Positions 1-64,000 are shown, counted from the stretch's first letter. The stretch: 64,000 nt of DNA from Bacillota bacterium (GCA_030024085.1 JASEJE010000017.1:1-64000), one strand, 5' to 3'. A program made the numbers and translations. Notes: generated from the letters alone by a model not told the origin.

Positions 1-1
1 G

Positions 2-148
2 AGGGAAGTCGTGCATAGGCTGTTCTCCGGCAGGATCTGCATAATCCTCACCCACGATGCGGACCTTGCGAGCTTGAGGAGCTTTACGGATGTGGAAATC
101 CGCTTTGACGGCGGCAGGGTGGTGCGGTACGCGAGCGCAGGCTGCTAA
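2..148 (+). CDS. ABC transporter ATP-binding protein, C-terminal end (partial)
   Basis: The reading frame is open from the window edge and ends with TAA after 48 residues. It reads as the tail of an ABC ATPase: a hydrophobic strand followed by THD (ILTHD, the H-loop histidine) and then a short strand pair ending in DGGRVV. The Walker motifs lie outside the window. A broken copy of the same segment, also followed by a LuxR gene, occurs at 4343-4752, so this is the better-preserved member of a duplicated ABC-luxR unit. The H-loop is seen; the substrate cannot be inferred. Confidence 0.7.
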   Translation, partial: REVVHRLFSGRICIILTHDADLASLRSFTDVEIRFDGGRVVRYASAGC

Positions 149-251
149 TTGAGCGTGCCCACGGCTGAAGCCAGGAACCGAGACCTTTATCCTCTTCGCT
201 CCGATTCTGGTGCCCTGGCGCCTTCTCCGCGTACGGGCGCATTTCGCAGCC

Positions 252-590
252 TCAACCGTCTTGCGTGCTTCTGTCGGCGAACTGGCTCCGGACCACGCGT
301 ACAAGCAGAGAAGTGATCCCGCCGCTTGCAAGGCCGAGCCTCGCGCTGGCTCGTTCGATCCTGCGCCGTACAGCGCTTGTCGATATTCCGAGTTCCGAAG
401 CGATCTCTTTGAGAAGGCGACCTTCGAGCCTGAGGCGCAGGACCTCCCTTTCCCGTGGCGTAAGCATTGCGCTCAACACCTCGTCAATACGCTGGCTCTC
501 CCGAGACTGGTTCGGCAGGTCATCTGCGCGCGTTTGTCTCGATGCAGATTCCTCAGATGGCTAGCGTCTACGCGGTGAGCGGACGGCCAT
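252..590 (-). pseudogene. LuxR-type HTH regulator, copy 1, with an in-frame stop near its start
   Basis: The DNA-binding domain is intact: LTPREREVLRLRLEG followed by LKEIASELGISTSAVRRRI, a typical GerE/LuxR helix-turn-helix. Compared with the 112-residue paralog at 4835-5173, the same start (ATG at 590 with a GGGAGGG-type ribosome site) and the same length are recognisable, but a TAG codon at 561-563 replaces a glycine codon after nine residues. A 75-residue protein could still start at the ATG at 479, or a few codons earlier at GTG, and would keep the whole HTH. It may therefore be a pseudogene or a shortened DNA-binding protein. No receiver or sensor domain is present in either copy. Confidence 0.6.
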
Positions 591-1413
591 AGGTTTTCCC
601 TCCCGTCAAACCTGTCGGCCAATGACCCAGAGAACGCCACGGAGAGATACCGGTAAGGGTCCTCGTTAGCGGGTCTCATGCGTGGCGGTCTCCGGGTAAG
701 CGCTGCTTACCCTGACCTCACGGCGGGACTGTTACGGCAAATTCGATTTCCGCCAATGACGTACCTGACTTCAGGCTGTAGATGCGCATGCTTTCAACCT
801 ATACGTGGGAGTTCCACGACGGAGTTCCACGACCGAGCGTGCTCGTCCTTCAGGGAAATACACAGTCTTTCCTGTACGTATGGATAGTCTTTGCTGTACG
901 ACCGCCCTCCGAGACGTCAGGGTCCTGTGAACGACGTAAACGGCCTAGTATTGGGACCTGAGGATACCAAGGAGCCCTGCCCGAGTGGCATTTTGGCCAT
1001 CTTTGGAGGCCTAGGTCGTTAGCTGCAGTAATTGGATGATTGGAAGGCGATCTTGCAGCGGGAAACCCCGTACGGGAGCAAAGGCAGCAAGGCGACGGTA
1101 GGGTGGCGGAGGAGTCCTGAGAGTTCCGGAGAACAACCACAGCAGTGATTGTACCGGCACCTGCGGCGGCCAGGTACGGCCTGTTCCTGCACTGCCTTGG
1201 CAATCTCCTGGTCAAACTCGGAGCGGGAAGCGCCTTTCGGGGAACGAACGATCCGGGTCGTGGCCGTAAGCAAACGACACCCTCACTCAGTGAATGAGGC
1301 AAACAGGAAAGGGTCCCTTGCGCTGGCGTCGAATGTGACGGTGAGCGCAATCCTGAGTAATGGGCCTACCACGTCCAACGGCGATGAAGGTGTCTCCAGA
1401 GAAGGATGGTTCT
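591..1413. other. Stretch without a convincing gene
   Basis: I see no intact gene. On the minus strand around 1090-1290, two overlapping frames look like a broken small protein: a helical piece containing SEFDQEIAKAVQEQ and, in another frame, a hydrophobic piece YLAAAGAGTITAVVVL. This suggests a frameshifted gene, but I cannot name it. The last ~105 bases (from about 1308) are nearly identical to the leader of the second LspA-like gene at 20519-20626, so the duplication includes upstream DNA. Confidence 0.35.
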
Positions 1414-2118
1414 ATGCTTGCGATGTGGACATTCCTCAAGCCGACGAAGCTCAAGATGCTGTTCCTCGTGGAGTGGGTTGTCTACGTGCTGATCGAGCTG
1501 TCGCGGGCAAAGCTGAGGACGGCGCACCAGTTGATGGTGGCTGCCTACCCTCTCATAGTGTTCTACCTGATCGGCTGCGCACTGGCAGCGGCAGCGCTGG
1601 TCCGAACACCGACACGGTTGCCGCGCTGGCGGCACCTTCTGGGACTGGCCGTGCTGCTGGTTGCTCTGGAGCAGCTTGTCAAGGCGGTGATCAGTGCGGT
1701 CGTTCCTTACCGCGGGTCGGTCCCGATCGTCCCGGGCTGGCTGCACCTTGCTCATGCGCGAAACATGCGTGGATCCTGGCTGGTAAGGGAGTTCGGCATT
1801 GGTTTCATGAGTATCGGCGCGCTGATAGCGATGTGGGCAATCGCGCTGCCCTGTTTCGTGCTGGGTTTCCGCAACTACGCTGCGAGAAAACGCAGGAGTC
1901 TGTGGCTGGACGTGGCCTTCGTGACCATCGTTGCAGGAATCGGCGGCGCGCTCTGTGACCTCGCCCTGCGCGGGTACATACTGGATTTCATCAACCTGCC
2001 CGGTGTTGTAACCGCGGACCTCAAGGACATCTTCACTTATGTCGGCCTCGCAGCCCTGTTTGCCGAGCTTGTGGATAACCCGGGGATATCCTTGACGTGG
2101 CAAGGGTGGCGCAGATAA
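1414..2118 (+). CDS. LspA-like (signal peptidase II family) membrane protein, copy 1, C-terminally truncated
   Basis: A 234-residue polytopic membrane protein. The C-terminal part follows the lipoprotein signal peptidase plan: EQLVK (LspA has DQ.tK), then VPIVPGWLHLAHARN, then GGALCDLALRGYILDF and ADLKDIFTYVG. The two aspartates matching the LspA catalytic pair (in LDF and KDIF) are present, while the usual GN and FN.AD asparagines are replaced. Two extra membrane segments precede this core. The start is the ATG after AGAAGGA at 1401-1406; an upstream in-frame ATG at 1360 is less likely. Compared with the copy at 20627-21421, a GAA to TAA change ends the protein 30 residues early, after the core. 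Function as an active peptidase is unproven. Confidence 0.6.
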   Translation: MLAMWTFLKPTKLKMLFLVEWVVYVLIELSRAKLRTAHQLMVAAYPLIVFYLIGCALAAAALVRTPTRLPRWRHLLGLAVLLVALEQLVKAVISAVVPYRGSVPIVPGWLHLAHARNMRGSWLVREFGIGFMSIGALIAMWAIALPCFVLGFRNYAARKRRSLWLDVAFVTIVAGIGGALCDLALRGYILDFINLPGVVTADLKDIFTYVGLAALFAELVDNPGISLTWQGWRR

Positions 2119-2242
2119 CTCGAGCGCACGTGCCGCCTCATCAGGGACTTCGCAGCGTTCTCAGCCCGGGAGGTCTATGGGGTCGCCAGGGCGATTCTGA
2201 GTAGATCGCAGGATGTGCTTCCCGCGAGCGTGGCAGGTGAGA

Positions 2243-2565
2243 GAAGGTTACTTGAGGACGCGTTTCTCGTGCTTTCGTGGTCTCGTGGTATCGGAGAAGG
2301 CGTTGGGGCTAAGAGTCGGGCGGCAAACGGTGAAGCGAGCATTTGGCATAACTCGCAACCTCGCACGGGCCGCCGCCCTCAGCGCACCGCCGCCCGACGC
2401 TTGAGGCACCTGGCCGCTGGCGGCTGGCGGCTGGCGGCTGGCGGGGTGGGTTCGGTTGACGGGTGGATCAGGGTAGGCGGCGTCCGCGGCGTCCGTGCCG
2501 ATCCCCCTACGCCGGCCCCCACGCCGAGGTCGAGCAAGCGCATACCGAAAAGTGACACGGAATAA
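2243..2565 (+). pseudogene. Decayed copy of the ECF sigma factor gene
   Basis: This stretch matches the middle of the sigma factor gene at 7670-8350 at nucleotide level. Recognisable pieces are EDAFLVLSW (intact gene: QDTFLVVW), then in another frame ITRNLARAAA (intact: IARNLARTAA), and near the end a run encoding the ADPHAEVE region. Frameshifts and a small GGCTGGCGGC expansion separate them. The piece begins right after the truncated LspA-like gene, in the same frame as its lost tail, which suggests a recombination junction near 2220. It cannot encode a sigma factor. Confidence 0.7.
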
Positions 2566-2577
2566 GGTGACTCTTCG

Positions 2578-2784
2578 TCATTCCAACAGGAGAGCGCGGA
2601 ATCCCGCCTGACGGAAATGATCGTCGGCAGTCAGTGCTTCGTGTATGCCCATGTCGTTCATGACAATGAACGCGCAAATGGTAATGAGGGGGTCATTGGC
2701 CAGCGACTCCAGGAGAGCGACTGCGGCCTCGCGATGACTTCTCTTGGCCACGTAGGAAGTATCCAAGAAATACCTACTTCCCAT
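2578..2784 (-). CDS. PIN-domain toxin remnant with an internal deletion
   Basis: A 68-residue frame whose start overlaps the antitoxin stop (ATG inside GATGGGAAGTAG), the usual coupling of toxin-antitoxin pairs. The N-terminus, YFLDTSYV, is the first PIN acidic motif, and the C-terminus, HEALTADDHFRQAGF, is the last PIN motif. Normal PIN toxins are about 130 residues, so roughly half, including the central acidic residue and most helices, is missing. The frame stays open across the join. The ribonuclease is therefore expected to be inactive. The reading as a deleted PIN toxin is firm; the exact break cannot be set without an intact relative. Confidence 0.65.
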   Translation of the reverse strand: MGSRYFLDTSYVAKRSHREAAVALLESLANDPLITICAFIVMNDMGIHEALTADDHFRQAGFRALLLE

Positions 2785-3013
2785 CTGTCCCTTCTCCGTA
2801 CAGGTATTCCTCAAGCCGCTGAGACCAATCGCTAGGCCCATCAAGGTTAAGACTACGTGCAGTCTCAATAAACGAGGCTCCCCTGGCTTTGAACTTGACT
2901 CGGTCGTCAATAGGTTTGACCGTGACAGTGACCGTGGTCCCGGGCTTCACGTCAATTGACGTTTCAGGCCACAATGCCCTACCGTCGAAGAGGGCTCTAA
3001 CGGTTTTGCCCAT
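2774..3013 (-). CDS. AF2212/DUF104-like antitoxin
   Basis: A 79-residue protein starting at the ATG behind GAGAGGAGGTC. The first half, VRALFDGRALWPE followed by VKPGTTVTVTV, matches the beta-rich antitoxin family that pairs with PIN toxins (AF2212/DUF104 type). The C-terminal half is acidic and ends in a toxin-binding-like tail (DWSQRLEEYLYG). It normally neutralises the co-encoded PIN ribonuclease and represses its own promoter. Because the toxin next door is internally deleted, this may now be an orphan antitoxin. Confidence 0.7.
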   Translation of the reverse strand: MGKTVRALFDGRALWPETSIDVKPGTTVTVTVKPIDDRVKFKARGASFIETARSLNLDGPSDWSQRLEEYLYGEGTDGK

Positions 3014-3080
3014 GGCCGCTGACCTCCTCTCAGCTAGCTTTTCCCCATACCGCTGGCTTTTCCCCATGCCCACTATATCC

Positions 3081-3230
3081 TCACCGTCCTGTAGCTTGCG
3101 ACGCGAGAACCGCGAATATCACCTGGGCGACGAGCGTGTTGAGCACGCTAAGCTCGGTGTTGCATGCTAGAGCCGCGGCTATCGAGCCAAGCGCGATTCG
3201 CGCGGCGTCGGCATAGGGCTCCTCATCATC
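3081..3230 (-). pseudogene. DUF421 membrane protein fragment
   Basis: About 49 codons remain. ARIALGSIAAAL is the characteristic N-terminal membrane segment of DUF421 (YetF/YkjA-like) proteins, followed by NTELSVLNTLV and a second hydrophobic stretch. The same sequence at better length, also broken, lies at 25500-25887, and the two are alike at nucleotide level over about 120 bases. The C-terminal DUF421 domain is absent. It is a short relic of a duplicated region. Confidence 0.6.
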
Positions 3231-3600
3231 TGTGCAAGGGACGCGCAATGATCGTGTTGAGGGTTCTTCGGAGAAGGATGAAGCGCGACTTCGATCTGTC
3301 CGGGCAACAACCAAGAGCGTACCGTGTCAGGCGAGCAGACGGCAGGCAGGTGTACCAGTACCGTAGGGGTGGCACTTTTGTCACCTGTGCGGTTCTGCGT
3401 TCGCGCCTTACACTCGAAAGGGAGCACAGGCGCAACGAGGCGACTCTCCACTGGTGCCTCGACTCTGCATTCGAGGGAGTACTCCGATACTGGCATCAGC
3501 TCCAGAGGATCCCGCCGTGTGTGTATCGCAGCGAGGGAGCGGCATCTTTGCGGCCATGGTCGATTCGTGGACCTTTAGTGATGCTGTCATGGGGGGTAGC
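3231..3600. other. Stretch without a recognisable gene
   Basis: Open frames exist on both strands (for example plus-strand 3248-3658), but none has a recognisable domain or a convincing ribosome site, and their composition looks like chance coding in GC-rich DNA. I see nothing else here. Confidence 0.4.
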
Positions 3601-3714
3601 ATGGTTGAGCCATCGGACACCCAACGGGCAGTGTACGAGCTCGAGTTTGCCATACTAGAGCATATCCTAGCTCTGGGGGGAGCAGAGGCTGCAGGGGACA
3701 ACTCGCCACAGTAG
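3601..3714 (+). CDS. Hypothetical short peptide
   Basis: A 37-codon frame starting with ATG behind GGGGGGTAGC. The product is mostly one amphipathic helix (TQRAVYELEFAILEHILAL) with an acidic, polar tail. The frame continues upstream to about 3454 without a good start. I do not recognise it. It sits just before the membrane protein at 3772 on the same strand and could be translated with it, but it may equally be a relic. Confidence 0.25.
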   Translation: MVEPSDTQRAVYELEFAILEHILALGGAEAAGDNSPQ

Positions 3715-3771
3715 GGATCGCTGCCTCTGGGACGTGTGCAGCATCTCTACATCACGATGAGGTGATGCTAG

Positions 3772-4179
3772 GTGGCAGAGAAGCGTGTCAGGAACGAGCT
3801 TAACGGACTAATGTGGGTAGAGGCGGCAGTCGGTGTGTGGTTCCTCGGATGGACAGTGCACCAGTACGTAGTCAGGAGGGGGTCCAGCAATGGTGCGATG
3901 GGGTCGGTCTCTTTCCTTATTGCGTCTTTGGTATGGTTCATCGCTGCGTACGGGGTGCGCAAACGGCGGAAGTGGGGATGGTACTTCACCAACGTGATAA
4001 TTGCCATCGAACTCCTGAGGGCACTAATCGCTCTAGCCACCGACTGGACCGTGGCGGTCGTTCTTGGCCTCGTCCTGAAAGGGTTGGGCCTGCGTTGGTT
4101 CTACCCCTGGTTCTTCTCCAAGCGCGTTCGACAGGCATTCGGCTTCTTTTGGGGAGGCGGTGATGAGCCTACAAGCTAG
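3772..4179 (+). CDS. Small multi-pass membrane protein of unknown function
   Basis: The protein has 135 residues and starts at GTG, preceded by GAGGTGAT. Hydrophobic segments lie at about residues 13-30, 44-62, 70-90 and 91-106, with basic loops (RKRRKW) placing some loops in the cytoplasm. Aromatic residues are frequent (WFYPWFF, FGFFWGGG). I recognise no family. It is flanked by remnants on both sides and looks like one of the few intact genes here. Confidence 0.55.
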   Translation: MAEKRVRNELNGLMWVEAAVGVWFLGWTVHQYVVRRGSSNGAMGSVSFLIASLVWFIAAYGVRKRRKWGWYFTNVIIAIELLRALIALATDWTVAVVLGLVLKGLGLRWFYPWFFSKRVRQAFGFFWGGGDEPTS

Positions 4180-4342
4180 TGAAGTCGGTCCGAATACAGA
4201 TATCATGGTCATGCGCAAGTCCCGGTTGTGGTAGCTTTCGACAGGGACAGGACATCCCCAGCATTGGGCGACTTTGCGTTCCCCGTGCCTTGCTTGGTTC
4301 TTCGAGGACTCCCGGCGGCTGTCATAGGACTCTTCCGTTCCG

Positions 4343-4752
4343 TTGAGAAGTCCATTGGGGGCTCGCGACCATGTTCACCGTGAGCGTCCGTCTGAGTGCG
4401 ATGGTGCTCGAGCGGCTGCCTCAAGGTCTTGCCACCCAGGTGGGCGAAGGCGGCAGGCGGCTTTCCGGCGGGCAGAGGCAGATCGTGGCCATCTTGCGCG
4501 CTGTTGCGAGAGGCTGATGCGAGAGGCCGACATCGTCGTTTTCGATGAAGCGACGCCCACCTCGATGATGAGATGCGCGGGCTGCTGAGGGAAGCGGTGC
4601 AGAGGTTGTTCTCCGACAAGAGCTGCGTATCCTGACCTACGACCCAAACCTTGCGAACTTCTCGACGTTTTACAGAGGTTGAAATCCGCCTAGACAGTGG
4701 CGGAGTAGCTGAACTGGGCGACCGCAGGCCAACTGAGCGTGCGAACGGCTGA
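4343..4752 (+). pseudogene. Broken ABC transporter ATP-binding gene (second copy of the ABC-luxR unit)
   Basis: Reading across three frames gives a clear ABC ATPase C-terminal half: [16 protein letters not shown], the signature LSGGQRQ, a Walker B strand IVVFDEAT, then LREAVQRLFSDKSC and an H-loop region with LTYDPNLANF. A TGA after AVARG and two further shifts interrupt it, and the H-loop histidine codon is altered (CAC to TAC). The LPQG.....GE.G..LSGGQRQ context is that of lipid or peptide exporters. It matches the partial gene at 2-148 and, like it, is followed by a minus-strand LuxR gene. Confidence 0.75.
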
Positions 4753-4834
4753 ACCCGGCAGGTCAGGCTCGTGGCTTGCCAGGCTCCGTCTTTGTACCCG
4801 CCGCCTTATCCAGGGGCTTGCAAGTCCCGCCGGG

Positions 4835-5173
4835 TCAATGACCCTGGGTGCCTCTATCGGCGAACAGGCTGCAGGCCAGGTGTGCGAGCAGGGAGGTGAT
4901 CCCGCTGCTCGAGAGGCCGAGCCTCGCACTGGCTCGTTCAATCCTGCGCCGCACGGCGCTTGTCGATATTCCGAGTTCCGAGGCGATCTCCTTGAGAAGG
5001 TGACCTTCGAGCCTGAGGCGCAGAACTTCCCATTCTCGCACCGTAAGCATCGAGCTCAGCACCTCGTCAGTGCGGTAGCCTCTTCGAAGTGAGTTCGGCG
5101 GGTCGTACTCCCGCGTCTGTCCTGACCGGGATTCCTCAGATGGTCCGCGTTTGCGTGGTGAGCGGATAGCCAT
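4835..5173 (-). CDS. LuxR-type HTH regulator, copy 2 (intact)
   Basis: A 112-residue protein starting at ATG with GGGAGGG seven bases upstream. Residues 43-100 form a GerE/LuxR DNA-binding domain: LTVREWEVLRLRLEG, LKEIASELGISTSAVRRRI. The first 40 residues are polar and disordered-looking (RSPRKRGPSEE), with no receiver, PAS or autoinducer domain. It is therefore a stand-alone HTH protein that may need a partner for signal input. The paralog at 252-590 has a stop codon in the N-terminal part, which makes this the likely working copy. Confidence 0.8.
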   Translation of the reverse strand: MAIRSPRKRGPSEESRSGQTREYDPPNSLRRGYRTDEVLSSMLTVREWEVLRLRLEGHLLKEIASELGISTSAVRRRIERASARLGLSSSGITSLLAHLACSLFADRGTQGH

Positions 5174-5270
5174 AGGTTGTCCCTCCCGTCAAATAGGTAA
5201 ACAGCACTTACCGGGATCCCACGCCGGACCGCGTCTTGCGGCAACGCTGCTACCTGCCGGTCGCAGATCC

Positions 5271-5420
5271 TCACGTAGCTTTCCGGGTGCCGGTCAGCGC
5301 CATGACCGCAGCGGCCGCGAACACTGCGGCGGCACGTCCGGGGTGTCCGAACCACCACCGCCCGCTGAGGGCCACTCCCCCGGCGAGGAGCGCTGTGCTG
5401 GCCCACAGCGGCAGCCTCCC
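5271..5420 (-). CDS. Possible small two-helix membrane protein
   Basis: The frame between two stops encodes up to 49 residues with two hydrophobic stretches (ASTALLAGGVAL and AAAVFAAAAVMAL) separated by RWWFGHPGR. There is no ATG at the beginning; CTG or GTG would have to serve, with GAGGGAGG just before the first CTG. It follows the gene at 5478-6905 on the same strand. I do not recognise it and regard it as tentative. Confidence 0.25.
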   Translation of the reverse strand, partial: GRLPLWASTALLAGGVALSGRWWFGHPGRAAAVFAAAAVMALTGTRKAT

Positions 5421-5477
5421 TCATCCCGTCCTGTCCGATCCGCCGCGGACAGAACCCATCCCGTCGCCTCCTCCGCT

Positions 5478-6905
5478 TTAATTCCCGTCATGCCCCAGTC
5501 GGAGTACCGTCGGAATGCTGGCCCTGTTCAGCGCGAGCCTCAGCCGCGGGTACCTGCCCAGGATCTGCTCCTTCTTCACGACCCTCCCCGTGTCGGCGTT
5601 GCGGTTGTCCCCTATCACGAAAAACTCGTCCTCTCCGAGAGGCGTTGGGTCGAGGGACGTGCTGCTGGAGCCGGCGGTTGCGACGGCGGTGACGATGGAG
5701 CCAGGACCAGGCCCAGAGCCAGTGCCGGAGTTAGAGGCGGAGCTGGAGCGGGAGCTCGAGTCAGCGTCGCTGCCAGAGCTGAAGTTGGCACCGGGACCGA
5801 AGTCGGAGTCGGAGCCAGCACCGGTGCCAAAACCGGACCCGGAAGTCGAGTCAAGGCCAGACCCTGGGCTGGAGCCAAAGCTAGCGCTAGAGCTTGTGCG
5901 GGAGCTGTCGACCTCCGCGCCCACAGCAGGCGAAAAGGCTTCGCGGGCGCCGTCAACGTATACGACGCCGTCCCGGAGCGCCACGGTCTCTCCGGGGCAG
6001 GCCACGACCTGGCCAATCCTCGCGGCGAACCGGGATCCGCGGGTCATGACTGACGTTACGCCCCCCATCGCCAGCCCGGCCAGCCCCGGGAAGCGCATCG
6101 CTGCATGCTCAAGGCCGAGGTCCAGGTCGAGGTCGCTTTCGGGGACGTACAGCACGATGTCGCCCCGCTGCGGGTTTTCCCGCATGTACGGGGTCCTCAG
6201 GAAGAGATTGTCCGCTTCTCGGACGGTGAAGCTCTGCTTCCCTCCCGGGCTGGGGTATGTCCCGAACAGCGTCGGCTTCATGAGCTCGAAGAATGCAAGG
6301 TCGCTCGTGGAATAGGTGATCGTGGCGTAGCCCGAATAGAGGCCCCGCGGGACGCTCATGACCACCCCGAAGACGACGACCGCGGCCGCGATCCGCCACC
6401 AGGGAAGCCCCATGACGCGCTCGAACACCGCGTATCTGAGGGACAGGGTGAGGAGGGCTGCAACCACAAGAAGCAGGAGCACCACGCCGCCTACCGCCGC
6501 TATCGGCGTGGTGAGGACTCGCAGGAACCCGTTTCCGACCACCAGCATCACGATGGCGAGCGGGACGGCGACCGCCGCCACCGGGAGAAGCGAACAACCC
6601 CACGCATTCACGAAATGGGCCCAGCCTGCCCTTCCGCCCACCGCCTTGCACGCGATCCACCATACGGAGGCGTTCGCCAAGAACACAGCTACGGCAAGCA
6701 CGACGCCGACCGTGACAAGGAAAGCAGTAGACCTCACGAACGGGAACGCCACCTCGGCAAGGACAAACCCCATGCCTAGTGAGAAGAAGGCGCCCGTCGC
6801 GACGGCCAGGAAGTGAAGCCGCCCACCGGATTTCAAGCGCTTGAAGAACACCTCAGGCTCGTCAAGGATTCCCTTAATGGTCTTCGGTATCCCCTTCATG
6901 TTCAA
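5478..6905 (-). CDS. Yip1-like membrane protein fused to an inactive signal-peptidase-I-like domain
   Basis: The protein has 475 residues. Residues about 1-195 contain five membrane segments in a Yip1-like arrangement. The remainder follows type I signal peptidase (S26): MKPTLFG, RGDIVLYV, ACPGETVALRDGVVYVDG and GEDEFFVIGDNR. The serine that precedes M.PTL in active enzymes is leucine (LMKPTL), and the lysine normally found before the PGE/PGD segment is missing. Between VDG and GEDEFF lies an ~85-residue Ser/Gly/Asp-rich insert, which is low complexity at DNA level too. I infer a catalytically dead relative, perhaps a binding or scaffolding protein. The start ATG is supported by length and membrane topology. 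Active-site assignments are by eye. Confidence 0.7.
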   Translation of the reverse strand: MNMKGIPKTIKGILDEPEVFFKRLKSGGRLHFLAVATGAFFSLGMGFVLAEVAFPFVRSTAFLVTVGVVLAVAVFLANASVWWIACKAVGGRAGWAHFVNAWGCSLLPVAAVAVPLAIVMLVVGNGFLRVLTTPIAAVGGVVLLLLVVAALLTLSLRYAVFERVMGLPWWRIAAAVVVFGVVMSVPRGLYSGYATITYSTSDLAFFELMKPTLFGTYPSPGGKQSFTVREADNLFLRTPYMRENPQRGDIVLYVPESDLDLDLGLEHAAMRFPGLAGLAMGGVTSVMTRGSRFAARIGQVVACPGETVALRDGVVYVDGAREAFSPAVGAEVDSSRTSSSASFGSSPGSGLDSTSGSGFGTGAGSDSDFGPGANFSSGSDADSSSRSSSASNSGTGSGPGPGSIVTAVATAGSSSTSLDPTPLGEDEFFVIGDNRNADTGRVVKKEQILGRYPRLRLALNRASIPTVLRLGHDGN

Positions 6906-7059
6906 ATACCTCGCTCCTTGTTGGACCTAATCAGCCTGGACTGAAGGCAGCAGGTCGGGTGGGGTGGACCGACCGGCCGCGGCGCGGTCACCCTTGCATC
7001 AGCAGGTTGGACGTTGCGCAGACCGGGCGGACTCGGCAGACCCATCCGACCCTCCCTTG

Positions 7060-7092
7060 TATATTCGCCGGAGACCCTCGAAATGTTCGCGC
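7060..7092 (-). promoter_or_regulatory. Conserved 33-bp element, copy 1
   Basis: It shares the pattern ATAT.T..CCGGAGACC followed by C.A.ATGTTC with copies at 7148-7180 and 17055-17087. All three lie upstream of minus-strand genes, in the same orientation relative to them. Read on the minus strand it has GAACAT, a 16-base spacer and AATATA, a promoter-like layout. The rest of 6906-7669 contains no gene I can support, only low-complexity DNA at 7435-7500. Confidence 0.4.
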
Positions 7093-7147
7093 AGCTCTTC
7101 CAAGAGGCCCGAGGTCGTGTAGACGAGCCGCTGTTCACGCTCACCCA

Positions 7148-7180
7148 CATATTTACCGGAGACCCACGAGATGTTCGCAC
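7148..7180 (-). promoter_or_regulatory. Conserved 33-bp element, copy 2
   Basis: This second copy lies 88 bases from copy 1 and keeps CCGGAGACC and ATGTTCGC. It is about 240 bases upstream of the Yip1/signal-peptidase-like gene and about 500 bases upstream of the divergent ECF sigma factor. Confidence 0.4.
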
Positions 7181-7669
7181 GATCTCTTGAGCCTTTGGGG
7201 TGGATTTCTTTGCTTGTGTCTCCCGCCGTCCGCGGACAGACGTCTCCACGAAGCAGATTGCACGACGCGCCTCACGGCGGTGTGGCAGGTAAGAGGAAAT
7301 CGGCTGGAACCCTCGAATATCGTGGAGTAAGCAAGTAGCCCAGTAAGCCATCGTGACCCGACGCGTCGGGGCTTCGAGCCAACATAACCGCACTTCGCTG
7401 CAGCAAACCCTGCCTTCCAGTCTCTCCAGTTGATGGTGCCCTGTCCCTGCCCCTGTTGGTGTCCCTGTCGGTCTCGGTGTTCCTGTCCCCATCCACGTTG
7501 TTGGTTTCAGGTCTACCCTTTCGCAGCAGAGCCATCGCCAGAGCCATCGCCGCACCACTGCACTAGGTCTTGGCAGCACCTCGACGCGCTCAAGAAAACT
7601 TCCCGAATGGGCCGATTCCCTGCGAACATTTTCGGCCTGTGCGGCGAATTATGTATGGGAGGCACCAGG

Positions 7670-8350
7670 GTGGCCATCCGGCGCTCCCCCAAGGGACAAA
7701 ACCGTAACGATCCCCCTGCTGGCGCTAGTTCGTCCTCAGATGCTTCTCAGAGTAGGCGTGAGGACGGTGCCGTTCCAGGTGTGGGGGATGAGGAGCTTGT
7801 CTTGCGTATAGCAGCGCGTGATGAGGAAGCCCTTGGGCTTCTGGTCGAGGCTATGCGCGTGCCCATCTTCACGTTCGCAAAGCAGATCGTCCTGGATGAT
7901 CACCTGGCAGAGGAGGTCACGCAGGACACGTTTCTCGTGGTATGGGAGAATGCCCCGGGCTTTGAGGTCGGGCGCCGAGTGGTGCCGTGGGTGTTCGCCA
8001 TAGCTCGAAACCTTGCGAGGACCGCCGCCCGCACCGCGGCTCGGCGGTTGAAGCGCCTCGCAGCCGGCCGGTGGGCCGAGCTCGAGCCGGCCGACACCCG
8101 TGCCGACCCCCACGCCGAGGTCGAGCGGGCGCTCCTCGACGGGCAGGTGCGCCGAGCCATGGCCGCGCTTGCGCCGTGCTATCGGGAAGTGCTGGAGCTG
8201 AGGCTGCACCTGAACATGGCGTATGAAGAGATCGCTGAGGTGTGCGGTATACCTATGGGGACAGTGAAGAGCCGGATCCACAAAGGCCTAAGAAATCTTC
8301 GGGCACGACTTCGCGAACAAGGCGTAACAGCGGCCGAGGGGGAGGAGTAG
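7670..8350 (+). CDS. ECF-type RNA polymerase sigma factor
   Basis: From the GTG at 7670, behind GGGAGG, the protein has 226 residues. Region 2 covers about residues 48-120 (EELVLRIAARDEEAL, EEVTQDTFLVVW, WVFAIARNLAR). Region 4 covers about residues 162-215 (LAPCYREVLELRLHL, YEEIAEVCGIPMGTVKSRI). The first ~40 residues are polar and poorly conserved. It directs RNA polymerase to an extracytoplasmic-stress or membrane-linked regulon. The next gene, three bases downstream, is its probable zinc-finger anti-sigma factor. A decayed copy lies at 2243-2565. Confidence 0.9.
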   Translation: MAIRRSPKGQNRNDPPAGASSSSDASQSRREDGAVPGVGDEELVLRIAARDEEALGLLVEAMRVPIFTFAKQIVLDDHLAEEVTQDTFLVVWENAPGFEVGRRVVPWVFAIARNLARTAARTAARRLKRLAAGRWAELEPADTRADPHAEVERALLDGQVRRAMAALAPCYREVLELRLHLNMAYEEIAEVCGIPMGTVKSRIHKGLRNLRARLREQGVTAAEGEE

Positions 8351-8352
8351 AA

Positions 8353-8952
8353 TTGGGAGGCTCCCGAATTCGAAACCGGAAAACGGCGGATGGCAGCGGA
8401 CAGGGCGGCCGTGCGAAGAGCAGTCGCCCTCTGAGCACAGGCTTGTACAGCACTCGCCCCCCGCAGGCACTTCATTGGAGAGTCAAACGCATGCTGGAGC
8501 TCTACGTGGCAGGCGCGCTCGGCCCCGAAGAGGGACATCTCGTTGAGAGGCACGTTGCCGAATGCGCCGCATGTGCTCGCGACCTGCGCGAGATCTCTGC
8601 AGTCGCAGGACTGCTGAGAACACTGCCCTTTGCTGAGCCTTCAATGACCTCGAAGCAGATGACCGCAAACGTACTTGCGCGCGTTCGTGCAACCTCTCAA
8701 CGTGAAAGCCCCAATACGTTGGAGGTCCGATGGTGGGCGCCGCTTGCGCTGCAGACTGCCGGGTTCCTGGTGAGCCTCGCTTTGGTGAGCTCAACATCTC
8801 GCTTTCCTGGCTACGTCTCGCGCCTGGGCATTCATATGCTTGTGGGCCAGGTGGTGATCATGTCTCTCTCTGGCCTGTTGCTTGCTGTTCTGTGGATTCT
8901 AGTCACCGGGATTCGCAGGCTCTACAGAAGGCGGGCTTTCGGCCATGGGTGA
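8353..8952 (+). CDS. Membrane-anchored anti-sigma factor with a zf-HC2-like motif
   Basis: The start is TTG at 8353, eight bases behind GGAGG; this removes the overlap with the sigma gene and gives 199 residues. Residues about 40-85 carry the HxxxCxxC zinc-binding signature of anti-sigma factors (HVAECAAC). Two membrane helices follow: WWAPLALQTAGFLVSLAL and the VVIMSLSGLLLAVLWILV stretch. It should hold the ECF sigma factor at the membrane until released. Its last eight bases overlap the next gene, which points to translational coupling. Confidence 0.8.
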   Translation: MGGSRIRNRKTADGSGQGGRAKSSRPLSTGLYSTRPPQALHWRVKRMLELYVAGALGPEEGHLVERHVAECAACARDLREISAVAGLLRTLPFAEPSMTSKQMTANVLARVRATSQRESPNTLEVRWWAPLALQTAGFLVSLALVSSTSRFPGYVSRLGIHMLVGQVVIMSLSGLLLAVLWILVTGIRRLYRRRAFGHG

Positions 8953-9733
8953 TGCCGGGTGGTCACGCGGCGTCGAGGCTGCCTCGTGCGGTCCGGCCGT
9001 GCAAAGTAGGCTCGTCACGCGGCTGGTAGCTGCCAAGCGCTTGATTGCCATAGTGGGGCTGCTGTGCTTTCTCGAGGTAACGGGGTTTGCCCTGTTTTTC
9101 GAGACCATCATGAGACAATTGCCCATTCCTTCAGCGAATCTTTGCGCGTATCGTGTCGCGGCGCTTCTTCGCCGCGGGGCGGACCCGGATGACATCAACA
9201 GAGAGATCTCGAGCTGGCGCAAGATCTGCCCTGACATCCTGGCTGTGGTGGTGGCGGATCTTCGTGGGGAGGTGATGTTCTCGTCCGAGCCAGGCGTGGT
9301 AGGGTCGAAGATTCCGCAGCCGCACCTTGCAGATGCTGGTAAACTCAAGGACTGGCTGATGGACAACGCCAGGGGTATTGCTATCAAGAAGGACGCAGTG
9401 TATCAGTTTGCTTACCAAGACACGGCGTTGACAGACGGCAGTGCAGCAAGAGTGTGGGCCATTGCCACATTCCGAATGTACAACAACATACCAGCCTATG
9501 TGATGTGGACTGTGGCCCGGCCCAACGGCCGATATATGCTCTGGACGATCATCTGGTGGCTCTCCGTTCCGACGTGGATTTACATCGACCAAGTGCTGAC
9601 AACACGTGGCAAATCGACGGGTGCCACGAGGTGGGCCGTCGTTGGTTTTGCCTTTAACGGCATCGGACTGTTGCTGTATGTGGCAGCAAGCCGAGTATTC
9701 TCTGCAAAGCGCGGTACATGCCAAATGAACTGA
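8945..9733 (+). CDS. Membrane protein with an extracytoplasmic domain, third gene of the sigma operon
   Basis: A 262-residue protein starting at the ATG within ATGGGTGA, overlapping the anti-sigma stop. One membrane helix lies at about residues 33-53 (LIAIVGLLCFLEVTGFALFF) and two near the C-terminus (WTIIWWLSVPTWIYI; AVVGFAFNGIGLLLYVAAS). Residues about 55-195 form an external domain resembling the small sensor domains of membrane receptors (DILAVVVADLRGEVMFSS). I know no family for it. From its position I infer a sensor or regulator acting with the anti-sigma factor. Confidence 0.6.
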   Translation: MGDAGWSRGVEAASCGPAVQSRLVTRLVAAKRLIAIVGLLCFLEVTGFALFFETIMRQLPIPSANLCAYRVAALLRRGADPDDINREISSWRKICPDILAVVVADLRGEVMFSSEPGVVGSKIPQPHLADAGKLKDWLMDNARGIAIKKDAVYQFAYQDTALTDGSAARVWAIATFRMYNNIPAYVMWTVARPNGRYMLWTIIWWLSVPTWIYIDQVLTTRGKSTGATRWAVVGFAFNGIGLLLYVAASRVFSAKRGTCQMN

Positions 9734-9797
9734 GAGCAGCACCTCTGAGTGATCAAGAAAACTGTTGAGCAGGGGGGATTCTCATGATTTGGGTGGT

Positions 9798-9847
9798 TGA
9801 ACCTGAAGAGAATCCAGGCGGGCCAAGCATCTGCTGGCTCAGGTTCA
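9798..9847. terminator. Nested inverted repeat between convergent operons
   Basis: TGAACCTGA (9798-9806) pairs with TCAGGTTCA (9839-9847), and inside lies a second hairpin built from GCCAAGCA and TGCTGGC around 9822-9838. It is followed by TTTGT on the plus strand. It lies between the convergent sigma operon and the ABC exporter, so a bidirectional terminator is plausible although the T-run is poor. The remainder of 9734-10054 holds no gene. Confidence 0.4.
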
Positions 9848-10054
9848 TTTGTCCCAACCTATGCTTCGGGTTGTGTGACAGTAAGGTCAATCCAGCGAGT
9901 CGATGAGGTCGGGCATGCTTACAGGAAGAATGACGGTCTCTTCGCGGACATCGTCGGTTTCCTGTAGCAACGGCGTGGCAAAGAGTATGACCCGCTCGGC
10001 GTGCCAACGACGCATACGATCCTGCCTCATGGCGGTGCTGCCGTGAGTACCGGG

Positions 10055-10858
10055 CTAGTACTCGGCGAGGCTGCCGTCGATCCTGGCCCTGTTGAACCCC
10101 CATCGGAACACCACTAGCCCGATTGGAAGGGTCAATGCGGTGAGGGCGAGCAGGGCCAGGACCTGGCTTCTCACCTCTCCAAGCCCGGCATGAACCATGA
10201 TGGTCTTTCGCAGCGCAATGAGTGCATGGGTGGGAGGTAAGGCCACGGCGACAGTCCGCAGGAACGGAGGTAAAAGCTCAACTGGGAACATGGCCCCGCT
10301 CAGGAGACCGGAAAGCGTGCCGAAGGCCCAGGTGATCGGGTCCCCCTGCTTCGTAACCATGATGATGCCGGCAGACATCAGCCCAAACCCAGACATGCAG
10401 ACGACAGAGAGAAGCAAGATGAACAGCGCGGCGCCGAGGTTCACGTTGATGTCCATGCCGAGGACGAACACGACCACGAGGAAGATGACCGACGTGCTCA
10501 GGCACGCGTACACGAAGTTCCAGAGCGCTGAATAGATCAGAATCTGGTGCAGCGGGGTATCCGACATGAGGAGGAACTCCAGCGTGCCCATCTGCTGTTC
10601 TCCTCGAATCGCGCCCTGGAACGAGTTCAAGGACACCCCCACGAAGCTCATGAACGTCGTGCCGATTATGAGGTATCCCATGAGGTTACCGCCGTAGGGT
10701 GCGAGAAGAGGGAACTCGTGCCCTTCCCCGAGGAACTTCGCCATGAAGTAAAACTGCGCTGCGCCGACAAACGTGCCAAGGAGTGTGAGCACGAAGGCCA
10801 TTCGGTAGCTCAGCATGCTGACAAAGCCACGCTTTACGAAGACGTATGCCTTATACAC
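10055..10858 (-). CDS. ABC-2 type exporter permease
   Basis: A 267-residue protein with about six membrane helices in the ABC-2 layout: an N-terminal amphipathic start (MYKAYVFVKRGFVSML), a long cytosolic stretch with GEQQMGTLEFLLMSDTP (the conserved ABC-2 motif before the central helices), and SGAMFPVELLPPFLR in the C-terminal half. It pairs with the ATPase encoded immediately upstream, whose stop overlaps this start by eight bases. The pair probably exports a lipid, drug or peptide; the substrate is not evident. Confidence 0.85.
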   Translation of the reverse strand: MYKAYVFVKRGFVSMLSYRMAFVLTLLGTFVGAAQFYFMAKFLGEGHEFPLLAPYGGNLMGYLIIGTTFMSFVGVSLNSFQGAIRGEQQMGTLEFLLMSDTPLHQILIYSALWNFVYACLSTSVIFLVVVFVLGMDINVNLGAALFILLLSVVCMSGFGLMSAGIIMVTKQGDPITWAFGTLSGLLSGAMFPVELLPPFLRTVAVALPPTHALIALRKTIMVHAGLGEVRSQVLALLALTALTLPIGLVVFRWGFNRARIDGSLAEY

Positions 10859-11825
10859 GGCTCGTTTCGCCCCCTGTGAGCGTCAGAAAGATGTCTTCGA
10901 GGGAAGGCTCGCACGTGGCGATGGACTCAACCTCGACCCCGTGCTCTACCATCAGCCGCACGACTTCATTTGTCACGGACTCCTTCTGCGTCATGATGAC
11001 TTCGAGCGCCGGGTTCCCTTCGGCTACGGCTGCAACTCCGGCTATTGACCTGAGCGCTCCGATGAACCTGGCAGGGTCTTTCCCCCAGTTTCGAACGGCC
11101 AGCTGCAACCGGCATTGGTGCAGAATGCCCCTCAGGTTGGCCGGGGTGTCCACAGCGATGAGACGGCCTTTATTGAGTATGCCGATCCTGTCTGAAATCC
11201 GTTCGGCCTCATCCATGTTGTGAGTGGTGAGCAGAATCGTGCGCCCTCTGGCCTTCAGTTCCTTGATATGCTCGCGGATGTGCCTTGCGGAAGCCGGGTC
11301 CACCGAAGCGGTGGGTTCGTCTAGCAGCAAGACGGGCGGGTCGGTGAGAAGAGCCCGGGCGATCCCGAGCTTTCTCCGCATTCCGGACGAATACTTCATG
11401 AACCTCTTATCGGCTTCTTCCCCGAGGCCAAGCTGGTCGAGGACCTCGGAAATTCGTCGGTGGAGAAGCGGCGGCCTGAGTCCCTGGAGCGCTCCGAAGA
11501 ACTCCAGGTTCTGGCGGCCCGTGAGCCGGAAGTAGAACGACCTCTCGCCTCCTGGGCTGAACCCGATCGATGCCCTGACCCTGCTGGATTGTGTCAGGAT
11601 ATCGTACCCGTTTACTGTCGCCATGCCGGATGTCGGCACAATGAGGGTAGAGAGGATCTTCACGAGCGTTGTCTTCCCGGCCCCGTTCGGCCCGAGCAAG
11701 GCGAAGACTTCGCCTCTGTCGATTTCCAGGCAAACCCGGTCGACGGCAGTGACAGGGCTGCCCCGGCCATCCCTCGCCCGTGGGTAAGTCTTCGTCAGAT
11801 CGTGGACACGTATCAATGATATCAT
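10851..11825 (-). CDS. ABC exporter ATP-binding protein
   Basis: About 324 residues. Walker A is GPNGAGKTT, the Q-loop region is IGFSPGGERSFYFRLTG, the signature is YSSGMRRKLGIARALL (SSGM variant), Walker B is VLLLDEPTASVD, and the H-loop is LLTTHNMDEAE. A C-terminal extension of ~90 residues is typical of DrrA-like exporter ATPases. ATG at 11825 is the first start, but the TTG at 11816 is better spaced from AAAGGGA. It forms an overlapping two-gene operon with the permease. A 22-base palindrome just upstream is a likely operator. Confidence 0.88.
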   Translation of the reverse strand: MISLIRVHDLTKTYPRARDGRGSPVTAVDRVCLEIDRGEVFALLGPNGAGKTTLVKILSTLIVPTSGMATVNGYDILTQSSRVRASIGFSPGGERSFYFRLTGRQNLEFFGALQGLRPPLLHRRISEVLDQLGLGEEADKRFMKYSSGMRRKLGIARALLTDPPVLLLDEPTASVDPASARHIREHIKELKARGRTILLTTHNMDEAERISDRIGILNKGRLIAVDTPANLRGILHQCRLQLAVRNWGKDPARFIGALRSIAGVAAVAEGNPALEVIMTQKESVTNEVVRLMVEHGVEVESIATCEPSLEDIFLTLTGGETSRV

Positions 11826-11834
11826 TCCCTTTGG

Positions 11835-11856
11835 ACTGTGTGTCTGCCTACACAGT
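11835..11856. promoter_or_regulatory. 22-bp palindrome upstream of the ABC exporter operon
   Basis: ACTGTGT, an eight-base spacer and ACACAGT form a perfect inverted repeat, ten bases before the ATPase start. Position and symmetry fit a dimeric repressor site, for example of a GntR/YtrA-type regulator. The regulator is not identified. The adjoining 11857-12147 contains no gene I can support. Confidence 0.45.
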
Positions 11857-12147
11857 ACGACGTGACGCGGTGTGAGGGAGTCTACGCTCCAGCACAATCG
11901 AAGTAACCCCAGGGGGCATCGACCGTAGTGCACCTCGTTCTCATTTCCCAATCCGCAGCTAGGTAGGGCAAAGAGACCGTGCGTAGAACCGTATCCTCTT
12001 CGGCTGGAAACTCCCATGGTGCCTACTCCAGGCCACGCGGTGGCGCAAACGACAAAGCCATGCAACTGACTCGCCTCCTGCGGCAGCACGCTCGTCAATC
12101 CTGGTCTCCTTCTTGCTATACAAAGTTGAGGACGCCAGCAGAAGCAA

Positions 12148-12480
12148 CTACCCCCACCTCGTTGGGACATGGATCGATAAGTGAGGGTGCAGGACACCGT
12201 TGAACTTCCCCAGCAACTGCCAGTTTCCCCGAGCAAGGCGACGAGTTTGCGCCATTCGACCAGGCTGCGCCACCATAATATAGAAGGAATCAACGGCCTC
12301 ACGTACCCTCACTTGGTCCTGTTCGCAGATTTCAAACACGGCACGGCGTATCTCCTCATCACATTCGGGAAGCCTCCTGATGCGGCGCGACAACTCCTCG
12401 CGAATCAGGATTCGCCTTGGTAGTACCGGATCTATGTCAGCTGCGAGGGATCGCAGTCTCTCCTGAAATGCTGGATCGAT
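12148..12480 (-). pseudogene. Helical protein remnant without a normal start
   Basis: An open frame of 110 codons follows directly after a TAG and has no ATG or GTG in its first part; the first possible start is TTG at 12393. The first ~65 residues look truly coding: RSLAADIDPVLPRR, then RRIRRLPECDEEIRRAV and EICEQDQVRVREAVDS, a strongly helical, charged pattern. After IMVAQPG the character changes, suggesting a frameshift. I do not recognise the family. It may be the 3' part of a gene truncated upstream. Confidence 0.35.
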
Positions 12481-12634
12481 CTACATACCGTATCAAGTCT
12501 CGCCTCTGTGTGCCTCACAACCGTTGCTTTACCCCAGCGGGACGTCCTGGGGGTGCTGACTTCGTTGATTAACATATCGCCTTGCCCACAGAAACAACCC
12601 CAGCCACATGGCTACACCCATGAGCCCAGCCCAC

Positions 12635-13267
12635 CTACCTTCCACCGCTTGCTGCGCAATGAATTGCCGTCGACAGGCAGGTGGACCTCATCCATGTGGC
12701 GGTCAGCCCCAGGAGTATTGCGGTTGTATACACTCTTCCTAGGATTTCTGCTCCGGGTTGATGGGTATGGGCCACTGCAAAAAGGAAACTCGAGATGGCA
12801 ACAGCCCACAGAGACGGTCTACGACTACGGGCGAACAGTCTGTTCAATTCGCCAATCAAAAAGCCCCGAAAGAATGCTTCCTCCGAAGCACGGGCATACG
12901 CTTCGAAAAGACAAGTGCAGAGTGAGCAATCATATGCGGGAATGACTAGCACGAAGGCTGTTGACAGAGCCAACACAAGAGGCACGAGGCGGGTTGAACC
13001 GATCCCATATTCGGCAGGGCTTCTCCCCGCTGTGCGAGCAACGACAACAGTGGGGACCCACAAGAGCGGGTAGATAGATAAGCTCACAACGCTCAATCCT
13101 GTCGGGTGGTCCGAGACGCTGTGACCCATAGACAGTCGATTTAGCACAGCGCAGAGCAAGGTCACAACCAGGGCGTACAGAAGGCTCGCGCGGAGCACCC
13201 TGTCCTTGACAAATGTATCGTGTGCATTCGCCACGTCCAGAATAGCCGAGCTGAACAACGGTTCCAC
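12635..13267 (-). CDS. CPBP-family intramembrane metalloprotease
   Basis: From the GTG at 13267, behind GGGAGGA, the protein has 210 residues with about six membrane helices. The CPBP (CAAX protease/Abi) motifs are visible: SEEAFFRGF (EExxxR), FAVAHTHQ (the second histidine motif) and a C-terminal TAIHCA in place of the usual H.xxN. Such proteins cleave within membranes or confer immunity to bacteriocins. The C-terminus is short after IHC, so the final motif may be damaged. A fragment of a second copy lies in opposite orientation at 15148-15262. Confidence 0.75.
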   Translation of the reverse strand: MEPLFSSAILDVANAHDTFVKDRVLRASLLYALVVTLLCAVLNRLSMGHSVSDHPTGLSVVSLSIYPLLWVPTVVVARTAGRSPAEYGIGSTRLVPLVLALSTAFVLVIPAYDCSLCTCLFEAYARASEEAFFRGFLIGELNRLFARSRRPSLWAVAISSFLFAVAHTHQPGAEILGRVYTTAILLGLTATWMRSTCLSTAIHCAASGGR

Positions 13268-13410
13268 CCCCGTGGTCCTCCCTGGGCAACTTGCTCTTCC
13301 TCAGACTCTACCCACAAGAGCTCGTTCCTCACACCATCGCGTACCGAAGTCCGTGAAGTGCGACGGTTCGCAGTGACGTTTAGAGGCTGCGTGGTTATGT
13401 ACCAAGACTC

Positions 13411-13574
13411 CAGGACAACTAGTACTACCCCGAGAATAGGCGGTGGTTGCCATTTTCATCCTTTCGATGGTGCCGGGCAACGGCCGGCATGGAGGACTAC
13501 TACGAAAATGCGCCGGGCGTTTTCATCCTTCGCTGGTGCCGACGAAGTCGGCATGGGCGACTACTTTGAAAATA
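13411..13574. repeat. Hairpin repeats, left group (tail of one unit plus two units)
   Basis: Units start with TTTTCATCC at 13453 and 13520, 67 bases apart, each followed by a hairpin (TGCCGG/CCGGCA, and TGCCGAC-GAA-GTCGGCA), then GGCGACTAC-like sequence and GAAAAT. The end of a further unit is recognisable at 13411-13450. The arms differ between units but stay complementary. Two more units lie beyond the IS110-type element at 15027-15153. Confidence 0.65.
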
Positions 13575-13611
13575 ACCCTCCATCGAAGCCGAGGAACCCG
13601 GAGGAGGGGGG

Positions 13612-14829
13612 TCACGCTGCCTGCTCCAGGGTGACTTTGTATCCGAGTGCCTCGAGTCGCTTGATTGCGCGACGAGCTACCGCGTCATGATTCAGCTTGT
13701 CGAAGTAGTCCGCCCCCAGGTCCTGGTATGCCGTGCCTTCCTTGAGCATGTGGTAGATGATCACGAGTATCGTATGAGCAACTGCTACCGCTGCTCGGTT
13801 GCCTCCGCGACGAGCTGCAAGGCGATGGTACTGGGCTGACAGGTAAGTGTTCTTCGTACGGGCGGCAGAGCGTGCCGCTTCCACCAAAGTCGTGGGTAGA
13901 TGGGGGTTGCCTGGACGCGTGCGACCACTCTTGCGTTTGCCAGCGCTCTCATTGTTCCCCGGACATAGCCCAGCCCATGAGGCAAGGTGCGCGGCGCTTG
14001 GGAATCGGCTCATATCATCTCCGGTCTCGGCCAATACCTCTTCAGCCGTCTGTCGCCCGACGCCTGGGATGCTGTCGAGGGCCTCGACCGCTTTCTCAAA
14101 AGGGCGCATCCGCTCCTCGATCTCCCGGTCAAGCTTCTTGATCTGACCGTCAAGGAAACGGACGTGCTCGATCTGCGCAGCCAGCATCATCCTCTGATGA
14201 GGCCCGATCAGCCCCTCCATGGCTTTGGTAAGCTGGCCAGCCTTCTTCTTGAGCTTGCCCCTGGCAAGTTGCGCAAGGGTCTCGGGATCCGTCTCAGCGG
14301 CTACCAAAGCCTCCAGTATGGCCTGGCCCGACTTACCCATCACGTCGGTTGCAACATCCCCAAGCTTAATATTGGCCCCCTCCAGTACCTTTTGGATACG
14401 GTTGACCTCACGAGCCCGCTCCCGGATAAGGTCCTTGCGGTACCGCACCAGTTCCCTCAGTTCCCGCTGCGGCCGGTCAGGAATGAAGCTTCCCCACAAC
14501 AGCCCATGCCGCAGGAGATCACAGATCTACTCTGCGTCCTTCATGTCCGTCTTCCGCCCCGGCACTGCCTTGATATCCCGGGCATTGACAACCAGAACTT
14601 CAATTCCCGTTCCCTCGAGAATGTTATAGATGGGTTTCCAGTACACACCCGTGCTCTCCATTGCCACGTGCGTGCACCTCTTGGACACGAGATAATCAGC
14701 CAGCTCCAGCAAATCGCTGGTCATCGTGCCGAAGGTCTTGGTTTCCTTCCCCTCCGGAGTTGTGACACATGCAACCACGACCTTCTTGTGAACATTAAGC
14801 GCACCGCAACGTTCGTACAGTACCTCCAT
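13612..14829 (-). pseudogene. IS110-family transposase, broken by a TAG codon
   Basis: Reading through one TAG (after MKDAE, where relatives have tryptophan) gives a 405-residue DEDD transposase. The N-terminal RuvC-like domain shows LNVHKK, VAMESTGVYW and GRKTDMKDAE. The C-terminal transposase_20 domain shows SIPGVGRQTAEEVLAETGD and NNESAGKRKSGRTRPGN. The first catalytic aspartate, normally in the IDVHK-type motif, is asparagine here. Two independent lesions therefore argue for an inactive element. The ATG at 14829 has only a weak ribosome site. Without readthrough it would give proteins of 100 and 295 residues. Confidence 0.85.
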
Positions 14830-15020
14830 CAGTGTGCTACCCCCTCTGCCAGACTCACCGGCGCGGCGACCTCTAATATCAAGATTCTACCTTGCGTGCT
14901 TCCCCGAAGGGAGCAACACTTCGTGGTGCCTCAGGTCGCCGGGGTCAGACTTAGCCTCGGGCTTACGGCACCAAGTAACCCCGACCTCTCTTCACCGGTT
15001 CGTGGGGTAGCATTCGCCGT
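14830..15020 (-). ncRNA. Candidate bridge-RNA region of the IS110-type element
   Basis: IS110-group elements encode a structured RNA in the non-coding DNA upstream of the recombinase. This ~190-base stretch has the right position, and on the minus strand contains GC-rich hairpins, including CCC-TTCG-GGG inside GCT...AGC arms and CAC-GAA-GTG inside GCA...TGC arms. The guide loops cannot be assigned by eye. The call rests on position and hairpins only. Confidence 0.35.
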
Positions 15021-15026
15021 GACCGC

Positions 15027-15153
15027 ATTTTCATCCTTTCTTCGATAGCGGCGGCAGCCGGTCGCCATGGACGACTACCCAGAGAATAGACGGTGGTTGC
15101 CATTTTCATCCTTTCGATGGCGCCAGCAGCAGGCTGGCATGGACGACTTAGCA
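15027..15153. repeat. Hairpin repeats, right group (two units)
   Basis: Units begin at 15027 and 15102 (75 bases apart) with ATTTTCATCCTTTC, then hairpins (an imperfect GCGGC/GCCGGTCGC stem and GCCAGC-AGCAG-GCTGGC), then ATGGACGACT. They share the leader sequence AATAGACGGTGGTTGCC with the left group. The second unit runs directly into the CPBP gene fragment. Confidence 0.65.
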
Positions 15154-15262
15154 CTTGCCTTTTTGAGGCGTATGCCCGCACTTCGGAGGAAGCTTTCTTC
15201 AGGAGCTTTTTCATTGGCGAATTGAATAGGCTGTTCGCTCGTAGTCGCAGACTCAGCCGCGA
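15148..15262 (+). pseudogene. CPBP protease gene fragment (second copy, opposite orientation)
   Basis: About 38 codons match residues 120-155 of the protease at 12635-13267: CLFEAYARTSEEAFFRSFFIGELNRLF in two pieces, continuing to RSRR. The conserved glycine after EE..FR is serine here. It has no start or C-terminal part, and its 5' side is joined to a hairpin repeat. It shows that the repeats took part in a rearrangement. Confidence 0.7.
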
Positions 15263-15402
15263 GACGCTTTGCTATCACCGAGGCTGCGGTTGAGGCATGC
15301 GGTGACAATGACAGAAAAAGCGGGCTGCAGGCTTCGGGCTGCCCTCGCCTTTGCGGGCGCCACCGCGATCCTCCTCCCGCGCACGTCCCTGAGCACGTGA
15401 AG

Positions 15403-15738
15403 CTATCGACCGCGCCATCCGAGCACAATCATACCGATGATGACCAGGCTCACGACTAATCTTACGACGTGATGAGATATATGTATCCCCGACCACCCGT
15501 GGAGCACCACTCCACTATAGAGCGCCGAAACACTCAAGGCGAGTAAAGCAACAACCGCGAGGCATAGTCCCCATGCTCTGTGCAGCCAAATTGAGACAGC
15601 GCTCGCTATAATGGCCATACCTATCAGTACAAATAGCGGAGCTACAATGGGCGACGGGTGATTTCTCGCTTGGGTGAAACCTCCTAGGAGATTGAGTAAA
15701 CCCCAAAGCCCAAGAAGGAAAACGGCAAGTCTGAACAT
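15403..15738 (-). CDS. Small membrane protein of unknown function
   Basis: A 111-residue protein from the ATG at 15738, nine bases behind GGAGGAGG, which is a strong start. Four hydrophobic stretches cover most of it: VFLLGLWGLLNLLGGF, PLFVLIGMAIIASAVSIWL, GLCLAVVALLALSVSAL and VVSLVIIGMIVLGW. No catalytic motif is seen. I do not recognise the family. The region on to 16029 holds no gene. Confidence 0.55.
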   Translation of the reverse strand: MFRLAVFLLGLWGLLNLLGGFTQARNHPSPIVAPLFVLIGMAIIASAVSIWLHRAWGLCLAVVALLALSVSALYSGVVLHGWSGIHISHHVVRLVVSLVIIGMIVLGWRGR

Positions 15739-16084
15739 AGATAACGCCTCCTCCGAATGCCGGCACGAAGGGAGTGCCACCTATAGGCATGCAGGGTCTA
15801 GTCAGAACCGAAAAGCTGGAGGAAAAGGTTACAACAAACCGGCGCCGCAAACAGACTTATCACGGAGTTCAGCAATCCGGGAAGCAAAAGAGCGCGCCCA
15901 ATGTCACCGTGCATCTTGCAGTTTGGGCACCTCAAAGGGCAGCCGAGTTCACTCAGGCAGCCTACTCATGAAAGGATCCACTTGATGATCACCTTGATCA
16001 ACCACGGAGCATCGCGTTCACTGAGCTCCTCAGTAGCGGTGAGGAGTTCCTCGTACACGCAAACGCCCGCCACACGGGCACTGC

Positions 16085-16630
16085 GCGAAGCCAGCTGCAG
16101 AAGATGAGTTATATCTATCCCAGTCCCTCGTCAGGAAGCGAATCCCTAGCTTGTCGGATTTTTCGTAAACAACCGTCCCTGGAAACGGGGTAAGGATCCC
16201 GAAGGGCGTAATTACTCTCTTGCCCATTTTTCTCCCTATGGTACGGAGGTTCCTTGCATACTTGATAGTCTCCTCAATCGTCTCAACGGTATCATCCGGC
16301 AGACCTATAATGAACGAACACACTACATCAAGGCCCGCGGAACATGCATCTGAAACAACCTGCTCAACAGCTTCGAGGTCATATCCCTTACCGATTTTTC
16401 TCATTATGAACGGGACACCCGTTTCTACGCCGAAGTGAATCAACCTGCAACCGGCCTCCCTCATCAGTCGAAGCAGATCTCTGTCCACCGTGTCAACTCG
16501 TGATTCACATGACCACTCGAAGGTTAACGGTTCGTCCAGGATAAGCTTGCACAGGCGGACGACTCTAGAAGCATCGGTAGTCAAGGAGTCGTCGGAAAAG
16601 ATGACTGTCCGCGACGCGGGATCGGCCGCC
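16085..16630 (-). pseudogene. Radical SAM enzyme fragment (B12-binding-type), truncated at both ends
   Basis: The open frame encodes the C-terminal two thirds of a radical SAM barrel of the cobalamin-binding type: RTVIFSDDSLTTDASRVV, FEWSCESRVDTVDRDLL, REAGCRLIHFGVETG, FIIGLPDDTVETIEETI and LTPFPGTVVYEK. The CxxxCxxC cluster motif and any cobalamin domain, which should precede this part, are missing; the frame upstream runs into the end of the LuxR gene. Similarity stops after RDWDRYNS. It cannot bind its iron-sulfur cluster and is a relic. Confidence 0.7.
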
Positions 16631-16640
16631 CTGTCTCCGG

Positions 16641-16654
16641 TCAGACTAGTCTGA
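16641..16654. promoter_or_regulatory. Perfect 14-bp palindrome at the luxR end
   Basis: TCAGACTAGTCTGA is a perfect palindrome overlapping the stop codon of the LuxR gene at the join with the truncated radical SAM gene. It may be a protein-binding site or a junction scar; nothing more can be said. Confidence 0.25.
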
Positions 16655-16990
16655 TAGAAACCTCTCGGCTACTCGGTCGAATCCAAGTTCTTTACACAAG
16701 AGCAGGAGACATGCTCTGTTGCGGACACCCGTTTTACGATAGATGTTCCCCAGGTGGAATCTGATGCAGGACTTGCTCACCCACAACAAGCGAGCAGCTT
16801 CAGAGGTTGTGCGTCCGGGGTCGCCGATGAGAGCCGCAAGCACTCGCAGCTCACCGGCGGTCAACCGTGCAACGAGGTCGACCCAGTCAACCATATCGCT
16901 GCCCCTCTCCACACGCCCGGGCACACGCGCCACCGGCTGTTGAGCCGATGCAGGAAGGTCAGGACGGTAGTCACCAAGACTTAACGACAT
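16646..16990 (-). CDS. LuxR-type HTH regulator
   Basis: A 114-residue protein starting at ATG with GGAGGGAGG at good distance. The C-terminal ~65 residues are a LuxR/GerE domain (LTAGELRVLAALIG, TTSEAARLLWVSKSCIRFHL, NIYRKTGVRNR). The first 40 residues have no recognisable sensor domain. It is divergent from the candidate RiPP locus, about 160 bases from the Gly-rich peptide, so it is a candidate regulator of that locus. It is different from the luxR copies at 252 and 4835. Confidence 0.8.
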   Translation of the reverse strand: MSLSLGDYRPDLPASAQQPVARVPGRVERGSDMVDWVDLVARLTAGELRVLAALIGDPGRTTSEAARLLWVSKSCIRFHLGNIYRKTGVRNRACLLLLCKELGFDRVAERFLSD

Positions 16991-17054
16991 GATGGTTTCC
17001 TCCCTCCGGGAAGGCTTGGATCCCGGGTCTATAGACGAGTGTCAACTTCCCACC

Positions 17055-17087
17055 CATATATTTGCCGGAGACCTCCAAAATGTTCAC
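17055..17087 (-). promoter_or_regulatory. Conserved 33-bp element, copy 3
   Basis: It shares ATATTTGCCGGAGACC and ATGTTC with 7060-7092 and 7148-7180. It lies 65 bases upstream of the LuxR gene at 16646-16990, in the promoter position, and within 100 bases of the Gly-rich peptide. Confidence 0.4.
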
Positions 17088-17149
17088 GGAGATCGGCCAA
17101 GACATACCCGGAATCTGAGGCCGGTGGCAGTCATATAACGCAGTCGGTA

Positions 17150-17230
17150 ATGGAGACACGAATTCCCATATCGCTCAGCGGCGCCTGTGCGGGAGGGGGT
17201 GGACATGGCGGCGGGGTGAGCAAACACTAG
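17150..17230 (+). CDS. Candidate RiPP precursor peptide
   Basis: A 26-residue peptide starting with METRIPISLSG, followed by a core with one cysteine, four glycines, histidine and three more glycines (ACAGGGGHGGG), and ending VSKH. Gly-rich cores of this kind are substrates of radical SAM/SPASM peptide maturases. The only such enzyme in the window lies 509 bases downstream on the same strand. The ribosome site is weak (GGT before ATG), and the frame is also open upstream to 17039. Function is an inference from composition and neighbourhood. Confidence 0.4.
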   Translation: METRIPISLSGACAGGGGHGGGVSKH

Positions 17231-17738
17231 TAAGGGATACAGTGAAGTCTATGCATCCCTCCAGCAGGAAACGCCTGTACTGTGACGAACGTGACCACGC
17301 CAAGAAAGACGATTGCCTGCTTGTCGAGTGTGGCGAAGACCGACAGGTAGGGACGGTGGTAGAGTTGGTTTCCCGGGAAGGGATTCCAGCACATTAAGTT
17401 CTCGTCGAGCCGTCCGGGTGCTTAGTCTGGGTTTGTCTCCAGAGGTTCTGCGGCGACTACTGGTGCTTCATTTACATTGGCAACTGAAGACCTGGAACGG
17501 CGGCGATTGGGTAGATATCCTGGTATCACGTGACTCGTCGGGATGCTTGTTCGGATCGAGGGGAACCAGTAGAGCGAGTGTTGGATGGCAGGGGGGCAAT
17601 CCGACATCCGGATGTCAATGCTGCTGGGCCCGAGGGGTGCCAAATAGGGGAGGATGTGACCGGTTGCGGTTGTCGCTGACGGACCAGCTTTACCACCACC
17701 GCCTGTCGACCATTAAGCCGATATGGGAGGCGCGAGTA
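17231..17738. other. Leader region between the Gly-rich peptide and the radical SAM gene
   Basis: No gene with a good start is seen. In one frame, ending just before 17690, lies a Cys-rich tail (GPEGCQIGEDVTGCGCR) preceded by about 40 open codons but without a ribosome site; it is a weak second precursor candidate. The stretch at 17318-17343 resembles 20484-20509 (GTGTGGCGAAGACC in common), so this leader also contains duplicated DNA. Confidence 0.3.
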
Positions 17739-19109
17739 ATGATCCTTTCGTCAGAGACGGTGCTTTATCCCCCAAGAGAAGTTCATTGGCGTGAGGTTGA
17801 TAAGACCACGTGGGTTGCAGTAGCTCCCGAGATCCCGCAGTGGGTGTACGTGGACACGGCGGGGAAAGCTGTGATAGAAGCGTGCGACGGCAATAGTACG
17901 GTTCAAGAGATCGTGCGCTCAGTCTGTGCCCGATTCGCCGCCGACCCAGCTCAATCAACCGAGCATGTCTTATCATTCCTTGGTGAGCTCACCGAAAAGG
18001 GTTTTCTTAGGACTGATGCTCCCGGCATATGTGCCCGGGACCCTAGCATAGAGAGGCCGCCGGTTGACCGCCTCAATCAGCTATGGCTGCACCTCACGCA
18101 CTCCTGTAATCTCCGTTGCGTCCACTGTTTTCGAGACGCTGGGCACGTTACTGACGAACTAACCGTAGGGGAGTGGAAGAGGGCTCTCGATAGCTATTCA
18201 CGTTTGAAAGGCAAATCGGTCATCATATCCGGCGGGGAGCCCCTCCTGCGCCGCGACATCCTAACGATACTTGGCATGTGTGAAGATCTCGACCTTCAGG
18301 TCGGCGTGATTACCAACGGTACACTCCTGACACACGAGTTATGTAAGGAGCTTAGTAGAACGAGAAAGGTTTCCGTGCAGATTAGTTTAGATGGCGCTAC
18401 ACGGGCTACAGTAGACAAGATAAGAGGTGATGGCGTATTCGATAGCGTCATCAGAAACTATCGCGAACTACGCTCCGGCGGATTTGGAGGTTCTATTTCG
18501 TTTTCCATGACCATCATGAAACCCACCCTTCACGAGATTGAGGCCTTCGCCGAGCTAGCTGCTGCAGAACGTGTTGATGCAGTTCACTATCCGTTCTTTA
18601 CAGCATCAGGACGGGGCTACCGGAATCGGGAGTCGTTAGACCTGTCTGACGCTGAGAGGCAGGAGGCTATAGACCGGCTAGCCAGGGTGATGGCTCGAGC
18701 CAGCTTGCTCGGAGTAAGATTCAGTCGCGATTGCACCGCACTACTGAACCTCAGTGCCCGGCGTCATGATTACTGCGCGGCAGGTGTGTATGCATGGAGC
18801 ATAGAACCTAACGGGGACGTGACACCGTGTGCCGGACTCACGGATCAACAGCACATAGCAGGGAATATCCGGTCGCAGGCACTTGAAGAGATAGTGACCG
18901 ACTCCCGGATCGCTAGACAGTTCCGTTCTTACGGGATGCAGGATGCAGAGTGTAGCAACTGTGAAGTCAGATTCCTTTGTGCCGGAGGATGTCACATTGG
19001 AGTCCAAAGGAGGGAGGGAGGGCGTTGGCATCCGTTGGTATCCCAAAGGCGCGACCCAATTGGTGGGCGATGGTTTCCGCAGCACTCATATTCGCTTTGC
19101 CATTGCTAG
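17739..19109 (+). CDS. Radical SAM/SPASM peptide maturase with a PqqD-like N-terminal domain
   Basis: The protein has 456 residues and starts at ATG nine bases behind GGGAGG. Residues about 10-95 form a PqqD-like peptide-recognition domain (VYVDTAGKAVIEACDG, TVQEIV). The radical SAM core starts at about residue 120 with CNLRCVHC, continues with SGGEPLLR and VGVITNGTLL. The SPASM domain near the C-terminus has CAAGVYAWSIEPNGDVTPC and CSNCEVRFLCAGGC, ligands for two auxiliary clusters. Such enzymes install thioether or other crosslinks in ribosomal peptides. The last ~30 residues after GGCHIG overlap the start of the next gene. The likely substrate is the Gly-rich peptide at 17150. Confidence 0.85.
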   Translation: MILSSETVLYPPREVHWREVDKTTWVAVAPEIPQWVYVDTAGKAVIEACDGNSTVQEIVRSVCARFAADPAQSTEHVLSFLGELTEKGFLRTDAPGICARDPSIERPPVDRLNQLWLHLTHSCNLRCVHCFRDAGHVTDELTVGEWKRALDSYSRLKGKSVIISGGEPLLRRDILTILGMCEDLDLQVGVITNGTLLTHELCKELSRTRKVSVQISLDGATRATVDKIRGDGVFDSVIRNYRELRSGGFGGSISFSMTIMKPTLHEIEAFAELAAAERVDAVHYPFFTASGRGYRNRESLDLSDAERQEAIDRLARVMARASLLGVRFSRDCTALLNLSARRHDYCAAGVYAWSIEPNGDVTPCAGLTDQQHIAGNIRSQALEEIVTDSRIARQFRSYGMQDAECSNCEVRFLCAGGCHIGVQRREGGRWHPLVSQRRDPIGGRWFPQHSYSLCHC

Positions 19110-20293
19110 TGATCCCATCCTGGGGTGTAGAGGGAGCCGAACAGCACTCATCGGTGGAGAGTCACACCGAGCCTTCCGCCGGGGCCAGGATAAGGATTGA
19201 TCCTGACATGACCGTCATCTCGCCAGAGGCGGTAGAGCATCTTGGGATCGTCATGAGCGATGTCGCCGCGCGTGTCAACCAACTTTTCGGCGTCAGTCCT
19301 GAAGCCATAGGAGAGGTTGTAGTAACTGTGGCGCGTGGGGAACCTTTCCTCGAGGGGGCGTTGGGAGGCTCACGCAGTGGTATTCTTATTTGTGCCAACT
19401 TCGGCAGTCTTGAAACGTCGGATATCTTGCGACCTTTGATGCGGTCCTGGCTTGCTCTTGAATATACCCGCGTCGTCTTGGAAAGGACATCTGGTGGCGG
19501 CCAGCTGGGTCTTGCCGGCAGCCTCTACATGGGCATTGGAGTGGCCGTTGCCGACATTGTGTTCCCGGACTGTGCCGAGTTCCCACTTCGGGATCCTCAT
19601 AAAGTGAGCGCAGGCCTACTGCTACTAGATAAGCTACACGTTCCGAGATCGACTGATCCAGCGATTTATAACGGCACTGTCGGGGGCTCGTTCTGCAAGT
19701 ACCTCATCGAGCGCTTTGGGCCGCGCAAGATCCTTGAAGTCTACTCGGAACTGAAATCGGGAGAAACCATGAATGAGGCCCTAATGCACGTGTACGGTGA
19801 GCAACTCAGTCTTGTGGAGGAGGGCTGGCGCTCTCTCCTTAGAAACGTTGCCGGGGAAGACCCCGAAAGGTTCGCTGCTATGGCAGAGATGATGCTCCAT
19901 CTCGATGAGCTATCGAGCACCTCGATGAAAGCCCTGTATTCTGCCGAACAGATAGGAGTCGGAATTCCTCGGCGAATAGAGGATCTCGCGCAGTCGGTAC
20001 GCACAGGATTAATGGAGATGTATGAGGCGGGCGCCGGGACCGATTCCATTGTGCATGTCCGCGAACTCGTAAGCCAGTACGCTTCGGCCGTGCAGTCCTG
20101 GCACGATGCTGTGAATTTGCTATGGCTCGACGTGAGCATTCCGCTCGCTACCGGGTCCTCCGATTATGAGAGCATACTAGACGCGGCTGAGCAGGCAAGG
20201 GAGCTTGCAGCACAGTTGGGCGCTGACGATCTTGTGAGAAAGGCGGAGGAGAGCATAACTATGCTCAAGCGCACGAGACAGCCGAGTGAATGA
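19025..20293 (+). CDS. Exported peptidase-MA-like protein with a degenerate active site
   Basis: The TTG start at 19025 follows GGAGGGAGGGAGG and lies inside the end of the maturase gene, implying coupled translation. The N-terminus has a signal peptide (WWAMVSAALIFALPLLVIPSWG). The body follows gluzincin peptidases of the MA_2 type, with GGSFCKYLIERFGPRKI and VYGEQLSLVEEGWRSLL near the expected end of that domain. The zinc motif HExxH is replaced by LALEYTRV, and the downstream glutamate helix reads LYMGIGVAVAD. I infer a secreted, non-catalytic relative. The C-terminal ~130 residues are helical and unknown. Context links it to the RiPP locus. Confidence 0.55.
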   Translation: MASVGIPKARPNWWAMVSAALIFALPLLVIPSWGVEGAEQHSSVESHTEPSAGARIRIDPDMTVISPEAVEHLGIVMSDVAARVNQLFGVSPEAIGEVVVTVARGEPFLEGALGGSRSGILICANFGSLETSDILRPLMRSWLALEYTRVVLERTSGGGQLGLAGSLYMGIGVAVADIVFPDCAEFPLRDPHKVSAGLLLLDKLHVPRSTDPAIYNGTVGGSFCKYLIERFGPRKILEVYSELKSGETMNEALMHVYGEQLSLVEEGWRSLLRNVAGEDPERFAAMAEMMLHLDELSSTSMKALYSAEQIGVGIPRRIEDLAQSVRTGLMEMYEAGAGTDSIVHVRELVSQYASAVQSWHDAVNLLWLDVSIPLATGSSDYESILDAAEQARELAAQLGADDLVRKAEESITMLKRTRQPSE

Positions 20294-20626
20294 GTAATTC
20301 GAGAGGTTAAGCGAGGACATGTGTAACTCAACCATGGGCCGTTCAGTATTCCGCTAAGTTCTCCATGGCGGCCTGCGGCTGCCACCATCGAGCGGAAAGG
20401 GTCTTGTTCGCCTGCGAGTCGGAGATATGGCTCCCGTTGAGGAGATGCTGTCGGGGGATTACGGCGTCAGAAGGTTCGACGACCGCCTGCTCGTCGGGTG
20501 TGGCGAAGACCACAAAGTGGAAAGGGTCCCTGGCGCTGGTGTCGAATGTGACGGTGAGCGCAATCCTGAGTAATGGGCCTACCACGTCCAACGGCGATGA
20601 AGGTGTTTCCAGAGAAGGATGGTTCT
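20294..20626. other. Leader of the LspA-like gene, assembled from duplicated pieces
   Basis: A minus-strand open frame (20343-20591) exists but has no ribosome site or recognisable domain. Bases 20519-20626 repeat 1308-1413 upstream of the other LspA-like gene; bases 20484-20509 resemble 17318-17343. No promoter is clear. Confidence 0.4.
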
Positions 20627-21421
20627 ATGCTTGCGATGTGGACATTCCTCAAGCCGACGAAGCTCAAGATGCTGTTCCTCGTGGAGTGGGTTGTCTACGT
20701 GCTGATCGAGCTGTCGCGGGCAAAGCTGAGGACGGCGCACCAGTTGATGGTGGCTGCCTACCCTCTCATAGTGTTCTACCTGATCGGCTGCGCACTGGCA
20801 GCGGCAGCGCTGGTCCGAACACCAACACGGTTGCCGCGCTGGCGGCACCTTCTGGGACTGGCCGTGCTGCTGGTTGCTCTGGAACAGCTTGTCAAGGCGG
20901 CGATCAGCGCATTCATTCCATACCGGGCGTCGGTCCCGATCATCCCGGGCTGGCTGCACCTTGCCCACGCGCGAAACATGCGTGGGTCCTGGCTGGCCAG
21001 GGAGTTCGGCATTGGTTTCTTGGGTATCGGCCCGCTGATAGCGATGTCGGCAATCGTGCTGCCCTGTTTCGTGCTGGGTTTTCGCTACTACGCTGTGAGA
21101 AAACGCAGGAGTCTGTGGGTGGACGTGGCCTTCGTGACCATCGTTGCCGGAGTCGGCGGGGCGCTCTGCGACCTCGCCCTGCACGGGTACATACTGGACT
21201 TCATCAACCTGCCCGGTGTTATGACCGCAGACCTCAAGGACATCTTCATTTACGTTGGCCTTGCAGCTCTGTTCGCCGAGCTTGTGGATGACCCGGCGAT
21301 ATCCATGACGTGGCTAGGGTGGCGGAGAGAACTCGAGCGCACGCGCCGTTTCATCAGAAACTTCGCAGCGTTCTCAGCCCGGGAGGTCCGGAAGGTCGCC
21401 AGGATGTTGACAGGGGGCTGA
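20627..21421 (+). CDS. LspA-like (signal peptidase II family) membrane protein, copy 2
   Basis: The protein has 264 residues and starts at ATG behind AGAAGGA. Two N-terminal helices (FLVEWVVYVLIEL, YPLIVFYLIGCALAAAAL) precede an LspA-like core: EQLVK, VPIIPGWLHLAHARN, AIVLPCFVLGF and GGALCDLALHGYILDF followed by ADLKDIFIYVG. The aspartates equivalent to the LspA pair are conserved; the first D (DQ) is E, and the N residues of GN and FN.AD are D. The C-terminal tail, RRELERTRRFIRNFAAF, is a cytosolic amphipathic helix missing in copy 1. The combination suggests a specialised LspA relative, possibly with an altered substrate. It follows the candidate RiPP locus. Confidence 0.65.
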   Translation: MLAMWTFLKPTKLKMLFLVEWVVYVLIELSRAKLRTAHQLMVAAYPLIVFYLIGCALAAAALVRTPTRLPRWRHLLGLAVLLVALEQLVKAAISAFIPYRASVPIIPGWLHLAHARNMRGSWLAREFGIGFLGIGPLIAMSAIVLPCFVLGFRYYAVRKRRSLWVDVAFVTIVAGVGGALCDLALHGYILDFINLPGVMTADLKDIFIYVGLAALFAELVDDPAISMTWLGWRRELERTRRFIRNFAAFSAREVRKVARMLTGG

Positions 21422-21465
21422 GAAAGAAACTGCGTACAGCGTCCGTCGGTGAGCGGTGCCCGTGC

Positions 21466-22617
21466 CTATTCCGCCTCCTCAGGCCTGCAAACGAAAACGC
21501 CGTCCCCCGCCGGGTAGGCCGAGAAGAACCTCCTGCCGCAGCGCGGGCAGGCGAGCGCCTCGACCATGTTGGTGGCGAGGTTGTAGTAGACGGCCTGTGT
21601 GTAGATGGTATCCTTGTGCTCCACCTCCAGCAGGGCCTTCACCCTGGGCATGACCTGTAGCGTCACACTATCGAGGCGCGCCTGTGCCGTCATCTTGTAC
21701 TTGCCCACGACGTCCGCGATACGGCGCTCCCGGTCCAGGCGGCAGGCCTCGATCTTGGCGTCTATGCGCGCATTCTTATCCGGATCGTCGGTCGCGGCAT
21801 CTCTCCTTGCGACGAGGTCCGCCATGGTCTTCTCGTAGAAACCCAGGACCGTCGTAAGCTCCTTCTCGCAGTATCCTCGTACTTCGGCCTGGTACACGGC
21901 CAGCCTTGGCCTTACCCTAGCCTGCAGGTAGGCGACGGCTTTGCGAACCACCTCGCCATAGGAGGGGCGCCTGACGGCGGCCGGCGGCAACCCTTCCCCG
22001 ACACCATCCCCGGCGCCGTCCGGCGGCTGGGGACTGAAGTACACCGCCCTGGCCTCGTCAAGGAGGTCCGTGTCGTCGGCAAGCGTGGTTGTATCGACGG
22101 CAACCATCAGGGCTTCGACGAACCTCTCATCAGAGATGTACGAGACCACGAAACGAAACACAGCTCTCTCATATGCCTCGATGCTCGTTGTCCTGAGCAC
22201 AGGGCGCCTCGACCGGTTGAACCCGATCCTCGCTTCGATCCTGTCCATGAGATTGGGCGGCACTCTGACGCTGGGGACGACGGCGTACTGCCGCGTCACT
22301 CGTCCGAGATCGATGCCGAGCGAAGTAAGCCTGTCCAGCACGGGACTGCCGAAGGTGACGAACTCCGCCTCCGGGGTTTCTTTCGCTGCATCGTAGTCAA
22401 ACACGAGGACGGCGAACTCCGGCAGACCTAGCTCCTTCGCGGTCTCCCCGGGCAGGGCTACGTGGAGGACACCGTCCTCCGGGGCTTCGACGATCCCGCC
22501 GCCGGCCGCCACGAGGTCCATCACGAACCTCCTCAGGTCTATGTGCTGTCCCCGGCCGCCCTCGCGGGCCGCCGGGAGCGTCCCATCGAGCGGGCGAATC
22601 GAGCTAGCCCCGGCCAT
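21466..22617 (-). CDS. Partner protein of the SNF2 helicase, zinc-ribbon C-terminus
   Basis: From the ATG at 22617 (overlapping the helicase end by 14 bases) the protein has 383 residues. An N-terminal region with HIDLRRFVMDLVAAGGG and a beta-rich part leads to a helical region rich in charged residues (KELTTVLGFYEKTMADL, DKNARIDAKIEACRLDRERR). The C-terminus is a zinc-ribbon-like CPRCGRRFF with one further cysteine. I recognise no exact family. Tight overlap with the helicase suggests they act together, perhaps in restarting polymerases or in DNA defence, as for HepA/RapA-type helicases. Confidence 0.55.
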   Translation of the reverse strand: MAGASSIRPLDGTLPAAREGGRGQHIDLRRFVMDLVAAGGGIVEAPEDGVLHVALPGETAKELGLPEFAVLVFDYDAAKETPEAEFVTFGSPVLDRLTSLGIDLGRVTRQYAVVPSVRVPPNLMDRIEARIGFNRSRRPVLRTTSIEAYERAVFRFVVSYISDERFVEALMVAVDTTTLADDTDLLDEARAVYFSPQPPDGAGDGVGEGLPPAAVRRPSYGEVVRKAVAYLQARVRPRLAVYQAEVRGYCEKELTTVLGFYEKTMADLVARRDAATDDPDKNARIDAKIEACRLDRERRIADVVGKYKMTAQARLDSVTLQVMPRVKALLEVEHKDTIYTQAVYYNLATNMVEALACPRCGRRFFSAYPAGDGVFVCRPEEAE

Positions 22618-25087
22618 TTGCGCCGCCCCCTCTCGAACCGCCGCCGTTGTTGGTGCTCGCGCCGTCGGCCACGGCCGCCGTGGCAAGATCAGAGCCGAAG
22701 AGGGCGTCCTCGTATTCCTTCGTGCGGTCGTATCGGGCCTTTGCGTCGGCAAGCTGTGCGCCGAGGCCGTCGAGCCTCGCCTTGAGTTCGTCCTCGGTCT
22801 TCGAGCTTGCCCAGAGGTCCATTATCGTGTCCTCGAAGTCCGCTTCCTCCTCGACGTTACCGAGGATCATGTCGAGTTCGCCTACCACCAGCTCGAACAT
22901 GTTGATCTTCGCGTCCAGCAGGTCAAGGATGTGGCCCTCGAGAGTATCGGCGGCAGACAGGTTGAACACGAGCACCTCGTTCTCCTGGCCGATCCTGTGG
23001 ATGCGCCCGACCCGCTGCTCTATCTTCATGGGGTTCCAGGGCAGATCGAAATTCACCATGACGTGACAGAATTGCAGGTTGCGGCCCTCGCCTCCGGATT
23101 CGGTCGAGAGCAACACCTGCACCCCGTCCCTGTCCCCAAAGGCCTTCACGGAGCGCTCCTTGTCGAGACGGCCCATCTCCCCCGAGAACGTGGCAAACGA
23201 GACCCCGGCGCGCTTCAGGTATTGGGCCAGGAAATGCAGCGTGGCGGTGTAGCCTGTGAAGACCAGCACCTTGTCGCTCGTAGCCTGGAGCAGTCTGAGG
23301 AGAGCCTCCGCCTTCGCAGATTCCGCGACGGACTCGCCGAGATCGAGGATGCGCTTGAGCTCTCTCTTGCCGTGCGGGAATTGCCCAGTCACGAGCATCT
23401 TCCCGATCGTCGGGACGGCGGCGAAAGCGGTCGACCCGGCCTCCTTCTGGAGGGTCTTCAGGGTGAGCCTGGCAGGCCCTTTGTAGCCTCCGGCCGCGTA
23501 TTGCGTCCTGATGAACTCGGTTACTCTCTCGTAGAACTCGCGCTCCTGCGGAGCAAGCGAGATGCGCACCGTTTCCGCCCTTCTCCTCGGGAGTTCCAGG
23601 CCGCACGTTGCGCGGCGGTTTCGCACCATGACCTCCTTCATGAGGGCGCGCAGGTCTGCGACGTTCCGGGGCTTGAGCCTGTCGCCCCTGGTGATGAACC
23701 TTCGGGAGAAGTCCGAGGCCGTCTCGAGCTGGCCGGGGCGTAGGAGCGTTATCAGGTTGAAAAGCTCCTGAAGGTCGTTCTGCACGGGCGTTGCCGTGAG
23801 AAGCAGTATATACTTCTTCTTCAAGCCGTTCACGAGCTTCCAGTTGAGCGTGTTCCTGTTGCGGCACCGGTGGGCCTCGTCCACTATGACGAGGTCGAAC
23901 GGGGTGGCCTGGACCGCCTTCGCGTGCGGCTCGCGCTTCGCCGTGTCGATGGAGGCGATGATCCTGTCGAACTCGAGCCAGGGGTTCTTGCGCTCGACGA
24001 AGGCTGGGTCGTCGGACGCCACGAAATCCATGTTGAACTTGGACCTCATCTCGTCCATCCACTGGGACATGAGCGGAGGCGGGCAGAGGATGAGGACCCG
24101 CCTGGCAAGGCCTCGCAGGACGTATTCCATCATCACGACGCCGGCCTCGATGGTCTTGCCGAGGCCGACCTCGTCGGCAAGGATGGCGCGGCCTCTCATC
24201 TTGCGGAGCACGTCCTTTACCGCGCCCACCTGGTAAGCGAACGGCACGACGCTCCGGATCACGTCCAGCGAGACGAGTGTATCGAAGCCGGGGCTCGCAG
24301 ACAGGATGAGCGCTTGCTCATGCACCTCCGCGCTCTCCACGGTGTCGAACTGGCCGGCCCCCAGACGGGCAAGGATCGTGTCCACAGAGTGCTTGTCCAC
24401 GGGGATGGCCACATCATCGGGTACGGCGAGGAGCTGGGTCCTCATGATGTCCCGAGCGGCCTCTCTGAGGGCCGCAGTATCCGGCCCGCCTGCGTTCGCC
24501 GCACGAATGACGCTCGCGCCAGCCCTGCGGGATCCCTCGTCGCCGGCATGGCAGGCGCGAGACCTGGCGTCGGCGGCCATGAGGGTCGCTCCTCGTGTCT
24601 TCCTCCGCGCCTGCGTGACCTTGGCACCGCTGCTTCCGCTTCGGGTCGCCGTGTGGCTGCGTCTGGTTCTTCGCCCTGGCACGAACGTTCTTCCCAGGCC
24701 AGCGATGCGCACGAAGGTATCGACCTGGTCGGGGCGGATACCGATGACCTTCGCCAACTGGTCGCACGTCACGACCGCGAACGTGCCCTCTTCCAACCGG
24801 GATTTCGCGATATAGAGGCGCAGCCTCCTGGGCACGCGCGAGATGGCCATGACCGTCTTGAGAAACCGCCGCAGCCCGCGGCCGGAAAGGACGCCGAGCT
24901 TACGATGGAATTCGCATTCTACGGCGATGCCGCAAGGAGGATTCACCAGCGTGCACGGTGCAACATCGCGGCCCTCAGACAGGAACTGCGTGAGCTCCGG
25001 CGAGACCGCTACCAGATGATTGTCGAGATACCCGGTATCGACATTGAATTCGACGAAGTCCTCGGGATAGACGTGCGCCTCTGCCAA
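22604..25087 (-). CDS. SNF2/HepA-type superfamily 2 helicase
   Basis: The TTG at 25087, behind AGAGGAG, gives an 827-residue protein; earlier starts are possible. The N-terminal ~190 residues are a poorly conserved, basic region with RRTRRSHTATRSGSSG. The ATPase core follows: ADEVGLGKTIEAG (Walker A), VIVDEAHRCRN (DEAH), LLTATPVQN, VFTGYTATLHFLAQYL, LSTESGGEGRNLQ and QRVGRIHRIGQ (motif VI). The C-terminus is acidic, then Gly-rich. HepA-type enzymes remodel DNA-protein complexes such as stalled RNA polymerase, and relatives occur in phage-defence islands. A near-consensus promoter lies upstream. The next gene overlaps it. Confidence 0.88.
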   Translation of the reverse strand: MAEAHVYPEDFVEFNVDTGYLDNHLVAVSPELTQFLSEGRDVAPCTLVNPPCGIAVECEFHRKLGVLSGRGLRRFLKTVMAISRVPRRLRLYIAKSRLEEGTFAVVTCDQLAKVIGIRPDQVDTFVRIAGLGRTFVPGRRTRRSHTATRSGSSGAKVTQARRKTRGATLMAADARSRACHAGDEGSRRAGASVIRAANAGGPDTAALREAARDIMRTQLLAVPDDVAIPVDKHSVDTILARLGAGQFDTVESAEVHEQALILSASPGFDTLVSLDVIRSVVPFAYQVGAVKDVLRKMRGRAILADEVGLGKTIEAGVVMMEYVLRGLARRVLILCPPPLMSQWMDEMRSKFNMDFVASDDPAFVERKNPWLEFDRIIASIDTAKREPHAKAVQATPFDLVIVDEAHRCRNRNTLNWKLVNGLKKKYILLLTATPVQNDLQELFNLITLLRPGQLETASDFSRRFITRGDRLKPRNVADLRALMKEVMVRNRRATCGLELPRRRAETVRISLAPQEREFYERVTEFIRTQYAAGGYKGPARLTLKTLQKEAGSTAFAAVPTIGKMLVTGQFPHGKRELKRILDLGESVAESAKAEALLRLLQATSDKVLVFTGYTATLHFLAQYLKRAGVSFATFSGEMGRLDKERSVKAFGDRDGVQVLLSTESGGEGRNLQFCHVMVNFDLPWNPMKIEQRVGRIHRIGQENEVLVFNLSAADTLEGHILDLLDAKINMFELVVGELDMILGNVEEEADFEDTIMDLWASSKTEDELKARLDGLGAQLADAKARYDRTKEYEDALFGSDLATAAVADGASTNNGGGSRGGGANGRG

Positions 25088-25222
25088 AGCCCGGCTCTCC
25101 TCTTTGCGTGAGTTCCTGATGGTGCGAGTGCCCCGGCGTGAGGTGAGGGAGCGACCACCGGGTTGAAGGGCCCCGGGCGAAGCTGCCCGCTCGTTCCCAG
25201 CCACGCCCCCATTTGCGACTCA

Positions 25223-25251
25223 AATGTAACACCGGTTGACACGAATGTCAA
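25223..25251 (-). promoter_or_regulatory. Sigma-70-type promoter for the helicase operon
   Basis: On the minus strand, TTGACA (25251-25246), a 17-base spacer and TACATT (25228-25223) match the housekeeping consensus well. The predicted transcript starts about 130 bases before the TTG start. Confidence 0.6.
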
Positions 25252-25455
25252 TTGGTCCGCCGCCCGGCCGCCCGGCCGCCCGGCCGCCTGGCCTCGGCAT
25301 CCTGACGTCCCCGTCAACTATCAAGTGTACCTTGCACCCAGCGCCCCAAAGCGCGCATCGTTGCCGGCTGGTGAAGATGGCGCAGCGCCCTGCCGGCCCC
25401 ATCGAATGTACTGTGGAATCTCCCGGGCGCACGCGGACAACCTGGACGAATTGAT

Positions 25456-25505
25456 ACGAGACGAGACGAGACGAGACGAGACGACACGAGACGAGATGAG
25501 ACGAG
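25456..25505. repeat. Ten-copy ACGAG pentanucleotide array
   Basis: Ten consecutive five-base units, eight of them exact (one ACGAC, one ATGAG). It lies just past the 3' end of the decayed DUF421 gene. A five-base period shifts the frame with each added or lost unit, so it would act as a phase-variation tract if transcribed in a gene. Just beyond, 25260-25295 contains repeated GCCCGGCC. Confidence 0.8.
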
Positions 25506-25887
25506 GCGGGGGGGAGGCGCAGGCGTGCCATCAGATCGTCAAGGGTGAGGCTGGCGCGCCGGAGGTTATTCTCGAGGACCTTGCCGTTCTCGACAAGCGT
25601 GACGGACGACCCCACGAGGAGTTTGCGGAGCCCGCTCCACCGTACCGCAACTCCCGAGGTGAGAGACGCGAGAACCGCGAATGTCAGCAGGGTGACGAAT
25701 GTATTGCGCACGTTGAGCTCGGTGTTGTATGCCACAGAGCTGCAGCTATGGAGCCAAGCGCGATTCGTGAGGCGAGGCTGAGGTGTGACGTCGGCCATAT
25801 AGTGTGGCGGCCGGCGATGTGAGTCGCCAGAATGAGGGCGAAGAATGCGATGGCCGAACGGGCTACTGATACGGCGAGAGGCTGCAC
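25500..25887 (-). pseudogene. DUF421 (YetF-like) membrane protein, frameshifted
   Basis: The start GTG at 25887 behind GGAGGT is preserved. Frame one encodes VARSAIAFFALILATHIAG and SRIALGSIAAAL, the N-terminal membrane part. Near 25735 the frame shifts, and NTELNVRNTFVTLLTFAVL, WSGLRKLLVGSSVTLVENG and VLENNLRRASLTLDDLMARLR follow, which is the DUF421 C-terminal domain. The final ~50 residues of a normal protein are lost, and the reading frame runs into the ACGAG array. A shorter remnant of the same gene lies at 3081-3230. Confidence 0.75.
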
Positions 25888-26005
25888 GGCGACCTCCGGA
25901 GGCCGACGGTGAGTCTTGCGTTGCTTAGGGTCTCCAGGAGTCAGCCGGCCCTATGCACGCTGCCTGTGCCTGAAGGCGACAGCCCTGTGCCGTGTCTGCT
26001 GCGGC

Positions 26006-26284
26006 CTACTGGTCGGCCGCGATAGTGATCTCGAAAACGTGCTTCTCGGCATCGAAGCCGCAAGCTTTCACAATGCCCGATACGGGCGAGAGCACGCGGC
26101 CGTCGAAGTCGGGCGCAAGCCCGAGGTCCTGGCCCCGGCGAACGCGGTCGCCGGGGCCTACGGACGTTCCTCCCGTGGCTTCTATGGTCACCGTGACGAT
26201 GCGGGGGCCGCACCGCGGACGCGGACTACCCTCAGGCCCTCCGCCCTGGGCCTCTCGTGCTTGGTGCGTGTTCCCTGGCGTCAT
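26006..26284 (-). CDS. Small barrel-sandwich-hybrid (RnfC/lipoyl-like) protein
   Basis: A 92-residue protein from the ATG at 26284, preceded by GGGAGG. After a short Gly/Pro/Arg-rich N-terminus, the sequence VGPGDRVRRGQDLG followed by GRVLSPVSGIVKAC and HVFEITI matches the biotinyl/lipoyl-like barrel seen at the N-terminus of RnfC and in efflux adaptors. No lysine sits at the usual lipoylation turn. RnfC itself is absent. The partner is unknown. The gap 26285-26510 contains low-complexity GC-rich DNA only. Confidence 0.5.
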   Translation of the reverse strand: MTPGNTHQAREAQGGGPEGSPRPRCGPRIVTVTIEATGGTSVGPGDRVRRGQDLGLAPDFDGRVLSPVSGIVKACGFDAEKHVFEITIAADQ

Positions 26285-26510
26285 CCTGATCGAACCTCCC
26301 AGGATCGATCCCCCGGGGCTGCGCCCCGCAGCGTCACGCCTCTCGTCAGTCCCCGTAGAAGGCTCCTTCCTCGCACAAGGCTGCTTCCCCACGGGAGGCG
26401 CAGCTTCTGGGGGACGACTGCCTCCCGGTGGAGCGGCACCTTGTTGTGGATGGACGCTTCATCGCGGAAGACCGCCCCCACGCGGACAAGTGCTTCCGCA
26501 GGGAGAAACG

Positions 26511-27917
26511 CTACCTGCCGGCCGCCGGCGCAAAGCCGATCGCCGCGGTCTCTGCGATCTTGCCCGCGATCTGGGTGTTGTCCATGGTCCCAGAGAACTT
26601 GTCCGCGCCCGGGCCGAACGCGTACAGCGGGACCGGGTTGCCGGTGTGGCCGCCGGTAGGGCTCTTGAGCTGGACCTGTGGCGACACTATCCCCATGTTC
26701 AGCCGTGCCGCCAGGACCGCACCCACTGCGTACCCCACTTTGTACGACGCCTCGCTGCTCATCGACTGGACAAGCTGGACTTCGTCGTCGCGGAGGTCCT
26801 TTACCCCCGCGAACTCCTCGAACACCTTGCGGATGCTCTCGGGGGCGAACTTGCCGTCGGCGCCCTTCTCGAGCTTCAGGGCCATGAACTCCGGCGACAC
26901 CTTGATGGCGCGCAGGAGGTCGTAGTCGAGAGGCTCCGTGACGGAGAATCCCATGGTGTCGTGGTCCGCCGTGACTATCACAAGCGTATCGCCGGACGCC
27001 TTCGCGAACTCGTACAGGAGCCCGACGGCGCGCGCGAAGTCGTCTGTCTCCGCCACCACGCCCGCTGCGTCGCCGGCGTGCGCGGCGTGGTCGATGCGCG
27101 AGCCCTCAACCATGAGGAAGAACCCGTCCTTCGTGCCCTTTAAGACCTCCAGGGCCTTCGCGGTCATGTCGGCAAGCGATGGCTCGGCGGTCCCGAGGTA
27201 GGCGCGGTCCTTCTGGTAGTTCATGTACGACTTGTGGAAAAGGCCGAGCACCCTGGCGCCTTTCGCGACTGCAAGCTCGTCCTTCGTTGTCGCGACGGCG
27301 TAACCCTTGGCCGCCGCTTCCGCCATGATGTCGCGGCCATCCTTGCGCTTGCCGTCGCCCTTTCCGGACGGCAGGAACTGGTCGCGCCCGCCGCCGAGGA
27401 GCACGTCGATTCCCGCATCAAAGAGCTGGCCCGCGATCTCCTCGGAGCCGCCGCGCGTGCCCCAGTGCGCCCCGAAGGCGGCTGGGGTCGCGTCGTAGAT
27501 GGTGTTCGTGACCACGAGTCCCGTGGCCTTGCCGGCCTTCTGCATGGCCTCGAGGATGGTGGGGAGCACGGTGCCGTCGGGGAGGACGGAGATCATGCCG
27601 TTGTTGGTCTTGTGGCCGGTGGCGATGGCCGTGGCCGCCGCAGCGGAGTCGGTCACCAGGTTATCAAGGGCATACGTGGTGACGATGGCGGCGTTCGGAA
27701 ACGTCTCGAACGCGAACTTGCCCTCCGGCCCGAGGAGCACGTTTCTCGCAAGCTGCAGTGCGCCGAAGCCCATCCCGTCGCCGATGCACAGGATGACGTT
27801 CTTCGCGCGCGCCGGCTCGGACCCCGCAGCCGACCCCGAGGCGGCGAGGGCAACGGAGCTGAGCAGCACAACCAGCATCACCGTCACGAGCAACCGCACG
27901 AGACCACGTTTTCTCAC
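26511..27917 (-). CDS. phoA: Alkaline phosphatase
   Basis: The GTG start at 27917 lies behind AGGAGGTG; the protein has 468 residues and begins with a signal peptide (LLVTVMLVVLLSSVALAA). Family motifs are NVILCIGDGMG (first metal aspartate), VTDSAAAATAIATG (phosphorylated serine), MVEGSRIDHAAHAGD, VTADHDTMGF and GGHTG (metal ligands). It is a secreted or membrane-bound phosphomonoesterase that releases phosphate outside the cell. No Pho box can be recognised. It stands alone; upstream DNA to 28477 lacks genes. Substrate range beyond phosphomonoesters is unknown. Confidence 0.92.
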   Translation of the reverse strand: MRKRGLVRLLVTVMLVVLLSSVALAASGSAAGSEPARAKNVILCIGDGMGFGALQLARNVLLGPEGKFAFETFPNAAIVTTYALDNLVTDSAAAATAIATGHKTNNGMISVLPDGTVLPTILEAMQKAGKATGLVVTNTIYDATPAAFGAHWGTRGGSEEIAGQLFDAGIDVLLGGGRDQFLPSGKGDGKRKDGRDIMAEAAAKGYAVATTKDELAVAKGARVLGLFHKSYMNYQKDRAYLGTAEPSLADMTAKALEVLKGTKDGFFLMVEGSRIDHAAHAGDAAGVVAETDDFARAVGLLYEFAKASGDTLVIVTADHDTMGFSVTEPLDYDLLRAIKVSPEFMALKLEKGADGKFAPESIRKVFEEFAGVKDLRDDEVQLVQSMSSEASYKVGYAVGAVLAARLNMGIVSPQVQLKSPTGGHTGNPVPLYAFGPGADKFSGTMDNTQIAGKIAETAAIGFAPAAGR

Positions 27918-28477
27918 GGGGAGACACCTCCTGTCAGTCTTGTACCGCCGCTGCTTGGCAGACTGGCGGCGCACTAGAGAACATTCGCCACGCATGGCCG
28001 CGTTCCTTCAGAATACGGCACAGGGCGAGCAGAAGACAGCGTAGGACGAACAGAAGACGGCAGAGGACGAGCGGAAGACGGCAGAGGACCAGCAAACGGC
28101 GCGGCAGAGGAAAAGACCGCTCCGGACAGGAATTTCGGACCTGGTTGTCCAAGTAAGAGAAAGCGCCGCAGACCGCTGACGCAGATTGGGTGCCACGGAA
28201 TCAGACCGGACCCATTCAATTCGAAGGGAGTACATGGCACGGCAACTGATAAGCCGGGCGCAACTGAGAAGCCGGGCGCGGAATCTCCACCTACAACCTA
28301 CAGGATACTCGAATCGTCTGAGCTGCACAGGATGGCTGAGCTTCACCACGCCGTGTACGTGATGAGCATGGAACGGACGGCCCGGTGGTACGCTCTCCCG
28401 CATCGCGACGAACTGGAACGATCTCTTCGTGGCGGTGGGACAGCCAGGCGGGATGGGACGAAAGGAGCGGATCGGAT
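27918..28477. other. Gene-free stretch with short tandem repeats
   Basis: No gene is supported. At 28031-28093 three units of 21 bases (AGAAGACGGCAGAGGACGAGC type) stand in tandem, with a partial fourth unit. At about 28240-28276 an 18-base unit with AAGCCGGGCGC is repeated twice. These tracts sit between the divergent alkaline phosphatase and isomerase genes. Confidence 0.5.
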
Positions 28478-29407
28478 GTGGAAGGGTCAATGTACGGGTA
28501 CATGAAGGTTGGGATCATCCATTTCATGGCCTATCCCCACGTGATGCGGGGTGAGGGGCCGATCCTGGAGACGCTGGCGAGAATTGCTGAGGACGATTAC
28601 TTCAGCGCGGTCGAAGTCACCTGGATGAAGGACCCGGAGGTGCGCAGGCAGGCGCGGGACCTGCTCGAGGCGGCGCACATGACTGTGGCGTACGGTGGAC
28701 AGCCGAGGACGCTCACCACGGGCCTCGACCCGAACTCGCTGGACGACGGGGAGCGGGCGAAGGCGGTGGCCACGCTCAAGGAGGGCATCGACGAGGCGTA
28801 TGAGCTTGGCGCCGTGGGGTTCGCCTTTCTAGCGGGCCGGTACCCCGGGAAGGCCCGCGAGGAGGAAGCGTGCCAGGCGCTGGAGGACTCGGCGCGGCAA
28901 CTATGCGCGCACGCGAAGGCCCGGGGCGGCATGCCTGTGGTGCTCGAGATCTTCGACCGCGACGTGGAGAAGAAATCGCTCGTCGGTCCGAATGACATCG
29001 CCCTTCGGATCGTCCAAAATGTGCGGAAGGACTGCGACAACTTCGGCCTCCTCGTGGACCTCAGTCACCTGCCGCTCCTCGGCCAGACTCCAGAGGAGGC
29101 TCTCGTGCCGGTCAAAGACTACCTCATGCACGTGCACATCGGAAACGCCGTGGTGGGGGACAGATCGCACGCGGCGTACGGAGATGCGCACCCGCGCTTT
29201 GGCATCAAGGGCGGGGCCAACGACGTGGACGAGCTGGTCCACTTTCTTAGGGTGCTTTTCGATATCGGCTACCTCGGGGAGGGTATCCCGCCGCGTCTCG
29301 TGAGCTTTGAGGTGAAGCCGCTGCCCCGGGAGGCGCCCGAGATAGTGATCGCTAACGCGAAGCGCACGCTGAACGAGGCATGGGCAAGGCTCGGGGTCGC
29401 AGGCTGA
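28478..29407 (+). CDS. Sugar phosphate isomerase/epimerase-like TIM-barrel protein
   Basis: GTG at 28478, ten bases behind AAAGGAG, or the ATG at 28490 could start it; about 309 or 305 residues. The pattern is that of AP-endonuclease-2/xylose-isomerase-like TIM barrels: IIHFMAYPHV at the first strand, AVEVTWM, GAVGFAFLAG, PVVLEIFDRD (metal glutamate), FGLLVDLSHLPLLG (metal D and H), YLMHVHIGNAV (H.H) and VSFEVKPL (final glutamate). It should act on a sugar or sugar phosphate. It precedes an ABC exporter by 65 bases, but a functional link is unclear. Confidence 0.75.
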   Translation: MEGSMYGYMKVGIIHFMAYPHVMRGEGPILETLARIAEDDYFSAVEVTWMKDPEVRRQARDLLEAAHMTVAYGGQPRTLTTGLDPNSLDDGERAKAVATLKEGIDEAYELGAVGFAFLAGRYPGKAREEEACQALEDSARQLCAHAKARGGMPVVLEIFDRDVEKKSLVGPNDIALRIVQNVRKDCDNFGLLVDLSHLPLLGQTPEEALVPVKDYLMHVHIGNAVVGDRSHAAYGDAHPRFGIKGGANDVDELVHFLRVLFDIGYLGEGIPPRLVSFEVKPLPREAPEIVIANAKRTLNEAWARLGVAG

Positions 29408-29472
29408 TCCAGCCGGGCGGCGCCGTCGGTGTCTGGCTACGGGCGTGGCCGCGCGGAAATGGGGGAGGACTC

Positions 29473-30285
29473 ATGCAAGACGAGGTAGCAGTGAGGGTTC
29501 AGGACCTCGTAGTACAGTACGGGTCCACGGTCGCCGTGAACGGGCTTTCGTTCAAGGTGAGGCGCGGCGAGATATACGGGCTTCTCGGCCCGAACGGCGC
29601 AGGCAAGAGCAGCACCATCAAGACGCTCGTAGGGCTTGTCGAGCCGAAGGCTGGGGAGGTGGAGGTGTTCGGGCGTTCCCGTGAGGATGAGATGGCCGTC
29701 AAGAGCCTCATCGGATATGTGCCGGAGGACGTCCTCCTTTTCGACTCCCTGACGCCAAGGGAGTTCCTGGAGTTCGTCGCGTCTGTGCGGCGCCTTGCGG
29801 CCGACGAGGCAAACGGCAGGATCCTGCAGATGGTGAAGGCGTTCAGGATGGAATCATACTTCGATTCGCCCATCGCCACGCTTTCGCTGGGGACCAAGCA
29901 GAAAGTCGCCGTCATGGCGGCCCTCTTGCACGATCCTCCGCTCCTCATACTCGACGAGCCGCTGAACGGCCTCGATGCGCGCACATCGCGCATCCTCAAG
30001 GAGCTTGTAAGCCTTCACGTGCGTAAGGGCGGGGCGGCCATCTTCTGCACGCACGTCATGGAAGTGGCGGAGCGCCTGTGCACGCGGGTAGGTATCGTGA
30101 ACCACGGCCGCATGGTAGGGGAGGGGACCATCGAGGAACTGCGGGCGCTTGTCCACGCTGATGAATCGCTCGAGAACATCTTCCTCAAGGTGACCGCCGA
30201 GGAGGCGGGCATCGAGGAGACCATAAAGGCGCTGGAGGGTGAGGGCAATGGGGAGAACGGCACGAACGGCGAGAACGCTCGCTGA
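29473..30285 (+). CDS. ABC-2 exporter ATP-binding protein
   Basis: The protein has 270 residues from the ATG behind GGGGGAGG. Walker A is GPNGAGKSS, the Q-loop region is IGYVPED, the signature is LSLGTKQK (shifted from LSGGQ, as in many exporter ATPases), Walker B is LLILDEPLNGLD and the H-loop is IFCTHVMEVAE. The C-terminus ends in a Gly/Asn/Glu-rich tail (GEGNGENGTNGENAR). The permease gene overlaps its end by 38 bases, so the two are translated together. Confidence 0.88.
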   Translation: MQDEVAVRVQDLVVQYGSTVAVNGLSFKVRRGEIYGLLGPNGAGKSSTIKTLVGLVEPKAGEVEVFGRSREDEMAVKSLIGYVPEDVLLFDSLTPREFLEFVASVRRLAADEANGRILQMVKAFRMESYFDSPIATLSLGTKQKVAVMAALLHDPPLLILDEPLNGLDARTSRILKELVSLHVRKGGAAIFCTHVMEVAERLCTRVGIVNHGRMVGEGTIEELRALVHADESLENIFLKVTAEEAGIEETIKALEGEGNGENGTNGENAR

Positions 30286-31921
30286 CCTCTGGCGCATATC
30301 GGCGCTTGTTTACAGGGAGGCGATGTTTCAGAGCTTTTACGTTCTGAAACGCGGTGGCCATCTCCCTGAGACGAAGTCGCCCGGCCAGTTCAAGAAGTTC
30401 ATGAACCAGAGCGCCTGGGTGATGAAGGGGCTCATCGGCGTCTTCCTGGGCGGCACGGCGGTGGGCGCGGCCTTCGGGGCGGCGAACGCCTCCTTCCCCG
30501 GCGTGAGCCCGGCGGCCGGCATGGCCGTCGTTGCCGGCATGTTCATCTTCGCTGTGGTGTTCATCATCACTGTCATGGCCCTGGACATGGTGACGGGGTT
30601 CGTCTCGGCGAAAGCCGTGCAGACGCTGGTGCTGCTGCCGCTCACCCGGAAGGAGGTCGCCACCGCCAGCCTTCTCGGATTCCTTCGGATCTTTGACGCC
30701 CCGCTCATCGTGGGGCTGGTGGCGTTCGCCGTCTCGCATCTCGTTCTCACGCGCTCCGTCGCCGGGGCGCTCGCTTACCTCGTGGGCGTTGCGACGGCAG
30801 AGGCGTTCGCGGTGATCCTCGCGCTGGCGCTCGCCGAGCTCTTCTACACGAAGGTGATCAACCAGACAGGCTCGGGACTAAAGAGCGTGGCCAGGGTGCT
30901 GTATCTCATCTTCTCCATCATGCCTGGTATCGGCATGTTCTTGCTCTTCAACTACCAGGCCAGCCTGGGAAAGGCGATCCTTGGCGCCATCGCCGCCAAC
31001 CCCAGCCTTGCCGATGTGTTGCGGCTGGTCTATCCGACGTCCTTCGGGTTCCTCGTTGCGGCCGCAACCGGTGCACCCGGCGCGACACGCGCGATGCTCA
31101 TGGCCTCGGGGCTGGCCTCGGCCGCTTACGTCGGGCTTGCAGCCTGGGGCCTCGCGTGGACCGGCTCGCGGCTCAGGGCACGGGCGCTGGGTGGGGTCGT
31201 CGGCACGGGCGGCGGGGCGCAGACGGTTGCGAGGGACTTCAGGGTGAGGCCGGTGGCGCCGTGGCTCGGCGTCCTCATCAAAGACATGCGCCTCGTGTTC
31301 AGGTCGCCATCCGAGGCAGCTCTCCTGCTCATGCCCGCCGGAGCGGTTGTTCCGTGGGCTATCGCGATGGGGTCCCGGGGGCGGCTCGCGATGAGCGCCC
31401 CGTTCCTGGTGGGGTTCGTCGGTTTCCTCGCGGTCACAGCGATGCCCGCGCTGTTCAACGTGGAGGCGGTGGGACAGGCTTATGTCAGAACCCTTCCCGT
31501 GAAACCCAAGTGGAGTCTCAGCGCGAAGGCCGCCGTGGCGAGCACGACCTACGTCGTGTCCGTCATCGTCCTGCTGGTGGTGGCCGCTCTCACCGGGCGG
31601 GCCGAAACGGGTGCGCTGGTGGCGCTCGGCGGATCTGGGGTGCTGCCCACGGCCGCAGCCTCGCTCGTGACCGGGTCCGTGCTGTCGGCGCGGTGGTCGC
31701 GCCTCGGTGGCGGCGGGGGGAGGGTGAGCCCGTTCATGTCCCCCGGGAGCTATCTCAGGGCGCTCGCGGCCGGCGGCCTGATGGTGGCGGTGCCGCCCAT
31801 TGTCGCAGGCATCGGCCCGGCAGTGCTCGGCCTCGGGGGGCTGCCTGTGCATTTCGTCGTCGGCCTCGCAGAGCTCGCGATCGTCGCCGCGGTAGTGCTG
31901 TCCGAACAGCCCGCCGCCTGA
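30248..31921 (+). CDS. ABC-2 exporter permease, large
   Basis: A 557-residue membrane protein starting at the ATG eight bases behind GGAGGG, inside the ATPase gene. About twelve hydrophobic segments are present. The conserved LVLLPLTRKEVATASLLGFLRI stretch, here split around LLPLTRKEV, is typical of large ABC exporter permeases whose coupling helix contacts the ATPase; a second LPVKPKWSLSAK copy occurs in the C-terminal half. The two halves thus look like an internal duplication. Its substrate is unknown. Confidence 0.8.
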   Translation: MGRTARTARTLADLWRISALVYREAMFQSFYVLKRGGHLPETKSPGQFKKFMNQSAWVMKGLIGVFLGGTAVGAAFGAANASFPGVSPAAGMAVVAGMFIFAVVFIITVMALDMVTGFVSAKAVQTLVLLPLTRKEVATASLLGFLRIFDAPLIVGLVAFAVSHLVLTRSVAGALAYLVGVATAEAFAVILALALAELFYTKVINQTGSGLKSVARVLYLIFSIMPGIGMFLLFNYQASLGKAILGAIAANPSLADVLRLVYPTSFGFLVAAATGAPGATRAMLMASGLASAAYVGLAAWGLAWTGSRLRARALGGVVGTGGGAQTVARDFRVRPVAPWLGVLIKDMRLVFRSPSEAALLLMPAGAVVPWAIAMGSRGRLAMSAPFLVGFVGFLAVTAMPALFNVEAVGQAYVRTLPVKPKWSLSAKAAVASTTYVVSVIVLLVVAALTGRAETGALVALGGSGVLPTAAASLVTGSVLSARWSRLGGGGGRVSPFMSPGSYLRALAAGGLMVAVPPIVAGIGPAVLGLGGLPVHFVVGLAELAIVAAVVLSEQPAA

Positions 31922-31938
31922 GTGAGAGTGCAGAAATA

Positions 31939-31955
31939 CTCCCGGCTTTCGGGAG
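31939..31955 (+). terminator. Possible terminator hairpin after the ABC operon
   Basis: CTCCCG, loop GCTTT, CGGGAG, 16 bases after the permease stop. There is no T-run, so termination would need help. The rest up to 32193 contains no gene. Confidence 0.35.
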
Positions 31956-32193
31956 GGGCTGCCGGCGGTTGCACGAGGGGTGTCAAGATTCGGCCACTGG
32001 CCCGGCGGGCCGGATTTTGGCGAAGCGCGCCCCGCTTGGGGCGCCGTCCCCGAGCGCAACACCGGGAACCCGCCAGATGTTGGCAAGCTGGGAGGAACTG
32101 ACGAACTCTCATTTGGAGGCCGACTGGCAGGAATGCTCAAGGATTCCCCTTACACATTGGGGTGCAGGGGCCTGGGCCGTGGGTACGTTATCG

Positions 32194-33429
32194 TCAGGCA
32201 CGGGCTTCGGTCGCCGCGTGCTCGCGGGCGCCGCGCGATGAGACGATCTCCATGGTGTCCCTGGCGATGACGAGTTCCTCGTTGGTGGGCACGACGAGGA
32301 CCCTGACCGCTGACCTCTCTGCCGAGATATCAGCCTCCTTGCCCCTGACGTCGTTCTTTGCCGGGTCGATCCTGACGCCGAGGAACGAGATCCCTTCGCA
32401 CACCCGCTGCCGCAGAAGGGGCGAGTTCTCGCCGATGCCCGCTGTGAAGATGATGACATCCACGCCGTTCATGGCCGCGGCGTAGGCGCCGATGTACTTG
32501 CGGATGCGGTATTCGTAGACGTCGAAAGCGTCCTCCGCGCGCGGGTTACCCTGCGCCATTCCGGCCTCGATCTCCCGCATATCGCTGCTCAGGCCGGAGA
32601 GACCCACGAGACCGCTATGCTTGTTCAGCATGGCGTTGGCCTCGACCAGCGTCAGCTGTTCGCGATCCATTACGAAGAGTATGACGCCGGGGTCCACATC
32701 GCCGCTGCGCGTGCCCATCATCAGGCCCTCGAGCGGCGTGAACCCCATGCTCGTGTCGATGGATTTGCCGCCCTTTATCGCAGCGATGCTCGCTCCGTTG
32801 CCCAGGTGGCAGCTGATGATCTTGAGATCCTCCAGCGGCCGTCCGAGGATCTCCGACGCCCGCCCTGCAACGTACCTGTGGGACGTCCCGTGGAATCCGT
32901 ATCGCCGCACCTTGTGGCGCTGGTAGAGCACGTACGGCACCGGGTACAGGAAAGCACGCCTGGGCATCGTCGAATGGAATGCGGTATCGAACACGGCCAC
33001 CTGCGGCACACCGGGCATCAATTCTTCCGCGGCCGCGATGCCCGTGAGGTTTGGCGGGTTGTGCAGCGGCGCAAGGTCGATACAGTCACGCAGCGCCTTC
33101 TTGACCTCGTCGGTTATGAGGACAGACCCTGTGAACGCCTCGCCACCGTGCACCACACGGTGCCCGACGGCCCCGATCTCGCTGACGTCGCGGATGACGC
33201 CGTGCTCCTGGTGAGTAAGCACCGTGAGGACCTTGCTGATAGCGGTGGTATGGTCGAGGATGGGCCCGATCTGCTTGACGGGTTGCCTCCCCTCGGGCCG
33301 GTGCGTCAGGATCGCATCGTCCGAGCCGATGCGCTCGACGAGGCCCTTTGCCATAACGGATTCGTTGTCCATGTCGAAGAGCTGGTATTTTACTGAAGAG
33401 CTGCCACAGTTGAGGACGAATACTTTCAT
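32194..33429 (-). CDS. ackA: Acetate kinase
   Basis: From the ATG at 33429, seven bases behind GGAGG, the protein has 411 residues, the usual length. Motifs are NCGSSSVKYQLF, VGHRVVHGGE, VFDTAFHSTMP, YGFHGTSHRYV, CHLGNGASIAAI and FTAGIGENSP. It interconverts acetyl phosphate plus ADP with acetate plus ATP, giving substrate-level ATP in acetate-forming fermentation. Phosphotransacetylase is not in the window. The 3-hydroxyacyl-CoA dehydrogenase gene lies 50 bases upstream on the same strand, so the two probably form an operon. Confidence 0.97.
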   Translation of the reverse strand: MKVFVLNCGSSSVKYQLFDMDNESVMAKGLVERIGSDDAILTHRPEGRQPVKQIGPILDHTTAISKVLTVLTHQEHGVIRDVSEIGAVGHRVVHGGEAFTGSVLITDEVKKALRDCIDLAPLHNPPNLTGIAAAEELMPGVPQVAVFDTAFHSTMPRRAFLYPVPYVLYQRHKVRRYGFHGTSHRYVAGRASEILGRPLEDLKIISCHLGNGASIAAIKGGKSIDTSMGFTPLEGLMMGTRSGDVDPGVILFVMDREQLTLVEANAMLNKHSGLVGLSGLSSDMREIEAGMAQGNPRAEDAFDVYEYRIRKYIGAYAAAMNGVDVIIFTAGIGENSPLLRQRVCEGISFLGVRIDPAKNDVRGKEADISAERSAVRVLVVPTNEELVIARDTMEIVSSRGAREHAATEARA

Positions 33430-33478
33430 TGCGCTGCCTCCTGCCCGGTGTCCCGACATGATACCACCATCAATCGAG

Positions 33479-34351
33479 CTATTCGATGAGGTTGCCCTCG
33501 TCATCGTACTTGAAGAATCCCTGCCCGCTCTTGACCCCGAGGTGGCCCGCGCGCACGAGCTTGCGCAGCAGGGGGCACGGCCTGAACTTGAGGTCCCCGA
33601 GGTCGCGGAAGAGTCGCTCCATGAAAGCGAGCACTGTGTCCAGGCCCATGCGATCCGCAAGCTCGAGAGGCCCCTTGCCGAGGTCGAAGCCGAGTTTCAT
33701 CGCTGCGTCGATGCCCTTCGCCGACGCGACGCCCTCCATCAGGGCGTACATGGCCTCGTTAAGGAGCGGGACGATGACCCTCGTGGTAACGAAGCCCGGC
33801 GACTCGTACACCTCGACGCCCGTCTTGTCGAGGCTTGCCACGAACTTGCTGGCTGTGGCGAACGTCTCGTCGGACGTCTTGAGGCCCCGGACGATCTCCA
33901 CCAGCTTGATTCGGGTGACGGGGTTGAGGAAGTGGAGGCCGATGACTCTGTCCGGCCTGCCGGTAGCCGCTGCAAGCTCGGTTATGCTGAGGGTCGAGGT
34001 GTTCGTGGCGAACACGACGTCGTCCGCGCAAAGATTGTCGAGGGTCCGGAAGATCTCCTTCTTGACGTCGGGGTCCTCGACGACCGCCTCGATCACGAGG
34101 TCAGCGGGAGTGATGTTGACGAGTTGCGATGCGGGGCGGATACGGCTGAGGGTGACCTTTTTCTCAGCCTCGGTGATGGCCCATTTCTCGAGCTTCTTGT
34201 TGAGGCTCATCTCAATGCGGCTTCGGGCCTCTCCGATGAGCTCCTCGGTGCGATCCACGAGGATCACGTCGTACCCTTTCTCTGCAACACTTTCTGCGAT
34301 GCCGCAGCCCATTGTACCAGCGCCTACGATGCCGACCTTTCGAATCTCCAC
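33479..34351 (-). CDS. 3-hydroxyacyl-CoA dehydrogenase (3-hydroxybutyryl-CoA dehydrogenase type)
   Basis: The GTG at 34351 behind GGGAGG gives 290 residues, normal for the single-domain-pair enzyme. The NAD-binding fold has VGIVGAGTMGCGIAE, followed by ATNTSTLSITELA and GLHFLNPV with the catalytic histidine. The C-terminal domain has SPGFVTTRVIVPLLNEAM and KSGQGFFKY. It oxidises 3-hydroxyacyl-CoA, or reduces acetoacetyl-CoA in butyrate-type fermentation. Partners (thiolase, crotonase) are not nearby. It precedes acetate kinase. Confidence 0.92.
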   Translation of the reverse strand: MEIRKVGIVGAGTMGCGIAESVAEKGYDVILVDRTEELIGEARSRIEMSLNKKLEKWAITEAEKKVTLSRIRPASQLVNITPADLVIEAVVEDPDVKKEIFRTLDNLCADDVVFATNTSTLSITELAAATGRPDRVIGLHFLNPVTRIKLVEIVRGLKTSDETFATASKFVASLDKTGVEVYESPGFVTTRVIVPLLNEAMYALMEGVASAKGIDAAMKLGFDLGKGPLELADRMGLDTVLAFMERLFRDLGDLKFRPCPLLRKLVRAGHLGVKSGQGFFKYDDEGNLIE

Positions 34352-34896
34352 AGCCCGACGACCTCCCAGGTGCACTGTATCGAGGACTCCATCAAGGGCT
34401 CCGCCGCTGTTTTCGGGTCTTGGCTACCCGTTTCCGGGTCTTCGCTACCACGGTGCCGTGCGCCGCTGTGTGCCGGAGTGCTCCGCGTCGGAACGCGTCT
34501 TGCCGGAACGCCCCGCGCAGGAACGTACCATGGTTTGAGCGTTCCAAGGAGGGAGTCCTCCATAACTCGAGGACAATGTTCGAGGACAATACAGGGTCCC
34601 CGTGGGCACAGCGGACCGGCGAGCCGCCCCGCCTGGGGCACCGTCCGCGGACAGCGATCCCGGCAAGCCTAGCGGAACGGGCCACCAGCGTTACATTCTC
34701 CTGTCGGAACCAAAACCCTCCTACATTTTAGACCCGGGGACCTGGCGGGTCAACCTTTTACGGGGCTTTCGCGTGCAAAATGCCCTGGGGATGGCGTTGC
34801 ACTCAATTCGCCCGGGATGTCGCGCTTGTTTGACAGGGCGGCTCCTGACCCTGGCGGGCCTTGATCTCACGACGTCTCATAGCCTTTCGAGGAGGC
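34352..34896. other. Gene-free stretch before the repeat array
   Basis: No gene is supported. Around 34412-34452 a ~20-base unit (CGGGTCTTGGCTACC, then CGGGTCTTCGCTACC) occurs twice. The remaining sequence has no recognised feature. Confidence 0.45.
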
Positions 34897-35340
34897 GCGA
34901 TGTACCGAACAGGTGAGGCGGGAAGAGTGAGGTACCTCAGGAGTTGGGTTCGATGCGTGATGCAGGGAACGGGCAAGACCCGGACTAGTGCTGTACATCA
35001 CCGGATGGCTCCCAACAGCGACGTAGGGAACGGCTCAGGAGGAACCCGCGATGTGCGTCACCTGTCCCCCTTCGACGAGTGACGTATGGAACGATTCATG
35101 GAGGACTCGTGACGTAGGGAACGAGTGAGGCGGCAACGATGACGTACGTCACGGGTCGGCCACGGATGCGTGACGTGTGGAATGGTTCGCAGAGAACGCG
35201 TGACGCACGGAACGGATGAGGTGACAAACGTGATGCAGGTCACCGATTGGCCGCGGACGCGTGACGTGTGGAACGGGACGAGCCTGACGAGTGACATACC
35301 TCATCCTTCTCCTGAAATGCGTGACGTAGAGAACGGGTAA
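34897..35340. repeat. Array of GTGACGT..GGAACG units alternating with palindromes
   Basis: Nine imperfect units with the core GTGACGTNNGGAACG start near 34897, 34955, 35018, 35077, 35108, 35168, 35198, 35258 and 35319. Between pairs of units stand short palindromes of related sequence: TGAGGTACCTCA (34928-34939), TGACGTACGTCA (35140-35151), GTGATGCAGGTCAC (35230-35243), and weaker versions near 34989, 35049 and 35290. The arrangement looks like a multi-site protein-binding or iteron-like array. No protein is likely to be encoded, although open frames run through it. Confidence 0.65.
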
Positions 35341-35438
35341 GGCCCAGAGGGGAATTTCTGCACTTGCATTTGCTGCCGCCGGTGCTGCCCCGGGGGGTGC
35401 CGCTGCCGCTCCGCCCCGCCGGACCCCGCCGCTTGCGA

Positions 35439-35467
35439 TTGACACCACCACAGGCTTAACATATAAT
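35439..35467 (+). promoter_or_regulatory. Near-perfect sigma-70 promoter
   Basis: TTGACA, a 17-base spacer, and TATAAT match the housekeeping consensus exactly. It lies 56 bases before the start codon of the PEPCK/HprK-like gene and 100 bases after the repeat array, whose palindromes may act as operators. Confidence 0.8.
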
Positions 35468-35522
35468 GCACCACAAGGACAGTCACGGGTGGCAGCAGGC
35501 CCGAAGTCCCTGGAGGAGAGAC

Positions 35523-37430
35523 ATGTCCAATATCATCATCTCATGGCTGCCGCGCCAGGTCATCATGTCTACGCCTGGCGCAGTTTGTAGCACCACAAAA
35601 GAGCTTCTGTCGAGCCGCCTCTTCAGAGAGGTCGTTCACAGCTTCGTCGCCTGGCTCCGCCGCAAGGACTCGCCACTCCTCGCCCTTTTCGCGGGACCGG
35701 ACGCGGACCTGGGCCCGGAGCCGGGACGATGTTCAGGACCAGGGCCAACGCCGGAACAGAGCCCTCGGTCAAGGCCCGGCGAAGCGCCAACAGACGCGCT
35801 TTTGAGGCCCAGGGAGGACGTGCTCGTCTCCCTGCTACAGGCGCTCAGCGCATTTCCCCTGGAGCAGGCCGCACGGAGCGTGCCCGGCGCGGCGTCGCTT
35901 GCGCGCAATCCCCGCCTGCTGCATGAGTTCGTGGAGGCGCTTTACGACTACTGGCGCCGCTTTAACCGCTTCATCATCTGCTACTCCGAAACCGGCGCCG
36001 GCGCCGGGGTTGGCTCGTCCACCCGGACGGGGGCAGGAATGGGCCTCGACGCAAGGCCGTATCGCACCTTCAACGACACAGTGGAGCAGCTCACCCACGT
36101 GGTCCGGGCCGCGTACCGCGACATATGCGAGAACATCACCGGCGACCACCCCCGCATCTACCGGCAGGTCGCTGCCGGCGCCCAGGTGGGCCTGATCGCC
36201 GTCCCAAAGAAATGGCCGTGTCCCGATACATACAGCGGGCTTGCCGAGATACGCTTCATCCGCCAGGTGTTGATCGATCCCCCACTCATCATTGACCCGC
36301 CGATGAACAAGCGGACCGGTGAGTTTCTCAAGGCCCAGGAGAACCCTCTGGAGAGACTCGCTCTCCGGCCAGAGGAGTGGCTTTGTTACCCTGCGCAGGT
36401 GGGACCGGTCGTGGTGTTCGTATACTTCCATCAGAAGTTCATGGGCCTCGGCTGTTCCCTCGCGAACCTCTTCGAGCTTGCCACCGACGAGCAAATCGGG
36501 CGAGGACCGGACGCCATATATGCTTTCGGAGTTGCGCCCGAGGCCATGGTACGGTTCGGGGATCTCCCGACGGTATTCCACGAGGACCGCGCGAATCACC
36601 TGTTGGTAGCGGCCATTCCGGGTGAGGACAGGTTCGGGTATTTCGGCTACCTCAAGAAGATGATGCTCACCCTCCACAACATACTCGTGATGAAGAGGCT
36701 GGGCCGTATGCCCTTCCACGGGGCCATGACCAGGATCGTGCTGAAGAGCGGTCCTGCGGCGAGTGTCGTGATCATCGGCGACACAGGGACAGGCAAGTCC
36801 GAGTCTCTGGAGGCCTTCAGGGTCCTCGGCGAGGAGTACATCCGCGAACTCCGGGTGGTTGCCGACGACATGGGTTCCCTGGAGATAGCTCCGGACGGCG
36901 CCATCCGGGGTTATGGCACCGAGATCGGCGCCTTCGTGCGGCTGGACGATCTCCAACCGGGGTACGCCTTTGACCAGGTGGACCGGGCTATCATAATGAG
37001 CCCCCATAAGACCAACGCCCGGGCGGTCATGCCGGTGACCACCATGGACGAGGTGCTGGCCGGGCACCCTATCGGCTACATCCTTTACGCCAACAACTAT
37101 GAGGATGTGGACGAGGCGCACCCGGTCATCGAGAGATTCGCCGACGCCCGGGCGGCGCTGGAGGTCTTCCGGGAAGGCGCCGCCATGTCCAAGGGCACCA
37201 CCACATCGACCGGCCTCGTCCGCACATACTTCGCGAACGCCTTCGGCCCACCTCAGTACCGGGACCTGCACGAGGATCTGGCGGGCCGCACCTTCGACGC
37301 AGCCTTCAAGGCGGGTTTGTTTGTCGGTCAGGTGCGCACAAGGCTGGGGGTCCCCGGCTACGAGCTGGCAGGCCCCGAGGCAGCGGCGAAGGCTTTGTTC
37401 GACCTGATATCCTGTTGCGGCGGGCATTAG
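35523..37430 (+). CDS. PEPCK/HprK-like P-loop protein
   Basis: A 635-residue protein from the ATG behind GGAGGAGAG. The C-terminal half has VVIIGDTGTGKSES (P-loop), VVADDMGSLE, RAIIMSPHK and HPVIERFADARAALEVF, then GTTTSTGLVRTYFANAFG, a layout recalling ATP-dependent phosphoenolpyruvate carboxykinase and HPr kinase. The N-terminal half has no clear domain; it contains Gly/Pro-rich tracts (GPDADLGPEPG, GAGAGVGSSTRTGAG) that look inserted. I infer an ATP-using kinase or carboxykinase relative of unknown substrate. It is transcribed alone from a very strong promoter. A 25-base tandem repeat covers its stop codon. Confidence 0.6.
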   Translation: MSNIIISWLPRQVIMSTPGAVCSTTKELLSSRLFREVVHSFVAWLRRKDSPLLALFAGPDADLGPEPGRCSGPGPTPEQSPRSRPGEAPTDALLRPREDVLVSLLQALSAFPLEQAARSVPGAASLARNPRLLHEFVEALYDYWRRFNRFIICYSETGAGAGVGSSTRTGAGMGLDARPYRTFNDTVEQLTHVVRAAYRDICENITGDHPRIYRQVAAGAQVGLIAVPKKWPCPDTYSGLAEIRFIRQVLIDPPLIIDPPMNKRTGEFLKAQENPLERLALRPEEWLCYPAQVGPVVVFVYFHQKFMGLGCSLANLFELATDEQIGRGPDAIYAFGVAPEAMVRFGDLPTVFHEDRANHLLVAAIPGEDRFGYFGYLKKMMLTLHNILVMKRLGRMPFHGAMTRIVLKSGPAASVVIIGDTGTGKSESLEAFRVLGEEYIRELRVVADDMGSLEIAPDGAIRGYGTEIGAFVRLDDLQPGYAFDQVDRAIIMSPHKTNARAVMPVTTMDEVLAGHPIGYILYANNYEDVDEAHPVIERFADARAALEVFREGAAMSKGTTTSTGLVRTYFANAFGPPQYRDLHEDLAGRTFDAAFKAGLFVGQVRTRLGVPGYELAGPEAAAKALFDLISCCGGH

Positions 37431-37465
37431 AGCATCCCGTTTGCGGCAGGCATTAGCGCGTCCCG
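37415..37465 (+). repeat. 25-bp tandem duplication over a stop codon
   Basis: Two copies of TTGCGGC.GGCATTAG.GC.TCCCG separated by one base; 22 of 25 positions agree. The first copy contains the TAG stop of the PEPCK/HprK-like gene, the second lies just beyond. Confidence 0.7.
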
Positions 37466-38083
37466 CAGCTGTGGACGGGCGATGTCAGACTTGAACCGCA
37501 CGCAGGCCTTGAGCGGAGCGCTCGAGCGCCGAGCGGTGGCGTGACGGCATCATCTCCTCATGCCCGGCCTCCCCGGCCGGGCCTCACCTTTCCCAGCAGG
37601 CCCTCATATTATGGAATGTGCATCGCGGCGAGTCCTGGCATACAGCGCCGATACCTCCGTGAAAGGGACGGCCCTCGTTCCCGGGTTGGTCGGGGGCGCA
37701 TCTGGCCGACTGTGCCCTGAACTGGTGGGCGCCTTTGCGGCTATGACGGCCGGAACCACAGTCGGGAGCGCGGCGCAATCGCCGAGATCATCGTGTCGCC
37801 GGCGCCGCTGCCTTCCCCTTCAAGAGGTAACGAGAATCGCAGACAAAGGGGGTGACGGGACGGTGTAGCACCACCGCACCATGTCAATCCAGAAGGGTCG
37901 GGTGAGACTGTCGAGCTGTTCCAGCAACCCGGAGTCTTCCCCCAAACCGGCATGGATTTCTGAACTCACACTTAGCTCCCGGGGAAAAGCGACAGTCTCG
38001 TGGGTCAGTATTTTGAGGTTAGATCCCAGGCTAGCCTTGAACGCGCCCATTCCACAATCCTACCACCAAGGAGGTAAGCGAAG
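37466..38083. other. Gene-free stretch with one hairpin
   Basis: GCCCGGC (37562-37568) and GCCGGGC (37576-37582) form a strong stem with a seven-base loop, a possible terminator for the upstream gene without a T-run. No gene is supported in the rest. Confidence 0.45.
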
Positions 38084-39127
38084 TTGAGGACCCGGGCTCT
38101 CGTGTTGACACTGGTTTGCGTGCTCGCGGCCGCGGCGGTCGCATCTCCAGCGCCGTCGTTCGGCAGCACAGAACTTCCGCCGCTCAGTCCCGAGGTCAAG
38201 GTCACCGTCGGGATGAAGCGTGCACCGTCCGATTGCGGCCTGCTCATCGGCAGCCACAAGGGTTATTACAGGGAACTCGGCATCCGACTCGAGGAGGTAC
38301 AGTTCAATACCGGGCAGGACATGATCAACCTGCTCGGGTCCGGCCAGCTCGACGTGGGATGCACCGTGACTGCGGCGGGCCTCTTCAACGCCATGTTGAG
38401 AGGCATTCCCATCAAGGTCGTGGCCGACAAGGGAACGAACGTCCCAGGGATGGGCTACTACCGCCTGGTGATCCGGAAGGACCTGGTTGGAAAGATCAAC
38501 ACCGCGGCCGACCTGCGCGGGCGCAAGGTCGCCATCGTGGGAACGGCGTCCCTCGACGAGATAGCCCTCGACAGGTGCCTTGCCTCGGGGGGTCTCGGCA
38601 CGGCCGACGTGGACCTGCAGGTGATACGGTCGTTCCCGGACATCATTGCCGCGCTGAGCAACGGCAGCATAGATGCAGGGATGGTGATTGAGCCGTTCAT
38701 CGCGCAGGGTATCGAGAAGGGGATCGTCGACCCCTGGAAGGACCCGTCGGAGTATGACCCGCATGCCCAGACCGCCATAGTGGTCTTCGGGCCGACCATG
38801 ACGGCGAAGCCCGAGGTGGCGAAGAGGTTTATGGTGGCTTATCTCAGGTCCCTCCGCGACTACAATGACGCGTTCTTCAAGAACAAGGGCCGCGCGGAGA
38901 TCATCAAGATACTGGCGGAAACCTCTGTGGTCAAGGACCCGGCCGTCTATGACAAGATGTTCCCCATCGGTCTTAACCCCAACGGCTACGTCCGAATGAA
39001 GGGTGTCCAGATGGACCTCGACTGGTACCGTGCGCGCGGGCTACTCAAGGGAAAGCTCGACGCCGAGGACGTGGTCGATAACCAGTGGTGCGACTTTGCC
39101 GTGAAGGTACTGGGGGAGTACAAGTGA
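38084..39127 (+). CDS. NitT/TauT-type ABC transporter substrate-binding protein
   Basis: The TTG start at 38084 sits eight bases behind AAGGAGGT. The 347-residue product starts with a signal peptide (LVLTLVCVLAAAAVASPAP), with no lipobox cysteine. The body is of the SsuA/TauA type: LLIGSHKGYYRELGI, LGSGQLDVGC, IKVVADKG, DLRGRKVAIVG, ALSNGSIDAGMVIEPF and the final KFMVAYLRSLRDYN-like helix (RFMVAYLRSLRDYN). It delivers an organic anion, sulfonate or pyrimidine-like compound to the permease encoded next. The substrate is not evident. Confidence 0.88.
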   Translation: MRTRALVLTLVCVLAAAAVASPAPSFGSTELPPLSPEVKVTVGMKRAPSDCGLLIGSHKGYYRELGIRLEEVQFNTGQDMINLLGSGQLDVGCTVTAAGLFNAMLRGIPIKVVADKGTNVPGMGYYRLVIRKDLVGKINTAADLRGRKVAIVGTASLDEIALDRCLASGGLGTADVDLQVIRSFPDIIAALSNGSIDAGMVIEPFIAQGIEKGIVDPWKDPSEYDPHAQTAIVVFGPTMTAKPEVAKRFMVAYLRSLRDYNDAFFKNKGRAEIIKILAETSVVKDPAVYDKMFPIGLNPNGYVRMKGVQMDLDWYRARGLLKGKLDAEDVVDNQWCDFAVKVLGEYK

Positions 39128-39202
39128 TTTCGGGCCTCTTGTTGCAGCCCTGACACGACTTGTTGCGGGACCTGGCTTCTGCGGGATCTCAGGAGGATGA
39201 CC

Positions 39203-40198
39203 ATGGTGCCGAGGGACGCACGTAAGTCCGGTGAGCCGGCCGCAGTGAATTCCTCGCCCGAAGAGGACCGGGAGCGTGGGCTCCCCCACGTTCCCGGCCC
39301 TGCTGGGGGCGGCGCGGGTCGTGGGTCCACGAGCCTGCCGGGCACGTTCCAGGGTCCGGAGGCAACGAGCCCTGTAGAAAGACGCAGCCGGATCCTCGTG
39401 CTCGAAGAGGACAGACAGCCATCCGTCGCTCAGAGGCTGCTCGGCGTGAATGGCGTGGTCGTGAAGGCGCTGTACTTCGCGTCACCCGCGTTGATCCTGG
39501 TTGTGTGGGAGATCCTGGCGAGAGCGCACGTCGTGGACGTGCGGCTGTTCTCGGCACCCTCCCTCATCCTGAGGGCCCTTGTGCCCGTGGTGGCGTCAGG
39601 GGAACTCTGGGTGAACACGCTTGTGAGCCTTCAGCGTATCCTGCTGGGGTTTCTCGTGGGAAGCGGCGCAGGGGTCGTACTGGGGCTTGCCATGGGCCTC
39701 GCCCCGCCGGTGCGCGCTGCGCTCGGCCCGATGGTTGCGTCGACGTTTCCCATTCCGAAGCTGGCCATCATGCCCCTCATACTGCTGGTCTTCGGGCTGG
39801 GGGAGACGTCCAAAGTGGTTACGGTTGCGGTGGGCGTGTTCTACCTCGTTCTGATTAACTCGATGGCAGGGGTCATGAACATCGACAAGATCTACCTCGA
39901 TGTGGCGAGGAGTTTTGGGGCGAGCCGAAAGGACTTCTACCTTACGGTGGCCCTCCCGGGGGCGCTACCGATGATATTCGCCGGTCTCAAGCTGGGCATG
40001 GGCACCGCACTGCTCCTCATCGTCGCTGCTGAGCTATCGGCTGCACGTGCTGGGGTGGGATACATGATCTGGCGGGCCTACGACATGTTCGACATCGAGA
40101 GGATGTTCGTCGGCCTCATGACCATGTCGCTCATGGGGTATCTGCTCTCAAACCTTCTGGACGTCGTGGAGCGGGTGGTCATCCCATGGAAGGACTGA
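39203..40198 (+). CDS. NitT/TauT-type ABC transporter permease
   Basis: The second ATG (39203), seven bases behind AGGAGG, is the likely start; 331 residues. The first ~75 residues are a polar, Gly/Pro-rich extension unusual for the family. Six membrane helices follow, with the ABC permease coupling motif in LDVARSFGASRKDFYLTVALPGALPMIFAGLKLG (EAA-like loop, seen as SFGASRKDF and ALPGALP). It works with the receptor at 38084 and the ATPase at 40295. Confidence 0.88.
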   Translation: MVPRDARKSGEPAAVNSSPEEDRERGLPHVPGPAGGGAGRGSTSLPGTFQGPEATSPVERRSRILVLEEDRQPSVAQRLLGVNGVVVKALYFASPALILVVWEILARAHVVDVRLFSAPSLILRALVPVVASGELWVNTLVSLQRILLGFLVGSGAGVVLGLAMGLAPPVRAALGPMVASTFPIPKLAIMPLILLVFGLGETSKVVTVAVGVFYLVLINSMAGVMNIDKIYLDVARSFGASRKDFYLTVALPGALPMIFAGLKLGMGTALLLIVAAELSAARAGVGYMIWRAYDMFDIERMFVGLMTMSLMGYLLSNLLDVVERVVIPWKD

Positions 40199-40294
40199 GC
40201 CGGCTGGCAGTCTCAGCCGCGACGCTGCGCGCGCTCCGTGCATCCCCTGGTGCGGGGCCGCGATGAACGAGGGATCGATACCGGATGATGGGAC

Positions 40295-41608
40295 ATGACG
40301 AATGAACTGACTGCGCGCCAGCGCAAGACAACACAAGAGGCGTCTCCATGCTACGGCCCGGCGCCGCTTCCGGAGCACGCCAAGATCCGCGTGTGCGAGG
40401 TCACGAAGGTCTTCAGGCGGCGCTCCAGCGTCGTGCTGGCCCTCGACCGGGTGTCATTCACCGTCGCTGACGGGGAGTTCGTCTGCATCGTTGGGCCGAG
40501 CGGGTGCGGCAAGACGACGCTCCTGCGGATACTCGCGGGGCTGGAGAAGCAGACATCCGGAAGGGTGTACATGACCGTCGGAACGGCTGGCGGCCGTGCC
40601 GACGAGAGCGCAGGTGCGGCCGTTCCAGACGCCTGCCAGGCGGATAGTGGTGCAAGAGGGGGTGCGCACCCGGCCCACGTTGGCCGAGGTGGCGGGGAAG
40701 CCCCAGCGAATGTGGACGACCTGACGCATGGGTGGGCGCGGGCGGGCGCGGATGCAGATGCAAGTGCGCAAGGGGACACAGGCGAAGACTGGGACAGGGC
40801 CGACGAGGGCGCCCAGCAGTACCTGGTGAGATACCGCGCGTTGATGCCGGGGGAGGCCGGACCCGACGACGCCCCCGGGGCGGCGGTCCGTGCTTGGTCC
40901 GCGCCGCTAGGCACGGGGCCTACCCCCGGCACGGACGCGCTCGACGTGCCAGTGGGTCGTCGGGTCGCGAAAAGCCCGGTCGGAGGCGACATGCGCGAGG
41001 CGAGGCGCGGCGCCGGCAGGCCGCTTGCATCGGTAGTATTTCAGGAGCAGTCCCTCTTCCCGTGGATGAGCGTTCGCGAGAACGTGGAGTACGGCCTCAG
41101 GGTGCGCGGGGTGCCCTCGGCAGAGCGGCGGAGGGTGGCGGAGTACTACATCGAGCTTGCTGGCCTTTCTGGGTTCGCCCATGCGTACCCGCATCAACTC
41201 TCCGGGGGAATGAAACAGAGGGCCAGCGTGGCGCGGGCGTTCGCCAACGACCCGGAGATCCTCCTCATGGATGAACCCTTCGGCTCGCTGGACGAGCAGA
41301 ACCGGATGCTCCTGCAGCAAGAACTCCTGCGCATATGGGAGCAGTCCCGCAAGACGGCGGTCTTCATCACCCACAGCATCGACGAGGCTGTCGCCATCGG
41401 CGACCGCGTCCTGGTGATGACCGCGCGGCCCGGCACCATCAAGGCGTCCATAGACGTGACGCTGCCTCGCCCGAGGCGTGTGGCGGAGATCCGCAGCGAG
41501 CCGGGGTTCCTGCCGCTCTTCAATACCATCAGATCCCTCCTTTCGGAGGAAGTCCTTCGGGCTAAGGAAGCCGAGGCGGCCGCAAGGGCTGCTCCCCGTA
41601 GAGGGTGA
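40295..41608 (+). CDS. NitT/TauT-type ABC ATPase with a large internal insert
   Basis: The protein has 437 residues; relatives have about 260. Walker A is VGPSGCGKTTLLR; then, after TSGRVYM, about 145 Gly/Ala/Asp-rich residues intervene before the Q-loop segment VVFQEQSLFPWMSV. The signature is QLSGGMKQRASVARAF, Walker B is LLMDEPFGSLD and the H-loop is FITHSIDEAV. The insert sits between Walker A and the Q-loop on the surface arm and keeps the frame open. All catalytic motifs are intact, so the ATPase may function with the insert as a loop. The insert has biased composition, with no recognisable domain. Its ribosome site is weak. Confidence 0.85.
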   Translation: MTNELTARQRKTTQEASPCYGPAPLPEHAKIRVCEVTKVFRRRSSVVLALDRVSFTVADGEFVCIVGPSGCGKTTLLRILAGLEKQTSGRVYMTVGTAGGRADESAGAAVPDACQADSGARGGAHPAHVGRGGGEAPANVDDLTHGWARAGADADASAQGDTGEDWDRADEGAQQYLVRYRALMPGEAGPDDAPGAAVRAWSAPLGTGPTPGTDALDVPVGRRVAKSPVGGDMREARRGAGRPLASVVFQEQSLFPWMSVRENVEYGLRVRGVPSAERRRVAEYYIELAGLSGFAHAYPHQLSGGMKQRASVARAFANDPEILLMDEPFGSLDEQNRMLLQQELLRIWEQSRKTAVFITHSIDEAVAIGDRVLVMTARPGTIKASIDVTLPRPRRVAEIRSEPGFLPLFNTIRSLLSEEVLRAKEAEAAARAAPRRG

Positions 41609-41709
41609 GCTGGGTACACATCTCGTCATCGCCTTGCTGAACGCGGGCGCCGCGGTGGCCAGGGTCACCAGCCCGAATCCAGCCAGCACGGCGATCTCCG
41701 TCCCCGCGA

Positions 41710-41739
41710 TTGTCAATGGGCCTTCTGGCGTGCTAAACT
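41710..41739 (+). promoter_or_regulatory. Possible promoter for the GlcD-type gene
   Basis: TTGTCA, an 18-base spacer, and TAAACT lie just before the ribosome site GGGAGGGG. It is a moderate match to the housekeeping consensus, and allows separate expression from the ABC operon. Confidence 0.4.
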
Positions 41740-41753
41740 CTTTGCGGGAGGGG

Positions 41754-43160
41754 ATGCCCGTGTACAGCAAGGTTGATGCGCGGACCGTGGAGATGCTCGC
41801 CGAAATCGCAGGACCCGAGGCTGTCGTGACTAGCGGGGAAAGCCTGGAGCCATACTCGCATGACGAGATGCCAGGCTGGCGGTTCATGCCTGACGTGGTG
41901 GTGAAGCCGCGCTCAACCGAGGAGGTCGCGCGCGTGGTGCGGCTCGCGGCCGAAGAGAACGTCCCGGTCACCCCGCGCGGCCTGGGGACGGGCCTCTCGG
42001 GCGGGGCGCTCCCGGTGCACGGCGGGATCGTCGTGTCCATGGAGCGAATGAGTAGCCTCGTCGAGGTGGACGAGGACAACCTCATGGCCGTGGTGGAGCC
42101 TGGTCTCGTAGTGGGGGAGCTACATAAGCAGGTGGAGGCGCGGGGCCTCTTCTACCCGCCCGACCCGGCGAGCCTAGATAGCTGCAGTATCGGCGGTAAC
42201 ATCGCGGAGAACGCCGGCGGCCCGCGGGCCGTGAAATACGGCGTAACCCGCGACTACGTCATGGGCGTCGAGGCCGTCCTCCCGGACGGGACCGTCGTCC
42301 GGTACGGTGGCAAGACCGTCAAGAACGTCACAGGCTATGACCTCGCGAACGTCCTCATCGGGTCCGAGGGCACGCTCGGCATCATCACCCGGGCCGTCCT
42401 GAAGCTCATCCCGCTACCTCAGCACCGGATCGACCTTCTCGTCCCGTTTCACAGTTTCCACGACGCGACGCGCACCGTGACCGAGGTCATCCGCGCGAAG
42501 AGAATAGTCCCGGTGGTGCTGGAGTTCATGGACAGGGAGAGCGTGAAGGCGTGCGAGAAATACCTCGAGAAGGAGCTCCCCTTCAGCGATGCCGAAGCGC
42601 AGCTCATAGTGGGACTCGACGGCAACAGGCGCGAGGACATCGACGCTCAGGCGGAAGTTGTGGCCGAGATCTGCCTCGAGGGCGGGGCCGACGACGTGCT
42701 GGTGGCCGACAGCGCGTTCCAGAAGGACCAGCTCTGGCACGCGAGGCGCGTACTCCTCGAAACCCTGAAGGCCATTAGCGAGAGGGTCGAGGTCGAGGAC
42801 GTGGTGGTGCCGAGGGTGAGAATTCCAGAGCTCATCAGCGCAGTCGAGGACATATCAGAGCGTAGCGGCTTTCCGATAGTCAACTGGGGGCACGCGGGCG
42901 ACGGAAACGTCCACGTCGGCGTGCTCAAGCGCGGCATAAGTGACGAGAAGTGGAACGCCGAACTCGACCGCGTGAACGAGGCCATCTTCGAGGCGGCGCT
43001 CGGCCTCGGGGGAATGATCACGGGCGAGCACGGCATCGGCATGTTCAAGAAGCGGTTCATGCCGAAGGCCGTGGACGAGCCCACCATGGCCGCCATGCGC
43101 GTCCTGAAGCGCGCCTTCGACCCGGCGGGCATCATGAACCCGGGCAAGGTATTGCCATAG
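41754..43160 (+). CDS. glcD: FAD-linked oxidase, glycolate/lactate dehydrogenase GlcD type
   Basis: About 468 residues; ATG at 41754, or GTG two codons later for better spacing. The FAD-binding domain has VTPRGLGTGLSGGALP, SIGGNIAENAGGPRAVKYG and IGSEGTLGIITRAVLKL. The C-terminal domain has NWGHAGDGNVHVG and GEHGIGMFKKRF, with the substrate-side histidines. It oxidises a 2-hydroxy acid such as glycolate or lactate. The iron-sulfur partner (GlcF) is absent here, so another electron acceptor is needed. It is followed within 22 bases by a class II aldolase. Confidence 0.88.
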   Translation: MPVYSKVDARTVEMLAEIAGPEAVVTSGESLEPYSHDEMPGWRFMPDVVVKPRSTEEVARVVRLAAEENVPVTPRGLGTGLSGGALPVHGGIVVSMERMSSLVEVDEDNLMAVVEPGLVVGELHKQVEARGLFYPPDPASLDSCSIGGNIAENAGGPRAVKYGVTRDYVMGVEAVLPDGTVVRYGGKTVKNVTGYDLANVLIGSEGTLGIITRAVLKLIPLPQHRIDLLVPFHSFHDATRTVTEVIRAKRIVPVVLEFMDRESVKACEKYLEKELPFSDAEAQLIVGLDGNRREDIDAQAEVVAEICLEGGADDVLVADSAFQKDQLWHARRVLLETLKAISERVEVEDVVVPRVRIPELISAVEDISERSGFPIVNWGHAGDGNVHVGVLKRGISDEKWNAELDRVNEAIFEAALGLGGMITGEHGIGMFKKRFMPKAVDEPTMAAMRVLKRAFDPAGIMNPGKVLP

Positions 43161-43182
43161 GCATCACAGGAGGATGACCAAC

Positions 43183-43851
43183 ATGACAACAGACAAGTGC
43201 CTGGCTGTAAAGCAGCAGATCGTCGAAGCAGGGGTTCACATGATCCGGACAGGCCTCGTGTACGGGACGGGCGGGAACATAAGCGCCAGGCTGCCGGGGA
43301 TGGACCATTTCTACATCACCCCCAGCGGCATGGCGTACGAGTCCCTGAAGCCCGAGGACATCGTGGGGGTTGACTACGACGGACACGTGGTCGAGGGCGC
43401 GAGGCGGCCGTCCATCGAGCACATGATGCACGCTGCCATCCTGAGGGGGAGGCCGGACCTTGGCGCGGTGGTGCATACTCACTCCACGTATGCGACGGCG
43501 GTGGCGTCCGCCCGCCTGCCGATCCCGCCGTTTCTCGAGACCGTGATCGCGACCACGGGCGGGCGCGAGATCAAGGTGGCAGACTTCGCCCCCGCAGGGT
43601 CGCGCGAGCTTGCGGAGATCGCCGTCCGCACCCTGGGCGACGACAGCGCCGTGCTCCTCGCTAACCACGGTGTCATCGGCCTCGGCCGCGACCTGCGCGA
43701 GGCGATGGCCGTCTGCGAGCTTGTGGAGAAAGCCGCGATGGCATTCCTGTTGAGCAGGATCGTCGGCGGTCCGGTCCTGATCCCGGAGCAGATGGTCGCG
43801 CGGCAGGCCGAGTTCTTCAGAGCCCATTACGGCCAGGGGCGCGGCCAGTAA
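43183..43851 (+). CDS. Class II aldolase/adducin-family protein (fuculose-phosphate aldolase-like)
   Basis: The second ATG (43183), spaced behind AGGAGG, gives 222 residues. Motifs are YGTGGNISARLPG, FYITPSGMAYESL, EHMMHAAIL, VVHTHSTYATA (zinc histidines) and LLANHGVIGLGRDL (third histidine). Enzymes of this family split ketose phosphates, for example fuculose-1-phosphate, into lactaldehyde or glycolaldehyde and dihydroxyacetone phosphate. With the GlcD-type oxidase directly upstream, a route from aldehyde to hydroxy acid is suggested. Confidence 0.88.
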   Translation: MTTDKCLAVKQQIVEAGVHMIRTGLVYGTGGNISARLPGMDHFYITPSGMAYESLKPEDIVGVDYDGHVVEGARRPSIEHMMHAAILRGRPDLGAVVHTHSTYATAVASARLPIPPFLETVIATTGGREIKVADFAPAGSRELAEIAVRTLGDDSAVLLANHGVIGLGRDLREAMAVCELVEKAAMAFLLSRIVGGPVLIPEQMVARQAEFFRAHYGQGRGQ

Positions 43852-44058
43852 ACAGGGCAGTGTCAGGCGGCCGCCGCCTGCCGCTCGGTCGCCGTCCGGT
43901 GATCGGCTGTTCGCGGTCGGTGGCGGCCAGCGGTGGCAGGAGGCAGATCCCTCAGCGGCCGATTCACGGTCAGGGCGCTGCCGTTATCCCTGGCTTCGCC
44001 TGCTACCGGTGTTTCCTCCGTCGTAATCGGCACACCCGCGCAGCTCGTACGGGAACTG

Positions 44059-44631
44059 CTATTCGGTAGCGCGGCGCGTGTAAGACGCGCGAAGTGCCGC
44101 GTAGAGCCTGGGACCTGCCAGCCCGGCGATGCAGGCCTTCAAGAGATCACCGGGAATGAAGGGTAGCGCTCCCGCAACGATTGCCTTGCCGAGCGGCAGC
44201 CGTGTCGTGAGTGAGAGCTGGAGGATGCCGAAAAGGTAGACGACGACCACTCCCCCTACCACGCAAGCGAAGACCGAAAAGCCAGTGCCAGGCGGCTTGA
44301 CGTTCGCTCGCTTCTGCACCATGGAACCGATGACATATGCACCCGCAGCGAAACCCCAGAGATATCCGCCGGTGGGTCCGGCCAGCACTCCTATGCCCGA
44401 GGTGTTCCCTGCGAAGATCGGCATCCCTGCGGCGCCCAGGAGCACGTAAAGCAACTGGCTCAACGCCCCTTCCCTGGGGCCAAGCAGCAGGCCTGCGAGC
44501 ATGGCGGCGAGCGACTGCGCTGTCACGGGAACGGGGCTGAACGGCAAGGGTACTGACACGAACGCCAGCACGCTTGTGATCGTGGCGAAGAGGGCTATTC
44601 TTGTCAACGAGTATACATTAGTCTTCCCCAT
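44059..44631 (-). CDS. bioY: Biotin transporter BioY
   Basis: The ATG at 44631 behind AAAGGA gives 190 residues with six membrane helices. BioY signatures are VPLPFSPVPVTAQSLAAMLAG (split across FSPVPVTAQSL), LLGPREGALSQLLYVLLG, GVLAGPTGGYLWGF and LPFIPGDLLKACIAG. BioY is the substrate-specific subunit of an ECF transporter; the ATPase and EcfT subunits must be encoded elsewhere. I could not identify a BirA site upstream. Confidence 0.93.
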   Translation of the reverse strand: MGKTNVYSLTRIALFATITSVLAFVSVPLPFSPVPVTAQSLAAMLAGLLLGPREGALSQLLYVLLGAAGMPIFAGNTSGIGVLAGPTGGYLWGFAAGAYVIGSMVQKRANVKPPGTGFSVFACVVGGVVVVYLFGILQLSLTTRLPLGKAIVAGALPFIPGDLLKACIAGLAGPRLYAALRASYTRRATE

Positions 44632-44795
44632 TGTATTAGTCCTTTGCATCGTGCTGCGTCTGAGCGTTGTGTTGCGCCCCACTATTCGCGGCCCAGCTAC
44701 TCTAGGTAGATCGCCACAAGTTCGCGCTACTTTTCAGCGGGTGAGTCCTGTCCAGGGTTGCCGGTGTTGCCCTCCGGGGACGGCGCGCTTGCGGC

Positions 44796-44916
44796 GCGCC
44801 TCGTTCGAATTTGGCGCGCAGGCTAGCCAAATTCTCGACGCCCCGTCGTGCAAGCACCGGCAACCCCAACACCGTCAGGGAAGATGGCGGAAACTTATGG
44901 CGCCATACTTAGAGAT
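44796..44916. repeat. 121-bp dispersed repeat, copy 1
   Basis: It is about 80 percent identical to 61709-61830. Shared landmarks are GCGCCTCGTTCGAA, an inverted repeat (GAATTTGGC...GCCAAATTC), TTCTCGACGCCCCG, GGCAACCCCAACACC and GGCGCCATACT. This copy lies between convergent-free bioY and the GNAT gene, and its last bases form the final codons of the GNAT gene. Confidence 0.75.
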
Positions 44917-45545
44917 AGAGCCTTGACCATCCGGTGGAGCCCTTCGATGCCGTACTGCCGCGCTTCCCCCCGCAATACGCAGGTCCTGACGTGCCTGTAG
45001 CCAAGGCGCTCATAAAGGCGTCGGGCGTCGGTGTTGCTCATCTCGACGTCCAGGGAGCACCTGGCAAGCCCGGCAGATGCTGCCTGGGCCTCGGCTGCCG
45101 CGATGAGCTGCGTCCCGATACCCTGCCCCCGCCATGCGGGAAGCACGGCAACGTGTTCTATGTAGAACTCGCCCGGCCCGGGCTTGGGAATCGCGATGGC
45201 GAGCGAGCCTGAGTGGAGGGCAAGGCGCACAGCCCCGCGCAGCCCGTACACGAACGGCGCCTGGAGGGCCATGTTGAAGTTCAACCGCCTTATCCTGCGG
45301 CTTTCATATCCGAGGAGCAGGCCTACGACCCTGTCGCCGACCTCGGCCACCGTCGCGAGCTGGTAACTGAACCGGTTAGCATCCCTCATGAAGAAGCCTC
45401 GGAGCGCCTTTCGCGCCCTGTCCGGGTCGCCGAGGCCGAAGATGGCGTCGGCCACCCGCTCCGATGGGAAAGAGAGCCTCAGGAGCGCGGCACCTATGGG
45501 CGCGTCGTCGGGCCGAGCGTTGCGTATGTGGACGTCGGTTGCCAT
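44895..45545 (-). CDS. GNAT-family N-acetyltransferase
   Basis: The protein has 216 residues, starting at ATG behind AGGTGATGCG. The acetyl-CoA binding segment is EHVAVLPAWRGQGIGTQLI (R/Q-x-x-G-x-G), with SLDVEMSNTDARRLYERLGY after it, typical of GNAT strands 5-6. The N-terminal half (RNARPDDAPIGAALLRL) is standard. The substrate cannot be predicted. The final residues (SMAP) derive from the 121-bp repeat, so the C-terminus may have been altered by it. Confidence 0.85.
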   Translation of the reverse strand: MATDVHIRNARPDDAPIGAALLRLSFPSERVADAIFGLGDPDRARKALRGFFMRDANRFSYQLATVAEVGDRVVGLLLGYESRRIRRLNFNMALQAPFVYGLRGAVRLALHSGSLAIAIPKPGPGEFYIEHVAVLPAWRGQGIGTQLIAAAEAQAASAGLARCSLDVEMSNTDARRLYERLGYRHVRTCVLRGEARQYGIEGLHRMVKALSLSMAP

Positions 45546-45968
45546 TTCGCATCACCTCATATGGTGGATGGGTTCGGTCCCCAGCCATCGATTCTGTATT
45601 CGAATCCTGCTACGAAACGGCACGACCGGCGCGGCTGCCCTGGGTGCGGCTGTTGGGCGGCTACATGCGACGATGTGCGTTCTCGACGCTCTCTTGAGGT
45701 CTCCACGGGCCTCAAGGGCGCGGATCCGCGGGATAGCGCTGGATCACGCAGCGCACCCTCTCAAGAGTATCTGTACCGGATGACATCGGCGATACCTATA
45801 GACAGCAATTCCGCACTCATGGCGCGATCTCCTTCTCCGTGCGCGTTGCGACGCCAGCTTCTTTCGGCGAGCTTGCTCATGGCGGCGAAGTCGGACCTGG
45901 CTGTCGATCCTAATGCATGGGGTTCTGGGATCTCCTGGCGCAAAATCCTTCTTCTTCGGCAGAAGAAG

Positions 45969-46406
45969 ATCGGGGTTACTCCTCCGGTGGCCCTGGCATC
46001 TTATACAGCGGCGGGGATCGCAGGCTCGAATCCCAACAGGACGGGCATGACCGCATTGCGCCTTGCCGTGCCGGGGTTTCTGCTGCCGTTCCTTCTCGTG
46101 TACCGGCCGGAGTTGCTGGGCATGCACACAACGTTGCCCAGATTCCTGATCTCTACAGGCGTAGCCGTCGTAGCGTGTCTGTCCACGGCCTGCTGCACTC
46201 ATGGCTACTTCATGGGAAAGCTCTCGCTTTGGGAGAGGGTTTTGATGGGTGTCGGTAGCCTCATGCTCGTAAACCCCGATATGTGGTTGTACGTCGGGGT
46301 GGCTTTGATAGTGAGCGTGCTTCTATACCGCTGGTACCGCGCCCGCACGGGGATGAACCGGGCAGCCGGTGCAGGGTGCAATGCCGACATGGCGATGAGC
46401 TCATAG
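45969..46406 (+). pseudogene. TRAP transporter large permease, C-terminal fragment
   Basis: The frame encodes the last ~145 residues of a TRAP DctM-type permease: IGVTPPVALASYTAAGIAG, RTGMTALRLAVPGFLLPFLL, then four further helices. It matches the end of the permease at 56749-58698 (ITPPVALAAYAAAGIAG). The preceding part of the open frame has no similarity, so everything before the TPPVA motif is lost. The stretch 45546-45968 contains no gene. Confidence 0.7.
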
Positions 46407-46687
46407 GCCAGGCTGGGTGCCTGGCCCGACAGCCCGAACAAAGCGTCTCGCACGGGCGCGGGTTTCGTGACGGCTGGTGCTGACAAGAGCCGGCGATGCG
46501 GCGATGACAATCTTTAGGGGCGGTTCAACCGCAGCAGGAATGAGCGCGGGCGTGCCGAAATTAGAGCACGGACTTCGAGTGTGCTTTCGTTATTGGTCCA
46601 GATAGACGTGTCCGCCGCCAAGATGGCCGCCGGCGAAGTCACCGCAAGGGCCTGTCCGAGTCTTCGGCGTAAAAGGGGAGCCGCTCT

Positions 46688-47386
46688 GTGAGAAGGGAAT
46701 GCGGTAATTCAAGCAGGGGTCAGCAGGCTGAGAAGGCGTATCTCGAGATCCGCGAGCGTATCAAGAGGGGCATCTGGGGTCCTGGTTACCGCCTGGTTGA
46801 ACGAACGGTGGCAGAGGAACTCGGCGTGAGCCGCACTCCGGTGCGCGCGGCGTTCGAGCGCCTGTTCTCGGAGGGTCTTGTGGATCTCATACCGAACAGG
46901 GGCGCCGTCGTTGTGAACATCTCGCTGGAGGATGCGATCGAGATCCTTCAGATGAGGGAAGTCCTCGAGGTGCTGGCCTGTAAGCTGGCAGTGCCGAGAC
47001 TGACCGCTGAGGACTTCGACCGGTTGAGGGCGATTCTTGTTGAAATGAAGAAAGCGGTCCATGACAACGACCTCTACAGGTACTCGGACCTCAACGGCGC
47101 GTTCCATCGGATCATAGTCGACGCGAGCGGGAGCAGGCGCCTGGCCGAGATGCTCGATCTCCTGAAAACGCAGACAGTCCGCCACAGGCTGACGTCGCTA
47201 TTGACCCCGGGACGGGCTCGCAACTCTGTATCGGAACATGAGGCCATTGTAAAGGAACTTCTCCGCTCCCAGCGAGAGGGCACGTCCAGGTACGCGGAGG
47301 AGGCAATGCGTCGGCACGTCGAGGGGCTTGTGGCGAGCCTCCTTTATGCGGCGCAGCACCACAATGCGCAGGCCGGCAATCTCTGA
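46688..47386 (+). CDS. GntR-family (FCD subfamily) transcriptional regulator
   Basis: The GTG start at 46688 lies nine bases behind AAGGGGAG; 232 residues. The winged HTH covers residues ~12-80 (AYLEIRERIKRGIW, VAEELGVSRTPVRAAFERL, GLVDLIPNRGAVV). The FCD effector domain follows (MREVLEVLACKLAV, RYSDLNGAFHRIIV, SEHEAIVKELL, AMRRHVEGLV), with the metal-binding D..H...H pattern. Such regulators respond to organic acids. A TGGTATACCA site before malic enzyme and a related site before the TRAP operon are candidate operators. It is the probable regulator of the cluster from 47.6 kb onward. Confidence 0.9.
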   Translation: MRRECGNSSRGQQAEKAYLEIRERIKRGIWGPGYRLVERTVAEELGVSRTPVRAAFERLFSEGLVDLIPNRGAVVVNISLEDAIEILQMREVLEVLACKLAVPRLTAEDFDRLRAILVEMKKAVHDNDLYRYSDLNGAFHRIIVDASGSRRLAEMLDLLKTQTVRHRLTSLLTPGRARNSVSEHEAIVKELLRSQREGTSRYAEEAMRRHVEGLVASLLYAAQHHNAQAGNL

Positions 47387-47446
47387 GGCCGAGGCTGAGG
47401 TCGCAAACAATTCATCGGGATGCCGGCCATCGAACTCGAATCGAAA

Positions 47447-47499
47447 ATTCGTCACAACGTAGGAGGAATTCGGGCGTCGGTGACGAATGACTCCTACGT
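47447..47499 (+). promoter_or_regulatory. Interleaved inverted repeats before malic enzyme
   Basis: ATTCGTCAC (47447-47455) is complementary to GTGACGAAT (47480-47488), and ACGTAGGAG (47457-47465) to CTCCTACGT (47491-47499). The order A-B-A'-B' means both stems can only form together as a pseudoknot. A third half-site, GTGGCGAAT, follows at 47498-47506, allowing an alternative long hairpin. It could be an RNA switch or a cluster of regulator half-sites. Confidence 0.5.
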
Positions 47500-47505
47500 G
47501 GCGAA

Positions 47506-47515
47506 TGGTATACCA
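47506..47515. promoter_or_regulatory. Candidate GntR/FCD operator
   Basis: TGGTATACCA is a perfect 10-bp palindrome of the TGGT..ACCA type bound by FadR/FCD regulators. It lies 87 bases before the malic enzyme start and 120 bases after the gntR gene. A related ATGGTATAC half recurs at 56632-56653. Confidence 0.5.
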
Positions 47516-47601
47516 AATAGAATCCCGTATCTTGCGCCAGCTTTGTTTGCTGTGATTACGCTGTGATTGCTATGCGAGTATGGTCAAGGAGGGGTAACCA
47601 G

Positions 47602-48846
47602 GTGTCCATCAGGGAAGAGGCATTGCGTCTTCATGAACAGAATAGGGGCAAGATCAGGGTCGAGAGCAAGGTGCCCCTGAGGGATGCCCACGACTTGAGC
47701 CTTGCGTATACGCCCGGTGTCGCGGAACCCTGTAAGGAGATTCACGCGAACGCGGAAAAGATATACGACTATACGAGCAAGGGGAACCTGGTGGCGGTTG
47801 TCACTGACGGAACGGCCGTCCTTGGGTTGGGGGATATAGGTCCTGGGGCCGGGATGCCAGTCATGGAAGGTAAGGCAGTCCTATTCAAAGCATTCGCCGG
47901 TGTAGACGCTTTCCCGATTTGCCTTGCGACAAAGGACGCAGCAAAGATCGTTGAAACTGTCAAACTCCTCGAGCCCACGTTCGGAGGGGTGAATCTCGAG
48001 GACATCTCGGCCCCTACTTGTTTCGAAGTCGAAACCAGGCTAAAGAAGGAAGTCGGCATACCGGTGTTCCACGATGACCAGCATGGCACCGCCATAGTGA
48101 CGTGCGCGGCGCTCATCAATGCCCTCAAGATCGTGGCGAGGAAGCCCGGGGACATCAGGGTCGTTGTGAGCGGTGCGGGCGCCGCCGGTATCGCCGTCAC
48201 GAAGCTCCTTCTGAAGTTGGGGGTGGCGGATGTCACCCTGTGCGACACGAAGGGCGCGATCTACGCCGGCCGAAGGGAAGGCATGAACCCATACAAGGAG
48301 GAGATCGCGGAGGTCACGAACAAGCGCCGCGTGGCCGGCGGTCTTGCGGAAGCCCTGGCAGGCGCGGACGTCTTCGTGGGTGTTTCCAGGGCCGGCCTTG
48401 TGAGCAGGGAAATGGTGAAGAGCATGGCGGCGAACCCGGTGATATTCGCCATGGCGAACCCGGTCCCGGAGATCATGCCCGACGAGGCGAAGGCTGGCGG
48501 GGCCAAGGTGGTCGCGACAGGGCGGTCCGACTTCCCCAACCAGATCAACAACGTCCTGGCATTCCCCGGGGTCTTCAGGGGCGCGCTCGATGTTCGTGCC
48601 AGGGATATAAACGAGGAAATGAAACTTGCGGCCGTATACGCGATAAGCGGCCTTATCGCAGACGAAGAGGTGTCGCCCGATTATATCATTCCAAGGCCAT
48701 TCGATCCTCGCGTCGCCCCCGCCGTGGCATCTGCGGTTGCCAGGGCGGCGATGGAGTCAGGAGTCGCGCGGGTAAAGGCTGACCCCGACGAGATCAGGCA
48801 GAGGACCGCGAAGCTCGTCGAGGCAGTCAGGGCGGCCTGGCGATAG
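47602..48846 (+). CDS. NAD(P)-dependent malic enzyme
   Basis: The GTG at 47602, seven bases behind AAGGAGGGG, gives 414 residues. Motifs are LAYTPGVAEPCKEIH, VVTDGTAVLGLGDIGP, GKAVLFKAFAGVDAFPI, FHDDQHGTAIVTCAAL (metal ligands), VVSGAGAAGIAVTKLL (nucleotide binding) and ATGRSDFPNQINN. It oxidatively decarboxylates malate to pyruvate. As the first gene of the cluster it would feed C4 dicarboxylates into pyruvate and acetate. Confidence 0.95.
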   Translation: MSIREEALRLHEQNRGKIRVESKVPLRDAHDLSLAYTPGVAEPCKEIHANAEKIYDYTSKGNLVAVVTDGTAVLGLGDIGPGAGMPVMEGKAVLFKAFAGVDAFPICLATKDAAKIVETVKLLEPTFGGVNLEDISAPTCFEVETRLKKEVGIPVFHDDQHGTAIVTCAALINALKIVARKPGDIRVVVSGAGAAGIAVTKLLLKLGVADVTLCDTKGAIYAGRREGMNPYKEEIAEVTNKRRVAGGLAEALAGADVFVGVSRAGLVSREMVKSMAANPVIFAMANPVPEIMPDEAKAGGAKVVATGRSDFPNQINNVLAFPGVFRGALDVRARDINEEMKLAAVYAISGLIADEEVSPDYIIPRPFDPRVAPAVASAVARAAMESGVARVKADPDEIRQRTAKLVEAVRAAWR

Positions 48847-49001
48847 CCGGCGATGGGGCTGAGGCGACCAGCCCAGGCTGGGGTGCAGGCGCCGGGCGGG
48901 GATGGATCGCTGGATTGCCTTGCGGGAGGTGAACCTGGGGGTTTCCGGTAGCGTGGTTGTGTGTTACAGTGTGACTTCAAAGTCTAGGAGGTAGAACAGC
49001 C

Positions 49002-50141
49002 ATGGAACGGATGACTGACGAAGAGGTCAAGATTGCGGCAGACGGTATAGACACCCTGATCACTGCAGCTGTCGGCGGCAAGTTCCACAGGTGGGAGAAG
49101 GAGCCCTTGATTCGCTCCCTCTACAAGGTGGCAAGAGAGCGGACGCCCGGCCAGGTGCCTCTCACGTATCATGCGGCCAAGGGGCTTCGCGACCACGTCA
49201 AAGCTGGCGATGTGGTTCTCATGGTGACGGGTTGGTACCTCCCGCACTTCATGTCGGGGGAGACCGACGGCCCTCCAGGAACGGCCGGCCTTGCTCGTGC
49301 CATCGACCTTGGGCTTGGCGCGACCCCCGTTATCATGACCGAACCCAAGCTGAAAGAGATCGTTGAGGCAAGCTGCCGCGGGGCTGGCCTTCGGATCTAC
49401 GATCGCAAAGAGGCCCTCAAGATACCCAGGAGGGTGGTCGTCGAGACCCCTCTTCACCCCTACATGAGTGCCGAGGAGTCGGACAAGGTCATCAACAAGA
49501 TCCTGGACGACCTCAAGCCTGCCGCGGTCATCGCTGTGGAGAAGGGCAGCCGCAGCAAGACCGGGATTTACCACTCCCTGTGGGGCATCGACATCACCCC
49601 GCTCACCGGCAAGTATGACAGGCTCGTCGAAGAGGCCAAGCGTCGTGGTATCTTCACCATCGGGATCGGCGACGGCGGAAATGAGATAGGCCTCGGCGGC
49701 ATCAGGGACGCCATCGAGAAGTACCTCCCGGTGGGCGCGAAGTGCCATTGCCCGTGCGGGCAGGGCGTGGCGGCCACCACCGAGACCGACAGCATGATAG
49801 TCTCCTTCGTGTCCAACTGGGGCGCGTACGGCATCGAGGCGGCTCTTGCCATGCTGCTTGGTAGGACAGACGTCATACACTCCGCAGAGGATGAGGAGAG
49901 GATCCTTCGGGCAGCGGCGTGGGCCGGCGCTATTGCGTCGCCGTACGGGTACTCGGGCGTTGCCGTGGTGGACCAGATACCCGAGAAGATCAACGTGAAC
50001 ATCGTGGAGATGCTTCACTACATGGTCAAGGCGTACCTTGTCGAGACCGAGCAGCGGAAGTGGTACCAGGAGACGGCGAAGCATCAGGCCGACATGAACA
50101 CCTGGATAAAGGAAGAGTACGGCGCCTGGAAGGATAAGTAA
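49002..50141 (+). CDS. D-glutamate-cyclase-like protein (DUF4392), copy 1
   Basis: A 379-residue protein from the ATG behind AGGAGGT. Family motifs are HAAKGLRDHVKAGDVVLMVTG, GPPGTAGLARAIDLGLGATP, IGIGDGGNEIGLGGI, CHCPCGQGVAATTETD and SNWGAYGIEAALAMLLG. The mammalian relative DGLUCY converts D-glutamate to 5-oxo-D-proline. It has a paralog at 52932-54047, and each paralog is followed by an Asp/Glu-racemase-like gene in the same operon. This suggests action on a D-amino acid or related acid, perhaps as a hetero-oligomer. Confidence 0.8.
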   Translation: MERMTDEEVKIAADGIDTLITAAVGGKFHRWEKEPLIRSLYKVARERTPGQVPLTYHAAKGLRDHVKAGDVVLMVTGWYLPHFMSGETDGPPGTAGLARAIDLGLGATPVIMTEPKLKEIVEASCRGAGLRIYDRKEALKIPRRVVVETPLHPYMSAEESDKVINKILDDLKPAAVIAVEKGSRSKTGIYHSLWGIDITPLTGKYDRLVEEAKRRGIFTIGIGDGGNEIGLGGIRDAIEKYLPVGAKCHCPCGQGVAATTETDSMIVSFVSNWGAYGIEAALAMLLGRTDVIHSAEDEERILRAAAWAGAIASPYGYSGVAVVDQIPEKINVNIVEMLHYMVKAYLVETEQRKWYQETAKHQADMNTWIKEEYGAWKDK

Positions 50142-50177
50142 GCCACCGCAGGCGGCGGTGCAGTCGCTTCTGCAGGG

Positions 50178-50213
50178 CCAGGGGCGGCGCCAGGGGCGGC
50201 GCCAGGGGCGACG
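50178..50213. repeat. Three 12-bp tandem units
   Basis: CCAGGGGCGGCG is repeated three times (the last with one change) in the spacer after the first DUF4392 gene. The remaining spacer up to 50531 has no feature I can support. Confidence 0.65.
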
Positions 50214-50531
50214 CCTCCGGCCGCCCGGTCCTGCGGAAGATGCAGCAGTTCCCTTGGTTGGGCATGCCGATGGATGGCCCGCGTGACCGCCGAGCAGGTC
50301 TCTCCCAGGACGGCTTACCACGGGGCACGTGTTATTCGCAGCACTCGTCATAGCACGCAATAGCACGCATCGGAGTATCTGACGGGCGGCCACAAACGGG
50401 GTAAGGGTCGACCCGAGAGGAAGAGCAGACATCGGAACACGATACAAGGCTTTCACGCTGGCGCTTTAGCCATTCAGCTTTACAAGAGGCCAGGTCTCGT
50501 GGCGAGCTACCTGGTGGAAGGGGTGGACGCA

Positions 50532-51449
50532 ATGATCTTCGACAAGACAAGAGTCTTCATGAAAAAGCTCGGGTTGCCCGAGTCTGACGCGTGGGATCTC
50601 CCGACCTCGGGAAAGACGTTTCCCGACGGAGCGCATTGGCGCAGTGAGGTGCCCACGGTCAACTCGGCTGAGGCAATGAGGGCACTGGTTGAGACCTCAA
50701 AGAAGGTGTACAAGCACAACATAAACCGCGTGGACGATACATACGGTATCATCCGTCACACGGCGCAGGAGATAAAGGAATACGTTGCCATCGCCAAGGA
50801 GTACGGCGTCGAGCTCAACTTCTCCGTCGGGCCGAGGGCAACCTACGACACCGGCGCCACCGTGCTGAGCCAGCAGGGCGTGAGGGTCGGCTACAGACTG
50901 CGTGGCATGGAGCAGCTCGTCAGGGCCATCGAGGACGTGAAGAGAGCAGTAGACCTTGGCGTCCGCGGGATTATCGTATATGACGAGGGCATGCTCTGGG
51001 TCATGGACGAGATGAGGAAGGCCGGCGAGTTGCCTGCGAACCTCCACATCAAGCTGTCGGCCCACATGGGCGCGTGCAACCCTGCGTCTTTCAAGCTGTT
51101 TGAGAGGCTGGGCGCCAACAGCATCAACCCCATCCGTGACTTACAGCTTCCCATGATCGCTGCACTGAGGCAGGCTGTGAGCGTGCCGATAGACCTGCAC
51201 ACTGACAACCCGCCTGCGTCCGGCGGTTTCATCAGAACATACGAAGCACCTGAGATGGTCAGGGTTGCGTCGCCGCTTTACCTCAAGTCGGGCAACTCGG
51301 CCGTCAGCGCGCACGGGATAATAACCAACGCAAACGACGGAAAGAACATGGCCGCTCAGTGCGCTATCGTGAAGGAGATCATGGAGCGGTACTTCCCCGA
51401 GGCGAAGCAGTCAGAGCCTGGCCAGCCCGACATGGCTATCCCGGAGTAG
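50532..51449 (+). CDS. TIM-barrel protein resembling U32 peptidases
   Basis: From the ATG at 50532, behind GGAAGGGG, the protein has 305 residues (an upstream GTG at 50499 would add 11). The pattern is an alpha/beta barrel: VELNFSVGPRATYDTG, GVRGIIVYDEGMLWVMDEM, HIKLSAHMGACNPASFKLF, GANSINPIRDLQLPMIAAL and VPIDLHTDNPPASGGF. The strand order and the HMGACNPAS/RDLQ pair recall U32 peptidases and related hydroxylases, but the match is loose. It lies within the DUF4392 cluster and may act on the same compound. Confidence 0.5.
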   Translation: MIFDKTRVFMKKLGLPESDAWDLPTSGKTFPDGAHWRSEVPTVNSAEAMRALVETSKKVYKHNINRVDDTYGIIRHTAQEIKEYVAIAKEYGVELNFSVGPRATYDTGATVLSQQGVRVGYRLRGMEQLVRAIEDVKRAVDLGVRGIIVYDEGMLWVMDEMRKAGELPANLHIKLSAHMGACNPASFKLFERLGANSINPIRDLQLPMIAALRQAVSVPIDLHTDNPPASGGFIRTYEAPEMVRVASPLYLKSGNSAVSAHGIITNANDGKNMAAQCAIVKEIMERYFPEAKQSEPGQPDMAIPE

Positions 51450-52114
51450 CAGACAGCGCTGAACGCGCCTCGAGTGTTGGCATGTGCTCATGCGGGCTCC
51501 ACTCTGAAAGCGGCGCGGCGGCAATGGGGTGGGGCCTCTCCGTATCCCCACCCACTGCCCGGAGCGTGAGACTGCGGCCCTGAAGCCAACGGGATATCCC
51601 GTCACCTCCAGCGGGTTGCAGCGCTACACGCCCCAGCTCAGCCTTGTGGAGAAGATCCGGTAGCGTCTCACGGCCGTAGTGGCAGCAAACAGGCTCCACG
51701 GGGCCACGGATGCACTCATAGAGGCCGTGAAGACGGTTTTCGAGCCATTGGCGACATCGGAAGCTCTAGCTCTTGCAGCCTGAACCGATCGAAAACTTGT
51801 GGGCGCGAATGTTGATGTCCGCCACTTTACGGAACAATCGCTCGGTGAAATCCCGGAAAGCGGTCGCCGTGAACGGCTAAACTGGCATCTACTGGGGAAA
51901 CCCACCAGCCTTATGTGCTTCTATTTGGCATACTGTCTGGTAGACCGCTTGCCCGTGTGCCGAGGCCTGGCGCTTGACAGGAGTCGGGGCACCATGGCGA
52001 GGACGTGCAAGAGTGCCCCCGCCGATGGTGCAAGGTTTGACCGGCCCTGTGCCGCACGCCGTCATGGACGGATGGCGCGCGGCACGGCTTTGAATGTGGT
52101 ATGGGGGGATGGCA
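51450..52114. other. Intergenic stretch with a possible coding relic
   Basis: Around 51612-51783 one plus-strand frame, broken by a TAG, reads QRYTPQLSLVEKIR and then AVVAANRLHGATDALIEAV and KTVFEPLATSEALALAA, a helical pattern that looks coding. I do not recognise it. The rest has no feature I can support. Confidence 0.35.
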
Positions 52115-52846
52115 GTGGTAGGTTGGAGAGCCAGAATAGGGGTCATCGTTCCGTCCGCCAACACGACGACCGAGTGGGAACTGGCGCGCATGGTGCCGGA
52201 GGGCGTGTCGGTGCACGCCGCCCGGGCCTTCATGCCCGAGGTACGCACCGAGGAAGAGAAGGTGCAGGCCGAGTTCGCCATGAACGAGGCGGCGGTGACC
52301 GCCGCGGTGAAGGTCGCGTCGGTGAAGGCCGATGTGATCGCCTGGGCGTGCACGAACGCGAGTTTCATAAAGGGCAGCGGTTACGACCGTGAGATAGCCG
52401 ACAACATCGCGCGGGCGTGCGGAGTGCAGGCGTTTACGACATCTACCGCGGTCGCGGAAGCGTGCAAGGCCCTTGGCGTGAAGAGGGTAGCGATGGCGAC
52501 CCCGTACGCCGACGGCATCGCCGAGAAGGAAAAGGAATTCCTCGAAAGGGGCGTCGACGGCCTCCGGGTGATCGGCATGCGCAACCTCGGCATAATACCC
52601 ACTCTGCCCAAGGGCGAACTGTTCCCCGGGTCGGCGTACAGAGCGGCCAGGGAGGTGAATACATCGGAGGCGGACTGCATCTTCATAAGCTGCACCAACT
52701 GGCGGACCATGGAGATAATCAGTCCGCTCGAGGCGGACCTGGGCAAGCCGGTCATCACGAGCAATCAGGCCACCCTCTGGTTCGCGCTGAACGCGATTGG
52801 AATACCGGGGTCGGCCCAGTTCGGCCGGCTCATGTCCGTGAGGTAG
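52115..52846 (+). CDS. Asp/Glu racemase / arylmalonate-decarboxylase-like protein, copy 1
   Basis: Alignment with the paralog places the start at GTG 52115 (VVGWRARIGV against MIGWRARIGV), with GGGGGG just upstream; 243 residues. The fold is the two-domain Asp/Glu racemase type: GVIVPSANTTTEWE at the first strand, VIAWACTNASF (first catalytic cysteine), STAVAEACKALGVKRVAMATPY, and CIFISCTNWRTMEII (second cysteine). Relatives are maleate cis-trans isomerase and arylmalonate decarboxylase. It would racemise or isomerise a small dicarboxylic or amino acid. It lies 85 bases before the second DUF4392 gene. Confidence 0.82.
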   Translation: MVGWRARIGVIVPSANTTTEWELARMVPEGVSVHAARAFMPEVRTEEEKVQAEFAMNEAAVTAAVKVASVKADVIAWACTNASFIKGSGYDREIADNIARACGVQAFTTSTAVAEACKALGVKRVAMATPYADGIAEKEKEFLERGVDGLRVIGMRNLGIIPTLPKGELFPGSAYRAAREVNTSEADCIFISCTNWRTMEIISPLEADLGKPVITSNQATLWFALNAIGIPGSAQFGRLMSVR

Positions 52847-52931
52847 GGCCCGTGCAGTGCCTTTCGTCGGGCGGGACGTGCGGCCTGACCGACCGACGCG
52901 CGCCATTTCTCCAAGAATGAGGTGAAGTGTC

Positions 52932-54047
52932 TTGCTCACAGACCAGGAAGTCAAGCTAACTGCAGAAGAGATCGAGAGGCTCATCACTACATCGATGGGG
53001 GCCAAGTTCTTCAGGATAGCGGAGCACCCGATAATCCGGATCATGTACGAGGCGGCACGCGAGAAAGCAGGCGGCGATCCCATCACCTTTCTCGCGGCCA
53101 AGAGACTGGTTGACGTCATCAAGCCGGGGGACGTCGTGTTCATAAGCACCGGTTTCATGATCGCGAACTACATGGAGGGCGAGATCGACGGGCCTCTCGG
53201 GGCGGCGGCTCTGGCCCGTGCGCTCAGCCTTGCCTTCGATGCGACTCCCATCCTGATCACGGAGGAGAAGCTGCTACCCATAGTCGCGGAAACCTGTAAG
53301 GCGATTGGCTTGCACTGTTACGACCTGGAGCGTGCGAGAGAGCTGCCGCGCAGGTTTGCGGCCATGAGCTTTCCGGTCGACTCGGATAGGGCCAGGAAGC
53401 GCGCAGTAGAGCTGATCGAGGGCCTCCGACCCACGGCGATCATATCGACCGAGAGACCCGGCGCGAACCCCAGAGGCGTTCATCATAGCAGGTTGGGTCT
53501 AAACCTTTCCCCTATCACTGCGAAGATCGATATTCTCATCGAGGAGGCGCGGTCGCGCGGAGTCTTCACCATCGGCATCGGGGACGGTGGGAACGAGATC
53601 GGCATGGGCGTCATCAGGGATACTGTGTTGAAGTACATCCCCAAGGCTGATAGGTGTAACTGCCCGTGCGGAGCAGGTACTGCTGCGGCTACCGAGACGG
53701 ACATTCTCATTCCAGCGTTCGTGTCCGACTGGGGAGCGTACGGCATCGAGGCGTGCCTGGCCCTTCTTCTCGACCGTCCGGAGCTCATGCACGATGGCCC
53801 CACGACCGAACGGATGTTGAACGCGTGCATAATGAACGGGGCCATATCGTCACCGTACGGCCTTTCGGAGGCCGCTGTGGACGGACTTCCCGGTAAGTAC
53901 AACACATACGTGGTGGACATAATCAACTTCATCGTCAACTCCCGGATGCATGAGACGAAGGGGGCACAGCGGTACCGCAAGAGCGCCGACGCGGAGCTCG
54001 AGCGGCTTACACGGATAATCGAGCGGGAGGCCAAGCTGGCAGAGTGA
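52932..54047 (+). CDS. D-glutamate-cyclase-like protein (DUF4392), copy 2
   Basis: TTG at 52932 behind AGGTGA gives 371 residues. Motifs parallel copy 1: AAKRLVDVIKPGDVVFISTG, GPLGAAALARALSLAF, IGIGDGGNEIGMGVI, CNCPCGAGTAAATETD and SDWGAYGIEACLALLL. The two copies share the family core but differ widely elsewhere, so the duplication is old and both have been kept by selection. Like copy 1, it sits next to an Asp/Glu-racemase-like gene. Confidence 0.8.
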   Translation: MLTDQEVKLTAEEIERLITTSMGAKFFRIAEHPIIRIMYEAAREKAGGDPITFLAAKRLVDVIKPGDVVFISTGFMIANYMEGEIDGPLGAAALARALSLAFDATPILITEEKLLPIVAETCKAIGLHCYDLERARELPRRFAAMSFPVDSDRARKRAVELIEGLRPTAIISTERPGANPRGVHHSRLGLNLSPITAKIDILIEEARSRGVFTIGIGDGGNEIGMGVIRDTVLKYIPKADRCNCPCGAGTAAATETDILIPAFVSDWGAYGIEACLALLLDRPELMHDGPTTERMLNACIMNGAISSPYGLSEAAVDGLPGKYNTYVVDIINFIVNSRMHETKGAQRYRKSADAELERLTRIIEREAKLAE

Positions 54048-54165
54048 CAGGAAGGGAGTTGCACCCCGGGTCCGGACGCCGCTCGGGCGACTCCCGACAA
54101 GACGATGGCAGTCGGTGGTGGCCGGCAGAAGAGCCGCCGGCCAACCTGATGAGGAGGCAAAGACG

Positions 54166-54900
54166 ATGATAGGATGGAGAGCGCGTATCGGCGTTCTGGT
54201 CCCTGCGCCCAACACGACAGCCGAGTGGGAGTTCAACAAGGTGGCACCCGAGGGTGTGTCGATCCACGTGGCGAGGTGTTTCATACCAGACGTGAAAGAC
54301 CCGACCAAAAAGGTGAACGCGATCCTCAAGATGAACGAGGATGTCGTGAAGGCGGCGAAGGAAGTCGCCTGCGTGAAGCCTGCGGTCATTGGGTGGGCCT
54401 GCACTACCGCAAGCTTCGTCAAGGGCAAGGGCGGCGATCTCGAACTCGCCAGGAAGATAGAGGACGCCACGGGCGTGAAAGCGATAACCGCTTCCACTGC
54501 GGTTGCCGCGGCTCTCGCGGAGATCGGGGCGAGGAAGATCGTCATGGCCACCCCGTACAACGAGGAAGTCGCGGTGTTGGAGAAGGCCTTCTTCGAGGCC
54601 ACGGTTCCGGGGCTCGAGATCCTCCGCATGAAGAACAAGGGCATCGTCCCCGGGCTGGACAAGGGGTACGACTACCCTTCGTCCGCGTACAGGTTGGGGA
54701 AAGAGCTCGATGGGCCCGATGCCGACGCCATATTTCTCAGTTGCACCAACTGGAGGACTATCGAGATCATCCACATGCTCGAGCAGGACACCGGCAAGCC
54801 GGTGATCAGCAGTAACCTATCGACCATTTGGGCTTGCTTCAAGGAGATAGGCCTGCCTCCGGTGTCCGGGTACGGCTCGCTCCTCGAAGAGCACCTGTAA
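54166..54900 (+). CDS. Asp/Glu racemase / arylmalonate-decarboxylase-like protein, copy 2
   Basis: A 244-residue protein from the ATG behind GAGGAGG. Motifs parallel copy 1: GVLVPAPNTTAEWEF, VIGWACTTASFVKG (first cysteine), STAVAAALAEIGARKIVMATPY and AIFLSCTNWRTIEII (second cysteine). Both cysteines needed for the racemase or decarboxylase mechanism are present. It is the last enzyme gene before the MFS transporter and forms the second DUF4392-racemase pair of the cluster. Confidence 0.82.
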   Translation: MIGWRARIGVLVPAPNTTAEWEFNKVAPEGVSIHVARCFIPDVKDPTKKVNAILKMNEDVVKAAKEVACVKPAVIGWACTTASFVKGKGGDLELARKIEDATGVKAITASTAVAAALAEIGARKIVMATPYNEEVAVLEKAFFEATVPGLEILRMKNKGIVPGLDKGYDYPSSAYRLGKELDGPDADAIFLSCTNWRTIEIIHMLEQDTGKPVISSNLSTIWACFKEIGLPPVSGYGSLLEEHL

Positions 54901-55032
54901 GCGAGGCCGCGGGGCTGTCCGATGTCTTCCAACTGCCGGCCATGACGCCGCCGTTACGTCTTGACTGTGAGTGGGCAGCAGGCCGCAGGGCGCTGCCCAC
55001 TCACCCGTGTAGTTCGAGGAGGAACTCATCCG

Positions 55033-56421
55033 ATGGCAGATGTAAGAGCGAAGAACAGTCCGGCGCCCGCACCCGCGCCCGCGTCCGTATCCGTGTCCAC
55101 GTCCGGAAAGTGGGTCCTCCTTGCGGTGCTGGCTGGCTCTCACTTCCTCGTGCACTTCCAACGGCTGTCTACCGGGGTCATGGGGCAGGACCTAATGCAG
55201 TCCCTGGGGATCGGCACCATGACGCTCGGATGGGTCGCCGCAAGCTACTTCTACACATACGCGTTGTTCCAGGTTCCCTGCGGCATGCTTGCCGATATCT
55301 GGGGCGTGCGCCCGACGCTGACGCTGTTCATGGTTGTGGCGGCGTTGGGATCGTTTGCCGTATCCTATTCGGGCAGCGCAGTGTGGGTTTCGCTCGGCAG
55401 AGCCATGACAGGCGCGGGCCTTGCGAGCGTCTTCGTAGTAAGCCTCAAAGCGCTGGGACAGCGCTTCGGCCGGGCGGAGTTCGCCGGGGTAGTCGGGCTG
55501 TTCCAGACCGTCGGGCACGTCGGGGCTGTCGCGGCCTCGGCACCGCTGGTGGTGATGTCTGCGACCCTCGGATGGCGCGGGGTGTACAGAGTGCTGGGCC
55601 TACTCGGCCTGGTTGTGGCCTTCGTCACGTGGGCGACTCTGGGCAGTTACGCCTCCTCAGGCGCCCCCGAGACCCTGGGACGTGAGGCAGCCGATCCGGC
55701 CACGCCTCGGAAGCACCACGGGGGGTTCCTCCGGGAACTTGCTGCGATCTTCGCGAACCGCGACGAAAGGCGTTGGCTACTGCTGCTGAGCGGCGCGCAT
55801 TTCATGAAGCTTGGGCCTGTCGTGGCGTTTCAGGGGTTGTGGGGTTCGTGCTTTTTGACCGCCACGTACAATCTCTCAAGGATCCAGGCGGGAAGCGTTG
55901 TGATGATGGTGGCCGTTGGGTACATAGTCGGGGGGCCCCTGGCGGGCTACCTCTCCGATCAAGTCATGGGCAGGCGCAGGCCCATCATCATCGGGAGTTC
56001 CCTGCTCTACGCCGTCAGTTGGGTGCCGCTTGTCGCGGGCAAAGGCTGCGTGCCCGGGGTCGTTCTCTACCTTACCGTGCTGGCGATGGGCCTCGCCGGA
56101 GGCTCGCTGGGAGTGATGACCTTTGCTGTGGTGCGCGAGGTGTTCTCCCGCAAGGTCACGGGCACGGCGAACTCGCTCGTCAACACTGTGGGCACTCTCG
56201 CCGTCTCCATCTACCAGCCACTCATGGGCCTGATACTGAGCGCGACACAGGGATCCGGGCTACCGGCTGCAACGGCGTACCAGATGGCCTTCCTGCCCTG
56301 CCTCCTGTCGGGCGTTGGAGTTCTATGCGCATCCGTGGCCATGAGAGAGACGCTGGGCAGCGGCCCTTCTGTGATGGGCGAGGCTACCAGCACCGGTCGG
56401 GGTACGGTGCAGGCGCGCTGA
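55033..56421 (+). CDS. Major facilitator superfamily transporter
   Basis: From the ATG nine bases behind GAGGAGG the protein has 462 residues with 12 membrane helices. The N-terminal half has GMLADIWGVRPTL (MFS loop 2-3 motif) and the second half has GYLSDQVMGRRRP, its counterpart. An Ala/Pro/Ser-rich tract (PAPAPAPASVSVST) precedes the first helix. A hydrophilic loop with KHHGGFLREL joins the halves. It probably imports or exports the substrate of the DUF4392/racemase enzymes encoded directly upstream. Confidence 0.88.
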   Translation: MADVRAKNSPAPAPAPASVSVSTSGKWVLLAVLAGSHFLVHFQRLSTGVMGQDLMQSLGIGTMTLGWVAASYFYTYALFQVPCGMLADIWGVRPTLTLFMVVAALGSFAVSYSGSAVWVSLGRAMTGAGLASVFVVSLKALGQRFGRAEFAGVVGLFQTVGHVGAVAASAPLVVMSATLGWRGVYRVLGLLGLVVAFVTWATLGSYASSGAPETLGREAADPATPRKHHGGFLRELAAIFANRDERRWLLLLSGAHFMKLGPVVAFQGLWGSCFLTATYNLSRIQAGSVVMMVAVGYIVGGPLAGYLSDQVMGRRRPIIIGSSLLYAVSWVPLVAGKGCVPGVVLYLTVLAMGLAGGSLGVMTFAVVREVFSRKVTGTANSLVNTVGTLAVSIYQPLMGLILSATQGSGLPAATAYQMAFLPCLLSGVGVLCASVAMRETLGSGPSVMGEATSTGRGTVQAR

Positions 56422-56631
56422 AGGCGGGCAGCGGGCGGGAGCGCTTCAGGCGGCGAGGGCGGTCGTGACGGGCGTTCGTGGCCGCTCGACTCCAATCCCG
56501 TCTCCGGCACACGGCTGGTGAAGCCGCTAGATAAGGCCGGATCTCAGCCGCCCAGAGGTCTAGCGGACATGTTTTCTGAGAGTGCAAGGAGGAAACTCTT
56601 GAGTTGCGGCGAACATGATGGTACGAGGCAG

Positions 56632-56653
56632 TGTATACGAGAAAGTATACCAT
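56632..56653. promoter_or_regulatory. Candidate operator before the TRAP operon
   Basis: TGTATACGAGAAAGTATACCAT contains two GTATAC palindromes ten... twelve bases apart, and on the minus strand begins ATGGTATAC, the same half as the malic enzyme site at 47506. It lies about 100 bases before the TRAP permease start. The rest of 56422-56748 has no gene. Confidence 0.45.
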
Positions 56654-56748
56654 AGCGCCCGAGACCGACGCGGGAGGCGTTCCGGGGTACCCAGGGCGTT
56701 TCGGTACGTGGCTCCGACGATGAACCAGAGGGGAATGGGGGATTGTCT

Positions 56749-58698
56749 ATGAGACCTGCGGGGCATGAAACCGGCCCGACTCAGGCCCGCAACAGGGCCG
56801 ACGCTGCTACCCGCACTGACGTGCGAGGATTGATCGTTGTGCTCCTAGCCGTGGCGATGTGCGTCTTTCACCTGTACACCGCCGCCTTCGGAACAATGCT
56901 GGCGATGTACCAAAGGGCCGTGCACTGGGTATTCATATCGGTTCTGGTCTTCCTTACGTACCCCATCGGCAAGGGAAAACGCTCGAATCTTCTCGGGGCC
57001 GTCGACCTCCTGTTGATAGGGGCGACTGTAGTCGCCGGGGCGTACCTCCTTGTCTTCTACGACGACATTCTCCTGAGGCTTGGCGTTCCTACGACCGCCG
57101 ACGTTGTGCTGGGCACCATCACGATGTTGATCGTTCTGGAGACAGCCCGGAGGACGCTTGGGTGGGCTCTTCCCATCCTCGCCATGATCATGCTCGCGTA
57201 TGCCTACCTCGGGCCGTACCTCCCTGGTTTGCTGGCGCACAGGGGTTACCCGCTTTCCAGGGTGGCGTCCCAGATGTACCTTACCACCGAGGGCATTTTC
57301 GGGATGGCCATCGGGGTCTCTGCCACCTTCATCGTCGTATTCGTAGCGTTTGGCAGTTTCCTGGAGAAGAGCGGCGCGGGTAAGTTCTTCGTGGACATCG
57401 CCAACGCCGCGATGGGGCACGTAGCTGGTGGCCCCGCGCAGGCTGCTGTGTGGTCGTCTGCCCTGATGGGCACGATATCGGGTAGCCCCGTGGCGAACGT
57501 GGTCACGACCGGTACCTTCACGATACCCCTAATGAAGAAGACGGGGTACGAACCGCACTATGCGGGCGCGGTGGAGGCGGTTGCGTCCTCGGGGGGCCAG
57601 ATAATGCCACCAATCATGGGTGTCGGCGCCTTCCTAATGGCGGAGTTAATCGGCGTCCCGTATGCAACGATCGCGAAGGCCGCCATCATCCCGGCGGTGC
57701 TGTACTTCCTCACGCTCGGCATCGCAGTGTACCTTGAAGCCAGGCGCCTCGGACTGAAGGGGACGCCGCGGAGCGAGCTGCCGTCGGTGTGGCGCACGCT
57801 TGTGGCAGGTATCCCGTACCTCATCCCGCTCGCGATCCTGATATACCTCCTTGCGTCAGGTTACAGCCCGCTGAAGTCGGCTTTCTTCGCGATAGTCGCC
57901 ATCGCCGTCCTCGCGGCCTTTGGGCTCACGGATAGAATGGGCATAAGAGAGATCATCCAAGCCATGAACTCGACGGCAAAGTCCGTGGCACCTGTCGCCA
58001 CGGCGTGCGCGTGCGCCGGAATCATCATCGGAGTCACGACGCTTACTGGCCTCGGCCTGAAGCTCTCGACCCTCGTGGTCGAGTGGTCGCACGGCTTGAC
58101 ATTCGTCGGGCTCGTGCTGACGATGTTGGTCTCGCTGGTGCTTGGCATGGGCCTCCCGACCTCTGCAGCCTACCTGGTGCTCGCGGTGCTCGGCGGGCCT
58201 GCCCTCGAGAAGATGGGTGTGCCTATCCTTGCCGCTCATCTCTTCATCTTCTACTTCGGCTGCATATCGACGATTACGCCGCCTGTGGCACTGGCCGCAT
58301 ATGCAGCGGCCGGAATAGCGGGCTCCGACCCCATGCGAACAGGGTGGACCGCCTCAAGGCTTGGCATAGCGTCGTTCATTGTGCCATACATGTTCGTCTA
58401 TGGCCCGCCGCTGCTATTGCAGGGGAAGTTAGCCGAAATCATGCTCAGCGTACCCACCGCGCTCATCGGCGGGTTCTTCCTCGCAACGGGTGCCGCTGGC
58501 TGGTGGGGGCGCCCTCTGTCGCCTGCCGTCCGCCTGTTGCTCGGGGGCGCGGCGTTGCTCCTAATCAAGCCCGGTCTGGGTACCGACATTGCCGGGCTTG
58601 TGATCGGAGGGGTGACCCTGCTCATGCTTACTCGCGTGAACAGGCGGTGCGGGAGGGACGGTAGCGTGACGTCGGGAGCCTCGTCAGCCTGTGGTTAA
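56749..58698 (+). CDS. TRAP transporter fused 4TM/12TM permease (DctQM type)
   Basis: A 649-residue protein from the ATG behind GGGGGA. The small-permease-like N-terminal part (about four helices) is followed by the large DctM-like part with GTISGSPVANVVTTGTF, ASSGGQIMPPIMGVGAFLMAE, LVLGMGLPTSAAYLVLAVL and ITPPVALAAYAAAGIAG, signatures of the 4TM/12TM family. It uses the sodium or proton gradient to import acids presented by the TAXI receptor encoded next. A C-terminal fragment of a second such permease lies at 45969-46406. Confidence 0.93.
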   Translation: MRPAGHETGPTQARNRADAATRTDVRGLIVVLLAVAMCVFHLYTAAFGTMLAMYQRAVHWVFISVLVFLTYPIGKGKRSNLLGAVDLLLIGATVVAGAYLLVFYDDILLRLGVPTTADVVLGTITMLIVLETARRTLGWALPILAMIMLAYAYLGPYLPGLLAHRGYPLSRVASQMYLTTEGIFGMAIGVSATFIVVFVAFGSFLEKSGAGKFFVDIANAAMGHVAGGPAQAAVWSSALMGTISGSPVANVVTTGTFTIPLMKKTGYEPHYAGAVEAVASSGGQIMPPIMGVGAFLMAELIGVPYATIAKAAIIPAVLYFLTLGIAVYLEARRLGLKGTPRSELPSVWRTLVAGIPYLIPLAILIYLLASGYSPLKSAFFAIVAIAVLAAFGLTDRMGIREIIQAMNSTAKSVAPVATACACAGIIIGVTTLTGLGLKLSTLVVEWSHGLTFVGLVLTMLVSLVLGMGLPTSAAYLVLAVLGGPALEKMGVPILAAHLFIFYFGCISTITPPVALAAYAAAGIAGSDPMRTGWTASRLGIASFIVPYMFVYGPPLLLQGKLAEIMLSVPTALIGGFFLATGAAGWWGRPLSPAVRLLLGGAALLLIKPGLGTDIAGLVIGGVTLLMLTRVNRRCGRDGSVTSGASSACG

Positions 58699-58730
58699 GC
58701 TAGAGGCCCCGGTCACACCTCGACGAACCA

Positions 58731-58748
58731 TCTCGCGGCCGTGCGAGA
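58731..58748 (+). terminator. Hairpin between TRAP permease and TAXI genes
   Basis: TCTCGC, loop GGCCGT, GCGAGA, 33 bases after the permease stop, without a T-run. It may dampen or stabilise the transcript so that receptor and permease levels differ. Confidence 0.35.
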
Positions 58749-58877
58749 GGAGGTGGTGAGGGCCTAGTGCGGGCTGGCCCGGACGCCGAGCAGCCCGCTG
58801 GGCGATGATGACCGTGAGCTGTACGGGAGATCGACCGCAATCACAACGTTAATGCATTGTGAAGGAGTGGATCCGAG

Positions 58878-59849
58878 ATGTCATGCTGGGTAGCCAGGTC
58901 CAAGACACTGGTGCGACTTACGCTAGTCGTGCTCTCCCTCGTGTTGGTGTTCTCTCTCACCACAGTGGCCGCCAGCAAGAAGCGTCTATCGTTCGGGACG
59001 GGCGGCACGGCGGGTGTCTGGTTTCCCCTGGGCGCGGGCATGGCGGACATCCTGAACCGCAAGTGCGAGGGAGTCATCGTCACGGCTGAGGTCACGTCAG
59101 GGTCGGTCGAGAACACGAGGCTCGTCGGAGAGGGGACGATCCCCATGGGCTTTGCCAACGACGACGCCGCCTACTTCGCATACCACGGCACCGGGATATT
59201 CAACAAGAAGCTCGACGTGTACTCGATGTTCAGGGTGTACCCCAGTTGCATGCAGGTCGTGGTGCTCGAGAGCTCCGGTATAAAGTCGATAAAGGACCTC
59301 AAGGGCAAGAGGGTCTGCGTCGGGTCCCCGGCGTCATCCGCTGAGCTCATGGGCTGGAACATCCTCGACGCCTATGGCATAAAGAAATCCGACATAAGGC
59401 CCGCCGTGCTCTCGTTTGCCGAGTCGGCTGACGCGCTCAAGGACGGTAACATCGACGCGACGTTCATCATGACCGGCGCGCCCAACTCCGCCGTGATGGA
59501 CATCATGGCGAGCAAGCAGGCGAAGGTGTTGCCTATCGACCAGAACATCATAGAGAAGCTTACCAAGGACTACGGGTACTACTCGTCGTGGGTGATACCG
59601 GCTGGCACGTACAAGGGTCAGGATGCCCCGGTAGCCACAATCGGGCTCATGACCACTCTCATCGCCAACAGCAAGCTCGATGAGGAGACTGCCTACAACA
59701 TAACGAAGACCATATTCGAGAACCTCGACGAGGTGCGCAAGATCCACTCGGTGATGGCCGGCTACACCGCAGAGGAAGCCGTGAAGGTCCCGATCCCCAT
59801 GCACCCGGGTGCGAAGCGCTACTTCAAGGAAAAGGGTCTGGTGAAGTAA
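58878..59849 (+). CDS. TAXI-family TRAP solute receptor
   Basis: A 323-residue protein with a signal peptide (LVVLSLVLVFSLTTVAA). TAXI motifs are LSFGTGGTAGVWFPLGAG, VTAEVTSGSVENTRLV, MGFANDDAAYFA, IKDLKGKRVCVGSPAS and MHPGAKRYFKEKG. It captures the substrate outside the cell for the permease at 56749. The ATG is ten bases behind GGAG. TAXI receptors often bind glutamate-like or C4-C5 acids, which would fit the cluster, but ligand identity cannot be read from the sequence. Confidence 0.93.
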   Translation: MSCWVARSKTLVRLTLVVLSLVLVFSLTTVAASKKRLSFGTGGTAGVWFPLGAGMADILNRKCEGVIVTAEVTSGSVENTRLVGEGTIPMGFANDDAAYFAYHGTGIFNKKLDVYSMFRVYPSCMQVVVLESSGIKSIKDLKGKRVCVGSPASSAELMGWNILDAYGIKKSDIRPAVLSFAESADALKDGNIDATFIMTGAPNSAVMDIMASKQAKVLPIDQNIIEKLTKDYGYYSSWVIPAGTYKGQDAPVATIGLMTTLIANSKLDEETAYNITKTIFENLDEVRKIHSVMAGYTAEEAVKVPIPMHPGAKRYFKEKGLVK

Positions 59850-60072
59850 GGACCGGTGAAGACCAGGTAGATATGGCGCGGGGTGCGGCCGATGTCGCAG
59901 TGACGAAGCCGCGCCCCGGACGTGTGCGCGCGCGGCGGCTGGCCCACCCGCGGCCCGGTAGCCCGCTCGAGGGCGACATCCGCGGTTGCGGCGCCTCCCG
60001 TGGTTGCGGTCGTGGCTTTGCGGGTTCCAGGTTGACTGCGTTTTGCGCACGTTGATGAGGGAGGAGCGGGCC

Positions 60073-61269
60073 ATGAAGGCGGACTTCAATTCTCTCAGGA
60101 CTGAGATCATCGAGACGGGCCTGTGTACCGGGTGCGGGACGTGTGCGGGAGTCTGCGCCCCGGGCGCGATACGTATGGCCTACGTGAACGGCGACCCCGA
60201 GCCGGAGCTATCCGGGAAGTGCAGTTCGTGCGGGGCCTGCTATGACGTCTGCCCCGGGAAGGACGTGCCCATGCGTGACCTCGACCGGGAGTTCCTCGGC
60301 AGGGAGAGGATGCCGGAGACGGAGCCGGTGGGCGTGTTCAAGGCATGCTACAGGGCGCAAGCGGCCGCTCCCGACGTGCGCGCTTACTCGAGCAGCGGCG
60401 GGGCCGTATCCGCCATCCTGAACGCGGCTTTCGAGAACAACACCATCGATGCCGCGTTGATAGCCGTGTGGGACAAGGGCGAGCCGTGGAAATGCGTGCC
60501 CTTCATCGCTACGAGCCCCGACGACGTCGCGAGGGGCGCGAGAACCGCCATGATCCAGGTGCCGGTCAACGAGGCGCTGCGGGAGGCGGTTCTGTCGCGC
60601 AAGTACAGGCGCGTGGCGGTCGTCGGGTTGCCGTGCCATATCCACGCAATACGCAAACTGCAGCACCGGGGCCAGCCCAGGAAGATCGCGGACTCCGTGG
60701 CGCTTACGATAGGCCTGTTCTGCGCGGCCGCATACTACTGGGAGGGAACGAGACACCTCCTGGTCGAGTTCGGCAACATAGAAAACATCGAGGACATAGT
60801 CGCGATGGACTATCGGGGAGGGCAGTGGCCAGGGGCCTTCTACGCGCTGACCCGTGACGGCAAGATCAGGTTCGTGGCCGAGAAGCACGACTATACGTAC
60901 CACTTCCTCGGCGCGTCCACGTATAAGCGCGACCGGTGCCTGTCGTGTATCGACTTCACTGCGGAGCTGGCGGACATCTCCTGCGGCGATATCCTGAACC
61001 CGGGGATAAAGCAGTCCGTCGCAACACTGACCCGAACCGACGTAGGCGAGCGCTTCGTCCAGCAGGCCGTCGAAGCGGGCCATCTCGCGGTGGCGCCCCA
61101 CGATGCTGCCCTCATTCCCGCGAGCGGGCTGGGCTGGGAGGCCAAGAAGCACGCCGGCATGTATCGCCTCATCCAGAGGAAAAGGTTCGGGTTGCCAGCA
61201 CCCGATTTCCAGTACCCTCCGAAGGTCGTTCCGCTGGTGCGACAACTCAGCTTCCCTTCGAAGTCATAG
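60073..61269 (+). CDS. FrhB-like iron-sulfur protein (coenzyme F420 hydrogenase/dehydrogenase beta subunit family)
   Basis: A 398-residue protein from the ATG behind GGGAGGAG. Two 4Fe-4S motifs stand at the N-terminus (CTGCGTCAGVCAPGAI and CSSCGACYDVCPG). The FrhB N domain follows with YSSSGGAVSAIL and VVGLPCHIHAIRKL, then the C domain with CLSCIDFTAELADISCGD. Family members pass electrons between a flavin and iron-sulfur clusters, in F420-dependent or other reductases. F420 use in this organism is unproven. It lies next to the TRAP-TAXI system, and a fragment of a second such gene follows. Confidence 0.87.
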   Translation: MKADFNSLRTEIIETGLCTGCGTCAGVCAPGAIRMAYVNGDPEPELSGKCSSCGACYDVCPGKDVPMRDLDREFLGRERMPETEPVGVFKACYRAQAAAPDVRAYSSSGGAVSAILNAAFENNTIDAALIAVWDKGEPWKCVPFIATSPDDVARGARTAMIQVPVNEALREAVLSRKYRRVAVVGLPCHIHAIRKLQHRGQPRKIADSVALTIGLFCAAAYYWEGTRHLLVEFGNIENIEDIVAMDYRGGQWPGAFYALTRDGKIRFVAEKHDYTYHFLGASTYKRDRCLSCIDFTAELADISCGDILNPGIKQSVATLTRTDVGERFVQQAVEAGHLAVAPHDAALIPASGLGWEAKKHAGMYRLIQRKRFGLPAPDFQYPPKVVPLVRQLSFPSKS

Positions 61270-61460
61270 GGAGGCGGCACAGCGCCCGTCTCTGTGGCAG
61301 GCCGGCAACCCGGTGACGACCGTGTCGGATCCCTGACGGATCGGGGCCGGGCGATTCTGGAGCGGCAAAGGGGTGAATCAGGCAATATGGCTGGAGTGTT
61401 GTGGGGGAGTGCCGGCAGGAAGGCGCCGGTGGCCGCGCAGGGGCCGGGTTCGAGGCCCGG

Positions 61461-61652
61461 GTCGTCAAGGTAATCAAGCCCGCGCTCTGCACCGTTTGCG
61501 GGGCGTGCGCGGGAGTGTGTCCGAGCCGGGCGGTGGAGATGAGGGTCGACGATTACGAAATCGACGACCCCACACCGGTGTTGTCGGGCCGGTGCAGCGC
61601 CTGCGGCGCGTGCTACAGCGTGTGCCCACGGTCACTTTTATGGTGTACCTGA
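61461..61652 (+). pseudogene. FrhB-like gene, N-terminal fragment
   Basis: The frame carries both 4Fe-4S motifs (CTVCGACAGVCPSRAVEM and CSACGACYSVCPR), then stops matching the family within two codons and ends at TGA-type stop 61650. It corresponds to residues ~15-75 of the gene upstream, but is clearly a different paralog. The break lies about 60 bases before the 121-bp repeat. Confidence 0.7.
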
Positions 61653-61708
61653 TCTCGCGCAACATTGGAGAGCTACTTATCTTTTCCTCGTGGCGATCCT
61701 GGAGATGA

Positions 61709-61830
61709 CGCGCCTCGTTCGAACTTGGCGCGTAGGCTGGCCGAATTCTCGACGCCCCGCCCCAGCAAGCATCGGCAACCCCAACACCATCAGGAGAAAA
61801 GGCGCAAGCTCGTGGCGCCATACTCAGATA
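61709..61830. repeat. 121-bp dispersed repeat, copy 2
   Basis: It shares GCGCCTCGTTCGAA, TTCTCGACGCCCCG, CGGCAACCCCAACACC and GGCGCCATACT with 44796-44916. It stands between the truncated FrhB-like gene and the truncated MFS gene, so it marks a deletion or recombination junction. Confidence 0.75.
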
Positions 61831-61873
61831 ACCAGGGTGCTTGTTTTCCGATCCACTTGAGTGAGTCTGAGCG

Positions 61874-62077
61874 ATGGGTGGAGTGGTGGCAGGGTGGGTC
61901 GCGGAGCGCCTCCCGCTTGCCGCGGTATACTGGTGCATGTCGGGCGTGGGTGCACTCGGGCTGATAGTCTTCCTCTGCGGCTACCGCCGCTATTGCTTTG
62001 CGCGGCAGGGAGCGGTCGCCTCGCAGCCCGCGCTTGCCGAACAAGGGGTGGCGGCAGGTCGGGCGGAGGTGGAGTGA
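61874..62077 (+). pseudogene. MFS transporter, C-terminal fragment
   Basis: The frame encodes the last two membrane helices and tail of an MFS protein: GGVVAGWVAERLPLAAVYW and SGVGALGLIVFLCGY. The order GG..AG...ER....VYW is typical of helices 11-12 in drug-type MFS proteins. It is not the same transporter as 55033-56421. All preceding parts are missing. It starts about 45 bases after the 121-bp repeat. Confidence 0.6.
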
Positions 62078-62490
62078 CGAGTGGGATAGCGAGTGGAATA
62101 GCGGCTGGCGACGCGGAGGAGGCCGAGAGGCTCGGCCGTCTCCACATAGTTCACTCGAAGAATGCCGTGCTGGCGAGGCTGCGGGGTGAAACCCAAACCG
62201 GTCAGGCCCCATCACCGGCATTAGGATGCCGCGCTGACGCCCGCGAGTCCAAGGGTCGATTGGCAATGACGATGTCTCTGGACATCAAGCTACGGGCCGT
62301 GCACTGCGCATTTGCATCAATGGGAAGGGTGAATCATCGGAAGGCGGCGCAGTCGTCGTCTTTAGCGCCGTACCTTACAGTGCTGCACTTGTTCCCGCGT
62401 ACATTCCCCCAGACAGTTGCGAGACGAACGTGAAGGAAGTAGCCCGCCTGTGCAGAATCAACGGACTGCGGGCCTGGCATTGCAGGCACG

Positions 62491-62520
62491 GCGGGTCCTT
62501 CTATTATGGTGGGACCACGG
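62491..62520 (+). promoter_or_regulatory. T-box-like motif before the aminotransferase
   Basis: GGTGGGACCACGG (62508-62520) differs at one position from the T-box antiterminator core GGTGGNACCGCGG, and an upstream GGTCC can pair with GGACC as a competing stem. The start codon is 48 bases downstream. A complete T-box stem I is not obvious, and GTGGGACCAC is itself a near-palindrome, so chance is possible. The remainder of 62078-62567 shows no gene. Confidence 0.3.
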
Positions 62521-62567
62521 GTTCTGGCGGCTCCGCGCGAAAACAGGCTGGAACGGAGGTGTGCTTC

Positions 62568-63758
62568 ATGGGGGATTACCCAGGTATCACCACGGAAGGT
62601 AGGACGCTCATGGGCCCCGGACCGAGCAACGTTCACCCCAGGGTGCTTCAGGCGCTCGCCATGCCCACCCTCGGCCACCTTGACCCGGAGTTCCTCGGGA
62701 TCATGAACCTCACGAAGGATCTCCTTGCGGAGACATTCGAGACCGAGAACGAGTTTACCATCCCCGTATCCGGGACGGGCAGCGCCGGGATGGAGACGGC
62801 GCTGGTGAACTTCATCGAGCCTGGGGACCGCGTCGTCGTGTGCGTGAACGGCCTGTTCGGCCAGAGGATGGCCGATATCGTAGGGCGATGCGGCGGGGAC
62901 CTTACCGTCGTCGAGGCGGAGTGGGGGAAGATCATCGAGCCGGAGAAGGTCGAGCAGGCGCTCAAGGCGCGCCGGGCTGACATGGTGGCGATCGTGCACG
63001 CGGAGACGTCCACCGGGATATTGCAGCCCCTCGAGCCGATAGCTGAGATCGTCCACAGGCATGGGGCGCTTCTGGTCGTTGACGCTGTAACATCCCTGGG
63101 CGGGGCGCCGGTGCGCGTCGATGCGACCGGGATAGACGTCTGTTACAGCGGCACTCAGAAATGCCTCTCGTGTCCGCCGGGGCTTGCGCCCATTACCATC
63201 GGGAGCCGGGCGCGGGCGAGGCTGGAGGCGCGCAAGACTAAAGTGCAAAGCTGGTACCTGGACCTCACCTGGCTGCACAGGTACTGGGGGAAGGAGAGGT
63301 TCTATCACCGCACGGCCCCGGTCAACATGATCTATGCGCTCTATGAGAGCCTCCGCATCATCCACGAGGAGGGTCTCGAGGCGGGCTTCGCCCGGCACAG
63401 ACTGCACAGCGACGCCCTCAAGGCGGGGCTTGCCGCCATGGGCCTGCGGCTCTTCGCCCAGGAGGGCTACAGGGCGCCGATGCTCACGTCTGTTGAGGTG
63501 CCCGACGGGGTCGACGACGCGCAGGTTCGGCGGCACCTGCTGACCCACTATCGCCTGGAGATAGGGGGTGGCCTGGGCCCGCTCAAGGGCCGCATATGGC
63601 GCGTTGGCTTGATGGGACACTCGTGCACGCAGGAGAACGTAACGCTGTTTCTGAGCGCATTGGAAGATGCTTTGACGGCTGCTGGCTATGACGTGGAGGC
63701 AGGAGCTGGCAGTCTTGCGGCGGGCCAATACTACAGGGCGCAAGGTTCTGGCTCCTGA
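62568..63758 (+). CDS. Class V aminotransferase (alanine/serine-glyoxylate type)
   Basis: A 396-residue protein from the ATG behind GGAGGTG. Motifs are LMGPGPSNVHPRVLQAL, PVSGTGSAGMETALVN, HAETSTGILQPL, LVVDAVTSLGG (PLP aspartate) and YSGTQKCLSCPPGLAP (PLP lysine). Enzymes of this group transfer an amino group from alanine, serine or ureidoglycine to glyoxylate. Glyoxylate could come from the GlcD-type enzyme. Transcription seems to end at the hairpin at 63858. Confidence 0.92.
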   Translation: MGDYPGITTEGRTLMGPGPSNVHPRVLQALAMPTLGHLDPEFLGIMNLTKDLLAETFETENEFTIPVSGTGSAGMETALVNFIEPGDRVVVCVNGLFGQRMADIVGRCGGDLTVVEAEWGKIIEPEKVEQALKARRADMVAIVHAETSTGILQPLEPIAEIVHRHGALLVVDAVTSLGGAPVRVDATGIDVCYSGTQKCLSCPPGLAPITIGSRARARLEARKTKVQSWYLDLTWLHRYWGKERFYHRTAPVNMIYALYESLRIIHEEGLEAGFARHRLHSDALKAGLAAMGLRLFAQEGYRAPMLTSVEVPDGVDDAQVRRHLLTHYRLEIGGGLGPLKGRIWRVGLMGHSCTQENVTLFLSALEDALTAAGYDVEAGAGSLAAGQYYRAQGSGS

Positions 63759-63857
63759 GGCGCCGACCAGCGCCCAGAAGGATCAACATTAGCGGGCAAG
63801 CATTGTCGCGGCGTCTCGCGGCACCGAGCAGGGTCCAGACAGATGATGTTCCTCCTC

Positions 63858-63889
63858 AGGCGCAAGGGCCAGGTCCTTGCGCCTTGTTT
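63858..63889 (+). terminator. Intrinsic terminator after the aminotransferase gene
   Basis: AGGCGCAAGG, a seven-base loop and CCTTGCGCCT form a perfect ten-pair stem, followed by TGTTTC. It is the strongest terminator in the window and lies 100 bases past the stop codon. Confidence 0.75.
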
Positions 63890-64000
63890 CTGAGTGAGCA
63901 GGACATCGGCTGCTGGAGCAGAAGTATTCCGCAAGGCAGACCGCATATTGGTGACAGCACGGTAGCTGGGAGCGGCTATGCGCGGGAGGGGTCATTGAAT

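Follow-up and report, generated by a model that had tools for sequence, protein, structure and literature searches.

We favour, with modest confidence, the view that the locus described here is a rearranged and partly decayed RiPP island, the core of which is an orphaned pair formed by the radical SAM maturase P0001 and the exported pseudo-peptidase P0002, with the precursor missing or located elsewhere and with a short Gly-rich ORF and an LspA-like gene as neighbours. The locus lies in a stretch of 64,000 nucleotides (the window), which is contig C8 of a 65-contig, 3.1 Mb assembly (G000). The sequence-only reading had proposed a four-gene RiPP locus made of peptide ORF, maturase, exported protein and LspA-like gene. 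All four are present where they had been placed; that they form one conserved unit was not confirmed: remnants of an ABC locus flank P0001 and P0002, the LspA-like gene is duplicated and the Gly-rich ORF lacks an SD sequence. The features of the island are as follows.

16030–16584, minus strand: HpnJ/ApyD-like radical SAM gene of the B12 type, truncated by loss of its N-terminal half
16646–16990, minus strand: LuxR/GerE-type regulator of 114 aa (Pfam GerE, 4.2e-6), core of a repeated module
16600–17385: repeated module of regulator, upstream region and Gly-rich ORF (~90% DNA identity, five loci)
17150–17230, plus strand: Gly-rich ORF of 26 codons, METRIPISLSGACAGGGGHGGGVSKH then stop, the proposed precursor
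17308–17538, plus strand: remnants of a C25-type ABC locus (3' end of the ATPase gene, permease-ATPase spacer)
17739–19109, plus strand: P0001, PqqD-radical SAM-SPASM peptide maturase, 456 aa
19025–20293, plus strand: P0002, Peptidase_MA-like pseudo-gluzincin, Sec-exported, that has lost its zinc site
20391–20512, plus strand: second remnant of a C25-type ABC ATPase gene (91.5% match to L054 8453–8582)
20573–21421, plus strand: P0003, LspA-like (Peptidase_A8) membrane protein, with ATG 20627 as likely start

The first of the two ABC remnants matches, at 79–90%, positions 8540–8621 and 7436–7573 of L054, the locus on contig C25 of the same genome. As remnants of this type stand on both flanks, the block 17539–20390 carrying P0001 and P0002 lies between scars, and the LspA-like gene joins the locus at 20513. 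These scars, together with the LspA-like copies and the module copies found elsewhere without P0001, mark the four-gene order as specific to the window contig. Transposase-like ORFs (IS110-like by eye) occupy two frames at 13612–14829, adjoining the island, and the same stretch precedes the corresponding locus of genome G003. Elsewhere in the window, an 81.5% repeat links 262–610 to 4845–5193, the second copy reading on the minus strand as a LuxR-type regulator (ORF 4835–5173), and dispersed repeats roughly 80–90% alike occur at 31956–32071, 44702–44914 and 61709–61828; the latter are also found in the C25, C5, G003, G004 and G001 loci and look like genus-wide interspersed repeats.

P0001, which follows the SD sequence GGGAGG, has the anatomy previously ascribed to it, as Pfam matches and Cys positions agree on a PqqD-like domain (PF05402, 8.5e-11, residues 25–90), a Radical_SAM domain (PF04055, 1.1e-23) with CNLRCVHC at residues 123–130, and a complete SPASM domain (3.8e-10) with all seven of its Cys (346, 364, 405, 408, 414, 418 and 454/456), the last of which falls within the segment overlapping the gene for P0002. 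The N-terminal PqqD-like domain, the CxxxCxxC core and the seven-Cys SPASM domain are shared with sactipeptide maturases of the StsB, AlbA and ThnB types; unlike these, P0001 scores far below the equivalog cut-offs (135 versus 625 bits for StsB, 69 versus 850 for AlbA), is coupled to an exported pseudo-peptidase and comes with no precursor that we could find. Its best NCBIfam match, extending over radical SAM and SPASM domains, is the mycofactocin maturase MftC (TIGR03962; 147 bits, cut-off 265 not reached), from which it differs by the fused PqqD-like domain and by having no mycofactocin-type precursor beside it. P0001 thus belongs to none of the NCBIfam equivalogs. In a sample of 398 genomes from the phylum there was no full-length ortholog, the matches otherwise being generic radical SAM proteins of 31–35% identity, and the closest sequence was a pseudogene scrap of about 94 codons (85% identical) in the congener G002, on its contig C66. 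Viral contigs contained no close relative, nor did GTDB contigs, where the only match (23%) came from a Bacteriovoracaceae MAG. P0001 is intact and, in the searched genomes, unique. Since no precursor was found, its assignment to RiPP maturation follows from domain architecture.

The exported protein P0002 overlaps the 3' end of the maturase gene, consistent with the translational coupling from an internal TTG that had been noticed before. Translation most likely begins at TTG 19025, which follows AAAGGAGGGAGGGAGGG, and not at the outermost TTG, 18977; the orthologous DNA of G001 begins at window position 19013. The C-terminal part matches the end of Peptidase_MA_2 (PF13485) at 31.5 bits, close to the cut-off of 32.4, and the paralog on contig C5 of the same genome (32.2 bits) and the G001 ortholog also fall just below the threshold. 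An AF2 model had low confidence (pLDDT 66) and yielded no Foldseek match. The absence of HExxH, likewise remarked upon earlier, is borne out by alignment, in which LEYTR occupies the HExxH position. The family as collected here has four members, namely P0002, the G001 ortholog (89%), the C5 paralog (55%) and a relative (33–35%) in G160, a distant genus from a different family of the same phylum. Aligned with six HExxH homologs, every one of the four carries LE[Y][TS]R instead of HExxH and lacks the second-helix Glu, the downstream zinc ligand. By its C-terminal match to Peptidase_MA_2 the family is of probable gluzincin descent, with both zinc-binding elements lost. P0002 is under purifying selection, with a dN/dS of 0.36 against G001 and 0.26 against C5, and this, together with the missing HExxH in all members, identifies a conserved zinc-less family rather than a single decayed gene.

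The suggestion that the degenerate peptidase is tied to a radical SAM maturase gained ground from two further family members. On C5, the radical SAM remnant GSVVIVSGGEPLLYDKILEILDFCRGL, a GGEP region 59% identical to P0001 over 27 residues, is found some 460 nt before the P0002 paralog, in the same orientation, and scores 72 versus 23.7 ± 3.8 for shuffles (~13 standard deviations). On contig C76 of G160, a SPASM fragment similar to the second SPASM protein of C25 sits just downstream, running over the end of the P0002 relative, and scores 90 versus 26.6 ± 4.9 (also ~13 standard deviations); ABC-2 genes follow the P0002 relative there. In G001 the ortholog is intact and stands alone, without a maturase upstream, so that the window holds the only intact maturase-P0002 link, the C5 and G160 instances being remnants. 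Because two more members adjoin radical SAM or SPASM remnants, the pairing is real, and maturase and pseudo-peptidase probably form a functional pair.

P0003 is a genuine LspA-like membrane protein gene (Peptidase_A8, PF01252, 1.2e-15 over positions 1–139 of 142), as had been claimed; its place as a dedicated member of the locus has to be given up, as the gene exists in several copies and those elsewhere have their linkage without this maturase. The window itself contains a second copy (93.6% DNA identity between 20513–21388 and 1300–2175), and at least five further LspA-like copies were found in all (this one, at window 1360–2118, and those on G003 contigs C34 and C75 and G004 contigs C45 and C85), of which the one on G003:C34 directly follows the Gly-rich ORF. 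A manual alignment had implied loss of a catalytic Asp, a notion dismissed by phmmer, whose alignment pairs Asp200 with the catalytic Asp in S. aureus LspA; Asp220, invariant in six copies, would be the second catalytic Asp by position and invariance. With two predicted catalytic Asp, integral membrane character and Peptidase_A8, P0003 can be classed as a putative LspA. It shares Peptidase_A8 and Asp200 with lipoprotein signal peptidase, but is divergent (21.8 bits to 6ryo), carries a long N-terminal extension and, unlike LspA, is multicopy.

The Gly-rich, Cys-containing ORF exists as described; by a criterion picked after the fact, no other ATG ORF of 20–40 codons in the window combines a Cys with a Gly content of 30% or more. 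It belongs to a module of about 0.75 kb, consisting of the divergent LuxR/GerE-type regulator and the ORF, which recurs at about 90% DNA identity on G000:C25, G001:C53, G003:C34 and G004:C45, with regulator copies 88–92% identical. The ORF is present in all five copies, reading MGTPIPISLS[SG]VCTGG[GA]RHGGGV[SG]KH in the others, whereas a P0001-type maturase occurs in none of the four other loci, three of which carry radical SAM genes of other families. An SD sequence is lacking in every copy in which the start was inspected, unlike the regulator (strong, GGAGGGAGGAAACC), P0001, P0002 and both C25 precursors. A longer peptide of 63–67 aa from GTG 17039, in frame in all copies, is less favoured, since it too lacks an SD and begins within a DNA motif that other regulators also have upstream; this motif, near ATATTTGCCGGAGACC..C..AATGTTCGC, recurs before LuxR-type regulators at window 7060–7190 and L057 6777–6845, resembles 17040–17120 and is a possible shared operator. 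No other precursor with a convincing SD was found in 17231–17738 or between P0002 and the LspA-like gene, and a 51-codon ORF at 17242 runs into the ABC-gene remnant. Hence no conserved precursor gene was identified beside P0001 at the window locus.

The locus on C25 (L054 5700–12760) is a probable sactipeptide cluster sharing the regulator module. It comprises an ABC-2 transporter, a CcpM/RumMC-like maturase (9894–11411), a second SPASM radical SAM protein (11399–12760) and Cys-rich HuaA-like precursors at 8966–9133 and 9417–9599, behind the SD sequences ACAGGAGGTG and AGAGGAGGG, the second scoring 34.4 bits against the huazacin family, just under the cut-off of 35. Since these SD-bearing peptides are present, the clear precursor of C25 is not the Gly-rich ORF. 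In these precursors and this maturase C25 resembles the thuricin Z/huazacin and ruminococcin C sactipeptide clusters, unlike the window locus, where precursors of this kind are absent and the maturase is of another type. The G004 and G003 loci carry Clo7bot-like maturases (345 bits, cut-off 600), and the G001 contig C53 stops before any maturase, its sequence matching G004 along this stretch. A second small ORF after the regulator, with KAGSCVGA.THA..TVPDL conserved (L056 9418–9609; L054 5495–5644, minus strand) and no NCBIfam match, is a candidate precursor for the G004 Clo7bot-like maturase. In G003, an S41-type peptidase (L057 7472–8986, minus strand) lies beside the Clo7bot-like maturase and the regulator, much as a C-terminal protease is reported from a thuricin-CD-like cluster (PMC3132745).

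What, then, is the Gly-rich ORF? That it encodes the P0001 precursor, with all four genes forming one RiPP operon, would agree with its position next to P0001 on the same strand, its unusual composition and its preservation in five loci, with a radical SAM gene nearby in at least four. We nevertheless regard this as highly doubtful, because the ORF travels with the regulator gene and not with P0001: it is kept in four loci lacking P0001, so that the expectation that peptide and maturase be conserved together fails when taken from the side of the peptide (the searched genomes hold no intact maturase ortholog), and C25 offers better precursors. Moreover, no copy has an SD although the regulator, P0001, P0002 and the C25 precursors do, the 508-nt gap from its stop to the maturase ATG 17739 contains ABC-gene remnants, and the changes in the window lineage are mostly nonsynonymous (synonymous to nonsynonymous 2:8, 1:6 and 4:9 against the other copies). 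The ORF is thus probably not a substrate of P0001, judging from its distribution. It could instead be a real gene tied to the regulator, either a signal peptide or a precursor common to swapped maturase cassettes, that has become relaxed in the window. Its frame is intact in the five copies despite indels of 9 and 12 nt immediately before it, the comparisons among non-window copies lean towards synonymous changes (2:1, 5:2 and 3:3; here as in the window comparisons the counts are too small to decide) and dN/dS is 0.11 between C25 and G003. Still, this is unlikely, as the numbers are small (eight independent changes by our reading), an SD is lacking, and the ORF, with 15 of 81 sites variable, matches the variability of the DNA before it (29/159) and of the regulator gene (54/339), and is less conserved than the DNA just downstream (9/80).

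Other alternatives concern P0001 itself. It seems quite improbable that the enzyme modifies a protein, for instance P0002 or some other exported one, or produces a small cofactor in the manner of MftC and PqqE: the best NCBIfam matches, MftC and NirJ2 along with heme-type SPASM enzymes, and the want of a credible SD-bearing precursor ORF adjoining P0001 would fit such an activity, but a PqqD fusion is a leader-binding hallmark, the sactipeptide maturase StsB ranks third among the matches and RiPP-type radical SAM genes abound in the surroundings. That the entire stretch is a graveyard of dead RiPP genes, with the P0001 frame still open by chance, is distinctly unlikely. The radical SAM fragment at 16030–16584, the ABC remnants, the P0001 scrap in G002 and the P0002 genes that stand without a maturase in G001 and on C5 would all be expected of decay; an open frame of 456 codons with all cofactor Cys and a good SD, and purifying selection on P0002 in two comparisons, would not.

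Returning to the orphaned pair as the preferred explanation, the PqqD domain of P0001 would hold a leader peptide while the enzyme installs a radical-made crosslink, the modified product would be exported, and P0002, outside the membrane, might bind, but not cut, product or leader in an immunity or carrier role. The precursor belonging to the pair was probably lost or lies elsewhere. The Gly-rich ORF would be part of the adjacent regulator module, with the LspA-like gene as a multicopy neighbour, neither being specific to the pair. Loss of the radical SAM gene with retention of P0002 is the pattern expected of an immunity, capture or scavenging gene, and suggests such a role.

It is a long shot that the locus stands for a new RiPP class, in which a PqqD-radical SAM-SPASM maturase is obligately coupled to a dead exported gluzincin capturing the finished peptide, and in which interchangeable maturase cassettes share a regulator-linked Gly-rich peptide within one genus. 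A limited literature search found no description of exported peptidases that lack a zinc site and go with radical SAM maturases. The locus also serves as a warning that what looks like a precursor, a short Gly-rich ORF next to a maturase, can instead belong to a duplicated regulator module, and it portrays a genus that reshuffles RiPP cassettes around a common regulator. Zinc-less exported peptidases paired with radical SAM enzymes of this kind would constitute a class of RiPP partner protein, one that is easy to miss because family models score its members just below threshold.
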